DNA of 46,030 nt from Ignavibacterium sp. (GTDB taxonomy: Bacteria > Bacteroidota > Ignavibacteria > Ignavibacteriales > Ignavibacteriaceae). This document shows, one piece after another, positions 1-46,030 of this stretch (position 1 is the first letter of the stretch; each line of letters opens with the position of its first letter). The notes below the pieces were generated by a model. The model was not told the origin of the DNA, ran no database searches, and saw only the letters and a list, made by a program, of their open reading frames with translations. The position numbers and the translations under genes are program-made. Location of the stretch: contig JANWVQ010000056.1 in assembly GCA_025056745.1 (NCBI GenBank), positions 1 to 46,030 of the forward strand, given 5' to 3'.

Positions 1-190
1 ACATTACAAAAGATTGTGCAAAAGCAACCTTCCCAAATCCATCTTGACCAAGTGTTCGTGTTAAATAAGGTATTAATAAAAGAGGCACTATATAATTAAA
101 AAATTGTATTGTAAAAGTATAAATAGAATTTTTTACTAATAGACTATTTTGTAATCTCTTTAAAACTATCTTTGATTTATAGATATGCAT
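1..190 (-). CDS. Wzx-type polysaccharide flippase, N-terminal fragment (runs off the window)
   Basis: Reading the minus strand from an ATG at 190 gives 63 codons with no stop up to the window edge. After a basic start (MHIYKSK, then KRLQNSLLVKNS) comes a hydrophobic segment ending in IPYLTRTLGQDGFGKVAFAQS. That pattern, a first membrane helix followed by R-x-LG-x-x-G-[FY]-G, is typical of the N terminus of O-antigen/teichoic-acid flippases of the MATE-like polysaccharide transporter superfamily. Such proteins move undecaprenyl-linked glycan units across the inner membrane. The gene lies downstream of wecB on the same strand, which fits a surface-glycan locus. Only the first ~63 residues are visible, so the assignment is by N-terminal pattern only. 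Confidence 0.7.
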   Translation of the reverse strand, partial: MHIYKSKIVLKRLQNSLLVKNSIYTFTIQFFNYIVPLLLIPYLTRTLGQDGFGKVAFAQSFVM

Positions 191-345
191 TAAAAACGAA
201 TATTAACAAAAAAAATTCTTATTTCAAGTTAGAATTTAGAAAATATTAAATTTTTTGATATTTATTAAATCAAGTAAAAACAATTTTTTTTTTAGAAATT
301 ATGAATGAATTTTAGTAGTAACCCCTCGTTAATAAAAGACATTGA

Positions 346-1473
346 TCATAATTTAATAACTATACTATCTAATTTATTAATTCTATTTGTTATCAATATC
401 CTCATCAAAAACTCACAAACCCTCTCCCCAGCCTTTCCATCCCACTTTTCAGGTATTTTACCAATTTTTATTTCACCATTTAATCTTTGATTTATAATAT
501 CCTTGACTATTTCAAGATTAGTTCCTGCAAGGGTGTTTGTACCTTCTTCAACTGTTATAGGTCGCTCTGTGTTATTACGAATGGTGATACATTGTACTCC
601 AAGAAAAGTAGTCTCTTCTTGAATTCCACCACTATCCGTTAAAACTAATTTTGCATTCTTTAGTAGAGATAAGAAATCTATATATCCAATTGGCTCTGTT
701 AATATAACATCTGAATTAACATTAATACCAAATTTCTCAATGTTGTTTCTTGTCCTTGGATGAATTGGAAATACAATTTTTGTCGTTTTAGAAAAACTTT
801 GAAGTAAATTAAAAAATTCTTCTAAGAACTCTTGTGAATCTACATTAGATGGTCTATGCATTGTAACTAAAATAAAATCTTTGCCTATTAAATCTAATTC
901 TTTCAATATTTCTGAGTTATCAGCTTCTTTGAGAAATGTTATTAAACTATCAATCATTACATTACCGACAAAAAATATTTTACTTTCATCTACTCCTTCT
1001 CTTTTAAGATTTTCTATTCCACTCTTTTCTGTAACAAAAAGATAATCTGAAATTCTATCAGTTAAAATTCTATTTATTTCCTCTGGCATAGTCATATCAA
1101 AGCTTCGCAAACCAGCTTCTACGTGTGCTATTTTTATTCCCAATTTGGCAGCGACAATACTGCAAGCTAATGTTGAATTAACATCACCATATACAATAAC
1201 AAGATCAGGTTTTTCATTAATCGCAACTTTTTCAAACTCAATCATTATCTTTGCTGTTTGTTCTGCCTGTGAGCCACTACCAACACCTAAATAAAAATCT
1301 GGTTCTGAAAGACCAAACTGCTCAAAGAAGATTTTCGACATATTATCATCGTAATGCTGGCCAGTATGACAAATCAAGTGTTTAACTTCAGGATAGTTTT
1401 TAATAAACTCCTTGTGTATAGGGGCCATCTTCATAAAATTCGGTCGTGCACCAACTATAGATATTATTTTCAT
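346..1473 (-). CDS. wecB: UDP-N-acetylglucosamine 2-epimerase (non-hydrolysing)
   Basis: This 375-aa protein matches the usual family length and interconverts UDP-GlcNAc and UDP-ManNAc in the cytoplasm, feeding ManNAc-type sugars into surface polysaccharide. Visible family motifs are the N-terminal GARPNFMK (8-15), CHTGQHYD (35-42), GDVNST (96-101), HVEAGLRSFD (117-126), PEEINR (130-135), MHRPSN (205-210), HPR (238-240), TDSGGIQEE (279-287), RNNTERPIT (299-307) and EGTN (310-313). Together these form the two-domain GT-B-like active site. The ATG lacks an obvious ribosome-binding site. A promoter match lies about 110 bases upstream (1590-1620). The next gene on the strand is the truncated flippase. 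Confidence 0.95.
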   Translation of the reverse strand: MKIISIVGARPNFMKMAPIHKEFIKNYPEVKHLICHTGQHYDDNMSKIFFEQFGLSEPDFYLGVGSGSQAEQTAKIMIEFEKVAINEKPDLVIVYGDVNSTLACSIVAAKLGIKIAHVEAGLRSFDMTMPEEINRILTDRISDYLFVTEKSGIENLKREGVDESKIFFVGNVMIDSLITFLKEADNSEILKELDLIGKDFILVTMHRPSNVDSQEFLEEFFNLLQSFSKTTKIVFPIHPRTRNNIEKFGINVNSDVILTEPIGYIDFLSLLKNAKLVLTDSGGIQEETTFLGVQCITIRNNTERPITVEEGTNTLAGTNLEIVKDIINQRLNGEIKIGKIPEKWDGKAGERVCEFLMRILITNRINKLDSIVIKL

Positions 1474-1589
1474 ATAATAGTTAATAAAATTTTATTTAAC
1501 TTTTTGCCTACTCACAGCTTCGCCACTTCAGTCACATTGCTGAATTATTCAAATTAATATTTAGGACTCACAATCAAAATTTGCAGAAT

Positions 1590-1620
1590 CAAATATACTG
1601 AATTAAATCTAAACCTTCAA
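1590..1620 (-). promoter_or_regulatory. Candidate promoter for wecB (TTGAAG-N17-TATATTTG)
   Basis: On the minus strand TTGAAG (1620-1615) is followed after exactly 17 bases by TATATTTG (1597-1590). This fits the Bacteroidota-type consensus (TTG near -33, TAnnTTTG near -7). It would give a leader of about 110 bases before wecB. Such motifs arise by chance in AT-rich DNA. The support is the spacing and the similar sites upstream of sufB and the aldehyde dehydrogenase. Confidence 0.4.
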
Positions 1621-1740
1621 AAAAAATTAATGTTAATTTTCTAAGTTGTGATGAAATTCATAGGAGGAGTAAGAAAAATGAAGAATTTATAATCAACAAT
1701 AAATAATTAAAAAGTCATTGAGCATTTAACATTATCACAT

Positions 1741-2529
1741 CTATTTGCTTAGTAAAATAACCAATGCAGAGTCGTAATTTTCAAAAGGAATTACGATTTC
1801 AAATAATCTATCATTTCTGTTCTTTAAATTGAAATCTTCACTGAACCAAGCTTCAGCTAATATTTCTTCACCTTCAGTTGGATATTCCTTGCCATTTAAG
1901 TGATCATTTACGTACGACAAATTACTTACATTGCTATTAATTCTTATAAACTTATATTTGAAGAATTTATTAATAACAGTCCATTTAATTTTTTTATCTT
2001 TAATAAAAATACTTGCAGTCGGATGTTGCCCTATTTCAGAATATCTAATTGCTGCTGAAGTTAAAGATACATTAAAATACTGAGATAGATCTTTTAACAA
2101 TTTATAATTGAATTTTTTTCCTTTTGTGAAATTAACGAACCAATCTGTATGCATTAATAATTCAGCAGCAAAATCATTAGCATTTTTCTCACGTCCGTTT
2201 CTACTATAATTTCCAAATATATCGTCATACTTACAAGTATAAGAAAGCTTATCATTAACCTGAAATCCTCTTTCATTATAAAAATGCCCTAACTCGTGTG
2301 CAATAGTAAATCTTTTTCTTGTTTCCAACTTGATATCTTTACTTATAGTTATAACAGCAACACCACTACTTATAACAATTTTTCCGAGTGCAGATTTCAA
2401 ATAGTCATAAATTATTTTTACGCTATCAGTATTAGCTATTTCATCGAAATCAATTTCATCTGGAGATTTAAAATTAAATCTTTTAATCACTTTAACTGCA
2501 TTTGCAACTGCTAAATTGTTTTTTTCCAT
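1741..2529 (-). CDS. ImmA/IrrE-family (M78) zinc metallo-endopeptidase
   Basis: This 262-aa protein carries the zinc-binding HELGH at residues 78-82 in the context RFTIAHELGHFYNE. The third ligand motif is ANDFAAELLMH, with Glu123. Both are hallmarks of peptidase family M78. Relatives such as ImmA of ICEBs1 and deinococcal IrrE cut a partner repressor and so switch on mobile-element or stress genes. The ATG follows a GGGG ribosome-binding site. Here the upstream neighbours are a small charged protein and a sigma-factor-like protein rather than the usual XRE-type repressor. The C-terminal ~110 residues are divergent and may recognise the substrate. No membrane segment is seen. Confidence 0.85.
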   Translation of the reverse strand: MEKNNLAVANAVKVIKRFNFKSPDEIDFDEIANTDSVKIIYDYLKSALGKIVISSGVAVITISKDIKLETRKRFTIAHELGHFYNERGFQVNDKLSYTCKYDDIFGNYSRNGREKNANDFAAELLMHTDWFVNFTKGKKFNYKLLKDLSQYFNVSLTSAAIRYSEIGQHPTASIFIKDKKIKWTVINKFFKYKFIRINSNVSNLSYVNDHLNGKEYPTEGEEILAEAWFSEDFNLKNRNDRLFEIVIPFENYDSALVILLSK

Positions 2530-2595
2530 TTATCCCCTTTTAATATTAAAATATTTGTAATGTGCTTATTGTTAAAAGTATCTTTATATCTCACA

Positions 2596-2916
2596 TTAAG
2601 ATTTTTCATTCTTTTTTTCAGCAGAGCCTTTAGAATTTCCTTTTATCAATTCACTTAATAATTTGAGGTCCTTTTCAGTTATTTCAAGATTGCCTTTTTG
2701 ATCACGAGCAGCAAGTAAATATTTATTTCGTTCATCATATTCTAATTCTTTAAGTTTTTTTTCAATGAAAGTATTAACTTTTTTTAATAGATCATTTTTT
2801 AGTTTCTCTATTTTTTCCTCGGTATAACCAGCTGATTTTAAGTATTCCATAATTTCATTTTCATTCATTGAATCTATTTTTCCAAATATAGATTCAAGAT
2901 TAATATTTGTTTTCAT
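2596..2916 (-). CDS. Small charged protein of unknown function between sigma-like and ImmA genes
   Basis: I do not recognise this 106-aa protein. It is rich in Lys and Glu and predicted by eye to be helical: residues ~15-62 could form two helices or a coiled coil (SMNENEIMEYLKSAGYTEEK, then a Lys/Glu-rich stretch). There is a short helix near 78-92 and a polar tail. The ATG has a good ribosome-binding site (AAAGGTG). It lies 40 bases after the sigma-like gene and 66 bases before the ImmA-like peptidase gene on the same strand, so co-transcription is likely. By position it could be an anti-sigma factor or the substrate of the peptidase. That is inference only. Confidence 0.65.
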   Translation of the reverse strand: MKTNINLESIFGKIDSMNENEIMEYLKSAGYTEEKIEKLKNDLLKKVNTFIEKKLKELEYDERNKYLLAARDQKGNLEITEKDLKLLSELIKGNSKGSAEKKNEKS

Positions 2917-2956
2917 AAAACACCTTTTTTATGTGTGTTATTAAATTAGATAAAAA

Positions 2957-3565
2957 CTAATTAGCATTATTAGATGAAATCTTTCTTTTAATTCTTTTTT
3001 TTGAATTATCTACTTCATTGCCAGAAATTTTTAATTTTTTTGAAATATCCTTTCTATTATAGCCTTGTAAAATAAGATCAAATACTTCAATATCTCTATT
3101 ATCACTCAATTTTTTTTTTACTATTTGAATATTTTCTTTAACTTCATAATCTTTTTGAATATCAATATCGCTGACAAAATCAACTCCATAATTTTCTTCC
3201 TCATCATTTCCATCATCAGTAATATTTAGAGATTCTCTCAATACAAGATATTTGTTTTTATTAGGATTAAAATAATCTAATAAATACCACTCAAGAATTT
3301 TATTAAACCCTCTACAAAATGTTTTGTAATTTGTTAAATCTATTTCCCTTCGACCCTGTAAAATCAAGAATATGACCTCACTTATAATGTCCTCTGGTTG
3401 TAAATCATTAGAGATATTTTTCTCTGAATCGAAAACCATAGAACATTTCAAAAGGGTTTTTTCATAATTTTCATTGATGAAGGTGGTTAAATAATCGTGT
3501 AATTTACAGACATCCTCCTTATTGTAAACAGACCGTTGTTTTTCATTTTTTCCCAAATTTTTCAT
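2957..3565 (-). CDS. Sigma-70-family (ECF-like) transcription factor
   Basis: This is a 202-aa protein when started at the ATG at 3565. That ATG follows a textbook GGAGGT with 4-base spacing; the longest frame would use a TTG inside that same site. Residues ~53-100 (QPEDIISEVIFLIL followed by FNKILEWYLLDYF) resemble sigma region 2 of extracytoplasmic-function sigma factors. Residues ~155-195 (VFDLILQGYNRKDISKKLKI, then EVDNSKKRIKRKI) form a sigma region 4-like helix-turn-helix. Between them lies an acidic linker (DDGNDEEENY). It is the first gene of a likely three-gene unit with the 106-aa protein and the M78 peptidase. Similarity is weak enough that it could be a sigma-like DNA-binding protein without promoter specificity. 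Confidence 0.7.
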   Translation of the reverse strand: MKNLGKNEKQRSVYNKEDVCKLHDYLTTFINENYEKTLLKCSMVFDSEKNISNDLQPEDIISEVIFLILQGRREIDLTNYKTFCRGFNKILEWYLLDYFNPNKNKYLVLRESLNITDDGNDEEENYGVDFVSDIDIQKDYEVKENIQIVKKKLSDNRDIEVFDLILQGYNRKDISKKLKISGNEVDNSKKRIKRKISSNNAN

Positions 3566-3962
3566 TATGACCTCCAATAAATATTAATATTAAAATTTTA
3601 CTGTGATTTATACTATACCAAAGTATGAAATAACAACTTATCTGACAAATTAAATTTTAATACTAAGTATAAATATTATTTAGCTTTAGCGTTTTACCAG
3701 AAAGGTTATTTTCAAATTGAAATTCAATTAGTCTCAAATATCATTTTTATAAATCTTCAAAATTTATTTGATTTCAGAATGATGTAGATAAATCTCATCT
3801 CCAAAAGGACTTCATATAATCTACAAAATAAATTCATATCATCTTCGGATTCGTAATTTCATTATTCATTTACATACAAATAATATGTCGATATGTCAAT
3901 TCGTGAGCCATTAAGTCACAATATTTCATTTTTTTATAAAAAGAAAAAAATTTTTTTCTAGT

Positions 3963-3984
3963 CGTGGCAAAATCGTTCAAAATT
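3963..3984. repeat. Two 11-bp units related to the 4090-4166 repeat array
   Basis: CGTGGCAAAAT and CGTTCAAAATT stand head to tail with CG at 3963 and 3974, exactly 11 bp apart. They resemble the CGTTACAAAG units further downstream, which suggests a second binding patch for the same factor. Confidence 0.4.
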
Positions 3985-4089
3985 TTCTCTTTAAATAGTA
4001 GAAGGCAATTGGTAAAAACGAATGAATATGATTTCAAACGAAATAGTAAGACAATTAAAATTTAAGGCTATAGATTTTCTATTTATTCT

Positions 4090-4166
4090 CGATAAAAGCT
4101 CGTTACAAAGTCGTTACAAAGCCGTTCTACTCTCGTTCAAGAACGAGAAGGAAACGGTAATTATTC
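4090..4166. repeat. Phased 11-bp direct repeats with an embedded dyad (iteron- or operator-like)
   Basis: Units of 11 bp start at 4090 (CGATAAAAGCT), 4101 (CGTTACAAAGT), 4112 (CGTTACAAAGC), 4123 (CGTTCTACTCT) and 4134 (CGTTCAAGAAC). CG recurs again at 4144, 4155 and 4166. The last part also forms a dyad: TCTCGTTC (4131-4138) pairs with GAACGAGA (4141-4148), and CCGTT (4122-4126) pairs with AACGG (4153-4157). An 11-bp step is about one helical turn, so repeats fall on one DNA face. OmpR/PhoB-type operators and replication iterons have similar layouts. The step is not a multiple of three, which argues against coding pressure as the cause. Confidence 0.6.
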
Positions 4167-4289
4167 GAATCTTAAAATCCCTAATTATTCATAAATCACT
4201 AATAAAACGAGGTCCTCCAGTCCTGATTCACAATTAAACATTTACTTTAATTAACTAACATTTAATAACTAAAATAGGAGGAAAAAACA

Positions 4290-4991
4290 ATGGCACAATT
4301 AAAAAATAAATATTTTGGCGAACTCAAAGGTAAATTAGGTGATGTAGTATTCAGACAGAGAGGTAAAACAAATTATATTACTCAACAACCACGTAAATAT
4401 AATCGCTCTCGAGACCCTGAACATCAAAATCGTATAAACACATTCAGGTTGGCTATAAAATTAGCCTCTGCTGTCAATTCCATCTCAGATTTGAAAGAAA
4501 TTTGGGATGATAAAAGTTATATAGGATCATCAACTTATAATCATTTGGTATCAGTGCTTTACCCAAATCTAAGGAGCGTCGATTCATATTCTTTGGTTAG
4601 AATTACTCCAGAGCGCAGCTTTAGTATTAAAGTAAAGCAGATAGTTATTAGTGAAACCCAACTTGATTTGAATATAGAGCCGTTGAGAGGTAATTCAGGT
4701 ATAAATCCAGATCTTGAGAATAAGGCAAGAATTGTTGGCGTAATTTGGTTATATGACCCAATTTCATCTAATAATCCAAAAGATGAATTCACGAAGTTCG
4801 TTTCAGATTACGTTGATCTCGACATCAACAACAACATTGTTTTTAATTTAAGTTTTAGCTCGAGCACAACAGAGCTGCTTAAATTATATAATCAATGTCG
4901 AATTTACAGCTCACTGATAACGTTCACTAGTGAATTCAGTTTAGTCAGCTTCTCCAACACTTTTTATGCTGATCTAAGCATAAGAAGATAG
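4290..4991 (+). CDS. DUF6266-like protein of unknown function
   Basis: This is a 233-aa protein. The N terminus (KNKYFGELKGKLGDVVFRQR) is followed by a P-R-K-Y-N-R-S-R-D-P-E-H-Q-N-R stretch and a short helix. This recalls the start of DUF6266 proteins of Bacteroidota, in which a G-x-x-G-K-[VL]-G motif precedes a P-x-K and an RT-x-x-Q motif; the match is from memory and loose. The C-terminal ~130 residues look beta-rich. There is no signal peptide or membrane segment. The ATG has a very strong AGGAGG ribosome-binding site. The gene stands alone with a long repeat-bearing leader and its own hairpin terminator (5022-5083), so it is probably transcribed independently. Function unknown. Confidence 0.7.
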   Translation: MAQLKNKYFGELKGKLGDVVFRQRGKTNYITQQPRKYNRSRDPEHQNRINTFRLAIKLASAVNSISDLKEIWDDKSYIGSSTYNHLVSVLYPNLRSVDSYSLVRITPERSFSIKVKQIVISETQLDLNIEPLRGNSGINPDLENKARIVGVIWLYDPISSNNPKDEFTKFVSDYVDLDINNNIVFNLSFSSSTTELLKLYNQCRIYSSLITFTSEFSLVSFSNTFYADLSIRR

Positions 4992-5021
4992 TCTTGAGTA
5001 GATGAGGCTGTAAGTTCATAT

Positions 5022-5083
5022 AAAAACAGTGGTTCTCAACGTTCTTAAGGAATGTGGTTAAGTTGAGAACCACTGGGTTTTTG
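5022..5083 (+). terminator. Rho-independent terminator after the DUF6266-like gene
   Basis: A perfect 14-bp inverted repeat has arms CAGTGGTTCTCAAC (5027-5040) and GTTGAGAACCACTG (5062-5075) around a 21-base loop. It is flanked by AAAAA (5022-5026) and a T run (5078-5082), so it could work in both directions. It lies between convergent genes: the DUF6266-like gene on plus and hepT on minus. The stem is longer than most bacterial terminators. Confidence 0.75.
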
Positions 5084-5149
5084 TTTAATTTATAATGTAG
5101 AATGAATAATTAGCAATTAAAAATTTCATTTAAGAATTAACATTCTATC

Positions 5150-5545
5150 TCAAATCAGGTTTTTTATTTGCTTGACAAAATTTCTGAAATCATCTAAGAA
5201 ATCAAGCATTGAATATAATTTTTTAGGATCAACAGATATATATTCGTGAACTATTATATTTCTTAAACCAACCATTTTTAACAATCTTTCACATATTTCT
5301 TTGCCTATATAATTCTCCTTACACATTAATTCAATACACTCACTATAACTTTTAGCATTTCCAATATTAAATTTTACTACTAAGTGACAACAAATATCAA
5401 TTATAATTTGTATTGATTCAAATAAACCATATCGAAGAATCCATTCAATTTGTATATTATTTATCAAATCATCCACTTTATAATTAATACGGAATTTTTC
5501 TAATTCTTTGATATTTTCTTCAAGTTTATAAAGTCTATCAATCAT
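5150..5545 (-). CDS. hepT: HepT-like HEPN-domain toxin (type VII toxin-antitoxin)
   Basis: This is a 131-aa all-helical HEPN-family protein when started at the ATG at 5545; a longer frame would need a TTG at 5560. The HepT signature R-x4-H-x-Y is present as RNIIVHEY (Arg95, His100, Tyr102). In studied pairs this motif is the RNase active site, and the toxin is neutralised when the cognate MntA adds AMP to a nearby tyrosine. The start overlaps the end of mntA by 8 bases, so translation is probably coupled, with antitoxin made first. Length fits the family. Confidence 0.88.
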   Translation of the reverse strand: MIDRLYKLEENIKELEKFRINYKVDDLINNIQIEWILRYGLFESIQIIIDICCHLVVKFNIGNAKSYSECIELMCKENYIGKEICERLLKMVGLRNIIVHEYISVDPKKLYSMLDFLDDFRNFVKQIKNLI

Positions 5546-5957
5546 TATAAAGTTTACCAAACTTTAAATTTTCAATACGACTTAATAGAGCATTATTCAT
5601 CTTTTCTCTTAAAGGTTGAATATCGAAATAATATAACAATGCTTCCCTTTTGAATTTTATGAATTCTTCTTCATCCTTGATAAAAATTACTTTGTGTTGA
5701 TTAACTATGTTAAAAGCAAAATATGGAAATTTTTTAGGAAGATTATTTAATTCAACCAAATCTATTTTCAACTTAGTAATCTTCTCTAAATCATAAATTA
5801 TTTTACCAATACTCAACAAATCAAATTCACTTTTAGTATAAATTCCAATATCTAAATCACTTAAGTTATGATTATTATTTGACACAAAAGACCCGAATAT
5901 CAATGCAAAAGATATATTCTCGTATTGAAGGAGATAGTTATTAATTTTATCTAACAT
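5538..5957 (-). CDS. mntA: MntA-like minimal nucleotidyltransferase antitoxin
   Basis: This 139-aa protein has the minimal nucleotidyltransferase signature GS-x10-D-x-D: Gly22-Ser23 followed by Asp34-Leu35-Asp36 (the segment NNNHNLSDLDIGIY). It directly precedes and overlaps hepT, the standard order for HEPN/MNT type VII systems. There the nucleotidyltransferase AMPylates and silences the HEPN RNase. All key acidic residues are intact, unlike in the related pseudogene at 42746-43085. No clear promoter is visible in the 70 bases upstream, which consist of degenerate AT-rich repeats. Confidence 0.88.
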   Translation of the reverse strand: MLDKINNYLLQYENISFALIFGSFVSNNNHNLSDLDIGIYTKSEFDLLSIGKIIYDLEKITKLKIDLVELNNLPKKFPYFAFNIVNQHKVIFIKDEEEFIKFKREALLYYFDIQPLREKMNNALLSRIENLKFGKLYND

Positions 5958-6027
5958 AATTTAGAAAATCGACAATTAGAAATTAACAATTGAGAATTCA
6001 TTGAACATCTAACATTCAACATTTAAA
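5958..6027. repeat. Degenerate AT-rich phrase repeat between mntA and the ALDH stop
   Basis: The segment CATTGAACATCTAACATTC (from 5999) closely resembles CATTGAGCATTTAACATTA at 1717-1735. Both lie just beyond the stop codon of a minus-strand gene. Internally it is built of short near-repeats (AATTAGAAATTAACAATTG; AACATCTAACATTCAACATT). Confidence 0.4.
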
Positions 6028-7560
6028 TCAAATTTCGAATTTAATTCCCTGAGCTAATGGGAGTTGAGTTCCATAATTAATAGTATTAGTTTGACGTCTC
6101 ATATAAAATTTCCAAACATCAGACCCTGATTCTCGCCCTCCGCCAGTCTCCTTCTCACCACCAAACGCCCCTCCAATTTCTGCCCCAGATGTCCCAATGT
6201 TTACATTTGCGATACCACAATCTGACCCTTCAGCTGATAAGAAAATTTCTGCCTCTCGTAAATCATTTGTGAATATTGATGACGATAACCCTTGGACAAC
6301 TCCATTTTGTAATTCAATTGCTTTAGTCACATCACCAGAGTATTTAATCAAATATAAAATTGGTGCGAAAGTTTCTTCTTGAACGATTGAATAATGATTT
6401 TCAGCTTCAACAAGTGCTGGTACAACATAAAGCCCAGATTTATATTGCTCACCTTCTAATACTTCTCCACCGAAAATTATTTTACCACCTTCTTCTACAA
6501 CTTTTACCAAAGCATTCTTAAAATCATCAACAGCGCTTTTATCAACCAGCGGGCCAACGTGATTATTTGGATCAAGTGGATTGCCAATTTTCAAACTCTT
6601 GTATGCTTTTACTAATGCTTCTTTAACTTGCTCATAAATTGACTCGTGAATAATTAATCTTCTTGTAGTTGTACATCTTTGACCTGCTGTTCCAACTGCA
6701 CCAAAAACTACAGCTGGTATAGCGAGTTTTAAATCTGCATTGGGAGTGATAATAATTGCATTATTACCACCCAACTCTAAAATTGCTTTTCCAAATCTTT
6801 TTGCAATAACTTCGGCAGCGTGCCTTCCAACTGATGTTGAGCCAGTCACTGAAACTAATGGTATTCTTTTATCATTTAGAATTTTCTCACCGATTGTGGA
6901 ACCTTTTCCAATGATCAGATTAAATATTCCTTCAGGTAAATTATTTTCACGAATTACTTCCTGAACAATATTATGAGTTGCGATAGCACTCAAAGGAACT
7001 TTTGAAGCAGGTTTCCATAAATTCACATCACCGCATACTGCTGCTATCATTGCATTCCAAGACCAAACTGCAACTGGAAAGTTGAAAGCTGAAATAGTGC
7101 ATACAATACCAAGAGGATGATATTGTTCATACATTCTATGATTTGGTCTTTCAGAGTGCATTGTAAAACCATACAGCATTCTCGATTGCCCTACTGCAAA
7201 ATCACAGATATCAATCATCTCTTGAACTTCACCAAGACCTTCTTGTAATGATTTGCCCATCTCGTAAGATACTAATCTGCCCAAGTCTTGTTTATACTTT
7301 CTAAGCTTATCTCCAATTTGTCTAACTATCTCACCTCTTTTTGGAGCAGGAACTTTTCTCCAATATTTGAATGCCTCCTCAGCTGTTTTAATAACATTCT
7401 CATAATCTTCATTTGATGCTTGATAAACTGATGCAATATATTCACCATCAACTGGAGAATAAATTTTCAATTCTCCTTCTGAAGTAGTTTCATTCCATTT
7501 TAATCCAGTTGATGAACCGAAGTTTTTTTCTTTAATTCCGAGGTTTTTTAAGAAATCCAT
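6028..7560 (-). CDS. Aldehyde dehydrogenase, ALDH7 type (alpha-aminoadipic semialdehyde dehydrogenase-like)
   Basis: This 510-aa NAD(P)-dependent aldehyde dehydrogenase has all core residues: SAFNFP with Asn160, KPAS with Lys183, LELGGNN with Glu262, GQRCTT with catalytic Cys296, and EETFAP in the C-terminal half. The segments [20 protein letters not shown] (111-130) and [19 protein letters not shown] are characteristic of the ALDH7 (antiquitin) subfamily, which oxidises aminoadipate semialdehyde in lysine breakdown. Substrate is inferred from subfamily only. The ATG has a GGAG ribosome-binding site. The gene stands alone, with a candidate promoter at 7632-7661. Confidence 0.9.
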
Positions 7561-8023
7561 TTTTTACTCCTTTAATTTGAAGTGTAATTTTGAGTGGTTT
7601 AATCATTTAATAACTTTATAAATTAACATTTCAAAATTACTGAAGGTTATAGTGAAAACAATAAGAAATTAAACTCTCAAAATATCTGTTAATTTTTATA
7701 AACTTTATAACCGAGTTTTAATAGGAATTAATTATTGGTTATTTAATCTAGAATAATGTTTATTACAAATTCTTTCATTAATAAAAAAAAGAATGTGTTT
7801 ACAAAGTTAATTTCGATACACAAAACTTAGTTTCAGTCAATTTCAAAAAAGAAATACATTTTATCAAATTAATAATCTGATAATTAGATTGATTCAAGAT
7901 AGATTTCAGAACAATTAATAATTTTTTCCATCTAAAAACATCGAAGAGTTTAATAATCTTTTATTGATTACTTAATTTTTTTTGCTTTATTTTAACAATA
8001 ATAATTTTATAAAAAGATGAGTT
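7561..8023. other. 463-bp divergent intergenic region
   Basis: AT-rich DNA lies between the aldehyde dehydrogenase (minus) and the secreted-protein gene (plus). Apart from the candidate ALDH promoter I see only A/T runs and a weak ATTCTTT...AAAGAAT inverted repeat near 7766-7795. There is no gene or RNA that I can support. Confidence 0.5.
7632..7661 (-). promoter_or_regulatory. Candidate promoter for the aldehyde dehydrogenase (TTGTTT-N16-TAATTTTG)
   Basis: TTGTTT (7661-7656) precedes TAATTTTG (7639-7632) with a 16-base spacer on the minus strand. This matches the Bacteroidota-type TTG/TAnnTTTG pattern and shares the exact TAATTTTG with the suf promoter. The leader would be about 65 bases. 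Confidence 0.4.
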
Positions 8024-8458
8024 ATGAAATATCTTTTAATTTTTCTATTTGCATTGAATATTACCTTATTTCCACAAGGTGAAGATAAGCATATATGGCG
8101 TCAGCTTGTAAGCGAGAGTGGAGAAAAGTTTTGGTATGATCCAACCACTTTCGATTCAGTTTCTAATGACAGGTTAGACGTTTGGATTTTAGAATCACAT
8201 AGACCACCACTTCGATTTGAAGGTATTGAAGCAGATGTTTATAGATCAAAAATTCTTTACACAATTAATTTACTTACTGCTAAATATGGTCTTAAAAAAA
8301 TACGCTACTATGGTTTAACAAATAAAGAACTTTATTCTTACGACTATGATATGTATATCTCCGATGATACTTTCTCTTTTCCATATCCTATAATAACTGG
8401 CTCTAAAATACACTTAGTCTTACAGGAATTTTTGAAGAAAAAAAGAATGCAGAGGTGA
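8024..8458 (+). CDS. Small secreted protein, surface-adhesin-E-like
   Basis: This 144-aa protein starts with a typical signal peptide (MKYLLIFLFALNITLFPQG), so it is probably exported to the periplasm or outer surface. The rest has the layout W-x-Q-L-V-x-E-S-G-E-K-F-W-Y-D-P followed by L-D-V-W-I-L. This is reminiscent of the surface-adhesin protein E domain seen in many short Proteobacterial and Bacteroidota exported proteins. That resemblance is weak and from memory. There is no lipobox cysteine and no T9SS tail. The stop overlaps the ribosome-binding site of the SET-domain gene, so the two are probably co-transcribed. Confidence 0.7.
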   Translation: MKYLLIFLFALNITLFPQGEDKHIWRQLVSESGEKFWYDPTTFDSVSNDRLDVWILESHRPPLRFEGIEADVYRSKILYTINLLTAKYGLKKIRYYGLTNKELYSYDYDMYISDDTFSFPYPIITGSKIHLVLQEFLKKKRMQR

Positions 8459-8466
8459 AGACTAAA

Positions 8467-8865
8467 ATGCAATTCAATGAAGAATTAATTGTAGTAAAAG
8501 AATCAACTTTGCACGGTAAAGGAATTTTTACTTCTGTCCCGATAAATAAAGGTACTATCATTATGAAAATTATTGGTGAAATCATCGATGAAGAAGAATG
8601 CATTAGGCGTGAGAATGAGGAAAATAATGTTTACATATTTTATAAAGATGACAATGTTTATATTGATGCCAAAAATTCAGAAAAGATAAAATATCTAAAT
8701 CACAGTTGTGATTGTAATTGTTATGTAGATGAAGATGAAAATGGTGATCTAATTCTCGTTGCCTTAAGAGATATTCAAAAGGACGAGGAACTTACAATTG
8801 ATTATGGTTATGAAGAAATTTATAATGATTGCAGTTGTAATGAATGCGATAATAAATCAAATTAA
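8467..8865 (+). CDS. SET-domain protein-lysine methyltransferase
   Basis: This is a 132-aa protein when started at the ATG at 8467, which follows AGAGGTG (8451-8457); an in-frame GTG at 8455 sits inside that site. It is essentially a bare SET domain: GKGIF (17-21), YLNHSCDCN (76-84, the NHSC S-adenosylmethionine/pseudoknot motif), EELTIDYGYE (107-116, with the catalytic Tyr region), and a short post-SET CSCNEC (122-127) that could hold zinc with Cys81. SET proteins methylate lysines. They are sporadic in bacteria, and the target here is unknown. Its 3' end overlaps clpS, on the opposite strand, by 4 bases. Confidence 0.88.
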   Translation: MQFNEELIVVKESTLHGKGIFTSVPINKGTIIMKIIGEIIDEEECIRRENEENNVYIFYKDDNVYIDAKNSEKIKYLNHSCDCNCYVDEDENGDLILVALRDIQKDEELTIDYGYEEIYNDCSCNECDNKSN

Positions 8866-9146
8866 GTAACAATCTGAGTATGCAAGGCAATTTCTTCCAA
8901 TATTGATGAAACTCTTAAGCATTCTGGTAAATCACCTTCAAACACAACTGCTTTTCCTTTAACGTGGACTTCAAAGGTAAGTGAACGAGCTTTTTCGTAT
9001 GAACATTTAATCGCTTTTATTAATTGAGCGATAACTTCATCAAATGAGTGCCAGTCATCATTATAAAGAATTACTCTACTTGCTAAACGTTCAACAGTTT
9101 CGGAATCTTCAATTATTTCTGGTTTTTGTTGTTTCTGAGTATCCAT
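8862..9146 (-). CDS. clpS: ATP-dependent Clp protease adaptor ClpS
   Basis: This 94-aa protein matches ClpS, the adaptor that hands N-degron substrates to ClpA/ClpC-ClpP. The conserved core RVILYNDDWHSFDEV (24-38) includes Asn29 and Asp30, which bind the substrate alpha-amino group. TFEVHVKGKAVV (57-68) carries the conserved His61. The N-terminal ~20 residues form the expected disordered tail that enters the ClpA pore. It is the last gene of the long minus-strand run and lies 11 bases after the TatD/radical-SAM gene. clpA is not in this window. Confidence 0.93.
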   Translation of the reverse strand: MDTQKQQKPEIIEDSETVERLASRVILYNDDWHSFDEVIAQLIKAIKCSYEKARSLTFEVHVKGKAVVFEGDLPECLRVSSILEEIALHTQIVT

Positions 9147-9157
9147 ATTGCCCTCAC

Positions 9158-10519
9158 CTAAAAATAATTTCTGATTCTAAATTCAGCTTTTATCTCATTT
9201 TCTACTAATTGTTTCGCTTTTGGTATTTCAACATCGTCAATATCAACAACGGTCATTATCACTTTATCAACATAATTAACAGACTCTTTGGCAAAATTAA
9301 TCATTCCATTAAAATAATCTTTATCAACTCTCATAAGTTTTGAATATTGATCAGCATCAGTAGAATTAAGACTGATTGATACTGTATCTATTTTACCTTT
9401 CATTTCAGGAATGATATTTCTCTTGTTTATAAAATTTCCGTGACCATTAGTATTTAATCTTGTTTTACCGCCATTTTTTTTAACATATTCAGCAACTTCT
9501 TTAACAACTTCCCATCTCAAAGTAGGTTCTCCGTAGCCACAAAAAACAATTTCATCGTATTTTGAAGGATCTCCGATTTCTCGAATATAAACATCCGCAG
9601 GAGGTTCTTCAGATTTTTTCATTCCTAAATTATAACCACTAATAAATGGATCAGTTTTTCTTCTACAAAAAATACAATCTGCATTACATCTGTTGGTAAC
9701 ATTGATATACAATGAATTTCCCAACTGATAAGTAAAACTTGTTTCTGGTTTTTTACCAATTCCAAAAATTCTAAATGCATTTAGAGATGTAATTTTTCCA
9801 ACACTTTCAACTGAAAGATTTTTAAGTTCTGATATAATATTTACAGTATTTATCAAATATGAGGGTTCATTTCTTTTGCCTCTATAAGGCATTGGACTCA
9901 TAAAAGGGGCATCAGTTTCAAGCAATAAATGATTTACATCTACTGCTTTTAATATCTCTCTTAGCTCATCAGACTTTTTATAAGTAACATTTCCAGTAAA
10001 TGAAATAAAATGATTCATTTTGATATAATCAATAGCATCATCTAAAGAGGCATTGAAACAATGAAATTGTGCTTTCAATCCTGTAGAGCAGTATGAACTT
10101 ATTATCTCAAACATATCACTATCGGAATCTCTATTATGAATAATGATTGGTAGTTCTAGTTCTAAGGCTAAATTTATTTGATCCTTAAATGCTTCAATTT
10201 GTTTTTCTTTAGGTGAAAAGTCATAGTAATAATCAAGTCCTATTTCTCCGATGGCGACAACTTTATTATGCTTACTTAATTGTTTTAATTCATTCAAAAT
10301 ACTTTTATCCCAGTTTTTAGTCTCGTGAGGATGAACTCCAACTGCAACATATATGAAATCATATTTTTCACTCAGAGTAATTGATTTTTTGGCCGTCTCA
10401 ATATCAGTTGAAGGAACTAAGATATAATCAATTGAATTTTCTTTAGCTCTCTTGATAACATCGTCTAAATCGTTTTGAAAATTATCATAAAAAAGATGTG
10501 CGTGAGTATCAATAAACAT
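9158..10519 (-). CDS. TatD-family metal-dependent nuclease fused to a radical SAM domain
   Basis: This is a 453-aa two-domain protein from the ATG at 10519, one base after the purM stop; a TTG at 10528 would add three residues but sits too close to AGGAGAAG. Residues 1-~255 are a TatD hydrolase with metal ligands His6 and His8, GEIGLDYYYD (Glu92), His128, His153 and Asp203. Residues ~265-453 are a radical SAM domain with C-x3-C-x2-C (Cys278, 282, 285; CNADCIFC) and FCGYGEPTLRW. A radical SAM family linked or fused to TatD is known to me by name (tatD_link_rSAM), but its reaction is not. It sits between purM and clpS. Confidence 0.88.
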   Translation of the reverse strand: MFIDTHAHLFYDNFQNDLDDVIKRAKENSIDYILVPSTDIETAKKSITLSEKYDFIYVAVGVHPHETKNWDKSILNELKQLSKHNKVVAIGEIGLDYYYDFSPKEKQIEAFKDQINLALELELPIIIHNRDSDSDMFEIISSYCSTGLKAQFHCFNASLDDAIDYIKMNHFISFTGNVTYKKSDELREILKAVDVNHLLLETDAPFMSPMPYRGKRNEPSYLINTVNIISELKNLSVESVGKITSLNAFRIFGIGKKPETSFTYQLGNSLYINVTNRCNADCIFCRRKTDPFISGYNLGMKKSEEPPADVYIREIGDPSKYDEIVFCGYGEPTLRWEVVKEVAEYVKKNGGKTRLNTNGHGNFINKRNIIPEMKGKIDTVSISLNSTDADQYSKLMRVDKDYFNGMINFAKESVNYVDKVIMTVVDIDDVEIPKAKQLVENEIKAEFRIRNYF

Positions 10520-10520
10520 A

Positions 10521-11516
10521 TCAAACAACTTCTCCTATGAGTAATGCGTGTTCATTCATTAAATGACAAAGGTCGAATAATTTTCTTTCATCTTTTGGTG
10601 AAATAATGATACATAAACCTATACCCATATTAAATACTTTTCTCATTTCTGATATTCTTAAATCACCAACTTTTTTAATCAATTGAAAAATTTGTGGTGG
10701 TGTCCAGTTACCCCAAAAAATATTTATCTTCAATCCATCTGGTATTATTCTCATAGTATTTGAAACTATTCCCCCACCAGTAATATGAGCTAATCCTTTA
10801 ATTTCTATTTCTTCTTTTAATGTTTTAATTAAACTTAGATATGATTTATGGACTCTTAAAAGTTCTTTCCATAAATGGTTATTGAGCTCAGGGATAAAAT
10901 CATCGAGGTTGTATTTTTTTAATAAAACCTTTCTAACGAGTGAATAACCATTTGTATGTAAACCGTTAGATGCAACACCAATAATAATATCTTTAGGCTT
11001 GATTTTAGAGCCATCTATTATTTTTGTTTTTTCAACTATTCCTACTATTGTTCCAGCAATATCATAATCTGATTCACTGTATAAACCAGGCATCTCGGCG
11101 GTCTCACCACCGATTAAAGCGCAGTTGTTTTCTCTACAAGCGATTGCAAAACCCTCTACAATTTTTTCAGCGACATCTGGATTTAATTTTCCTGTTGCAA
11201 AGTAATCAAGAAAAAATAATGGCTCTGCTCCACAAACTGCTATATCATTAACACAATGATTAACCAAATCCTGACCAATTGTATTATGAATATTTTTTTC
11301 AATTGCAATTTTTAACTTTGTTCCTACTCCATCTACGCTTGAAACCAATACTGGATTTTTATAATTAGAAAGGTTCAGTTCATAAAAACCGCCGAACAAT
11401 CCTATATCTGATAAAACATTTTTATTGAAAGTAGATTTGGCTAATTTTTTTATTTTTTGAACTGCTTTATCTCCTGCACTTATGTCAACTCCTGCTTTCT
11501 TATATGTCTCTGACAA
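10521..11516 (-). CDS. purM: Phosphoribosylformylglycinamidine cyclo-ligase (AIR synthetase)
   Basis: This 331-aa enzyme makes aminoimidazole ribotide from FGAM with ATP, step five of purine synthesis. Family motifs are YKKAGVDISAGD (5-16), SSVDGVGTKLKIA, QDLVNHCVNDI, FFLDYFATG, IGGETAEMPGLY and SNGLHTNGYSL. The start is a TTG with GGAG six bases upstream. No ATG is available, and the protein begins where the family normally begins, so the TTG looks genuine. The gene is not in a purine operon; it is coupled to the TatD/radical-SAM gene downstream. A 157-base AT-rich gap precedes it. Confidence 0.94.
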   Translation of the reverse strand: MSETYKKAGVDISAGDKAVQKIKKLAKSTFNKNVLSDIGLFGGFYELNLSNYKNPVLVSSVDGVGTKLKIAIEKNIHNTIGQDLVNHCVNDIAVCGAEPLFFLDYFATGKLNPDVAEKIVEGFAIACRENNCALIGGETAEMPGLYSESDYDIAGTIVGIVEKTKIIDGSKIKPKDIIIGVASNGLHTNGYSLVRKVLLKKYNLDDFIPELNNHLWKELLRVHKSYLSLIKTLKEEIEIKGLAHITGGGIVSNTMRIIPDGLKINIFWGNWTPPQIFQLIKKVGDLRISEMRKVFNMGIGLCIIISPKDERKLFDLCHLMNEHALLIGEVV

Positions 11517-11673
11517 AATATTCTCCGTTTTTCTTTCAAAAATAAATATTATAGTTCAAGTTTTTAATTTCAACTATTAATAATCATTATCAAAGTTTTG
11601 AATTTATTGTTTTAATAAAAATTTTTTATAAATATTAACTCAAAACATTAAAAATCACAAAAAGCACTTTACT

Positions 11674-12153
11674 TTAGTAAGAAAATTTCTTTTTTAATGC
11701 TTCTTGAACAACCGGTGGGACGAAGTTACTTACATCTGCTTTAAGAGATGCAAGGTTTCTAATGACAGTAGAATTCAAATAAGTATATCTTTCGTGAGGC
11801 ATCAGAAATATGGTTGTTATATCACCTGCTAATTTTCTGTTCATTAATGCCATTTGAAATTCAAATTCGAAATCACTTATTTGTCTTAAACCTCTTATAA
11901 TTCCAATTGCACCTACTTGTTTTGCGTGTTCGACTGTCAAACCATCAAATGAATCAACAACAACTTTATCAAACTCTTTTAGGCTTTCTCTTAGCATTTC
12001 AACTCTTTCTTCTGTTGTGAAAAGAGGAGTCTTTGAAGGATTTATTGCCACTGTGACAACAACTTGATCGAATAAATCCACTGCTCTTCTTACGATATCA
12101 ATATGACCGTTTGTTACAGGATCAAATGTCCCTGGATATATAACTTTTTTCAT
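11674..12153 (-). CDS. coaD: Pantetheine-phosphate adenylyltransferase
   Basis: This 159-aa enzyme transfers AMP from ATP to 4'-phosphopantetheine, the penultimate step of coenzyme A synthesis. The nucleotidyltransferase motif YPGTFDPVTNGHIDI (6-20, with His17) and the C-terminal LNSTVIRNLA (an ISSTxxR-type motif) are intact, and RGLRQISDFEFE matches the CoaD hexamer family. It lies 6 bases after rsmD, a pairing seen in many bacteria. Confidence 0.96.
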   Translation of the reverse strand: MKKVIYPGTFDPVTNGHIDIVRRAVDLFDQVVVTVAINPSKTPLFTTEERVEMLRESLKEFDKVVVDSFDGLTVEHAKQVGAIGIIRGLRQISDFEFEFQMALMNRKLAGDITTIFLMPHERYTYLNSTVIRNLASLKADVSNFVPPVVQEALKKKFSY

Positions 12154-12159
12154 AAGATT

Positions 12160-12723
12160 TTATGTTTTGTTTTGATTAGTAATTTCGTATAAACAGGCAT
12201 CACCAATTATTTTGAAAGGTTCTATTCCGAGTTCATTTATATCTTTGTTCTTTGTTTGAATCGATCTTTCTATTATCATCAAGGCTTCATCTTTCAACAA
12301 ATTATTTTTTTTTACATTCTCAACTACCGAATAAATATCATATTCAAAAAATGGTGGATCGGCTAAAATCAAATCATACTTTCCAGCTTTTTCTGACTTA
12401 GTAAAAAAATATGCTTCACTTCTAATAATCTTACAATGATTTTCTAAAGATAATGATTTAATATTTTCTTTAAGGTTAAAATAAATTTTCGTATTCTTCT
12501 CTACAAATGTTACTCTTTTAGCACCTCTACTTAAGCATTCAATACCAAGAGCTCCACTGCCAGAGTATAAGTCTAACACTTCAATTCCATCAAATGAAAT
12601 TTTATTATTCAAAATATTAAAAAGTGTTTCTCTTACTCTATCAGTGGTAGGTCTAATAAATTTTGATTGGGGGACATTTATCATTCTTCCCTTCAAATAA
12701 CCCGAGATTATTCTCATTCTCAT
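12160..12723 (-). CDS. rsmD: 16S rRNA (guanine(966)-N2)-methyltransferase
   Basis: This 187-aa protein has the RsmD layout. The N terminus MRIISGYLKGR is followed by RPTTDRVRETLFNIL (25-39), the S-adenosylmethionine loop DLYSGSGALGIE, and the catalytic DPPFF motif in place of the usual DPPY/DPPF. It methylates G966 of 16S rRNA (E. coli numbering) during 30S assembly. It is immediately upstream of coaD and 4 bases after the PilM-like gene, so it belongs to the same transcription unit. Confidence 0.94.
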   Translation of the reverse strand: MRMRIISGYLKGRMINVPQSKFIRPTTDRVRETLFNILNNKISFDGIEVLDLYSGSGALGIECLSRGAKRVTFVEKNTKIYFNLKENIKSLSLENHCKIIRSEAYFFTKSEKAGKYDLILADPPFFEYDIYSVVENVKKNNLLKDEALMIIERSIQTKNKDINELGIEPFKIIGDACLYEITNQNKT

Positions 12724-12727
12724 AGTT

Positions 12728-13654
12728 TTAATTAACTCTTAGCGCAATGCCTAATGAAGCTGCAAACGAATTGTATTTTTTCAGATAAGATTTGTTCTCA
12801 AATAATTCTTGTGAAACTTTTAGTTTATCAAAAGGATTAAACATTATAAAATCAATATTCAAAGATTTTCTTAATAATGAAACTAAATTTGAAGAAATAT
12901 CATCACCAGTTATAAAACTTGAATCAATAGAATCAGAATTTATTTTAGAGAAAATTTCAGAGTTGAATTCTTTATTCAATATCTCTGGCAAATCACCAAT
13001 TCTGTTATAATAGAACGACTTTATTTTAATTGCTTTATTACCATTATTTAAACAATACGCAGCTATATTTTTTTCTAAATAAATTATTAAATAATATCCT
13101 TTGCATAAAACCGAATTGCTACTGTTTACTGAAACGATTGATGCAGTAAGTGGATTGTCAATGTATAATAATTTCAATTGATTGTTTTGGGCAAAATTTT
13201 CTATTAAACTCAAGTATTGTTCTTCAATACCAAAGGCTATCGCCTCAGTGTATTTATTAAATTGATTTGGTTCTACTTTGTAATAGTGAACATTTAGTTT
13301 TTCATCTCTGAAGGGAAATAAAATTTTATATTGAATTTTCAAATCCTCAACAGCTTCTTGATAGCTTATTCTATTATCTAATGGTAGTTGAATAATTGAG
13401 AATAATTCTAATGGTAAACAGAAGGATATATAATTTGGATTTATTGAAGAATTTAATTGTAATTCCTGATAGGCGCTCTGTAAAAGAGCACCTATCTTTG
13501 AAACTTTATCACGTTCAAAATTTATTTCTTCGTTTAAATAAACTTCATCTACATTTACTAAATTTATTTCATTATTAACAACTGCAACTTCAGAAACTTG
13601 TAGTTTTGTTTTAGTTAAATTGAAGCCAGCATATCTATGTCCTGAAGAAGACAT
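12728..13654 (-). CDS. PilM-like actin-fold protein (type IV pilus/competence assembly)
   Basis: This 308-aa protein begins with HRYAGFNLTKTKLQVSEV, consistent with the first phosphate-binding strand of actin-like PilM proteins. It ends with NPFDKLKVSQELFEN followed by SFAASLGIALRVN, the typical PilM finish (NPF...A.A.GLALR). PilM is a cytoplasmic ATP-binding protein that docks under PilN/PilO at the inner membrane. There are no membrane segments here. The nucleotide-binding residues in the middle are poorly conserved, so it may be a divergent PilM that no longer binds ATP. Neighbours are a pilin-like and a ComEA-like gene upstream. The standard pilN/pilO/pilQ genes are absent. Confidence 0.6.
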   Translation of the reverse strand: MSSSGHRYAGFNLTKTKLQVSEVAVVNNEINLVNVDEVYLNEEINFERDKVSKIGALLQSAYQELQLNSSINPNYISFCLPLELFSIIQLPLDNRISYQEAVEDLKIQYKILFPFRDEKLNVHYYKVEPNQFNKYTEAIAFGIEEQYLSLIENFAQNNQLKLLYIDNPLTASIVSVNSSNSVLCKGYYLIIYLEKNIAAYCLNNGNKAIKIKSFYYNRIGDLPEILNKEFNSEIFSKINSDSIDSSFITGDDISSNLVSLLRKSLNIDFIMFNPFDKLKVSQELFENKSYLKKYNSFAASLGIALRVN

Positions 13655-13664
13655 CTTAGAATAA

Positions 13665-14234
13665 TTACTCCCAGGATGCAGTGTTTTTCAAAGCGTCGTT
13701 ATCAAGACTTCCAATTGTTCCATTTCCGTCAGGATCTTCGATATAATATCTTGTTCCAATTAAAGTTTTTACATCGACACGAAGGATTCGACCACTTGGA
13801 GTTACAACAGTATCTTTTGTGACAGTGGTATCGATTTTAACTATGAATCTTTGTCCTGTTCTAGGAGTTGTGAATAAACTTTCTGGTGTGAATTCTCCGT
13901 GAGATAATTTTACGAAAGGATCAGAAGGTTTCTTAGTTACTGGATCAATTCCTTTTCTAATACTATCAACAAATTTGTCATACTTTATGAAGTTAATAAG
14001 AGTATCGAGATTATCAGTAAAACGACCATATTTTTTCTGATAAAGAATTTCTGCGTGTTTAAGATTTGTCATTCTTAATCTGGATTCTTTTTTAATATAC
14101 TTTTCTCTTTCAATTATTTCTTGTGGATCGATAATAGCAACTTTTATCAAAATTCCGACAAGGATAATAATTACTGTATAAAGTGCAGCGTGCACATACC
14201 AAGGATCTTCATTTGAGTGGTTAATATTTGACAT
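13665..14234 (-). CDS. Membrane-anchored pseudopilin-like protein
   Basis: This is a 189-aa protein with one membrane segment at residues ~15-33 (ALYTVIIILVGILIKVAII), then a long amphipathic helix. RLRMTNLKHAEILYQKKYG followed by F-T-D-N-L-D-T-L-I-N-F-I matches the arrangement in pilin- or GspG-like proteins, where the helix leads into a small beta domain. There is no classical prepilin cleavage site (no Gly/Ala then Phe-x4-Glu), so it is probably an uncleaved inner-membrane protein. The C-terminal half is predicted beta-rich with a DPDGNG turn that could bind calcium. It sits between ComEA-like and PilM-like genes, which suggests a pilus or DNA-uptake role. Confidence 0.6.
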   Translation of the reverse strand: MSNINHSNEDPWYVHAALYTVIIILVGILIKVAIIDPQEIIEREKYIKKESRLRMTNLKHAEILYQKKYGRFTDNLDTLINFIKYDKFVDSIRKGIDPVTKKPSDPFVKLSHGEFTPESLFTTPRTGQRFIVKIDTTVTKDTVVTPSGRILRVDVKTLIGTRYYIEDPDGNGTIGSLDNDALKNTASWE

Positions 14235-14260
14235 TGTACCTCCGAAATTTAGAATTCTAA

Positions 14261-14746
14261 TTAAATGAAAATGTATTTAATTATTGTTTCAAACTTTTTA
14301 TCACCTATACCTTTTACTCTTTTTAATTCTTCAAGTTTCCGAAATTTACCAATTTTTTCTCGCATATTAATAATTGCCTCAGCTGTTTTTTCACCAATAC
14401 CAGGCAAACTCATCAATTGTTCTTTTGTAGCAGTATTTAAATTTATACTTTTTTCTTTAGGTAATATTTTTTTTGAAAATGATTTGAATTTTGTATTGTT
14501 AAAATCTAAAACTTCTTGTTTAGAAGCAACATTTGTTTGAAGATTTTCTAAATTATTTTCATCGTCATTATAAAAAAATAAACTGTCTTGGAATTCATAA
14601 CTAAACTTTTTTGTCAAATCAGTTTTGTTTGAAACATTAAAAATAAGATTAAGAGCTAATCCAAAAAGGAAAGATGCAGTTACGAAAAGCAACAATCTAA
14701 ACTCTGTTGGAGTGAGTCCAAATTTGTAGGAGATATTAAATGCCAT
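14261..14746 (-). CDS. ComEA-like helix-hairpin-helix DNA-binding protein
   Basis: This 161-aa protein has one N-terminal membrane helix (residues ~16-37), a polar linker (40-98), and a C-terminal tandem helix-hairpin-helix domain. That domain starts INLNTATKEQLMSLPGIGEK, with hairpins LPGIGEKTA (114-122) and VKGIGDKKF (144-152). This is the ComEA architecture: a membrane-anchored receptor for double-stranded DNA in natural transformation. Many non-competent bacteria keep short ComEA-like proteins, so uptake is not proven. It lies 12 bases after dnaJ and 26 bases before the pilin-like gene. Confidence 0.85.
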   Translation of the reverse strand: MAFNISYKFGLTPTEFRLLLFVTASFLFGLALNLIFNVSNKTDLTKKFSYEFQDSLFFYNDDENNLENLQTNVASKQEVLDFNNTKFKSFSKKILPKEKSINLNTATKEQLMSLPGIGEKTAEAIINMREKIGKFRKLEELKRVKGIGDKKFETIIKYIFI

Positions 14747-14758
14747 TTTAAGTAATTA

Positions 14759-16488
<1,730 letters not shown>

Positions 16489-16496
16489 ATAACCTC

Positions 16497-17546
16497 CTAT
16501 CTATTTTGAGCTCCTAAAAAATTAGATAATGTTTCTGATATGAAACCAACTATTGATATAATTTTTGAATATTCCATTCTCTTAGGACCTATAATTCCTA
16601 AAATTCCTTTTACTTCACCAATGTTATATTCTTTGGTAACGAGACTATACTCATAAAATTTTTCGTGTAAATTTTCTTTCCCGATTTTGACAATAACCGA
16701 ATCTTTTGTTTCTTCCTTATGCTGCTCAAGAATATGAATGACTACATCTTTATTTTCTATCAACTCAATGATACTTTCAAACTTCTCAGGGTCTTCAAAC
16801 TCAGGCTGGTGAAGAATGTTTTTAGCACCAGTCATAATTATTCGATCATCTTTAATAGTATCAGAAAAAACTTTATTTGCATATTCTAAAAAGAGACGAA
16901 TTATTGGTTTTTCATCATTTTCAACATCTTTAAAGCGTTCTGAAAAGGTGGATTTAATTTGTTTAAATGTTAAGCCACATAACTTTTCATTCAACTTACT
17001 TTCTACTGATTCCAAAACAGAGCTATTAATTTCTGAATCCATCTCTAATGTAACTGTTTTGATCAGTCCAGAGGTAACACTTATTACGACCAATAATCTT
17101 TTACTTGTAATTTCAATTAACTGGATTTTATTTAGGACAGCGTCATCTAACGCAGGATAGGATACACAAGCAATCTGCCGAGTTACTTGACTTAAAATGT
17201 TAGAAGCAACTTTTATTAACTCATCAGGATCATTGGATATATTTTTAAGTTTATCTTCGATTGATTTTTTTTCTAATTCATTCAATTTCGGTTGAGGCAT
17301 TAAAGCATCAACGTAATATCGATATCCTTTATCGGTTGGAATTCTTCCAGCAGATGTATGTGGATGATCAATGTAACCTGACTCCTCCAAATCAGCCATT
17401 ACATTTCTAATTGTAGCCGGTGAAAATCCAATCTCGTATTTTTTGGAAATAAAACGAGAACCAACCGGCGTTGCGGTCAGAATAAACTGTTGGATTATAG
17501 ATTTAAGTATTAATTTCTCTCTTTCGTTTAATTCTTCGTGAATCAT
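16497..17546 (-). CDS. hrcA: Heat-inducible transcription repressor HrcA
   Basis: This 349-aa protein matches HrcA. The N-terminal winged helix includes FILTATPVGSRFISKKY and FSPATIRNVMADLEESGYI, followed by HPHTSAGRIPTDKGYRYYVD (57-76). The C-terminal GAF-like domain ends near VKGILGIIGPKRMEYSKIIS. HrcA normally binds the CIRCE inverted repeat (TTAGCACTC-N9-GAGTGCTAA). I find no CIRCE anywhere in this window, including just upstream of hrcA, so its targets are presumably elsewhere, for example groESL. A TATATTTG at 17575-17568 could be a -7 element, but no good -33 accompanies it. Confidence 0.96.
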   Translation of the reverse strand: MIHEELNEREKLILKSIIQQFILTATPVGSRFISKKYEIGFSPATIRNVMADLEESGYIDHPHTSAGRIPTDKGYRYYVDALMPQPKLNELEKKSIEDKLKNISNDPDELIKVASNILSQVTRQIACVSYPALDDAVLNKIQLIEITSKRLLVVISVTSGLIKTVTLEMDSEINSSVLESVESKLNEKLCGLTFKQIKSTFSERFKDVENDEKPIIRLFLEYANKVFSDTIKDDRIIMTGAKNILHQPEFEDPEKFESIIELIENKDVVIHILEQHKEETKDSVIVKIGKENLHEKFYEYSLVTKEYNIGEVKGILGIIGPKRMEYSKIISIVGFISETLSNFLGAQNR

Positions 17547-17961
17547 AGTTTTTAATTAATTTGCACGCAAATATATCATTTACTACTGAATTTTTGACTT
17601 ACTAACAAGATTTTAGACGAACAAACTCCATTTAAGTCTCAATCTATAGATGAAACAATTAACATAGGAATTAAGTTTTACTATTAATTTTATGCCCGTA
17701 TTTTGACTTTTATGTAAAATTTTCATCAATACTTGAATAAACTTAATCTAAAATTTTTAAGTTTTATAAAATAATCGATGATACAATCTTAAGTATTAGA
17801 TTTTGTTAAAATCATTCAAATTTTATAAGAATAATTCTCGGGATTTGTTATCTGTTCGAATGTTATTAAATAAACAATATTCTATCTATCATTTTTCAGA
17901 AAAGATAAATGTTATTACTATATTTTCAATATAAATTATGAAACAAATGAAAGGGAAAAAT
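17547..17961. other. 415-bp divergent intergenic region
   Basis: AT-rich spacer between hrcA (minus) and the C69 peptidase gene (plus). It contains a possible TATATTTG element for hrcA and no CIRCE, hairpin or coding region that I can support. Confidence 0.5.
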
Positions 17962-19773
17962 ATGTTTAAAAAATTCATTTTCATTGTATTAATAATTTTT
18001 CTAACAAACGAATCGGCTCTACCCTGCACAAATTTTATTGTTACAAAAGGAGCTTCAACTGATGGTTCTGTTCATATATGTTACACAGCTGATTCATTTA
18101 CTTTGTATGGAGAATTATATTATTTCCCTGCTGCTAAATACCCTGAAGGAACTTGGTTAGATATTTATGATTGGGACACAGGTAAATATTTAGGCAGAAT
18201 AAAACAAGCTCGCGAAACTTACAACGTTGTTGGTAATATGAATGAATATCAAGTAGTAATAGGTGAAACAACTTTTGGTGGACGAGAAGAATTAATTAAC
18301 AAAAAAGGGATTCTCGATTATGGTAGTTTAATGTATATAGCTTTACAAAGATCAAAAACCGCACGTGAAGCAATTAAAATTATGACAGATTTAGTTGAAG
18401 AATATGGATATTATAGCTCAGGCGAGTCATTCTCAATAGCTGATGCCAATGAAGCTTGGATTCTTGAGATGATTGGTAAAGGTGAAGGCAGAAAGGGTGC
18501 TGTTTGGGTTGCTGTAAGAATCCCAGATGGATACGTCTCCGCTCACGCTAATCACGCAAGGATTACAAAAATAAATTTTAACGATCCAGATAATTATTTG
18601 TATTCAAAAGACGTTGTAAGCTTTGCAAGAGAGATGGGCTATTTTAACGGAAGGGATGAGGATTTTAGTTTTTCTGACGTTTATGCTCCTCTTGATTTCG
18701 GTGCAATTAGATTCTGCGAGGCAAGAGTTTGGTCTTTGTTTAGAAGGGTAAATAAGGATATGGAAAAATATATTTCCTATATAAGAGGCGAATCCTTAGA
18801 AAGAATGCCTTTGTATATTAAACCAGACCAAAAACTTTCACTAGCTGATGTTAAAAAATTAATGCGAGACCACTATGAAGGAACAGAGTTAGATATAACA
18901 AAAGGAATTGCCTCAGGTTGGTATAATACACCAGTTCGATGGCGTCCTCTTGTCTGGGAATACGAGGGTAATCAATACTTTAATGAAAGGCCGATCTCAA
19001 CTCCTCAAACGGGCTTTTCATTTGTCTCTCAAGCAAGATCTTATTTACCAAGAGAAGTCGGGGGAGTTTTGTGGTTCGGTGTTGATGATACTTACTTTAC
19101 TGTTTGGGTCCCAATGTATTCTTCAATAACAAAGATACCCTATAATTTTCAACAAGGACTTGGTTCATTGAACAAATATCACAGTGATGCTGCATTTTGG
19201 ATTTTTAATTTCGTCTCCAATTACGCATATCCAAAGTTCTCAATTGTAAAAGATGATATTCAAAAGGTCCAATCAGAATTAGAAGGTAAGTTTCACGCTC
19301 GTCAAAAATCAATTGAAGATGCTGCTCAAGTTCTGCTAAAGGAATCTCAGGCAAAAGCAATTGATTATCTCACAAACTACTCCAACGAAATGGCTAAAAT
19401 AACTATTGAAAGATGGAGAAAACTCGGTGAGGATTTAATTGTTAAATATTTGGATGGAATTAAGAAAAATGAATATGGTAATCCAGTAAATATTGGTTAT
19501 TCAAAAGAATTCAAAAAGTATATTGTTGAAGAGAGTGGGGATAAGTATAAAATGAAAAAACTTCCAACTGAATTAGATGAAGAATATGCCAGTGCAATAA
19601 AAAATGCAGATAGTCTTCTAAAATCAAAAAAATACGATGAGGCAAAAAAAGAATTTCAAAAAGCTTTGAGTATTAAACCAGAAGACGAATCAGTTAAATC
19701 AAAACTCAATAAAATTGAAGAACTTCTAAAAAGAATCGACGAATTACATAAAGAAAACTTCGAAGTGAAATAA
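17962..19773 (+). CDS. Secreted C69-family (PepD-like) dipeptidase with TPR-like tail
   Basis: This is a 603-aa protein from the ATG at 17962, which follows AAAGGGA; an in-frame ATG at 17938 has no ribosome-binding site. A signal peptide (residues 1-~21) ends just before CTNFIVTKGASTDGSV. The Cys22 exposed after cleavage is the N-terminal nucleophile of family C69 dipeptidases. Supporting motifs include GETTFGG, DYGSLMYIALQRSKTAREAI and AHANHARITKI. The last ~75 residues (YASAIKNADSLLKSKKYDEA, then KKEFQKALSIKPEDES) look like a tetratricopeptide repeat hairpin. It probably degrades peptides outside the cytoplasm. There is no T9SS tail. The gene is monocistronic with a hairpin at 19780-19822. 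Confidence 0.87.
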   Translation: MFKKFIFIVLIIFLTNESALPCTNFIVTKGASTDGSVHICYTADSFTLYGELYYFPAAKYPEGTWLDIYDWDTGKYLGRIKQARETYNVVGNMNEYQVVIGETTFGGREELINKKGILDYGSLMYIALQRSKTAREAIKIMTDLVEEYGYYSSGESFSIADANEAWILEMIGKGEGRKGAVWVAVRIPDGYVSAHANHARITKINFNDPDNYLYSKDVVSFAREMGYFNGRDEDFSFSDVYAPLDFGAIRFCEARVWSLFRRVNKDMEKYISYIRGESLERMPLYIKPDQKLSLADVKKLMRDHYEGTELDITKGIASGWYNTPVRWRPLVWEYEGNQYFNERPISTPQTGFSFVSQARSYLPREVGGVLWFGVDDTYFTVWVPMYSSITKIPYNFQQGLGSLNKYHSDAAFWIFNFVSNYAYPKFSIVKDDIQKVQSELEGKFHARQKSIEDAAQVLLKESQAKAIDYLTNYSNEMAKITIERWRKLGEDLIVKYLDGIKKNEYGNPVNIGYSKEFKKYIVEESGDKYKMKKLPTELDEEYASAIKNADSLLKSKKYDEAKKEFQKALSIKPEDESVKSKLNKIEELLKRIDELHKENFEVK

Positions 19774-19779
19774 ATAATA

Positions 19780-19822
19780 AATGCCACTAATTACTACTTA
19801 GTTTAATGTAATTAGTGGCATT
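19780..19822 (+). terminator. Hairpin terminator shared by convergent C69 peptidase and mscL genes
   Basis: Perfect 15-bp arms AATGCCACTAATTAC (19780-19794) and GTAATTAGTGGCATT (19808-19822) surround a 13-base loop, 6 bases after the peptidase stop. The downstream T tract is weak (CTCCTGATTTCTT). The stem is strong enough to act as a bidirectional terminator or 3'-end stabiliser. Confidence 0.65.
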
Positions 19823-19900
19823 CTCCTGATTTCTTAAATGTTTTTTTAATTTAGAATTTAGAATTTATAATGTATAATTTATATTGAAGAAATTATGATC

Positions 19901-20296
19901 TTATTTTTTCAAGAGGTCTCGAATTTCAGTTAAAAGTTTAACTTCGATTGATGGTTCAGATATCTTTGGTTTTTCTTGTTCTTTCGACTTTAAAGAATTA
20001 ATTCCTTTTATCAATAAAAAAACTGAAAAAGCAATAATTAAAAAATCAACAACGTTGTTTAAGAATTTTCCATAACTTAAAAGCACTGGAGGATTCTCAC
20101 CCTCAGCTGATTTTAACACAATTGCGAAATTACTAAAATCTACCCCGCCAAGGATTAAACCAATCGGTGGCATAATTACATCTGAAACCAATGAAGAAAC
20201 GATTTTTCCAAATGCAGTTCCAATTATAATACCAACTGCAAGGTCGACAACATTTCCCCTTAAAGCAAATTTTTTAAACTCTTCAAAAAATTTCAT
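19901..20296 (-). CDS. mscL: Large-conductance mechanosensitive channel
   Basis: This is a 131-aa protein from the ATG at 20296, which follows GGAGG with 4-base spacing; a longer frame starts at a TTG at 20326. The N-terminal helix [20 protein letters not shown] leads into TM1 ([20 protein letters not shown]). The segment [16 protein letters not shown] and a second membrane helix ([16 protein letters not shown]) follow, then a C-terminal amphipathic helix ([11 protein letters not shown]). It is the homopentameric inner-membrane valve that opens on hypo-osmotic shock. Confidence 0.95.
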
Positions 20297-20314
20297 AAAA
20301 CCTCCACATAAATG

Positions 20315-20421
20315 AGACAGTCTCAAAGTTTTAATTATGGATTTCTCAAAAATAATTTTTCAACAAAAACTTCATTAAAATTTTAATTAATCTAATATAA
20401 TCTTTTACTTTGAGACTGTCT
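20315..20421. repeat. 15-bp inverted repeat enclosing a 77-bp AT-rich spacer (MITE-like)
   Basis: AGACAGTCTCAAAGT (20315-20329) is the exact reverse complement of ACTTTGAGACTGTCT (20407-20421). Each arm contains the near-palindrome GAGAC-N-GTCTC. The 77-bp interior is almost pure A/T and non-coding. The pair sits between the T9SS cargo gene and mscL. Flanks TAAATG and TAAATA are similar but not an exact target duplication, so insertion is only suggested. A distant variant, TTGAGACGCTCTAAG, lies upstream of the TonB receptor (28426-28440). Confidence 0.5.
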
Positions 20422-20444
20422 AAATATTTCAAGCTTAAATTTAA

Positions 20445-22013
20445 TTATTTCATTAATACCATTTTCTTAACAGATGTAAAGTTATCTGTTGAGAGTTTAT
20501 AAACATATACACCTGATGGCAAATCTTTTGCATCAAAATCAACCCTGTGATATCCTTGTTCCTTAGGCTCATTAATTAAAACAGCTACTTCCTCTCCAAC
20601 TAAATTGTAAACTGATAACTTAACATTTGATCTTTCCTTCAATACATAACCTATTTTTGTTTTTTGATTAAATTGATTGTGATAATTTTGTTCTAATACA
20701 AAATCATTCAAACCTCTTACATCAATCTCAATTTCATCTGAGAAATGGAATAAACCATTAAAATCTATTTGCTTTAATCTATAGATATAGCTTCCATCAA
20801 GTAAATCTCTATCTATAAATGAGTAAGTTTGAGGAGCAGTTGTAGTTCCTGCGCCTTTAACAAATCCGACAGAGACGTAGGTATCTGAATATTTTGTCTT
20901 TCTTTGAATCTCAAAACCGTGATTATTTAGCTCAGAGGCAGTAGTCCATTCTAATTTAACTGCTGAATTAAGCAATGAAGCTGTAAATGAAGTTAATTCT
21001 ACTGGTAGTGGAGGACCACTGAATTTCAAAATTGTTCCGTTATTACCAACAGCCCAAGCAAAGTTTGAGGTTGCATCAATTCCGTATAAAGCTTGAGTAG
21101 TACCAGTTGGAAGCGATACCCAATCAATTCCATTAGTAGTATAATAACTTACTCCACTATTACCAACAGCCAAATACAAATTGAAATTAGGAACATTAAC
21201 TATATATCTAAAGCCAACTCCAGATAGGGTTGATGTTGTCCAAGTGCTTCCACCGTTTGTTGTTCTTGCAACTGTTCCATCAAGACAGACTACAATACCA
21301 TTATTAGCATTTGCAAATGCGACGTAACTTGAACCAGCATAACCTTGTTGTTGATTGAATCCTGTGACAGTCCAAGTCAAACCTTTATCAGTTGATCTGT
21401 AAACTTTGGTTGGATTAACATTTGAGCTGTAGTATGATGTAAACCACACGTTATTTCCAAAGATGTCAATTGAACCTGCTGCTCCATATTCTCCATTTAC
21501 ACTATCTGCAGGCGGAATATTTGCTCGAGGCACTCTGACCCAAGTAGTACCTCCATTAGTAGTTCTTAAAATCTCCCAGTAAGTTGAGGGATATGGATCT
21601 GGATCAGCATAACAAATTCCTTCATTAGCATTAAAAAATCTTATTGCGTCACCAAAACCATTTGGATTGTTGTATTGTTGAACCCAAGAAGTTCCGCCGT
21701 TAGTAGTTTTCCAAATGTAAAAATTAGCAGTGCCTCCAACTGTACCGGTAACCCACGCGACCTCTGCATCCAAAGCGTCAATTGAGTAATTGATAACATT
21801 GGGATCCGTTGGTGTCCTTAATTCCCAGGTTGTTCCACCATTCGTTGTTCTTAGAACAACACCGTTATTTCCGCAAGCCCAGACAACATTATCATTAACA
21901 GCCTTGACTTGGCGGATTCTAACTGTTGTGCCACTAGTTTGTGCTACCCATTGTGAATAAATTTCAGTAGCACCGAAAAGAAGCAAAAGAAGAACAATTA
22001 AAAGTTTTTTCAT
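20445..22013 (-). CDS. T9SS cargo protein with YCF48-like beta-propeller
   Basis: This 522-aa exported protein has a signal peptide (residues 1-~20). Residues ~22-330 repeat the pattern TTNGGTTW/TTNGGSTW with V-x-W-A-[CV]-G-N-x-G, typical of YCF48/BNR-like beta-propellers (about six blades). A linker domain follows (VELTSFTASLLNSAVKLEWT). The C-terminal ~85 residues are a type A T9SS sorting domain ending DLPSGVYVYKLSTDN and VKKMVLMK. In the sorting domain the usual NYPNPFNP is NYHNQFNQ, so all three prolines are replaced. The ATG has GGAGG. It is probably secreted through the outer membrane and surface attached; its ligand is unknown. Confidence 0.88.
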   Translation of the reverse strand: MKKLLIVLLLLLFGATEIYSQWVAQTSGTTVRIRQVKAVNDNVVWACGNNGVVLRTTNGGTTWELRTPTDPNVINYSIDALDAEVAWVTGTVGGTANFYIWKTTNGGTSWVQQYNNPNGFGDAIRFFNANEGICYADPDPYPSTYWEILRTTNGGTTWVRVPRANIPPADSVNGEYGAAGSIDIFGNNVWFTSYYSSNVNPTKVYRSTDKGLTWTVTGFNQQQGYAGSSYVAFANANNGIVVCLDGTVARTTNGGSTWTTSTLSGVGFRYIVNVPNFNLYLAVGNSGVSYYTTNGIDWVSLPTGTTQALYGIDATSNFAWAVGNNGTILKFSGPPLPVELTSFTASLLNSAVKLEWTTASELNNHGFEIQRKTKYSDTYVSVGFVKGAGTTTAPQTYSFIDRDLLDGSYIYRLKQIDFNGLFHFSDEIEIDVRGLNDFVLEQNYHNQFNQKTKIGYVLKERSNVKLSVYNLVGEEVAVLINEPKEQGYHRVDFDAKDLPSGVYVYKLSTDNFTSVKKMVLMK

Positions 22014-22036
22014 AGTACCTCCTTTTATTTTTTTAT

Positions 22037-23683
22037 TTACAAGCGGATTGGTCCCGCTTTTTTAACTTCTTCACTACATCCGTTTTCATACAATTTGAAA
22101 TTTTCAATAAACCTCGCTGCTAAAGCATCATATTTTTTCCAATACTCGTCTTTATTGCCCCAACTGCTTGAAGGATCGAGAACTTCATCGGGGACTTCTG
22201 GACAAGTTAGTGGTACCTCGAAACCGAATAATTTATCTTTTCTATAATTCACATAATCGAGTTTCCCCTCCAATGCAGCATTAAGAAGATTTCTTGTATG
22301 TCGAATACTAATTCTTTTACCAACACCAAATCTTCCACCGACCCAACCTGTATTAACAAGCCAAACATTTACTTTGTGTTTTAACATTCGTTCTTTTAAC
22401 ATTGAAGCATATTCGAAAGGATGCCGTACCATAAAAGGAGCACCAAAGCAAGCTGAGAAAGTTATTTGTGGTTCTATTCCCAATCCTATCTCTGTGCCTG
22501 CAATTTTTGATGTATAACCACTTATAAAGTGATACTGAGCTTGAGCAGGATTTAATCTTGCAATAGGTGGTAAAACTCCAGATGCATCACAAGTTAAAAA
22601 AATGATATTTTTTGGGTGTGAACGAACATAACCTTCTTTTACAATATTAGGAATAAATTCCAATGGATAAGAGCAACGAGTATTTTCAGTTATATGATCA
22701 TCATCAAGATCGATATATCTGCTAACTGGATCAAAGACTACATTTTCGAGAATTGTTCCAAATCTTTTTGTTGTAGCATAGATTTCAGGTTCATTTTCAG
22801 CTGATAATCTGATAACTTTTGCATAACATCCACCTTCAAAATTGAAAACTCCTTGAGAGCTCCAACCGTGTTCATCATCACCAATAAGTTTTCTTTTTGG
22901 ATCAGCTGAAAGTGTAGTTTTACCAGTACCACTTAAACCGAAAAATAGTGCTACATCACCGTCTTTACCAACATTTGCGGAGCAATGCATTGGGAGAACA
23001 TCTTCAAAAGTTAGTAGATAATTAAGAAGAGTAAATACAGATTTTTTTATTTCGCCTCCATATAAAGTATTCAATATAACTGCCATCCTCTGTTCGAAAT
23101 TAAGAATTATTGCTGTCTCACTTCTCGTCCCATCAATTATAGGATCTGCTTTAAAGCCTGGTAAACTAATAACAGTAAATTCAGGAACGAACTTTTTTAA
23201 TTCATCTTTATTTTCAGTTGTTATAAACATATTTCTTGCAAATAAACTATGCCAAGCTTTTTCAGTAATTATTCTGATCGGCATTCTATAATCTGGATCA
23301 GCACCGACATAACAATCTTGAACAAAAAGTTCTTCACCAATTAAGTATGCTTGAATTCTTCCGACTAATTGATTAAATTTTTCAGAGCTGAAGGGACGAT
23401 TATAAGCGCCCCACCAAATTTTATCTTTAGTACTATTCTCTTGAACAATAAACTTATCAGCTGCAGCACGTGCTGTATGCTTTCCAGTATGAACAACTAA
23501 AGCTCCTTGTTTTGAAATTTTCCCTTCATTTCTAAATATTGCTTCCTCATAAAGTGCTTCAACAGGAAGATTCCAATATACTCTATCAAGGCCTGTGAAT
23601 CCTTGATTTTTAAGGCGAAAATCTGAAGCTAATTCGGATGCTTGTTTACTTGCAGGGGTTTCGAATTCTAAATACTTACTCAT
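22037..23683 (-). CDS. pckA: Phosphoenolpyruvate carboxykinase (ATP)
   Basis: This is a 548-aa protein from the ATG at 23683 (ATGA overlap with the upstream aminotransferase stop); a TTG two codons earlier is unlikely. It contains the P-loop FGLSGTGKTTLS (248-259), the metal-binding LIGDDEHGW (267-274) and the GADPDYRMPIRIITEKAWHS region of ATP-type enzymes. It converts oxaloacetate plus ATP to PEP, CO2 and ADP, the first step of gluconeogenesis, or runs in reverse. Pairing with aspartate aminotransferase suggests joint use of oxaloacetate. Confidence 0.96.
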   Translation of the reverse strand: MSKYLEFETPASKQASELASDFRLKNQGFTGLDRVYWNLPVEALYEEAIFRNEGKISKQGALVVHTGKHTARAAADKFIVQENSTKDKIWWGAYNRPFSSEKFNQLVGRIQAYLIGEELFVQDCYVGADPDYRMPIRIITEKAWHSLFARNMFITTENKDELKKFVPEFTVISLPGFKADPIIDGTRSETAIILNFEQRMAVILNTLYGGEIKKSVFTLLNYLLTFEDVLPMHCSANVGKDGDVALFFGLSGTGKTTLSADPKRKLIGDDEHGWSSQGVFNFEGGCYAKVIRLSAENEPEIYATTKRFGTILENVVFDPVSRYIDLDDDHITENTRCSYPLEFIPNIVKEGYVRSHPKNIIFLTCDASGVLPPIARLNPAQAQYHFISGYTSKIAGTEIGLGIEPQITFSACFGAPFMVRHPFEYASMLKERMLKHKVNVWLVNTGWVGGRFGVGKRISIRHTRNLLNAALEGKLDYVNYRKDKLFGFEVPLTCPEVPDEVLDPSSSWGNKDEYWKKYDALAARFIENFKLYENGCSEEVKKAGPIRL

Positions 23684-24897
23684 GACCAATCCCTCACTAA
23701 TTTTCTATCGCCAATATAAAGTTCATTTGGAGAGTTGGGATCAAGTGCCCACTTCATTCTTTCAATTCCTTCTTGAATTTCTTTAATTGCTCCACAGAAA
23801 CTTAATCTTAAATATCCGTCCAAACCAAATTCTTTTCCAGGGACTGTCAACACTTGAACTTTATCAATTAAAAATTCAGAGAGCTTGTTAGAATCTTTTT
23901 CATAAGCTGAAAAATCTGCAAAGCAATAAAAAGTACCATCAGGCTTTGTTACTTTTACTCCATCAAAAGATTTTAAAAGATCGATCATAACATTTCTATT
24001 GTTTTCAAGGGTTACGCGCAAACTTTCTACAGAGGATTGAATACCATTTAAAGCCCCGACAGCTGCTTTTTGCAATAGGACAGATGGTCCAGAGGTTTGA
24101 TGACCTTGAATATTTGCCATAGCTTCAATCACTTTTTTATTTCCTACAGCCCAACCAATTCTATAACCAGTCATAGCATATTGTTTTGAAACACCATTGA
24201 TGATTATGATTTTTGAATTCTCATCAAGTTTTTTTGCGAACTTAAAACAATTAATTGGTTTTCTTCCATCGAATATTAAACGGTGATATATATCATCCAT
24301 AATCAACCATAGATCTTTTTTCTCACAGGACTCAACGACTTCAGCGATAAAATCTTCACTATACATTGCTCCAGTTGGATTATTTGGGCTATTAATTATA
24401 ACCGCTTTTGTATAAGAACCTACTCTATCAACAATATCTTTTATGCTTGGATAAAACGAACCATCTTCTGGCAAAACAGGAACAGGGATTGCGCCGACCA
24501 AGCGAATCATATCTGGATAACTTACCCAATACGGAGCTGGAAAAATAACTTCTTCTTGAGGATTTAATATTGCTTGTAAAGCAACCATTATTGCCTGCTT
24601 TGCACCACTTGAGGCAATTACATTTTCAGGTCTAACCCTTCTCTCGTAGAACTCTTCAGTATATCGAATAATAGCTTGTTTAAGAGCAGGTATTCCATCA
24701 GCAGGAGCATATCTTACTTCGCCTGTGTTAACATGTGCAATCAATGACAACATTGCATCTAAAGGAGCTTTTGCTTTGGGTTCTCCTCCACCAAGGTGAA
24801 TAACTGGTTCACCCTTTTCTTTTAAGATTGCAAATTTTTCGTTTAGCTTTAAGGTGGGGGAAGGCTTGATTGATTTGGCTATAAGACTGAGACTCAT
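23680..24897 (-). CDS. Class I aminotransferase, aspartate aminotransferase type
   Basis: This 405-aa PLP enzyme of fold type I (subgroup I-gamma) resembles bacterial aspartate aminotransferases. Motifs are HLGGGEPKAKAP (34-45), ASSGAKQAIMVALQAI, INSPNNPTGAMYS with the conserved Asn-Asn-Pro-Thr-Gly, and WLIMDDIYHRL. The Schiff-base lysine is in GVSKQYAMTGYRIGW, and LRLSFCGA carries the substrate-carboxylate Arg. It interconverts aspartate and oxaloacetate. It overlaps pckA by 4 bases, so the two are translationally coupled. Exact substrate range (aspartate, prephenate or alanine) cannot be read from sequence. Confidence 0.9.
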   Translation of the reverse strand: MSLSLIAKSIKPSPTLKLNEKFAILKEKGEPVIHLGGGEPKAKAPLDAMLSLIAHVNTGEVRYAPADGIPALKQAIIRYTEEFYERRVRPENVIASSGAKQAIMVALQAILNPQEEVIFPAPYWVSYPDMIRLVGAIPVPVLPEDGSFYPSIKDIVDRVGSYTKAVIINSPNNPTGAMYSEDFIAEVVESCEKKDLWLIMDDIYHRLIFDGRKPINCFKFAKKLDENSKIIIINGVSKQYAMTGYRIGWAVGNKKVIEAMANIQGHQTSGPSVLLQKAAVGALNGIQSSVESLRVTLENNRNVMIDLLKSFDGVKVTKPDGTFYCFADFSAYEKDSNKLSEFLIDKVQVLTVPGKEFGLDGYLRLSFCGAIKEIQEGIERMKWALDPNSPNELYIGDRKLVRDWS

Positions 24898-25071
24898 AAA
24901 TACTTCCGTAAGAAATTTATAAATTTTATATATGAAACTTATTTGATAAGTTTTAGATTAACAAACTAATTTGATTCGTTAATTATTCTTTTAAGTTGTT
25001 AAAAATTCCTACTTGTCCTATTGGTAGGATTATATTGGATATTAATGGACTTACCAAAGTATTTTAAAACA

Positions 25072-25103
25072 AAAAAGGGTTGCAAAATTTTGCAACCCTT
25101 TTT
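25072..25103 (-). terminator. Bidirectional rho-independent terminator after the TonB receptor gene
   Basis: A perfect palindrome (AAGGGTTGCAAAA, then TTTTGCAACCCTT) spans 25072-25103. It is flanked on the minus-strand 3' side by a T run (TTTTTTGTTTT) and on the plus side by CCCTTTTT. It lies 16 bases beyond the TonB receptor stop codon. Confidence 0.85.
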
Positions 25104-25119
25104 CTTCAAAGAATTATCT

Positions 25120-28100
25120 TTAATTGAATATGTATCTGACTCCGAATTGAATTCTATAAACATCAAAAATAGTAGCAGATGGTTGGAATGTCTTATCGAT
25201 TAACTTTCCACCAATGTTTCTCAATCTGTAAACAGGTTGATTATTAGCACCCACACTTCTGAAAATAAGTGGTTGTGTAGTTGTAAAGACATCACCAACG
25301 CCCCAGTTTCTATTTAAGAGATTTGTAAAGTTGATGAAATCTAATCTGAACTGAAGTGTATTTTTACTACCTAAAATATCAAAGTTATAATCTTGAATTA
25401 TACTAAAATCAGCTCTCCATACCATTGGCATAAATACTCCACCTCTTTCAGCATATTTACCTCTGTTTTTGCTAAGATAAGGATCTTGCTTAATGAATGC
25501 TTCCCAAGCATCTTTTTGTTGTTGAATTGTAAATGTAACACCACTTTCAGTGTATTGTTCAAAGAACATCTCGGACTGATCTTTTGGAATATAAATCAAG
25601 TCGTTGCTTGTACCACCATCATTATTCATATCACCGGCATAGGTATAACTTGCATTTCCTTGAGTGAAGCCTTCGACAAAAAGTGAGAATGTTGTGTTGT
25701 CAACTTTATATGATAATGCACCAATAAATCTATGACCTGGGGAATAAATTGAGAAACCTAAACCAGGATCATTTGCATTTCCATAATGTTGATTATTATT
25801 CCAAGAACCAAAAGCGATTGAACCGGGATCTACAGTATTCTTAGCAACACCATAGTTATAACCAACCTTGAAGAACCAATTATCAGAGAAAGGTTTTTCT
25901 AAAGATGCTGATATGTTCCAAGAATATCCAACATTCTGATTTTTCAAAACTATAGCATTATCAATTTTCTGATAAATCTTTCTTGAGTTAACAGTTTTCC
26001 ATCTTGGTCTGTTATCAACACCGCTGTAAAATGTGTCTGGTTTTGCTTGATTAGCATTTATATAATATATACCATTGACATCTTTGCTATACATAAATTC
26101 TACAGTTCCAACAAATCCCCAGAATAATTTTTGATCAATTCCAATATTTGAGCGCCAGATTTGAGGGAACTTAAAGTCTGGATCGGTTAGTGCCAATTCA
26201 TAAGCTGATGCAGGTGCACCTGTAGCTGGTTGTTTATATTTATCAGGATTTGGATGGAAAGCTCTTCTACGAGTATTTTCTACTCTTTCAAATCCTGTTA
26301 AAACTCCATTATTTCCTATTTGGTTAGAAATCCATACATAAGCTGGTCTTCCAGTGAATATTCCTGTACCACCACGAAGTTGGGTTGTCTTATCTCCGAA
26401 TACATCAAGATTAAATCCAATTCTTGGTGAGAAGAGAATATTTGGATCTGGCATCTTATCAGTCTTGTATTGAACAGTTTTACCATTTTCATCCATAAAT
26501 TTCATTGTATCAACCTCGGCATTTCTGTAACCAGTCTTTTGGAAGAAAGGAACATCAACTCTGAAACCACCGATAATATTTAAGTTATCAGTAATTTGCC
26601 ATTGATCTTGTGCATAAATACCACCATACCAAACTTTAAGAGGTTGAATTGGTTTTGTTTGACCAGGTATGTTAGACCATCTAACTTGAAATCTTCTCAA
26701 TGTAACAGTTGAAGAATCTCTATTAGGGTTTGCTAAATAACCATTTGCATCTGCATAAAAATCAGCTAAAGAATTGTAAACATAAACACTTTGAGAACCA
26801 GGGAAGAATACATTTTCAGATTCATATCTTTCTAAGCTTAAGCCAAAAGTAAGACTATGATTTCCAAGATATAAACTTAAGTTGTTTTGTAATTGATAAC
26901 TCTTGTATCTCAACTCATTATTTGGAGTAAAAGGCTCAAATCCGAATGATGTATAAACAGAACCTCCACTTAATATATCAACAAATGGGAAGAACTTTCC
27001 TACAGGATCTCTACTTTCATCATTAAATGTATAACCTACGATTAAATTATTAGCCATATTGTCTGAAAGAATTGAGTTCCATTCTCCAACAATCGATCGA
27101 ATGTTCTCCATAATTCGATAATTTGAATTTGCGAAATTCAATGCTTGAGTTGTACTTCTACGAGTTCCCCAACCTAAGGAGCTTGAATTAGAAAGTAATA
27201 CATCCGTGAAAGAATCGAGATGGGTATAACGTAAGCTAATTTTATTTTGTTGATCCAAATTATAATCTAATCTTAAAAGAAATCTTGTCGATGGAGTTTG
27301 GAAATCATAACCTTGATAAGGACCTGTTTCATAATCAAATTTTTCTTTTAAGTATTTGCTTAATGCATCCAAATCACTTTTCAGAACTCTGGTGATGTTT
27401 CCACCAACAGGAGTCAATGTATCAGGTCGAGCTAAGAAAGTTGTTCCAGGCTGGACTAAATTATCATCTTCATAATTTACGAAGAAGAACAGTTTTCCTG
27501 GCAAAATAGGTCCACCTAATCTTAGACCAACTTGCTTGAATTTGAATTTACCCGGATTAACCAAATTTTCTCTTGCTTGAGTTCCGACTAAATCTTCATT
27601 TCTTAAATTATAATAAATAGAGCCTTGAAATCTATTAGTTCCTGATTTTGTAACAGTGTTAACTCCTGCTCCAACGAAATTACCATTACGAACATCAAAA
27701 GGAGAAATATTAACTTGAATTTGTTCAATAGCGTCAAGAGATATTGGTGCAACACCTGTTCTATCGCCTGGTAATCCAGCTAAGCCGAATGAATTATTAA
27801 AATAAGAACCATCAACAGTTATATTGTTCATTCTATTATCCATTCCTGCGAAGCTTGCATTACGACCAGCTTGAGGAGTAAGTTTTGTTAAATCTTCTAT
27901 TCTTTTTGAGATTGTTGGGAATGATTCAATTGTCTGTCTTGAGATTGTAGTTGAAGTTCCAGTTCTATCTGATCTTATAATTTCATCTCTTTCTGCAACG
28001 ACTGTAATATCCTCTAATTGGACAGCTGATTCAGTAAGTTTAACATCCAATCTATAATTTTGGCCAAGTTCAAGGAAAACATTTTCAATAACTTGATTGT

Positions 28101-28374
28101 TATAACCAACGAATGAGAAAGTGACTTTATAAGGTCCACCGACTCTCATTCCGTTGATGTTGTATCGGCCGTCTGCTCGGCTTGATGTTCCATATTGGGT
28201 TCCAGATGGTTCGTGAACTGCTATTATGTTTGCTCCAGGTAATGCTTCTCCATTTGAGTCGGTTACTACACCACTCATACTGGATGTTGTTACTACCTGA
28301 GAGTTTATCTCAGTTGTTAATGAAGCAAAGAGGAAGAAAGTTAAAAATAAAAAAGCAAGTCGAAATTTACTCAT
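25120..28374 (-). CDS. TonB-dependent outer-membrane receptor with carboxypeptidase-like N-terminal domain
   Basis: This 1084-aa protein has a signal peptide (~1-25). A carboxypeptidase-regulatory-like Ig fold covers ~32-110 (SGVVTDSNGEALPGANIIAV, then GYNNQVIENV). A TonB plug domain follows (~118-250, EDITVVAERDEIIRSDRTGT, then NITVDGSYFNNSFG and NTVTKSGTNRFQGSIYYNLR). The rest is a long beta-barrel ending FDVYRIQFGVRYIFN. The layout matches Oar/OmpA-like TonB-dependent transporters. There is no SusD partner nearby, so the cargo is unknown and a SusC polysaccharide role is not supported. It stands alone with a terminator downstream and a candidate promoter and palindrome upstream. Confidence 0.92.
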   Translation of the reverse strand: MSKFRLAFLFLTFFLFASLTTEINSQVVTTSSMSGVVTDSNGEALPGANIIAVHEPSGTQYGTSSRADGRYNINGMRVGGPYKVTFSFVGYNNQVIENVFLELGQNYRLDVKLTESAVQLEDITVVAERDEIIRSDRTGTSTTISRQTIESFPTISKRIEDLTKLTPQAGRNASFAGMDNRMNNITVDGSYFNNSFGLAGLPGDRTGVAPISLDAIEQIQVNISPFDVRNGNFVGAGVNTVTKSGTNRFQGSIYYNLRNEDLVGTQARENLVNPGKFKFKQVGLRLGGPILPGKLFFFVNYEDDNLVQPGTTFLARPDTLTPVGGNITRVLKSDLDALSKYLKEKFDYETGPYQGYDFQTPSTRFLLRLDYNLDQQNKISLRYTHLDSFTDVLLSNSSSLGWGTRRSTTQALNFANSNYRIMENIRSIVGEWNSILSDNMANNLIVGYTFNDESRDPVGKFFPFVDILSGGSVYTSFGFEPFTPNNELRYKSYQLQNNLSLYLGNHSLTFGLSLERYESENVFFPGSQSVYVYNSLADFYADANGYLANPNRDSSTVTLRRFQVRWSNIPGQTKPIQPLKVWYGGIYAQDQWQITDNLNIIGGFRVDVPFFQKTGYRNAEVDTMKFMDENGKTVQYKTDKMPDPNILFSPRIGFNLDVFGDKTTQLRGGTGIFTGRPAYVWISNQIGNNGVLTGFERVENTRRRAFHPNPDKYKQPATGAPASAYELALTDPDFKFPQIWRSNIGIDQKLFWGFVGTVEFMYSKDVNGIYYINANQAKPDTFYSGVDNRPRWKTVNSRKIYQKIDNAIVLKNQNVGYSWNISASLEKPFSDNWFFKVGYNYGVAKNTVDPGSIAFGSWNNNQHYGNANDPGLGFSIYSPGHRFIGALSYKVDNTTFSLFVEGFTQGNASYTYAGDMNNDGGTSNDLIYIPKDQSEMFFEQYTESGVTFTIQQQKDAWEAFIKQDPYLSKNRGKYAERGGVFMPMVWRADFSIIQDYNFDILGSKNTLQFRLDFINFTNLLNRNWGVGDVFTTTQPLIFRSVGANNQPVYRLRNIGGKLIDKTFQPSATIFDVYRIQFGVRYIFN

Positions 28375-28407
28375 AGATTTCTCCTATTTGTTTTGAAATG
28401 ATTTTAT

Positions 28408-28427
28408 AATTAAAAGAACTTTTAATT
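28408..28427. promoter_or_regulatory. 20-bp palindrome in the TonB receptor leader (possible operator)
   Basis: AATTAAAAG (28408-28416) and CTTTTAATT (28419-28427) form perfect 9-bp arms around AA, about 34 bases before the receptor ATG and downstream of the candidate promoter. A 2-base centre disfavours an RNA hairpin and suits a dimeric DNA-binding protein. The AT-only arms make chance occurrence plausible. Confidence 0.3.
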
Positions 28428-28440
28428 GAGACGCTCTAAG

Positions 28441-28466
28441 TTATAGGCTATGATTTTAATCACAAA
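28441..28466 (-). promoter_or_regulatory. Weak candidate promoter for the TonB receptor
   Basis: TTTG (28466-28463) is followed after 17 bases by TATAA (28445-28441) on the minus strand. The -7 element (TATAACTT) departs from TAnnTTTG, so this is a weaker match than the others listed. Confidence 0.25.
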
Positions 28467-28623
28467 GATTTTTTTTAGATTTAATAAAAAGTTAATTATT
28501 GCCAGTTTATGAAAAAAATCAAATTTTTCAAAGATTTTACCATTTAACCATTACAAAATAAGATAATTTCGTAAAAAAATTTTACAAATTTGCTCATATT
28601 CAGTGGTTATATATTTTAGAATT

Positions 28624-30000
28624 ATGATTTTATATCGTTATATACTAAAAAATCATCTAATTCCATTTGTATTTTCAATATTCACCCTAACTGGGGTCTT
28701 CTTACTACAGTTTCTAATGAGATTCGCAGATAGATTGGTTGGGAAAGGATTAGATGCTTGGGTTATTATTAAACTTATTGCATATAATTTAAGCTGGATG
28801 TTTGTTCTAGTTGTACCAATGTCATCTTTAGTATCAACTTTAATGGCATTTGGGAACCTGAGTCAGAATAATGAAATTACAATTATGAAATCAAGTGGAA
28901 TTAGTCTTTATAAAATGATGCTATCTCCGGTCATTGCGAGCATAATTGTTGCTTATTTATTATTTTTATTTAACAATGAAGTCCTTCCAGATGCTAATCA
29001 TCAAGCTAAAGTCTTAATGAGTGATATTTCAAGAACCAAACCCACATTATCATTAGAGCCTGGATTTTTTTCTCAAGAGGTTTCTAACTATGCAATATTA
29101 GCAAGGAGAATTGATCAAAACACAAATGAACTTTTTGATTTAACTATTTATGATTATTCAAACTTATATAAAATAAATGTAGTAACCGCCAAACGAGGAA
29201 AAATATTTTTTTCTGCAAATCAAACAAAATTGATAATGTCTTTGGAAGATGGTGAAATTCACGAAAGCGATGTTAACAATACAAGCATATATAGACGATT
29301 AAAATTTGAGAGACATAAAATAGCAATGAATGCTGAACAATTTTCTTTTCAACAAACTGGTGGTTATTCCCGTGGCGAAAGAGAACTTAGCATTCAGGCA
29401 ATGAATTATATTACTGATAGTCTAAAAAACAGCAAAGATCTATATCAAAAACAGTTGGTTGAAAATTCATACTCTTATCTTTTATTAAATAATAATATTC
29501 CATTTCACGTAAGAGAGGTTTATATAAAAGATCCTAAGAATGATAAAATAGTTATACTTGAAAGATTGAATACTGCAAAATCTATAATAACATCCTCGGT
29601 AAGACAAATTGAATTTACTCAAAGAGAAATAAACAACTATGAAGTAGAAATTCATAAAAAATACGCATTACCAGTAGCTTGTCTGATATTTATTTTAATT
29701 GGCGCACCTCTTGGCGTAATGGTTAGAAAAGGAGGATTCGGAGTTGCAGCTGGTATTAGTCTATTCTTTTTCCTGATATATTGGGCATTCTTGATTGGTG
29801 GTGAGAAATTATCTGATAGAGGAATTATCTCACCTTTCTGGGGAATGTGGGCTGGTAATGTTTTTTTTGGGGTAATCGGATTGATTTTAATAATTCGAAC
29901 TAATCTTGAAGTAAAAACAATTTCTTTTGACTTTTTGAAAAAAATTATTCCAAAATCTCTTTCATTCAAAAGCGAAAACGATGAGAATCAAAATTATTGA
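28624..30000 (+). CDS. lptF: LptF-like permease of the lipopolysaccharide export ABC transporter (YjgP/YjgQ family)
   Basis: This is a 458-aa protein from the ATG at 28624 (MILYRYILKNHLIPF); an upstream in-frame GTG at 28603 is less likely. There are three N-terminal membrane helices (~10-35, ~48-75, ~93-115) with TIMKSSGISLYKMM between them. A periplasmic beta-jellyroll region (~130-330) and three C-terminal helices follow. This is the YjgP/YjgQ arrangement. With LptG and the LptB ATPase it extracts lipopolysaccharide from the inner membrane. It overlaps the next gene by 20 bases. Which of the pair is LptF or LptG is by order only. Confidence 0.85.
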   Translation: MILYRYILKNHLIPFVFSIFTLTGVFLLQFLMRFADRLVGKGLDAWVIIKLIAYNLSWMFVLVVPMSSLVSTLMAFGNLSQNNEITIMKSSGISLYKMMLSPVIASIIVAYLLFLFNNEVLPDANHQAKVLMSDISRTKPTLSLEPGFFSQEVSNYAILARRIDQNTNELFDLTIYDYSNLYKINVVTAKRGKIFFSANQTKLIMSLEDGEIHESDVNNTSIYRRLKFERHKIAMNAEQFSFQQTGGYSRGERELSIQAMNYITDSLKNSKDLYQKQLVENSYSYLLLNNNIPFHVREVYIKDPKNDKIVILERLNTAKSIITSSVRQIEFTQREINNYEVEIHKKYALPVACLIFILIGAPLGVMVRKGGFGVAAGISLFFFLIYWAFLIGGEKLSDRGIISPFWGMWAGNVFFGVIGLILIIRTNLEVKTISFDFLKKIIPKSLSFKSENDENQNY

Positions 30001-31069
30001 TAGATATCTTATCAAACAGTTTCTTCAAACTACCTTATTTGGGCTACTTGCCTTTATAATAATATTTATCATAATTGACGTTATGGAGAATCTTGATGAT
30101 TTTATTGATCAAGGAGTACCTTATTTCAGAGTACTTCAATATTATCTTGTATTTTCTCCAGAGATTGTTCGTTTAATGACACCAGTGGCTGTATTGTTTG
30201 CTGCATTGTTCACAGTTGGAAAATCTGCTAACCTCAGTGAAATAGTTGCGATAAAGTCGAGTGGTATTAGTTTTTTCAGATTTATGATGCCATTTCTTAT
30301 TACATCATTTTTCATATCTATTATTTCAATTTACTTCGGTGGTTTTATTGTTCCTATGGCTAACAAAAATAAGATTAAAATTGAACAAGTTTATCTAAAG
30401 AAAAGTATGTATTATGCCCAAAGTAATGTTTTCTTTCAGGATAGTAAAACAAGAATTGTTTCAATTGGTTTTTTTGATTCGGATAATAATAGAGCAAATC
30501 AAATTAGTATTCAAGAATTTTCTGATAATGATCTAACAATTATGAAATCTAGGTTAGATGCTCCATTTCTATATTTTGATGATAAAGAAAAACATTGGGT
30601 TGCTGAAAATGGTGTTTATAGAGAATTCAGTAAAGAAAAAGAAAATATCGAGCACTTTACAAAAAAAATTATTTACAACTTAAACTTTAAACCTGAGGAT
30701 TTATCAAATAAACAACTTAAAGTTTCTGAGATGAATTTGATTGAATTAAAAAATTTAATTGAAACACAGAAAAGAGCCGGTAATGATCCTTCATCTACTC
30801 TAATTGATTATCATTCAATTTTTGCATTCGCAGCTACTAACATTATTGTGGTATTGTTTGCTTTACCAATATCAACTGACAAGCGTAAAGGTGGTTTAGC
30901 ATCTCAAGTTGGCATTAATATTCTTGTTACATTTCTCTATCTTGTCTTTGTTGAGATTAGTCAGGCTTTTGGTAAAAATGGTTCTTTGTCTCCGGTTTTA
31001 ACTGCTTGGTTTGCAAATATAATTTTTCTAATTGCAGCTTTAATTAATTTACTACGGGCAAAATTTTAA
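29981..31069 (+). CDS. lptG: LptG-like permease (YjgP/YjgQ family)
   Basis: This 362-aa protein starts with IDRYLIKQFLQTTLFGLLAF. It has three N-terminal membrane helices, VAIKSSGISFFRFMMPF in the second loop, a periplasmic beta domain, and three C-terminal helices (~275-362). The start lies inside the end of lptF (20-base overlap), so the pair is translationally coupled and probably forms the LptFG heterodimer. Its TAA overlaps by four bases the stop of the convergent Rrf2 gene, leaving no room for a terminator between them. Confidence 0.87.
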   Translation: MRIKIIDRYLIKQFLQTTLFGLLAFIIIFIIIDVMENLDDFIDQGVPYFRVLQYYLVFSPEIVRLMTPVAVLFAALFTVGKSANLSEIVAIKSSGISFFRFMMPFLITSFFISIISIYFGGFIVPMANKNKIKIEQVYLKKSMYYAQSNVFFQDSKTRIVSIGFFDSDNNRANQISIQEFSDNDLTIMKSRLDAPFLYFDDKEKHWVAENGVYREFSKEKENIEHFTKKIIYNLNFKPEDLSNKQLKVSEMNLIELKNLIETQKRAGNDPSSTLIDYHSIFAFAATNIIVVLFALPISTDKRKGGLASQVGINILVTFLYLVFVEISQAFGKNGSLSPVLTAWFANIIFLIAALINLLRAKF

Positions 31070-31569
31070 CAGACTGATTGTTTTTTATGTGCTTTAGATT
31101 TTAATAGAACTTTATTCTCACTTGAAAATTGATTGACTAAAACTTGAACTTCTTTTTCAGACCCCAAAAGATCCTGAAGTGTGATTCGATTTAACAAATC
31201 ATCAAGCATTGTTTGAATAGTTTTCCATAGAGAGCGAATTGAGCAATCAATCGAATTCGTGCAAATATTTTCAATGCCAGAATGTAAATCACAAAAAGAT
31301 GATTCATACAATTTACCACCCAATGATGCGAGGACATCTCCTACAATTATTTCACGCGCATCACGAGTAAGTTTGTATCCACCAGTTTGACCCCTTGAAC
31401 TTTCAACGAACCCAGCAAGGCGAAGTATTCTTAATATTTTTGCAACGTTCGCCTCACTGAGTCCTTCTTGTTCGCTGAGTTCAGGTATAGTCATTCCATT
31501 TTCAGAATTATCCTTTCCAATTCTTAACAGCAATCTTAAACCATATTCTTCTTGTGCACTGAATTTCAT
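31066..31569 (-). CDS. Rrf2-family transcriptional regulator (IscR/SufR-like)
   Basis: This 167-aa protein begins MKFSAQEEYGLRLLLRIG and has the Rrf2 winged helix (recognition region LSEANVAKILRILRLAGFVE, wing SSRGQTGGYKLTRDA). Three cysteines (Cys93, Cys103, Cys109 in SFCDLHSGIENIC and TNSIDCSI) lie where IscR-type regulators bind a [2Fe-2S] cluster, although the first spacing is wider than in E. coli IscR. It is at the downstream end of the suf gene run and 11 bases after the bacilliredoxin gene, so cluster-dependent control of suf is the natural guess. Confidence 0.88.
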   Translation of the reverse strand: MKFSAQEEYGLRLLLRIGKDNSENGMTIPELSEQEGLSEANVAKILRILRLAGFVESSRGQTGGYKLTRDAREIIVGDVLASLGGKLYESSFCDLHSGIENICTNSIDCSIRSLWKTIQTMLDDLLNRITLQDLLGSEKEVQVLVNQFSSENKVLLKSKAHKKQSVC

Positions 31570-31580
31570 TTTTAGCTATT

Positions 31581-32120
31581 CTATTTATTTTCATTGAAAA
31601 GAGGAATTTTTGAACCACAGGCTTTAGCATGCATAACTTGAGCAAATTGTTCTGGACTGATTGAAGGTCCTTTCGCTGTGCATAGTTCATTAAATACTTG
31701 TTTAAGATTATTTGCAATATGTTCTGCTGAAAAGCCTTCAATATCCATTCTTCTCATAAAGAATAGTAATTCACCATTTTTGAATAAAGCAATACTTGGA
31801 GAAGAGGGAGGGAATCCTTTTATATATTCTCTAACTCTATCAACAGCATCTCTTTCCTGACCTGCAAAAACAGTATAAAGTTTATCTGGTATGATATCGT
31901 TCTGTAATGCAAGAGAAACACCTGGTCTAGCGCTTCCAGCTGCACAACCGCAAACTGAATTAATCATTACTAAAACAGTTTTATCTTTATTATTCAATAT
32001 TGCGTTATCTACATCTTCTGGAGTAAGTAATTCAGTAAAACCAACTGCAATTAGTTCATCGCGCATCGGTTGGACAGCTTGCTGATCATACAATGGTGGT
32101 CTTGAAATAATATTTAGCAT
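31581..32120 (-). CDS. BrxA/BrxB-family bacilliredoxin with C-terminal extension
   Basis: This 179-aa thioredoxin-fold protein has the family CGC active site in NSVCGCAAGSARPG (Cys57, Cys59). It also shows FAGQERDAVDRVREYIKGFP and PSSPSIALFKNGEL. In Firmicutes these proteins remove bacillithiol from mixed disulfides. Usual length is ~140-145, ending near the cysteine here at 147. This copy adds ~32 residues (SISPEQFAQVMHAKACGSK) with another cysteine, Cys168. It lies between the suf genes and the Rrf2 regulator, which suggests a thiol or iron-sulfur repair role. Whether this organism makes bacillithiol is unknown. Confidence 0.85.
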   Translation of the reverse strand: MLNIISRPPLYDQQAVQPMRDELIAVGFTELLTPEDVDNAILNNKDKTVLVMINSVCGCAAGSARPGVSLALQNDIIPDKLYTVFAGQERDAVDRVREYIKGFPPSSPSIALFKNGELLFFMRRMDIEGFSAEHIANNLKQVFNELCTAKGPSISPEQFAQVMHAKACGSKIPLFNENK

Positions 32121-32176
32121 ATCACTCCTTTAATTTGTTTTTAATTAATGTTAGGAAAATGAAAGTCAGAGTTTTT

Positions 32177-32273
32177 AGTTCAAGTTTAAGTTCAAGTTCA
32201 AGTTTAAGCTAAAATCATTTTTTAGGATTTTATATTATTTTCTAAAACTTGAACTTGAACCTGAACTTGAACT
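32177..32273. repeat. Inverted TTCAAG hexamer arrays between suf genes and bacilliredoxin
   Basis: The left arm (32177-32206) is a run of GTTCAA/TTCAAG hexamers. The right arm (32244-32273) is the reverse complement, with 27 of 30 positions pairing across a 37-base AT-rich loop. It could fold into a long hairpin after the SufT-like gene, but no T tract follows. The same hexamer recurs at 38091-38150, beyond the other end of the operon. Confidence 0.6.
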
Positions 32274-32275
32274 GA

Positions 32276-32596
32276 TCATAGAAAACCCAATTTTAATTTC
32301 GCTACTTCAGACATCATATCTTTATCCCACGGTGGTGACCAAACGACATTAACTTTGGCACTTTTAACACCTTTTATTGCTGATACTTTACTCTCTACTT
32401 CAGCTGGTAGAGATTGCGCAGCCGGACACATCGGAGATGTTAAAGTCATTTTGATTTTTACGTTTGCATCATCATCAATCGCAATTTCATAAATCAATCC
32501 TAATTCAAAAATATCAACTGGAATTTCTGGATCGTAACAAGTTTTAAGTGCTGCAATAATTTTTTCTTCTAATTCTTGTTTATTTATCTCACTCAT
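32276..32596 (-). CDS. sufT: SufT-like (MIP18/DUF59) iron-sulfur assembly factor
   Basis: This 106-aa protein is a single MIP18/PaaD-type domain: CYDPEIPVDIFELGLIYEI (20-38) and LTSPMCPAA with the conserved Cys57, ending VWSPPWDKDMMSE. SufT proteins help mature certain [4Fe-4S] enzymes. The gene follows sufU by 77 bases and closes the suf operon proper. Confidence 0.9.
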   Translation of the reverse strand: MSEINKQELEEKIIAALKTCYDPEIPVDIFELGLIYEIAIDDDANVKIKMTLTSPMCPAAQSLPAEVESKVSAIKGVKSAKVNVVWSPPWDKDMMSEVAKLKLGFL

Positions 32597-32673
32597 TCGA
32601 TTTATTTTTAATAATTATTAAATCTTATAACTAAATCTCTCTAAAACTTTTACTATTATTCATAATCTTGCTC

Positions 32674-33132
32674 TCACTCAGTACTCACCTTCTCGCCTTT
32701 TCCTTCAAGAGCTCCGATCATAGTATGCCAAGCAAGAGAAGCACATTTAACTCGAGCAGGAAATTCACGCACTCCAGAGAATACTGCTAATTTACCAAGT
32801 TCCTCTAAATTAACTTCTTCATCAACTTTTGCAGTAATAAGATGATGAAACTTTTCAAATATTTTTTTAGCTTCATCAACCGTTTTACCTTTAATCATTG
32901 AAGTCATAAGAGATGCAGATGCTTTTGAGATTGCACAACCTGAGCCTTGAAATGAGATATCTTTAATTAAATTATTTTCATCGACTAATAGATATATTGT
33001 AATATTATCTCCACAAAGTGGATTGTATCCTTCTAAGAAATAAGTTGGGTTTTCAATCTTTCTAAAATTTCTTGGTGATTTATTATGATCTAAAATAACT
33101 TGCTGATATAATTCTCTTAATTCTTGTTGCAT
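32674..33132 (-). CDS. sufU: SufU-type iron-sulfur scaffold / sulfur-transfer protein
   Basis: This 152-aa protein has the three zinc/cluster ligands: Cys40 (NPLCGDNITIYL, with Asp42), Cys66 (GSGCAISKASASLM) and Cys130 (RVKCASLAW). The SufU-type insertion of about 20 residues (LITAKVDEEVNLEELGKLAV) lies between the second and third cysteines and separates it from IscU. SufU takes persulfide sulfur from SufS. Its ATG overlaps the sufS stop by one base (TGATG). Confidence 0.94.
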   Translation of the reverse strand: MQQELRELYQQVILDHNKSPRNFRKIENPTYFLEGYNPLCGDNITIYLLVDENNLIKDISFQGSGCAISKASASLMTSMIKGKTVDEAKKIFEKFHHLITAKVDEEVNLEELGKLAVFSGVREFPARVKCASLAWHTMIGALEGKGEKVSTE

Positions 33133-34391
33133 CAGGCAAAAACCTCTAAAATTTTTTTAAGTCCATTATAAAGAATATCAACTTCTTCAATTGTGTTATA
33201 CATTCCAAAAGACGCACGAGATGTAGCAGGTATTTTAAACCTATCCATAACTGGCTGAGTGCAATGATGACCTGTTCTTATTGCAACTCCTTCAAAATCT
33301 AAAAAAGTACCAACATCGTGTGGATGAACATTTTCTAAAACAAAAGACAAAACAGAAATTTTATTTTTTGATGTCCCTATTATTCTCAAACCTTTTAGAG
33401 TACTAATTTTTTCAGTGGCATATTCAAGTAAATAATTTTCATAAGCAGCAATCTTATCTAAGCCAACGTAGGTTACATAATCAATAGCAGCTCCCAGTCC
33501 TATCGCACCGGCTATGTTAGGCGTACCAGCTTCAAATTTATGTGGAAGTTCATTATACGTCGTTTTTTGAAAAGTCACTCTTGAAATCATATCACCTCCG
33601 CCTTGATATGGAGGCATATTTTCAAGATGATTTACTTTACCATACAAGATTCCAATTCCAGTAGGTCCATATAATTTATGACCACTGAAAGCCAAGAAAT
33701 CACAATCCAAATCTTGTACATCAATATTCAAGTGATTAACGGCTTGCGCAGCATCTAAAAGTACAGGAACATTGTATGAATGAGCTATATTTATTATCTC
33801 TTTAACTGGATTAACTGTCCCAAGAGAATTTGATGCATAAACAACAGAAACAAGTTTAGTTTTTTCTGAGATAAGTTTTTCAAATTCCTCAATAATTAAT
33901 TCGCCATTATCATCAATAGGAATGACTTTAAGATTAGCTTTTTTTTCTTCACAAATCAATTGCCAAGGAACAATATTGGAATGATGTTCCATTTCAGATA
34001 TGATTATATCATCACCTTCTTTTAAGACTTTTCTACAGTAAGTTTGAGCTACTAAATTAATCGATTCAGTTGTGCCCTTGGTAAATATTATTTCATTTTT
34101 ACCTAAAGCATTAATAAATTTTTTTACTTTAATTCTAGCACTTTCAAAAGCTTCTGTGGCTTCTTGACTTAAAGCGTGAACACCTCTGTGAATATTTGCA
34201 TTTTGTTTGTAGTAATAATTTTCCAAACTATGCAAAACGTGTAGTGGTTTTTGAGTTGTGGCAGCATTGTCAAGATAGACAAGAGGTTTCCCGTGAACTA
34301 ATTGACTAAGTATCGGGAAATCGCTTCTGATTTTTTCTACGTTATAATCTAGCTTTTTTTTGATTTCAGTATTATCTTCTTTAATAAGCAT
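33132..34391 (-). CDS. sufS: Cysteine desulfurase SufS
   Basis: This 419-aa PLP enzyme of the group II desulfurases has YLDNAATTQKP (39-49), SEMEHHSNIVPWQ (132-144), the PLP lysine Lys239 in FSGHKLYGPTGIG, and the catalytic cysteine Cys377 in IRTGHHCTQP. It removes sulfur from cysteine and passes it to SufU. It is directly after sufD with abutting coding regions and is coupled to sufU. Confidence 0.95.
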   Translation of the reverse strand: MLIKEDNTEIKKKLDYNVEKIRSDFPILSQLVHGKPLVYLDNAATTQKPLHVLHSLENYYYKQNANIHRGVHALSQEATEAFESARIKVKKFINALGKNEIIFTKGTTESINLVAQTYCRKVLKEGDDIIISEMEHHSNIVPWQLICEEKKANLKVIPIDDNGELIIEEFEKLISEKTKLVSVVYASNSLGTVNPVKEIINIAHSYNVPVLLDAAQAVNHLNIDVQDLDCDFLAFSGHKLYGPTGIGILYGKVNHLENMPPYQGGGDMISRVTFQKTTYNELPHKFEAGTPNIAGAIGLGAAIDYVTYVGLDKIAAYENYLLEYATEKISTLKGLRIIGTSKNKISVLSFVLENVHPHDVGTFLDFEGVAIRTGHHCTQPVMDRFKIPATSRASFGMYNTIEEVDILYNGLKKILEVFA

Positions 34392-35702
34392 CTAATTGAA
34401 CTTTCTCGTAATAATTTTCTCCAAATAATCTCGCAATGCTTCAATTTTAATTGAGGTTATAACATCGCTTGCGAAAGCGTGAATAAGCATTGCGGTTGCT
34501 GCTTCTTGTCCTATTCCTCTAGTTTTTAGGTAAAACATTGCTTCTTCATTTAATTTTCCAACAGTAGCACCGTGAGAACATTTAACATCATCTGCAAAAA
34601 TTTCCAATTGTGGTTTTGAATTCATTGTTGCAGATTCAGATAATAAAATTGTATTATTCTCTTGAAAAGCATTGGTCTTTTGTGCATCGGGTCTTACCAT
34701 CACTTTGCCGTTAAATACCCCTCTTGAATTACCTTGAAGAATTCCTTTATAATGTTCGTGACTATTACAATTAGGTTGTGCGTGATCAATCAAAGTATGA
34801 GCATCAAATAACTGTTCGCCATCAATCATAAACAATCCATTTAAAGTGCTTTCTCCACCTTGTCCAATAAATCTTGTGTTAAATTCATTTCTTGAGAATT
34901 TTGCTCCTGTAGAAATTAAATGTGAACTAAAATTACTATACCTTTCTTGGTTAACATCCATTCTACCTATATGAACAGCTTGTAAACTCTCTTCCTGAAG
35001 TCTTATATGATCCAATATACCATTTTCATCAACAAATATTTCTGTTACGCTATTGGTGAAATATTTTGTATCAGTATCAGATACATAATGTTCAATTATA
35101 GAAACTTGAGAATTTTTCCCAATAAAAAAGAGATTTCGCGGTTGAACTAAGTTATTTTCTTGTATAGAATTCTGATAGAAAATTATATGAATTGGATCTT
35201 CTATTATTTTACCATCAGGAATGTAAATAAAAACACCATCATTTATAAAAGAAGTATTTAAGGAAGTAAAAAAATTGTCTTTATTATCAGAGATTTTACC
35301 TAAATATTTTTCAACAATTGGATGATTTAACTTCAGAGCCTCAGCTAAACTAATTATTTCAACACCTTTTGGTATATCAAGTAATTTTGATAAGTTTTTA
35401 TTAAAAAATCCATTTACTAAAGTAATCAAACTATGTTCAAGATTATCAAATAGGAATTTTTGAATATGATCGAAAGAAAAATCTAATTTTTGATTTGATA
35501 TTTTGAAGTATTCATTATTAAGAAAAGAGACGTTTGTGTATTTCCATTCTTCATTTTTTATGGTTGGTAAATCAAGAGTGTTAAAATATTCAAATGACTT
35601 CTTTCTAAAAGAATGAATTGGTAAATCTTTTTCACCATTCAAATTTCTTTCAAATTCTAAAAAATTATTTAAAGCAATTTCTTTAAAGTTCATTTTATTC
35701 AT
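34392..35702 (-). CDS. sufD: SufD subunit of the SufBCD scaffold
   Basis: This 436-aa beta-helix protein shows the SufD C-terminal signature: NAFQENNTILLSESATMNSK, then FADDVKCSHGATVGKLNEEA. The latter includes the conserved CSHG with the histidine proposed at the SufB-SufD interface. The start is an ATG 8 bases after AAGGGGA. It partners SufB and SufC in assembling and delivering clusters. Confidence 0.94.
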   Translation of the reverse strand: MNKMNFKEIALNNFLEFERNLNGEKDLPIHSFRKKSFEYFNTLDLPTIKNEEWKYTNVSFLNNEYFKISNQKLDFSFDHIQKFLFDNLEHSLITLVNGFFNKNLSKLLDIPKGVEIISLAEALKLNHPIVEKYLGKISDNKDNFFTSLNTSFINDGVFIYIPDGKIIEDPIHIIFYQNSIQENNLVQPRNLFFIGKNSQVSIIEHYVSDTDTKYFTNSVTEIFVDENGILDHIRLQEESLQAVHIGRMDVNQERYSNFSSHLISTGAKFSRNEFNTRFIGQGGESTLNGLFMIDGEQLFDAHTLIDHAQPNCNSHEHYKGILQGNSRGVFNGKVMVRPDAQKTNAFQENNTILLSESATMNSKPQLEIFADDVKCSHGATVGKLNEEAMFYLKTRGIGQEAATAMLIHAFASDVITSIKIEALRDYLEKIITRKFN

Positions 35703-35720
35703 TTTATCTGTCCCCTTTTT

Positions 35721-36485
35721 TTAAGCAGAAACTTCTTCAGTTTGATTTTTTATCCAGTCATAACCTTTTTCTTCAAGTTCCAGTGCTAATTCTTTTGAAC
35801 CTGATTTAACAATCTTTCCTTGATAAAGAACGTGCACATAATCTGGTATTATGTAATTCAAAAGTCTCTGATAGTGAGTAACAACAACAATTGCATTTTC
35901 ATTTGAGCGCAAAGTATTAACTCCATTTGCGACTATTCTTAAAGCATCTATATCTAATCCTGAATCTGTTTCATCTAAAATTGCTAATTTCGGATTTAGA
36001 ACAGCCATTTGAAAAATCTCATTTCGTTTCTTTTCTCCTCCTGAAAATCCTTCATTAACTGATCTACTTAGGAATTTTTCATCAAGATTTACTAATTTAC
36101 TTTTTTCCTTGAGAAGTTGAAGGAATTCAATTGCATCTAATTCTTCTTCTCCACGATATTTTCTTATCTCATTAACTGCTGTTTTGAGAAGATTCGTATT
36201 ACTAACTCCAGGAATTTCAACAGGATATTGAAAAGCTAAAAATAGACCTTCTCTTGCACGATCTTCAGGAGCTAATTCAAGAAGATTTTTTCCATTGTAC
36301 CAAATTTCTCCTTCTGTTATTTCATAATCCTCCCTGCCTGCAAGAATAGATGCTAAGGTTGATTTACCAGAGCCATTAGGTCCCATTATTGCGTGAACTT
36401 CACCAAAATCTACCTTGAGATCAATTCCTTTTAATATTTCATTTCCGTTGATACTTGCGTGTAAGTTTTTTATTTCTAGTAACAT
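35721..36485 (-). CDS. sufC: SufC ATPase
   Basis: This 254-aa ABC-type ATPase has the Walker A motif GPNGSGKST (35-43), signature FSGGEKKR (147-154), Walker [13 protein letters not shown] (168-179) with the SufC-specific DETDSGLD, and a switch histidine in VVTHYQRLL. It is cytoplasmic and powers conformational change of SufBCD rather than transport. The ATG has an AAAGGAG site. Confidence 0.96.
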
Positions 36486-36546
36486 CTTTTCTCCTTTGTT
36501 AATTAAACTTTATTTAAGAATTATTTATTAATAATTTCTCGATAAA

Positions 36547-37995
36547 TTATCCAACACTTCCTTCAAGTGAAATGCTCAATAATTTCTGAGCTTCAACTGC
36601 AAATTCCATCGGCAATTCGGCTAAAACTTCTTTAACATATCCATTAACAATTAAATTAACAGCATCTTCTTTGGATATTCCCCTTTGATTAAGATAGAAA
36701 ATTTGATCTTCACCGATTTTTGAAGTTGTAGCTTCGTGTTCAACTTGTGCAGTTGGATTATTTATTTCTAAATATGGAAAAGTATGAGCACCACATTTAT
36801 CACCAATTAAAAGTGAGTCACACTGAGAAAAATTTCTCGCATTCTCAGCCTTTTTTCCTATTTTAACAAGACCTCTATAGCTGTTATTACTTCTTCCAGC
36901 TGAAATACCTTTTGAAACTATAGTGCTTTTAGTATTCTTTCCGATATGAATCATTTTTGTGCCTGTATCGGCTTGTTGATAGTTATTTGTAACTGCTACA
37001 GAATAAAACTCACCAATTGAATTATCTCCTTGTAAAATACAGCTTGGATATTTCCAAGTGATTGCTGAGCCAGTTTCAACCTGAGTCCAAGAAATTTTTG
37101 AGTTTACACCTTTACATAATCCTCTTTTAGTTACGAAGTTGTAAATACCACCTTTTCCTTCTTTGTCACCTGGATACCAATTTTGAACAGTTGAGTATTT
37201 AATTGTAGCATTATCAAGTGCAATTAATTCTACAACTGCAGCGTGTAATTGATTCTCATCTCTAATTGGCGCAGTGCAACCTTCAAGGTAGCTTACATAA
37301 GCTCCTTCGTCTGCAACTATCAAGGTTCTTTCAAATTGTCCTGTTTCTGAGGCATTAATTCTGAAATACGTAGAAAGTTCCATAGGACATCTAACTCCTT
37401 TTGGAACATAAACGAAAGAACCATCACTAAAAACAGCGGAGTTTAATGCAGCAAAAAAATTATCAGTATAAGGGACTACACTACCAAGATATTTTTTTAT
37501 TAAATCTGGATGTTCTTTTATTGCTTCAGACATTGAGCAAAAAATAATACCTAATTCTTTAAGTTTGTCCTTGAATGTTGTAGCAACAGAAACGGAGTCG
37601 AAAACTGCATCTACTGCGACGCCAGCTAACATCATCTGCTCTTCAAGTGGAATTCCAAGTTTGTTGTAAGTCTCTCTGATAGCTGGATCAATTTCATCTA
37701 ATGAGTTGTATTTCGGTTTCTTTTTGGGTGCAGAATAATAAGATATATCCTGATAATCAATCGGATCATATTTCACATTTGGCCAATGAGGTTCAGTCAT
37801 AGTTAACCAATGACGATAAGCTTTTAATCTCCATTCCAACATCCAGTCTGGCTCGCCTTTCTTTTCAGATAACTGCCTAATTATATCTTCATTAAGCCCT
37901 TTAGGGAGTTTATCTTCTTCAACTTCTGTCACAAAACCGTATTTATATTCACGATTTGCAAGTTCCTCAATTTTCTGTGTTTCTGTTACGCTCAT
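36547..37995 (-). CDS. sufB: SufB subunit of the SufBCD scaffold
   Basis: This 482-aa protein is the core scaffold. It has the N-terminal [55 protein letters not shown] (with the cluster-sulfur cysteine) and the C-terminal [20 protein letters not shown]. It is the first gene of the operon sufB-C-D-S-U-T, with a GGAG site before the ATG and a strong promoter match at 38027-38057. Confidence 0.96.
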
Positions 37996-38026
37996 TTAAT
38001 TCTCCGATTTTTTTATTTTTTACTTT

Positions 38027-38057
38027 CAAAATTATTGAATCTTTACAAAAATGTCAA
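38027..38057 (-). promoter_or_regulatory. Candidate promoter of the suf operon (TTGACA-N17-TAATTTTG)
   Basis: On the minus strand TTGACA (38057-38052) is separated by exactly 17 bases from TAATTTTG (38034-38027). This combines a perfect -35 hexamer with a perfect TAnnTTTG -7 element. It would place the start point near 38020, leaving a leader of about 25 bases with a GGAG site before sufB. It is the best promoter match in the window. Confidence 0.55.
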
Positions 38058-38090
38058 GATTGACTTCCAAACATTTATTTTTAAGATAAA

Positions 38091-38150
38091 GTTCAGGTTT
38101 GATTAGAGTTCAAGTTCAAGTTCAGGTTCAAGTAAAGTTTAAGTTCAAGG
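38091..38150. repeat. TTCAAG/GTTCAA hexamer array upstream of the suf promoter
   Basis: Between 38107 and 38132 the hexamer GTTCAA recurs in phase (GTTCAAGTTCAAGTTCAGG and onward), with degenerate units before (38091, GTTCAGG) and after (AAGTTTAAGTTCAAGG, 38135-38150). It lies upstream of the suf promoter and before the divergent glycosyltransferase gene. It is the same repeat as at 32177-32273. Confidence 0.55.
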
Positions 38151-38221
38151 TTAATATACTAAATAAATTGTTTTTTGGTCTGTAATGGGTTAATTTTGAA
38201 AAGAAAATTCAGGATTTACTA

Positions 38222-39301
38222 TTGAACGAACAGAACGAAAATAAAAATATATCACCAGATTTCGAGGAATCGAAAAGCTCTTCATTTTTTAGAAGAAAAG
38301 GACATAAAAGATTTTATTTTAGGAAAAAACCAATTCAAAATTATAATAATACTGAAAGTTCTTTGAGCTCTCATTTTAAGAAAATCTCTATTGTAGTTCC
38401 TCTATATAATGAAGAAGAATCTTTACAACCTTTGGCAGCGGAAATTCGAAAAGCTCTTAAACCATTAAACATTCAATACGAAGTTTTGCTAATTGACGAT
38501 GGTAGCACAGATAAATCTTTAAGTGTAATCAAAGAAATAGCTAGAACAGATAATAGGTTTAAGTATATAAGCTTTAGAAAAAATTATGGTAAATCAGCCG
38601 CATTACAAGTAGGTTTCAACAATGCATCTGGTGATGTGGTTATAACAATGGATGCTGACCTTCAGGATGATCCACACGAAATACCAAATTTAATTAAAAA
38701 ACTTCAGGAAGGTTTTGATCTCTGCTCTGGTTGGAAAAAACAGAGATATGATCCTTTTATTAAAAAATACTCTTCTCGTTTTTTTAATTTTGTTACTAGA
38801 GTTATCAGTGGGATAAAAATTCACGATTTTAATTGTGGCTTGAAAGCTTATCGCTCAGATGTTGTTAAAAATATAAAAGTTTATGGTGAGTTACATAGAT
38901 ACATACCAGTCTTAGCAAAATGGCAAGGTTTTACTGTAACAGAGATTGTTGTTAAACATCATCCAAGAAAATATGGAAAAACTAAATTTGGAATTTCGAG
39001 ATTCTTTAAAGGATTCATTGATTTGATAACTGTTATATTCTCAACTCGATATATCAAAAGACCGATGCACTTCTTTGGATTCTTCGGAGCTTTGTCTTTT
39101 TTTATAGGTATAATTGTAAATTCATATCTAACTTATCTTTGGATCTCTGGTCAACCACTGAGCAATAGACCAATGTTGTTTCTGGGAATTCTTCTAATTA
39201 TCGTAGGTGTTCAATTTTTCTCAGTTGGTCTTCTTGGTGAGATGATTGTACATAGCTCTTTGAGTGAAAAGGAATATGTAATTAAAGATAAAAATATTTA
39301 A
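38222..39301 (+). CDS. GT2 glycosyltransferase, dolichol-phosphate-mannose-synthase-like, membrane anchored
   Basis: This 359-aa protein has GT-A motifs VVPLYNEEES (58-67), IDDGSTD (91-97) and MDADLQDD (143-150, the DxD metal site), plus RKNYGKSAALQVG. Two C-terminal membrane helices follow (~282-305, ~318-345). This layout is typical of GtrB/ArnC-like enzymes that load a sugar onto undecaprenyl phosphate. The start is a TTG with AGGA seven bases upstream; no ATG occurs before the domain. The first ~50 residues are an unusual basic, aromatic-rich extension (SFFRRKGHKRFYFRKKP). It opens the right-hand glycan locus. Confidence 0.88.
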   Translation: MNEQNENKNISPDFEESKSSSFFRRKGHKRFYFRKKPIQNYNNTESSLSSHFKKISIVVPLYNEEESLQPLAAEIRKALKPLNIQYEVLLIDDGSTDKSLSVIKEIARTDNRFKYISFRKNYGKSAALQVGFNNASGDVVITMDADLQDDPHEIPNLIKKLQEGFDLCSGWKKQRYDPFIKKYSSRFFNFVTRVISGIKIHDFNCGLKAYRSDVVKNIKVYGELHRYIPVLAKWQGFTVTEIVVKHHPRKYGKTKFGISRFFKGFIDLITVIFSTRYIKRPMHFFGFFGALSFFIGIIVNSYLTYLWISGQPLSNRPMLFLGILLIIVGVQFFSVGLLGEMIVHSSLSEKEYVIKDKNI

Positions 39302-39324
39302 CCCTCAATAAAGCTTCGCTAAAA

Positions 39325-40140
39325 ATGAAATATGATCCTGTTAAAAATGTTTTTGCTTCAATAATTAAAAAACTTCCCTTTTTAAGAATAATATTTTATA
39401 AATTACTTGACTTGTTTTTCTTACGCTCTTGGTATGTGAGAAGAGAATTAAAGAAGATTCGTAAACTTTTTGGTCATAAGAAAATTTCAATTTTAGATGC
39501 AGGTTCTGGTTTTGGACAATACACTTATTTTATGGCTAAAAAACTTCAACCTTGTGAAATTAAATCAATAGATATCAAAAAGGACTGGATTGAAAATTGT
39601 AAAATTTTTTTTGCAAACAATAAGATATTTAATGTTGATTTCTCTGTCGAAGATTTATTAAAAATTAATTACTCAGAAAAATTTGATTTAATTCTTTGTG
39701 TTGATGTAATGGAACACATTCAAGATGACCTTACAGTTTTTGAAAATTTTTATAAAGCACTTAAGCCTGATGGTTATTTAATAATCAACACCCCATCTAT
39801 TTATGGTGGTAGCGATGTTCACAGCGATGATGATGAAAGTTTTATAGGTGAACACGCGCGAATCGGTTATTCTAAAGAAGAATTTGAAAGCAAACTACAT
39901 CCATTTGGTTTTGTTACTTTTCAATCAAAATACACTTATGGTTTTTGGGGTGATAAAGCTTGGAGATTAGGAATAAAATACCCAATGATTATGTTAAGTT
40001 TCAGTAAAGTTTTTTTCATTTTATTACCTTTTTATTATTTACTTACATTTCCTTTTACATTTTTAATGATGTATATAGACTTTGTATCAAATAATAAAAT
40101 TGGCTCTGGAATAAATTTTATTGCTCAAAAAAAAGTTTAA
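39325..40140 (+). CDS. Class I SAM-dependent methyltransferase with C-terminal membrane segment
   Basis: This 271-aa protein has the SAM-binding motif I ILDAGSGFGQYT (56-67), an acidic residue after strand 2 (SIDIK), and LILCVDVMEHIQDD (motif IV region), followed by LKPDGYLIINTPS. The C-terminal ~45 residues contain one or two hydrophobic helices (FFILLPFYYLLTFPFTFLMM), so it may sit on the inner membrane beside lipid-linked glycans. It begins 24 bases after the GT2 gene and ends 10 bases before the YfhO gene. The substrate is unknown. Confidence 0.85.
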   Translation: MKYDPVKNVFASIIKKLPFLRIIFYKLLDLFFLRSWYVRRELKKIRKLFGHKKISILDAGSGFGQYTYFMAKKLQPCEIKSIDIKKDWIENCKIFFANNKIFNVDFSVEDLLKINYSEKFDLILCVDVMEHIQDDLTVFENFYKALKPDGYLIINTPSIYGGSDVHSDDDESFIGEHARIGYSKEEFESKLHPFGFVTFQSKYTYGFWGDKAWRLGIKYPMIMLSFSKVFFILLPFYYLLTFPFTFLMMYIDFVSNNKIGSGINFIAQKKV

Positions 40141-40150
40141 TGGAGTAGTA

Positions 40151-42703
40151 ATGACAAAACAAAAATCAAACTCAAAAATATCTAAGCAAACAAATGAGAG
40201 TATTTTTTCAAAATTTGATTTGAATAATTTAATTCAGCAAAAGTATCATCCTTTATTGGTTTTGGTAGTTATTCTTCTTCTATATTTTCTTTTTCTAAAT
40301 CCACTTTATTTTGGGAATAAGACTTTTCAATCTGGTGACATACTCGTTATTGAAAGTATGAAGCCTTATCTTGAAAAAGAAAGAGATGGCTTTACTTTAT
40401 GGAATCCATACATTTTTACTGGAATGCCCGCTTATGCAATTGCAGTTGGATTTAAATGGTTCAATTTGATTTGGGTATCACTTGAAATTGTCCATAGAAT
40501 TTTTATGTTACCATTTTCTAATGATTATGCAATGTGGTCTTTGTATTTGATAATTTTAGCTTATACGAGTTTCACTTTCTTTTATAATAGATCCAAAAAT
40601 ACATTAATAAGTTTGTTTGTTGGTATTTCTACAGGATTTAGTACCGGTTTAATTGTTTTTCTATTTATAGGACACGTAACAAAACTTACATCTCTAGCAT
40701 TTTATCCATTGATTTTCCTTATGCTATTTAATTTTCAAAAAGAGATAAAACTTCGAGATTTTTTTCTACTTACAATTATCTTAAATCTTTTTCTTCTTGG
40801 TTGGCACGTTCAAATAATATTTTACACTTTGTTTTCAATTGGTATTTACTTTATTTATTTCTTCTTTTATTCAATTTATAAAAAAGATTCTTTGTTCAGA
40901 AAACAAATAATTAAATCCGGTTTTGTTTTTCTTTTTGCAGCTATTATAGCTGTCGGAATACAATCTGATAGTTTAACTCAAATTTATGAATATACTCCTT
41001 ATTCAACTCGAGGCACAGAAAGTCTATTGGAGAAACTAGCTCCAAAAACAGAAAAAACCGAATCAGCATATTATGATTATCATACAGAATGGTCATTTTC
41101 ACCTGGGGAAGTTTTAACTTTTCTTGTCCCTTCATACTATGGATTTGGTAATTCAACATATAAAGGTCCTTTAACTAACAATCAAGAAGTTGAAGTGAAT
41201 ACTTATTTCGGTCAAATGCGATTTGTTGATGTTGCAATGTATATGGGAATATTAGTATTTATACTCGGTTTGTTTGCAATGATATCTTTAAGAAAGGAAC
41301 CAATAGTTCAATTCTTAACTATTCTAACAATAATTTCTCTCTTTATTTCATTTGGAAGGAATTTTTCATTAGTATTCGATTTGATGTTTTATTACTTCCC
41401 ATATTTCAACAAGTTTCGTGTACCTTCAATGATTCTTGTTTTAGTTCAGATGAGTTTTCCTGTTCTTGCAGGTTTAGGTTTGATGAAAATTATTTCCCTA
41501 AGAGACGAGAGAAATGAAAAACTATTTTTATTAATAAAGAAAATTTCATTTGTTGTCACAGGAATTTTTGTCTTGGTTATTTTATTGAATAACCCAATCT
41601 CAAAATGGTTCATTGAAAGAATAAATAATTATGCGGTTTCAATTCAACAAAGCAATCCTCAACTTGCACAACAACACCAAATCTTAGCAGAATATACAGC
41701 AGAAATGTTCACTACAGATTTAATTTTGGCAATGTTGTTTGTCACCATAGCCAGTTGGAGCATTTATTTGTTGACTATCAAAAAAATAAGCAAAGATGTT
41801 TTTGTAGGAATAATAATATTACTTACAATTATAGACTTGTGGAGAATTGATTCACGAGGCGCAAAATATACTGATATGCCCGATATAAAAAATTTATTTT
41901 CAAAACCTGATTACATTTCATTCATTGAAAATCAAAAAGATAAAGAGCCTTTTAGAATATTGAATATCAAACAAGATGGCTCACTTGGTTCTATTTCAAA
42001 TAATGCAAACTTTCACGCTTACTTTTTAATTGAAGATTTCTATGGATATTCTGGGATAAAACCCCGTCCTTATCAGGATTACATTGATGTTGTTGGCCCC
42101 TTCAACCAAACTTTATGGAATATGTTAAATGTAAAATATATTATCTCAAATCAACAAATACCTTTTGAAGGATTAAAACCAATTTATAATTCAGAAGCTT
42201 CAACAGTTTTATTAAATCAAAATTATTTACCAAGATTATTTTTTATAAACAAAATTGTGAAAATGTCACCTTTAGATTTTATGAATAAAATTAAATCTAA
42301 CGAAATCAACCCTCGAGATGTTGGAATAGTTGAAAATGAAAACATAGAAGTGGAGCCAGTTGATTCAACTGCGTCGATAAAGATAATTAATTACAAAGAA
42401 GATAGAATTGAAGCAGAGGTAGTAGCATCTGGAAAAAACTTTATATTCTTTGGTAATACTTATCATCCTGGATGGAATGCTTATATAAATGGACAAAAAA
42501 CAAAAACGTATAAAACCAATCACGGTTACATTGGATTTATAACACCAAAAGGAAATCATAAAATTGTAATTGAATATTCACCAGCGAGTTTCTTTTTAGC
42601 GAGAAATGTTTCTTTAGTTTTGAGTTCTTTGATGATATTAGGATTACTAATTACTATTGGAATAGAAATATATAAAAAGAAAAATAACCTTGTGAAGAAT
42701 TGA
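40151..42703 (+). CDS. YfhO-family multi-pass membrane protein (GT-C-like)
   Basis: This is an 850-aa protein from the ATG at 40151 (preceded by GGAG); the longer frame uses a TTG inside the previous gene. It has about a dozen membrane helices, an extracytoplasmic region after ~residue 560, and a closing beta domain (NTYHPGWNAYINGQKTKTYK, then GNHKIVIEYSP) before a last helix. This is the YfhO layout. Bacillus YfhO is implicated in glycosylating lipoteichoic acid, and the family resembles GT-C enzymes using lipid-linked sugars. With the upstream GT2 it could form a sugar-flipping and transfer pair. Confidence 0.88.
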   Translation: MTKQKSNSKISKQTNESIFSKFDLNNLIQQKYHPLLVLVVILLLYFLFLNPLYFGNKTFQSGDILVIESMKPYLEKERDGFTLWNPYIFTGMPAYAIAVGFKWFNLIWVSLEIVHRIFMLPFSNDYAMWSLYLIILAYTSFTFFYNRSKNTLISLFVGISTGFSTGLIVFLFIGHVTKLTSLAFYPLIFLMLFNFQKEIKLRDFFLLTIILNLFLLGWHVQIIFYTLFSIGIYFIYFFFYSIYKKDSLFRKQIIKSGFVFLFAAIIAVGIQSDSLTQIYEYTPYSTRGTESLLEKLAPKTEKTESAYYDYHTEWSFSPGEVLTFLVPSYYGFGNSTYKGPLTNNQEVEVNTYFGQMRFVDVAMYMGILVFILGLFAMISLRKEPIVQFLTILTIISLFISFGRNFSLVFDLMFYYFPYFNKFRVPSMILVLVQMSFPVLAGLGLMKIISLRDERNEKLFLLIKKISFVVTGIFVLVILLNNPISKWFIERINNYAVSIQQSNPQLAQQHQILAEYTAEMFTTDLILAMLFVTIASWSIYLLTIKKISKDVFVGIIILLTIIDLWRIDSRGAKYTDMPDIKNLFSKPDYISFIENQKDKEPFRILNIKQDGSLGSISNNANFHAYFLIEDFYGYSGIKPRPYQDYIDVVGPFNQTLWNMLNVKYIISNQQIPFEGLKPIYNSEASTVLLNQNYLPRLFFINKIVKMSPLDFMNKIKSNEINPRDVGIVENENIEVEPVDSTASIKIINYKEDRIEAEVVASGKNFIFFGNTYHPGWNAYINGQKTKTYKTNHGYIGFITPKGNHKIVIEYSPASFFLARNVSLVLSSLMILGLLITIGIEIYKKKNNLVKN

Positions 42704-42745
42704 ATTAATCTAAATAAGATAAATATTCCACAATCTGTCAATAAG

Positions 42746-43085
42746 ATGAGACTTTAAGAAAAAATAATTCGTGAGATTGCGAAAGAATTAGAGAAATTAT
42801 ATGATAACGTTGAAATCTATTTATCTGATAGTCAAACAGATTCAAATAAAAGAAGTGTGGAGATGTTGCTCTGGAATTAAATTGGGAGCTATCGAAAGTT
42901 GATTTTACAAAAAATACCAATGAATTATGATTTTGGAACGTAAATATCCTGAACTAGAATTTGATTTAATTAATTGGAATGAAGTATCAGATATAGATTT
43001 TCATAAAGAAATTGAAAGAAATAAAATTCAAATCAATAATTTCAACAAATTATTACACAAATCTATTTCAGACTTATCAAGTTGA
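42746..43085 (+). pseudogene. Decayed MNT-type nucleotidyltransferase gene
   Basis: Reading across frames gives a recognisable minimal nucleotidyltransferase. In frame from the ATG at 42746: M-R-L, stop, EKIIREIAKELEKLYDNVEI then YLSDSQTDSNKRS. In a shifted frame from 42850: KKCGDVALELNWELSKVDF. In a third frame from 42927: MILERKYPELEFDLINWNEV and a tail ending at the TGA at 43083-43085. I compare this with the common family pattern MRL-x-x-x-E-I...YLFGSR-TD-x-x-K-R-x-GD[IV]DL. There is one nonsense codon and two frameshifts, and the GS...DxD active site is lost (SDSQ for FGSR). It fills the gap between YfhO and the flippase. Confidence 0.75.
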
Positions 43086-44431
43086 GTGGGAATAACATAA
43101 ATACTAAAATTAACTTCGGCTCAGAGACTTTCAAGAGATACTTTGCAAATACAAGTTGGATGTTTGTGGAAAAAATCTTTAGAATTTTAGTAGCTTTTTT
43201 AGTTGGAATTGTATTAGCAAGATATCTCGGACCTGATGAGTATGGTCTTTTCAATTATGCAATAAGTTTTGCTGGATTATTCACATCATTTGCAAATCTT
43301 GGAATGGATAGCATCGTTGTTCGTGAATTAGTGAAGTCTCCAAATAGAAAAGATGAAATTTTAGGAACAGTTTTTCGGCTTAGAATTATCGGTTCATTAG
43401 TAACAATTACTTTAGCTACACTTACAGCATATCTAATTAACGAGCCTTCTTATAATTTGACGTTGATAGTGATCATAGCATCTTCAACTATCTTTCAATC
43501 ATCTGGAGTAATCGAACAATTTTTTCAATCAAGAGTTGAAGCGAAATATAATGTTTATGCCCAATCATTTTCATTTTTTATTTCTGCAGCATTAAAAATT
43601 TTACTTGTATTATTAAATAAACCTTTAATCTTTTTAGCATTAGCGCACGCAATTGAGTATGTTTTTTTATTTATTGGATATTTATATGTATATAAAAACA
43701 CTAAATCTTCTCTTAAAACTTGGCGTTATGACAGAAAGACTGCAATTGAATTTTTAAAGGATTCTTGGCCTTTACTTTTATCTGGTGTTGTTATTTCTAT
43801 TTATATGAAAATTGATCAAGTTATGATAAAATCGTTTTTGACTTATAAAGACTTAGGATATTATGCAGTTGCAGTAAAACTTTGTGAAGCGTGGTATTTT
43901 GTGCCAGTGGTTATAAGCACGTCTGTTTTCCCTGCAATTGTAAATGCGAAAAATTCAAGCCAACAACTTTATTTCAGTCGAATACAAAAACTTTATGATT
44001 TTCTAGCGTTAATATCGATCGGAATTGCTATTCCAGTTACAATTTTTTCAAATTTAATCATTGAAATTTTATTTGGGAATTCGTATCAACCCGCATCTTC
44101 AGTATTAACAATTTATATTTGGGCTGGTGTGGCGACTTTTCTTGGAGTGGCAAGTAATCAATATCTAATAACGGAAAATTTAACTAAACTCTCATTTTAC
44201 AGAACTCTTTTAGGAATGATTATCAATGTTTTAATGAATTTATTTTTAATACCCGCTTATGGTATAAATGGAGCAGCTTTTGCCACTTTAATATCGTATT
44301 CAGTAACTGTATTTTCAATTTATTTTGATAAACGCGCAAGAGAACAATTTTATATGATGTTTAAGTCAATAATGTTGGTGAATATTTTGAAGTTAATTAA
44401 AAGTAAAATAGAACTCAGAAAAACTAAATGA
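43082..44431 (+). CDS. Wzx-like polysaccharide flippase (oligosaccharide/polyisoprenyl exporter)
   Basis: This 449-aa protein has about 12-14 membrane helices. The N terminus NTSWMFVEKIFRILVAFLVG followed by VLARYLGPDEYGLFNYAISF is the flippase signature; later DQVMIKSFLTYKDLGYYAVA matches the family's central region. It would flip the lipid-linked repeat unit to the periplasmic face. The start is uncertain: the only candidate initiators before the first helix are a TTG at 43082, which overlaps the stop of the pseudogene as TTGA and has no clear ribosome-binding site, or a rarer codon. It is a second flippase besides the fragment at 1-190. Confidence 0.9.
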   Translation: MSGNNINTKINFGSETFKRYFANTSWMFVEKIFRILVAFLVGIVLARYLGPDEYGLFNYAISFAGLFTSFANLGMDSIVVRELVKSPNRKDEILGTVFRLRIIGSLVTITLATLTAYLINEPSYNLTLIVIIASSTIFQSSGVIEQFFQSRVEAKYNVYAQSFSFFISAALKILLVLLNKPLIFLALAHAIEYVFLFIGYLYVYKNTKSSLKTWRYDRKTAIEFLKDSWPLLLSGVVISIYMKIDQVMIKSFLTYKDLGYYAVAVKLCEAWYFVPVVISTSVFPAIVNAKNSSQQLYFSRIQKLYDFLALISIGIAIPVTIFSNLIIEILFGNSYQPASSVLTIYIWAGVATFLGVASNQYLITENLTKLSFYRTLLGMIINVLMNLFLIPAYGINGAAFATLISYSVTVFSIYFDKRAREQFYMMFKSIMLVNILKLIKSKIELRKTK

Positions 44432-44456
44432 TAATTTTTCACAACAGAGTATTTAT

Positions 44457-45308
44457 ATGATTGAAATAAAAAAAATTTTATACAAGCTTAAAAATTTGTT
44501 ATTAAAATATTATCAGTTTTTATTCTGCAGGAAAATATTTCAACCTATAAATAATATTATTTATGATTTTGCCTTAGTAGGAAAAGGAATTGGGGGTTCA
44601 ACTGATATATCAAAAAATGGTGAGGGGAGATTTTTAAAATCACTTTCATTTCTTTACAACGAAAAAAGTTTTATTGTATTTGATATTGGAGCAAATGTTG
44701 GTGAATACTCATCGGAGATACTACAGCTTTTTTCAAAATGTTATATCTATGCTTTTGAACCAAATCCAAAATCATTTATTCTATTATCTAAAAAGTTCAA
44801 CCATTTGAATAATGTAATGTTATATAATTTAGGTTTAGGAAGTATAAAGACCACAACAAAACTTTATGATTACAAAGAAGAAGAAGGCTCTACTCACGCC
44901 TCTATTTATAAAAGTATGTTTGAATCATTCTATGGTAACAAAGAAACTATATCATATGAAATTGAGATAATTACTCTTGATGATTTTTTGGAAAAAGAGA
45001 ATATACAAAGTGTAGATTTATTAAAAATTGATATTGAGGGAGGAGAATTAGAAGTATTAAAAGGTGCTAAAAAATCTATAAATGAAAATAGAATTAAAAT
45101 TATTCAATTTGAATTTAATTATACTCACATTTGTAGTAGAGTATTCTTAAAAGATTTTTTCGATTTACTGGCGAATTATGACCTTTATAGAGTAATATTA
45201 GATGGTCTTTGTAAATTAAAATACGACGCAAAAGATGAAATTTTTATGTTCCAAAATATTATAGCTATTAATAAACTATATAAAGATTTATTTAATAAAA
45301 TAATTTGA
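44457..45308 (+). CDS. FkbM-family methyltransferase
   Basis: This 283-aa protein has the SAM motif FDIGANVGEYS (75-85), FEPNP (100-104), and the FkbM hallmark DLLKIDIEGGELEVLKGA (187-204). FkbM enzymes O-methylate sugars or other hydroxyls and are common in glycan loci. The ATG lies 25 bases after the flippase stop. The first ~60 residues are a family-variable lead-in. It is the last plus-strand gene of the cluster; no clear terminator follows. Confidence 0.92.
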   Translation: MIEIKKILYKLKNLLLKYYQFLFCRKIFQPINNIIYDFALVGKGIGGSTDISKNGEGRFLKSLSFLYNEKSFIVFDIGANVGEYSSEILQLFSKCYIYAFEPNPKSFILLSKKFNHLNNVMLYNLGLGSIKTTTKLYDYKEEEGSTHASIYKSMFESFYGNKETISYEIEIITLDDFLEKENIQSVDLLKIDIEGGELEVLKGAKKSINENRIKIIQFEFNYTHICSRVFLKDFFDLLANYDLYRVILDGLCKLKYDAKDEIFMFQNIIAINKLYKDLFNKII

Positions 45309-45354
45309 ATAAAAAAATTGGTAATATTGTTTATTATTTTAAAAAAACCTAATA

Positions 45355-46030
45355 TCAATTCCTTTTCATAAATCCAATCTTAAATTTATTAGAACTTATA
45401 GAGTAAGCTGAATAATAAATTCTTTCTTCATTATTTACTTTTATGTAAGATGGATAAGCTATACCATTACTACCCCAATTATTAGCAGTGTTATTTTTTC
45501 TAAAAAATGGATTTCTACTATCTTTAGTCCAATGAAATCCATCAATTGAATAAGCATAACCAAAGCCATTATTTCCAGCATCGTGATAAACCATTTTATA
45601 GATTCCATTTTCAAGGTAAATTGTTGGATACATTACCCCATATACTTCCCAATTTTGATTAGCTGTTAAAATTGGATTTCCTGAATACTTCTCAAAGTTT
45701 ATTCCATCATTAGAAACAGCAAGTCCAATATTATAATTAGGATAATTACGCCCGATGTAATAAAGTAGATATTTGCTATCTTTTTTAATTACAAAACAAG
45801 TTGCTACTTGATATTCCCACCCAGTACCTGGGTATAAAATGGGAGTTGACCTTTTTACCCAATTTATTCCATCAACAGAAGTTGCCAGACCAATATACCA
45901 CGGAGCATTTTGATTAGAAAATCCAACAAAATACATTTTATAAACATCTCCATCTTTTATTATGTGTCCAGGATGAACAGCCCATGAATCCCATTCAAAG
46001 CTTCCTGGTGATAAAACTGGTGTCGGATGT
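45355..46030 (-). CDS. Five-bladed beta-propeller glycosidase-like protein (GH43-type), 5' end outside the window
   Basis: The minus-strand frame is open from the window edge to the stop at 45355, giving 225 residues; an internal ATG at 45936 is not the real start because upstream residues (VLSPGSFEWDSWAVHPG, then DGDVYKMYFVGF) continue the same pattern. Repeats of S-x-DG-x-x-[WF] followed by NP[IF][LF] (TSVDGINW, SNDGINFEKYSGNPILT, SIDGFHWTKDSRNPFF) and YK-x-[VY]Y mark a GH43/GH32/GH130-like propeller. The last ~10 residues show no T9SS tail. It is convergent with the FkbM gene. Catalytic residues cannot be judged from the fragment. Confidence 0.75.
   Translation of the reverse strand, partial: HPTPVLSPGSFEWDSWAVHPGHIIKDGDVYKMYFVGFSNQNAPWYIGLATSVDGINWVKRSTPILYPGTGWEYQVATCFVIKKDSKYLLYYIGRNYPNYNIGLAVSNDGINFEKYSGNPILTANQNWEVYGVMYPTIYLENGIYKMVYHDAGNNGFGYAYSIDGFHWTKDSRNPFFRKNNTANNWGSNGIAYPSYIKVNNEERIYYSAYSISSNKFKIGFMKRN

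Follow-up and report, generated by a model that had tools for sequence, protein, structure and literature searches.

The window analyzed here (the whole stretch of 46,030 nucleotides from contig JANWVQ010000056.1 of Ignavibacterium sp.) carries three consecutive genes on its minus strand, encoding a sigma-like protein, a small protein, and an M78 metallopeptidase (hereafter, the trio). A gene for a 233-amino-acid (233-aa) protein faces them on the plus strand. The features of the locus are:

1741–2529 (−), CapP-like M78 metallopeptidase gene, 262 aa (PADLOC capP match; PDB 7t5t)
2284–2298 (−), HELGH, residues 78–82 of the peptidase, zinc-binding catalytic motif
2596–2916 (−), small gene, 106 aa, helical product, proposed to act as a soluble anti-sigma factor and to be cut by CapP
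2701–2718 (−), codons for LLAARD, L67–D72 of the small protein; M78 recognition motif proposed from profile alignment
2957–3565 (−), sigma-like gene, 202 aa; proposed to encode an alternative (ECF-like) sigma factor that regulates its own gene
3693–3699 (−), TGGTAAA, putative −35-like element towards the sigma gene, without a demonstrated −10 in common with the element at 3965
3965–3971 (+), TGGCAAA, −35-like element towards the 233-aa gene, noted from TGGNAAA enrichment; CTTTAAATAG follows at about 3989
4086–4140 (+), five 11-bp units within the presumed 5′ leader of the 233-aa gene
4290–4991 (+), 233-aa protein gene, divergent from the trio; proposed sigma target

The initial annotation of this DNA had described a one-strand unit of sigma-like, 106-aa, and M78 genes, spaced 40 and 66 bases apart and led by a ribosome-binding site. 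All three genes were confirmed in that order, on the minus strand (which had not been stated), with gaps of 40 bases between the sigma-like and small genes and 66 bases between the small and M78 genes, and GGAGGTCATA sits 5′ of the sigma-like gene's ATG. Its description of the 106-aa protein as helical and without a family also held, as the protein has no Pfam match above the cut-off and AlphaFold models it entirely as helices (mean pLDDT 74, pTM 0.41). To this we add that the peptidase is, by its sequence, CapP, that immune operons usually lie opposite the trio, and that the gene at 4290–4991 is a likely target.

Identities of the trio proteins

Over nearly its full length (residues 11–261), the M78 protein matched the PADLOC capP profile (PDLC04141) at E = 2.4e-49, although this profile is not specific by itself, matching also in 4 of 14 control genomes and, across the phylum, in 189 of 395, mostly to other M78 proteins. 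Matches to Pfam PF06114 (E = 1.6e-13) and to the solved CapP structure, PDB 7t5t (E = 3.6e-5), were also found. An HEXXH motif is present in 40 of 40 trio CapPs, and H78, E79, H82, and a distant glutamate, E114, are invariant in an alignment of 25 of them. Judged by sequence, the window peptidase is CapP over its whole length. CapP normally cuts the repressor CapH. No XRE-type HTH repressor was found as a partner gene in the window when the two upstream genes were searched with Pfam and NCBIfam; the position of CapH is filled by the sigma-like protein, with its GerE and weak sigma70-ECF matches, and by the small protein, which has no Pfam HTH match.

Searched alone, the window's sigma-like protein had GerE as its sole Pfam match above the cut-off (5.9e-7), matched TIGR02937 (sigma70-ECF) over residues 49–197 at 4.8e-5, scoring 23.1 bits where the cut-off is 42.9, and matched NF041236 only at E = 1e-3. 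Among PDB structures, sigma-H (3mzy) was the top match of a profile built from 16 sigma-like relatives, with regions 2 to 4 covered (E = 1.3e-8). Among 37 members of the family, Sigma70_r2 was matched in 8, Sigma70_r4_2 in 6, and Sigma70_r4 in 5, the Sigma70_r2 match being absent from 29. Regions 2 and 4, which had been read from the window protein by the initial annotation, are thus recognizable at the level of the family. By profile, the family is sigma-70-like, while the window member alone scores weakly; the comparison of profile HMMs gave no sign of the unrelated fold that had been named as the outcome against a sigma factor.

The small protein yielded only weak matches in Phrogs, NCBIfam, and PADLOC (best, phrog_1638, E = 1.5e-4), and no Pfam match was common to more than 2 of the 39 members of its family. 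The best PDB matches of the family profile consisted of repeated short stretches, with no full match, and were rejected. Outside one motif the family is almost devoid of conserved residues; conservation is highest in the column of R71, which lies in the LLAARD of the window protein. Profile alignment matched the conserved block to a C-terminal segment in five XRE proteins that partner M78 peptidases (e.g., LMRNIKNLSQED), with a score of 24.5 against 16.3 for the best of 200 column shuffles, and with E values of 0.0013 at full length and 2.5e-4 for the C terminus, neither of which was reached by any of the 200 shuffles. The profile probabilities for this common motif are low (18.6% and 42.8%), and an equally high score (27.2) was obtained when the sigma profile, through its HTH, was aligned with these XRE proteins. 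When a simple matrix was used, the motif was detected at p < 0.05 in 12 of the 36 small proteins, and the window protein's best site was elsewhere than LLAARD. Because the motif is common to XRE partners of M78 peptidases, the small protein is probably the CapP substrate; we regard this evidence as good, but not conclusive. At one further locus (L164), a 102-aa protein with an LAIAAR motif precedes a short M78 gene, and no sigma gene was found.

Conservation of the trio

The arrangement is conserved far beyond chance for neighboring genes. Iterated profiles detected a sigma gene upstream of 40 of 45 close CapP-like ORFs. As for the other five, two (L051 and L061) have no trio, one (L052) lies at a contig end, one (L065) retains the small gene with an ATPase inserted and a contig end, and one (L068) has its sigma gene farther upstream (by eye). 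Beside 12 weaker CapP-like ORFs, which were hand-picked and two of which lie near a stretch end, no sigma gene was found (0/12). Of all CapP-like ORFs tested, 36 had a profile-identified small gene. Among the 30 best capP loci of the phylum set, a sigma gene was in reach in 27, and the remaining three comprise one cut before the sigma position (L105), one with an XRE partner (L090), and one with neither (L091). When called from the first possible start, the reading frames overlap between sigma and small genes in 20 of 35 loci and between small and CapP genes in 28 of 35.

Single-sequence matching across 146 relatives recovered CapP in 30 genomes and the sigma-like protein in 16. At E ≤ 0.001, the small protein was recovered in 2, namely its own genome and one relative, which makes it the least conserved of the trio; small genes of 105 to 140 aa do lie between sigma and CapP genes in the loci and were missed by this search.

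We compared the partners of CapP in named genomes and viral contigs. Of the best 80 of at least 391 CapP relatives in named genomes, 66 were accompanied by both sigma and small genes, a proportion that is not an unbiased rate, as these loci were found by a peptide pattern from trio CapPs. The others had sigma only (7), small only (2), an XRE partner (2), or neither (2), and one was too short. Most occurrences of the trio are in Bacteroidota; further loci bear the titles Planctomycetes, Verrucomicrobia, and Deltaproteobacteria, among others (same best 80 of at least 391). In viral contigs, the best 80 of at least 211 CapP relatives had an XRE partner in 70 cases, neither partner in 8, and a small-like match in 1, with 1 too short; a sigma gene or trio was found in none of these 80. 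A single-sequence CapP search of the viral contigs gave no relative, whereas an alignment-based query did find them. Within these selected sets, XRE plus M78 is seen as the phage form and the trio as the chromosome form. A lack of conserved neighborhood in relatives, which the initial annotation had set down as counting against its idea, was thus not what the counts of 40/45 and 66/80 returned.

Two other arrangements were observed. In L168 and L169, another ECF-like sigma gene, lying roughly 1.2 kb upstream of M78, is followed by a 212- to 215-aa protein and a short, 158-aa M78 protein; this is a second, different sigma-M78 arrangement. In L072 (8283–10012), a sigma gene is followed directly by a longer M78 gene (344 aa), no small gene was found between them, and a divergent 231-aa gene is present.

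Operons facing the trio

At 73 loci (from the best 80 of at least 391), the first gene beyond the sigma gene was divergent in 54, co-directional in 15, and not assessable in 4. By similarity to annotated seeds, the 54 divergent operons comprised 12 Bub or ubiquitin-like operons, 11 CBASS operons, 7 with the 233-aa family of the window, 1 MBL-like operon, and 23 others, at least 8 of which begin with PycTM-like and SMODS-like genes and two of which are Tn7-like (by eye). Pfam matches among 138 divergent genes included ThiF in 12, DncV-like in 11, SMODS in 9, Multi_ubiq and PycTM in 8 each, DUF2188 in 7, and E2_E and JAB in 5 each. In the phylum set, PADLOC identified a CD-NTase in 7 of 10 proteins scanned (E from 6e-62 to 4e-171; L112, L115, L116, L119, L120, L123, and L062), E1-E2 in L113 and L114, and BilD in L118, while Pfam identified Multi_ubiq in L113 and L114, ThiF with DUF6791 in L121, and DUF2188 in L124. 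Among the 7 window proteins scanned with Pfam, no CD-NTase (CBASS) match was present. Separately, the trios of L219 and L226 face an operon with TnsA-like and TniB-like genes (locus assignment by eye), a Tn7-like element that is perhaps under the same control.

The 233-aa protein, which we take to resemble DUF6266, has no Pfam family. Structure searches with its AlphaFold model (pLDDT 86, pTM 0.78) brought up nothing beyond a common Ig/FN3-like sandwich at the C terminus (best Z 8.1), with no viral structural match at E ≤ 0.001. The family is matched in 51 of 146 relatives, with up to 19 copies per genome. Since the trio-facing operon is elsewhere often CBASS, Pycsar-like, or Bub, the place of this gene suggests that its product is a candidate immune effector.

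The proposed leader of the 233-aa gene shows 11-bp periodicity, with 42 matches out of 66 where resampling gave at most 37, and in the leaders of its homologues (L132–L161), a lag of 11 or 22 ranked top in 16 of 29 loci. The tract, reminiscent of ParR-type 11-bp repeats, was considered as part of the sigma circuit and dropped, as it accompanies the 233-aa family also where there is no CapP match on the same contig (L144, L150, L153, and L160). A perfect inverted repeat, CTCGTTC-aa-GAACGAG, lies at its end (4132–4147). Adjoining the 233-aa gene, at 5150–5957 (−), are HepT-like HEPN and MNT nucleotidyltransferase genes, a toxin-antitoxin type pair; similar-looking HepT/MNT pairs lie near the trio-less CapP genes of L051 and L061 (by eye).

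Outward-facing promoter-like pairs

If the sigma factor reads both promoters, the intergenic region between the trio and the facing gene should hold two outward copies of a −35/−10 pair. In a first set of 27 intergenic regions, this test gave a combined Fisher p of 0.007, and the 11 regions shorter than 300 bases gave p = 5.6e-4, with L116, L121, and L124 at the test floor of p = 0.005. The window's own intergenic region held no significant pair (p = 1.0). In a fresh set of 33 regions, with first-order Markov resampling as the null, 13 reached p < 0.05; the combined Fisher value was 4e-9, which overstates significance because close relatives are included. From this set we dropped L182, L184, and L188, which had already been used, and left out intergenic regions outside 70 to 400 bases.

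The sequence TGGNAAA occurs 29 times in 28 intergenic regions, compared with 12.6 expected (maximum 25 in 500 resamplings), and it occurs in both directions at 6 loci, compared with 1.27 (maximum 5 in 300 resamplings). In the fresh set it was found 23 times, compared with 7.9 (maximum 16 in 300 resamplings). The motif of the pair varies among loci (TGGCAAA/AGCATA, CTGCAAA/AACATA, CGGTTAATA), but it is the same on both sides within one locus. For example, the pairs of L201 are GTGGCAAAA...GGAGCATATA and ATGGCAAAA...AGAGCATATA, L236 has CTGCAAAA/AACATATA on one side and CCGTAAAA/AACATATA on the other, and L254 has CGGTTAATAC on both sides. The paired motifs consist of two blocks at promoter spacing, face outward, and are not palindromes. 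A co-diverging, autoregulated sigma factor would be expected to leave just such a motif, specific to its locus yet shared by the two sides, and the paired outward motifs support a sigma factor that acts both on its own operon and on the one divergent from it.

A proposed proteolytic sigma switch and its alternatives

We propose, with a probability of about 0.6, that the trio works as a proteolytic sigma switch. This would be a variation on CapH-CapP control, with the small protein both bound and cleaved. What we observed is the gene order and its conservation, the family identities, the immune neighbors, the paired promoter-like motifs, and the motif common to small proteins and XRE partners; what we infer is sigma–anti-sigma binding, cleavage, a single-stranded DNA (ssDNA) signal, and an effector role for the 233-aa protein. 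At rest, the small protein (2596–2916) would keep a dedicated sigma factor (2957–3565) inactive. By analogy with CapP and PprI, which are activated by ssDNA according to PMC10904395, ssDNA arising from DNA damage or phage replication would activate CapP (1741–2529). Once active, CapP would cleave the small protein close to the conserved A-x-R motif (R71 in the window protein), and the freed sigma factor would bring RNA polymerase to two outward promoters in the intergenic region. Increased transcription from the promoter of its own operon would constitute positive feedback, and the divergent operon, which in the window would be the 233-aa gene (4290–4991), would be raised as well. The circuit in the initial annotation, in which the small protein would restrain the sigma factor and the peptidase would cut one of them, is therefore partly supported.

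The main rival to this sigma switch is a split repressor. Here the sigma-like protein would have lost its RNA-polymerase function and would instead bind DNA as a repressor, and the small protein would supply the cleavable part through which it dimerizes; the two would form a two-piece CapH, and CapP would derepress both promoters. Such an arrangement would fit the presence of the small-protein motif in the post-HTH part of XRE partners, the fact that an HTH family, GerE, is the clearest Pfam match of the window's sigma-like protein, and the 29 of 37 family members without Sigma70_r2, and a repressor site at both promoters would likewise yield matching motifs. We nevertheless consider it unlikely, given that the family's best PDB match is to sigma-H and spans regions 2 to 4, that Sigma70_r2 is matched in 8 of 37 members, and that the paired motifs have the two-block, outward form and spacing of promoters and are not palindromic.

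It is also conceivable, though we think quite improbable, that the sigma factor is real and the small protein is not its inhibitor, acting instead as an adaptor or co-activator, or that the sigma factor is what CapP cuts, with the effect of turning the operon off. Room for this is left by the fact that we infer the binding and cleavage of the small protein, and by the L072 locus, with its sigma gene followed by a 344-aa M78 gene and no small gene found between. However, it is the small protein that contains the motif common to known kinds of M78 partner, and a sigma gene followed by an anti-sigma gene with overlapping frames is usual for such pairs, an order that the trio shares, with overlap in 20 of 35 loci. 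That the trio genes are chance neighbors or passengers of mobile elements with no common circuit could draw on the HepT-MNT type pair at 5150–5957 and the two named-genome trio loci facing TnsA/TniB-like genes, but conservation already disfavors it and the paired promoter motifs do so too, and with the trio at 66 of 80 named-genome loci (best 80 of at least 391) and at 0 of 80 viral loci (best 80 of at least 211), we give it next to no credence.

Extended beyond the window, the sigma switch would make the trio one of a widespread and undescribed class of immune controllers, a claim to which we give slightly less than even odds. In these, cleavage of an anti-sigma factor by ssDNA-activated CapP would release a sigma factor specific to the locus, the sigma factor and its two promoters would co-diverge, and positive feedback would give all-or-none expression of CBASS, Bub, and other operons, with the 233-aa family as a new effector. 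The trio could then explain how many immune operons switch on, and the operons beside it, such as those of the 233-aa family, would become candidate new immune systems.

Comparison with known systems

We found no description of CapP with sigma and anti-sigma genes among the open-licence papers searched. An ECF sigma factor and a transmembrane anti-sigma factor reportedly control a CBASS-CRISPR island in Myxococcus (Bernal-Bernal 2024). That system resembles the trio as proposed here in using an ECF sigma/anti-sigma pair to control CBASS, and it differs in that its anti-sigma factor is transmembrane, whereas that of the trio is proposed to be soluble.

A parallel in protease and substrate is offered by type III-E CRISPR, where, according to PMC10028731, an immune protease, Csx29, cuts Csx30, the inhibitor of CASP-sigma. 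Like the trio as proposed here, this system combines an immune locus, an ECF sigma factor, a soluble inhibitor, and a protease that cuts the inhibitor. Csx29 is an RNA-guided TPR-CHAT protease, in contrast to the M78 peptidase of the trio, and Csx30 and the small protein are likened by role, not by sequence.

Among M78 peptidases, ImmR-ImmA and PprI-DdrO share with the trio a peptidase that cuts a neighboring or cognate regulator after DNA damage, as given in PMC10233336, PMC10904395, and PMC4374696; in these systems, however, the substrate is an XRE-type DNA-binding repressor, unlike the proposed substrate of the trio. CapH-CapP itself controls CBASS and Bub operons, according to PMC13373217, PMC10904395, and PMC10233336. 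In that system, too, CapP lies beside immune operons with a partner protein that has the motif common to M78 partners, but the partner is the XRE-type CapH, in place of which the trio has a sigma factor and a small protein. The known controllers named in PMC13373217 (CapW, CapH-CapP, and CapK-CapS) work through repressors. If our proposal is true, a protease-freed sigma factor with positive feedback would follow a different logic, silent until triggered and then self-amplifying, such that the trio would operate by release of an activator, where CapH-CapP operates by loss of a repressor.
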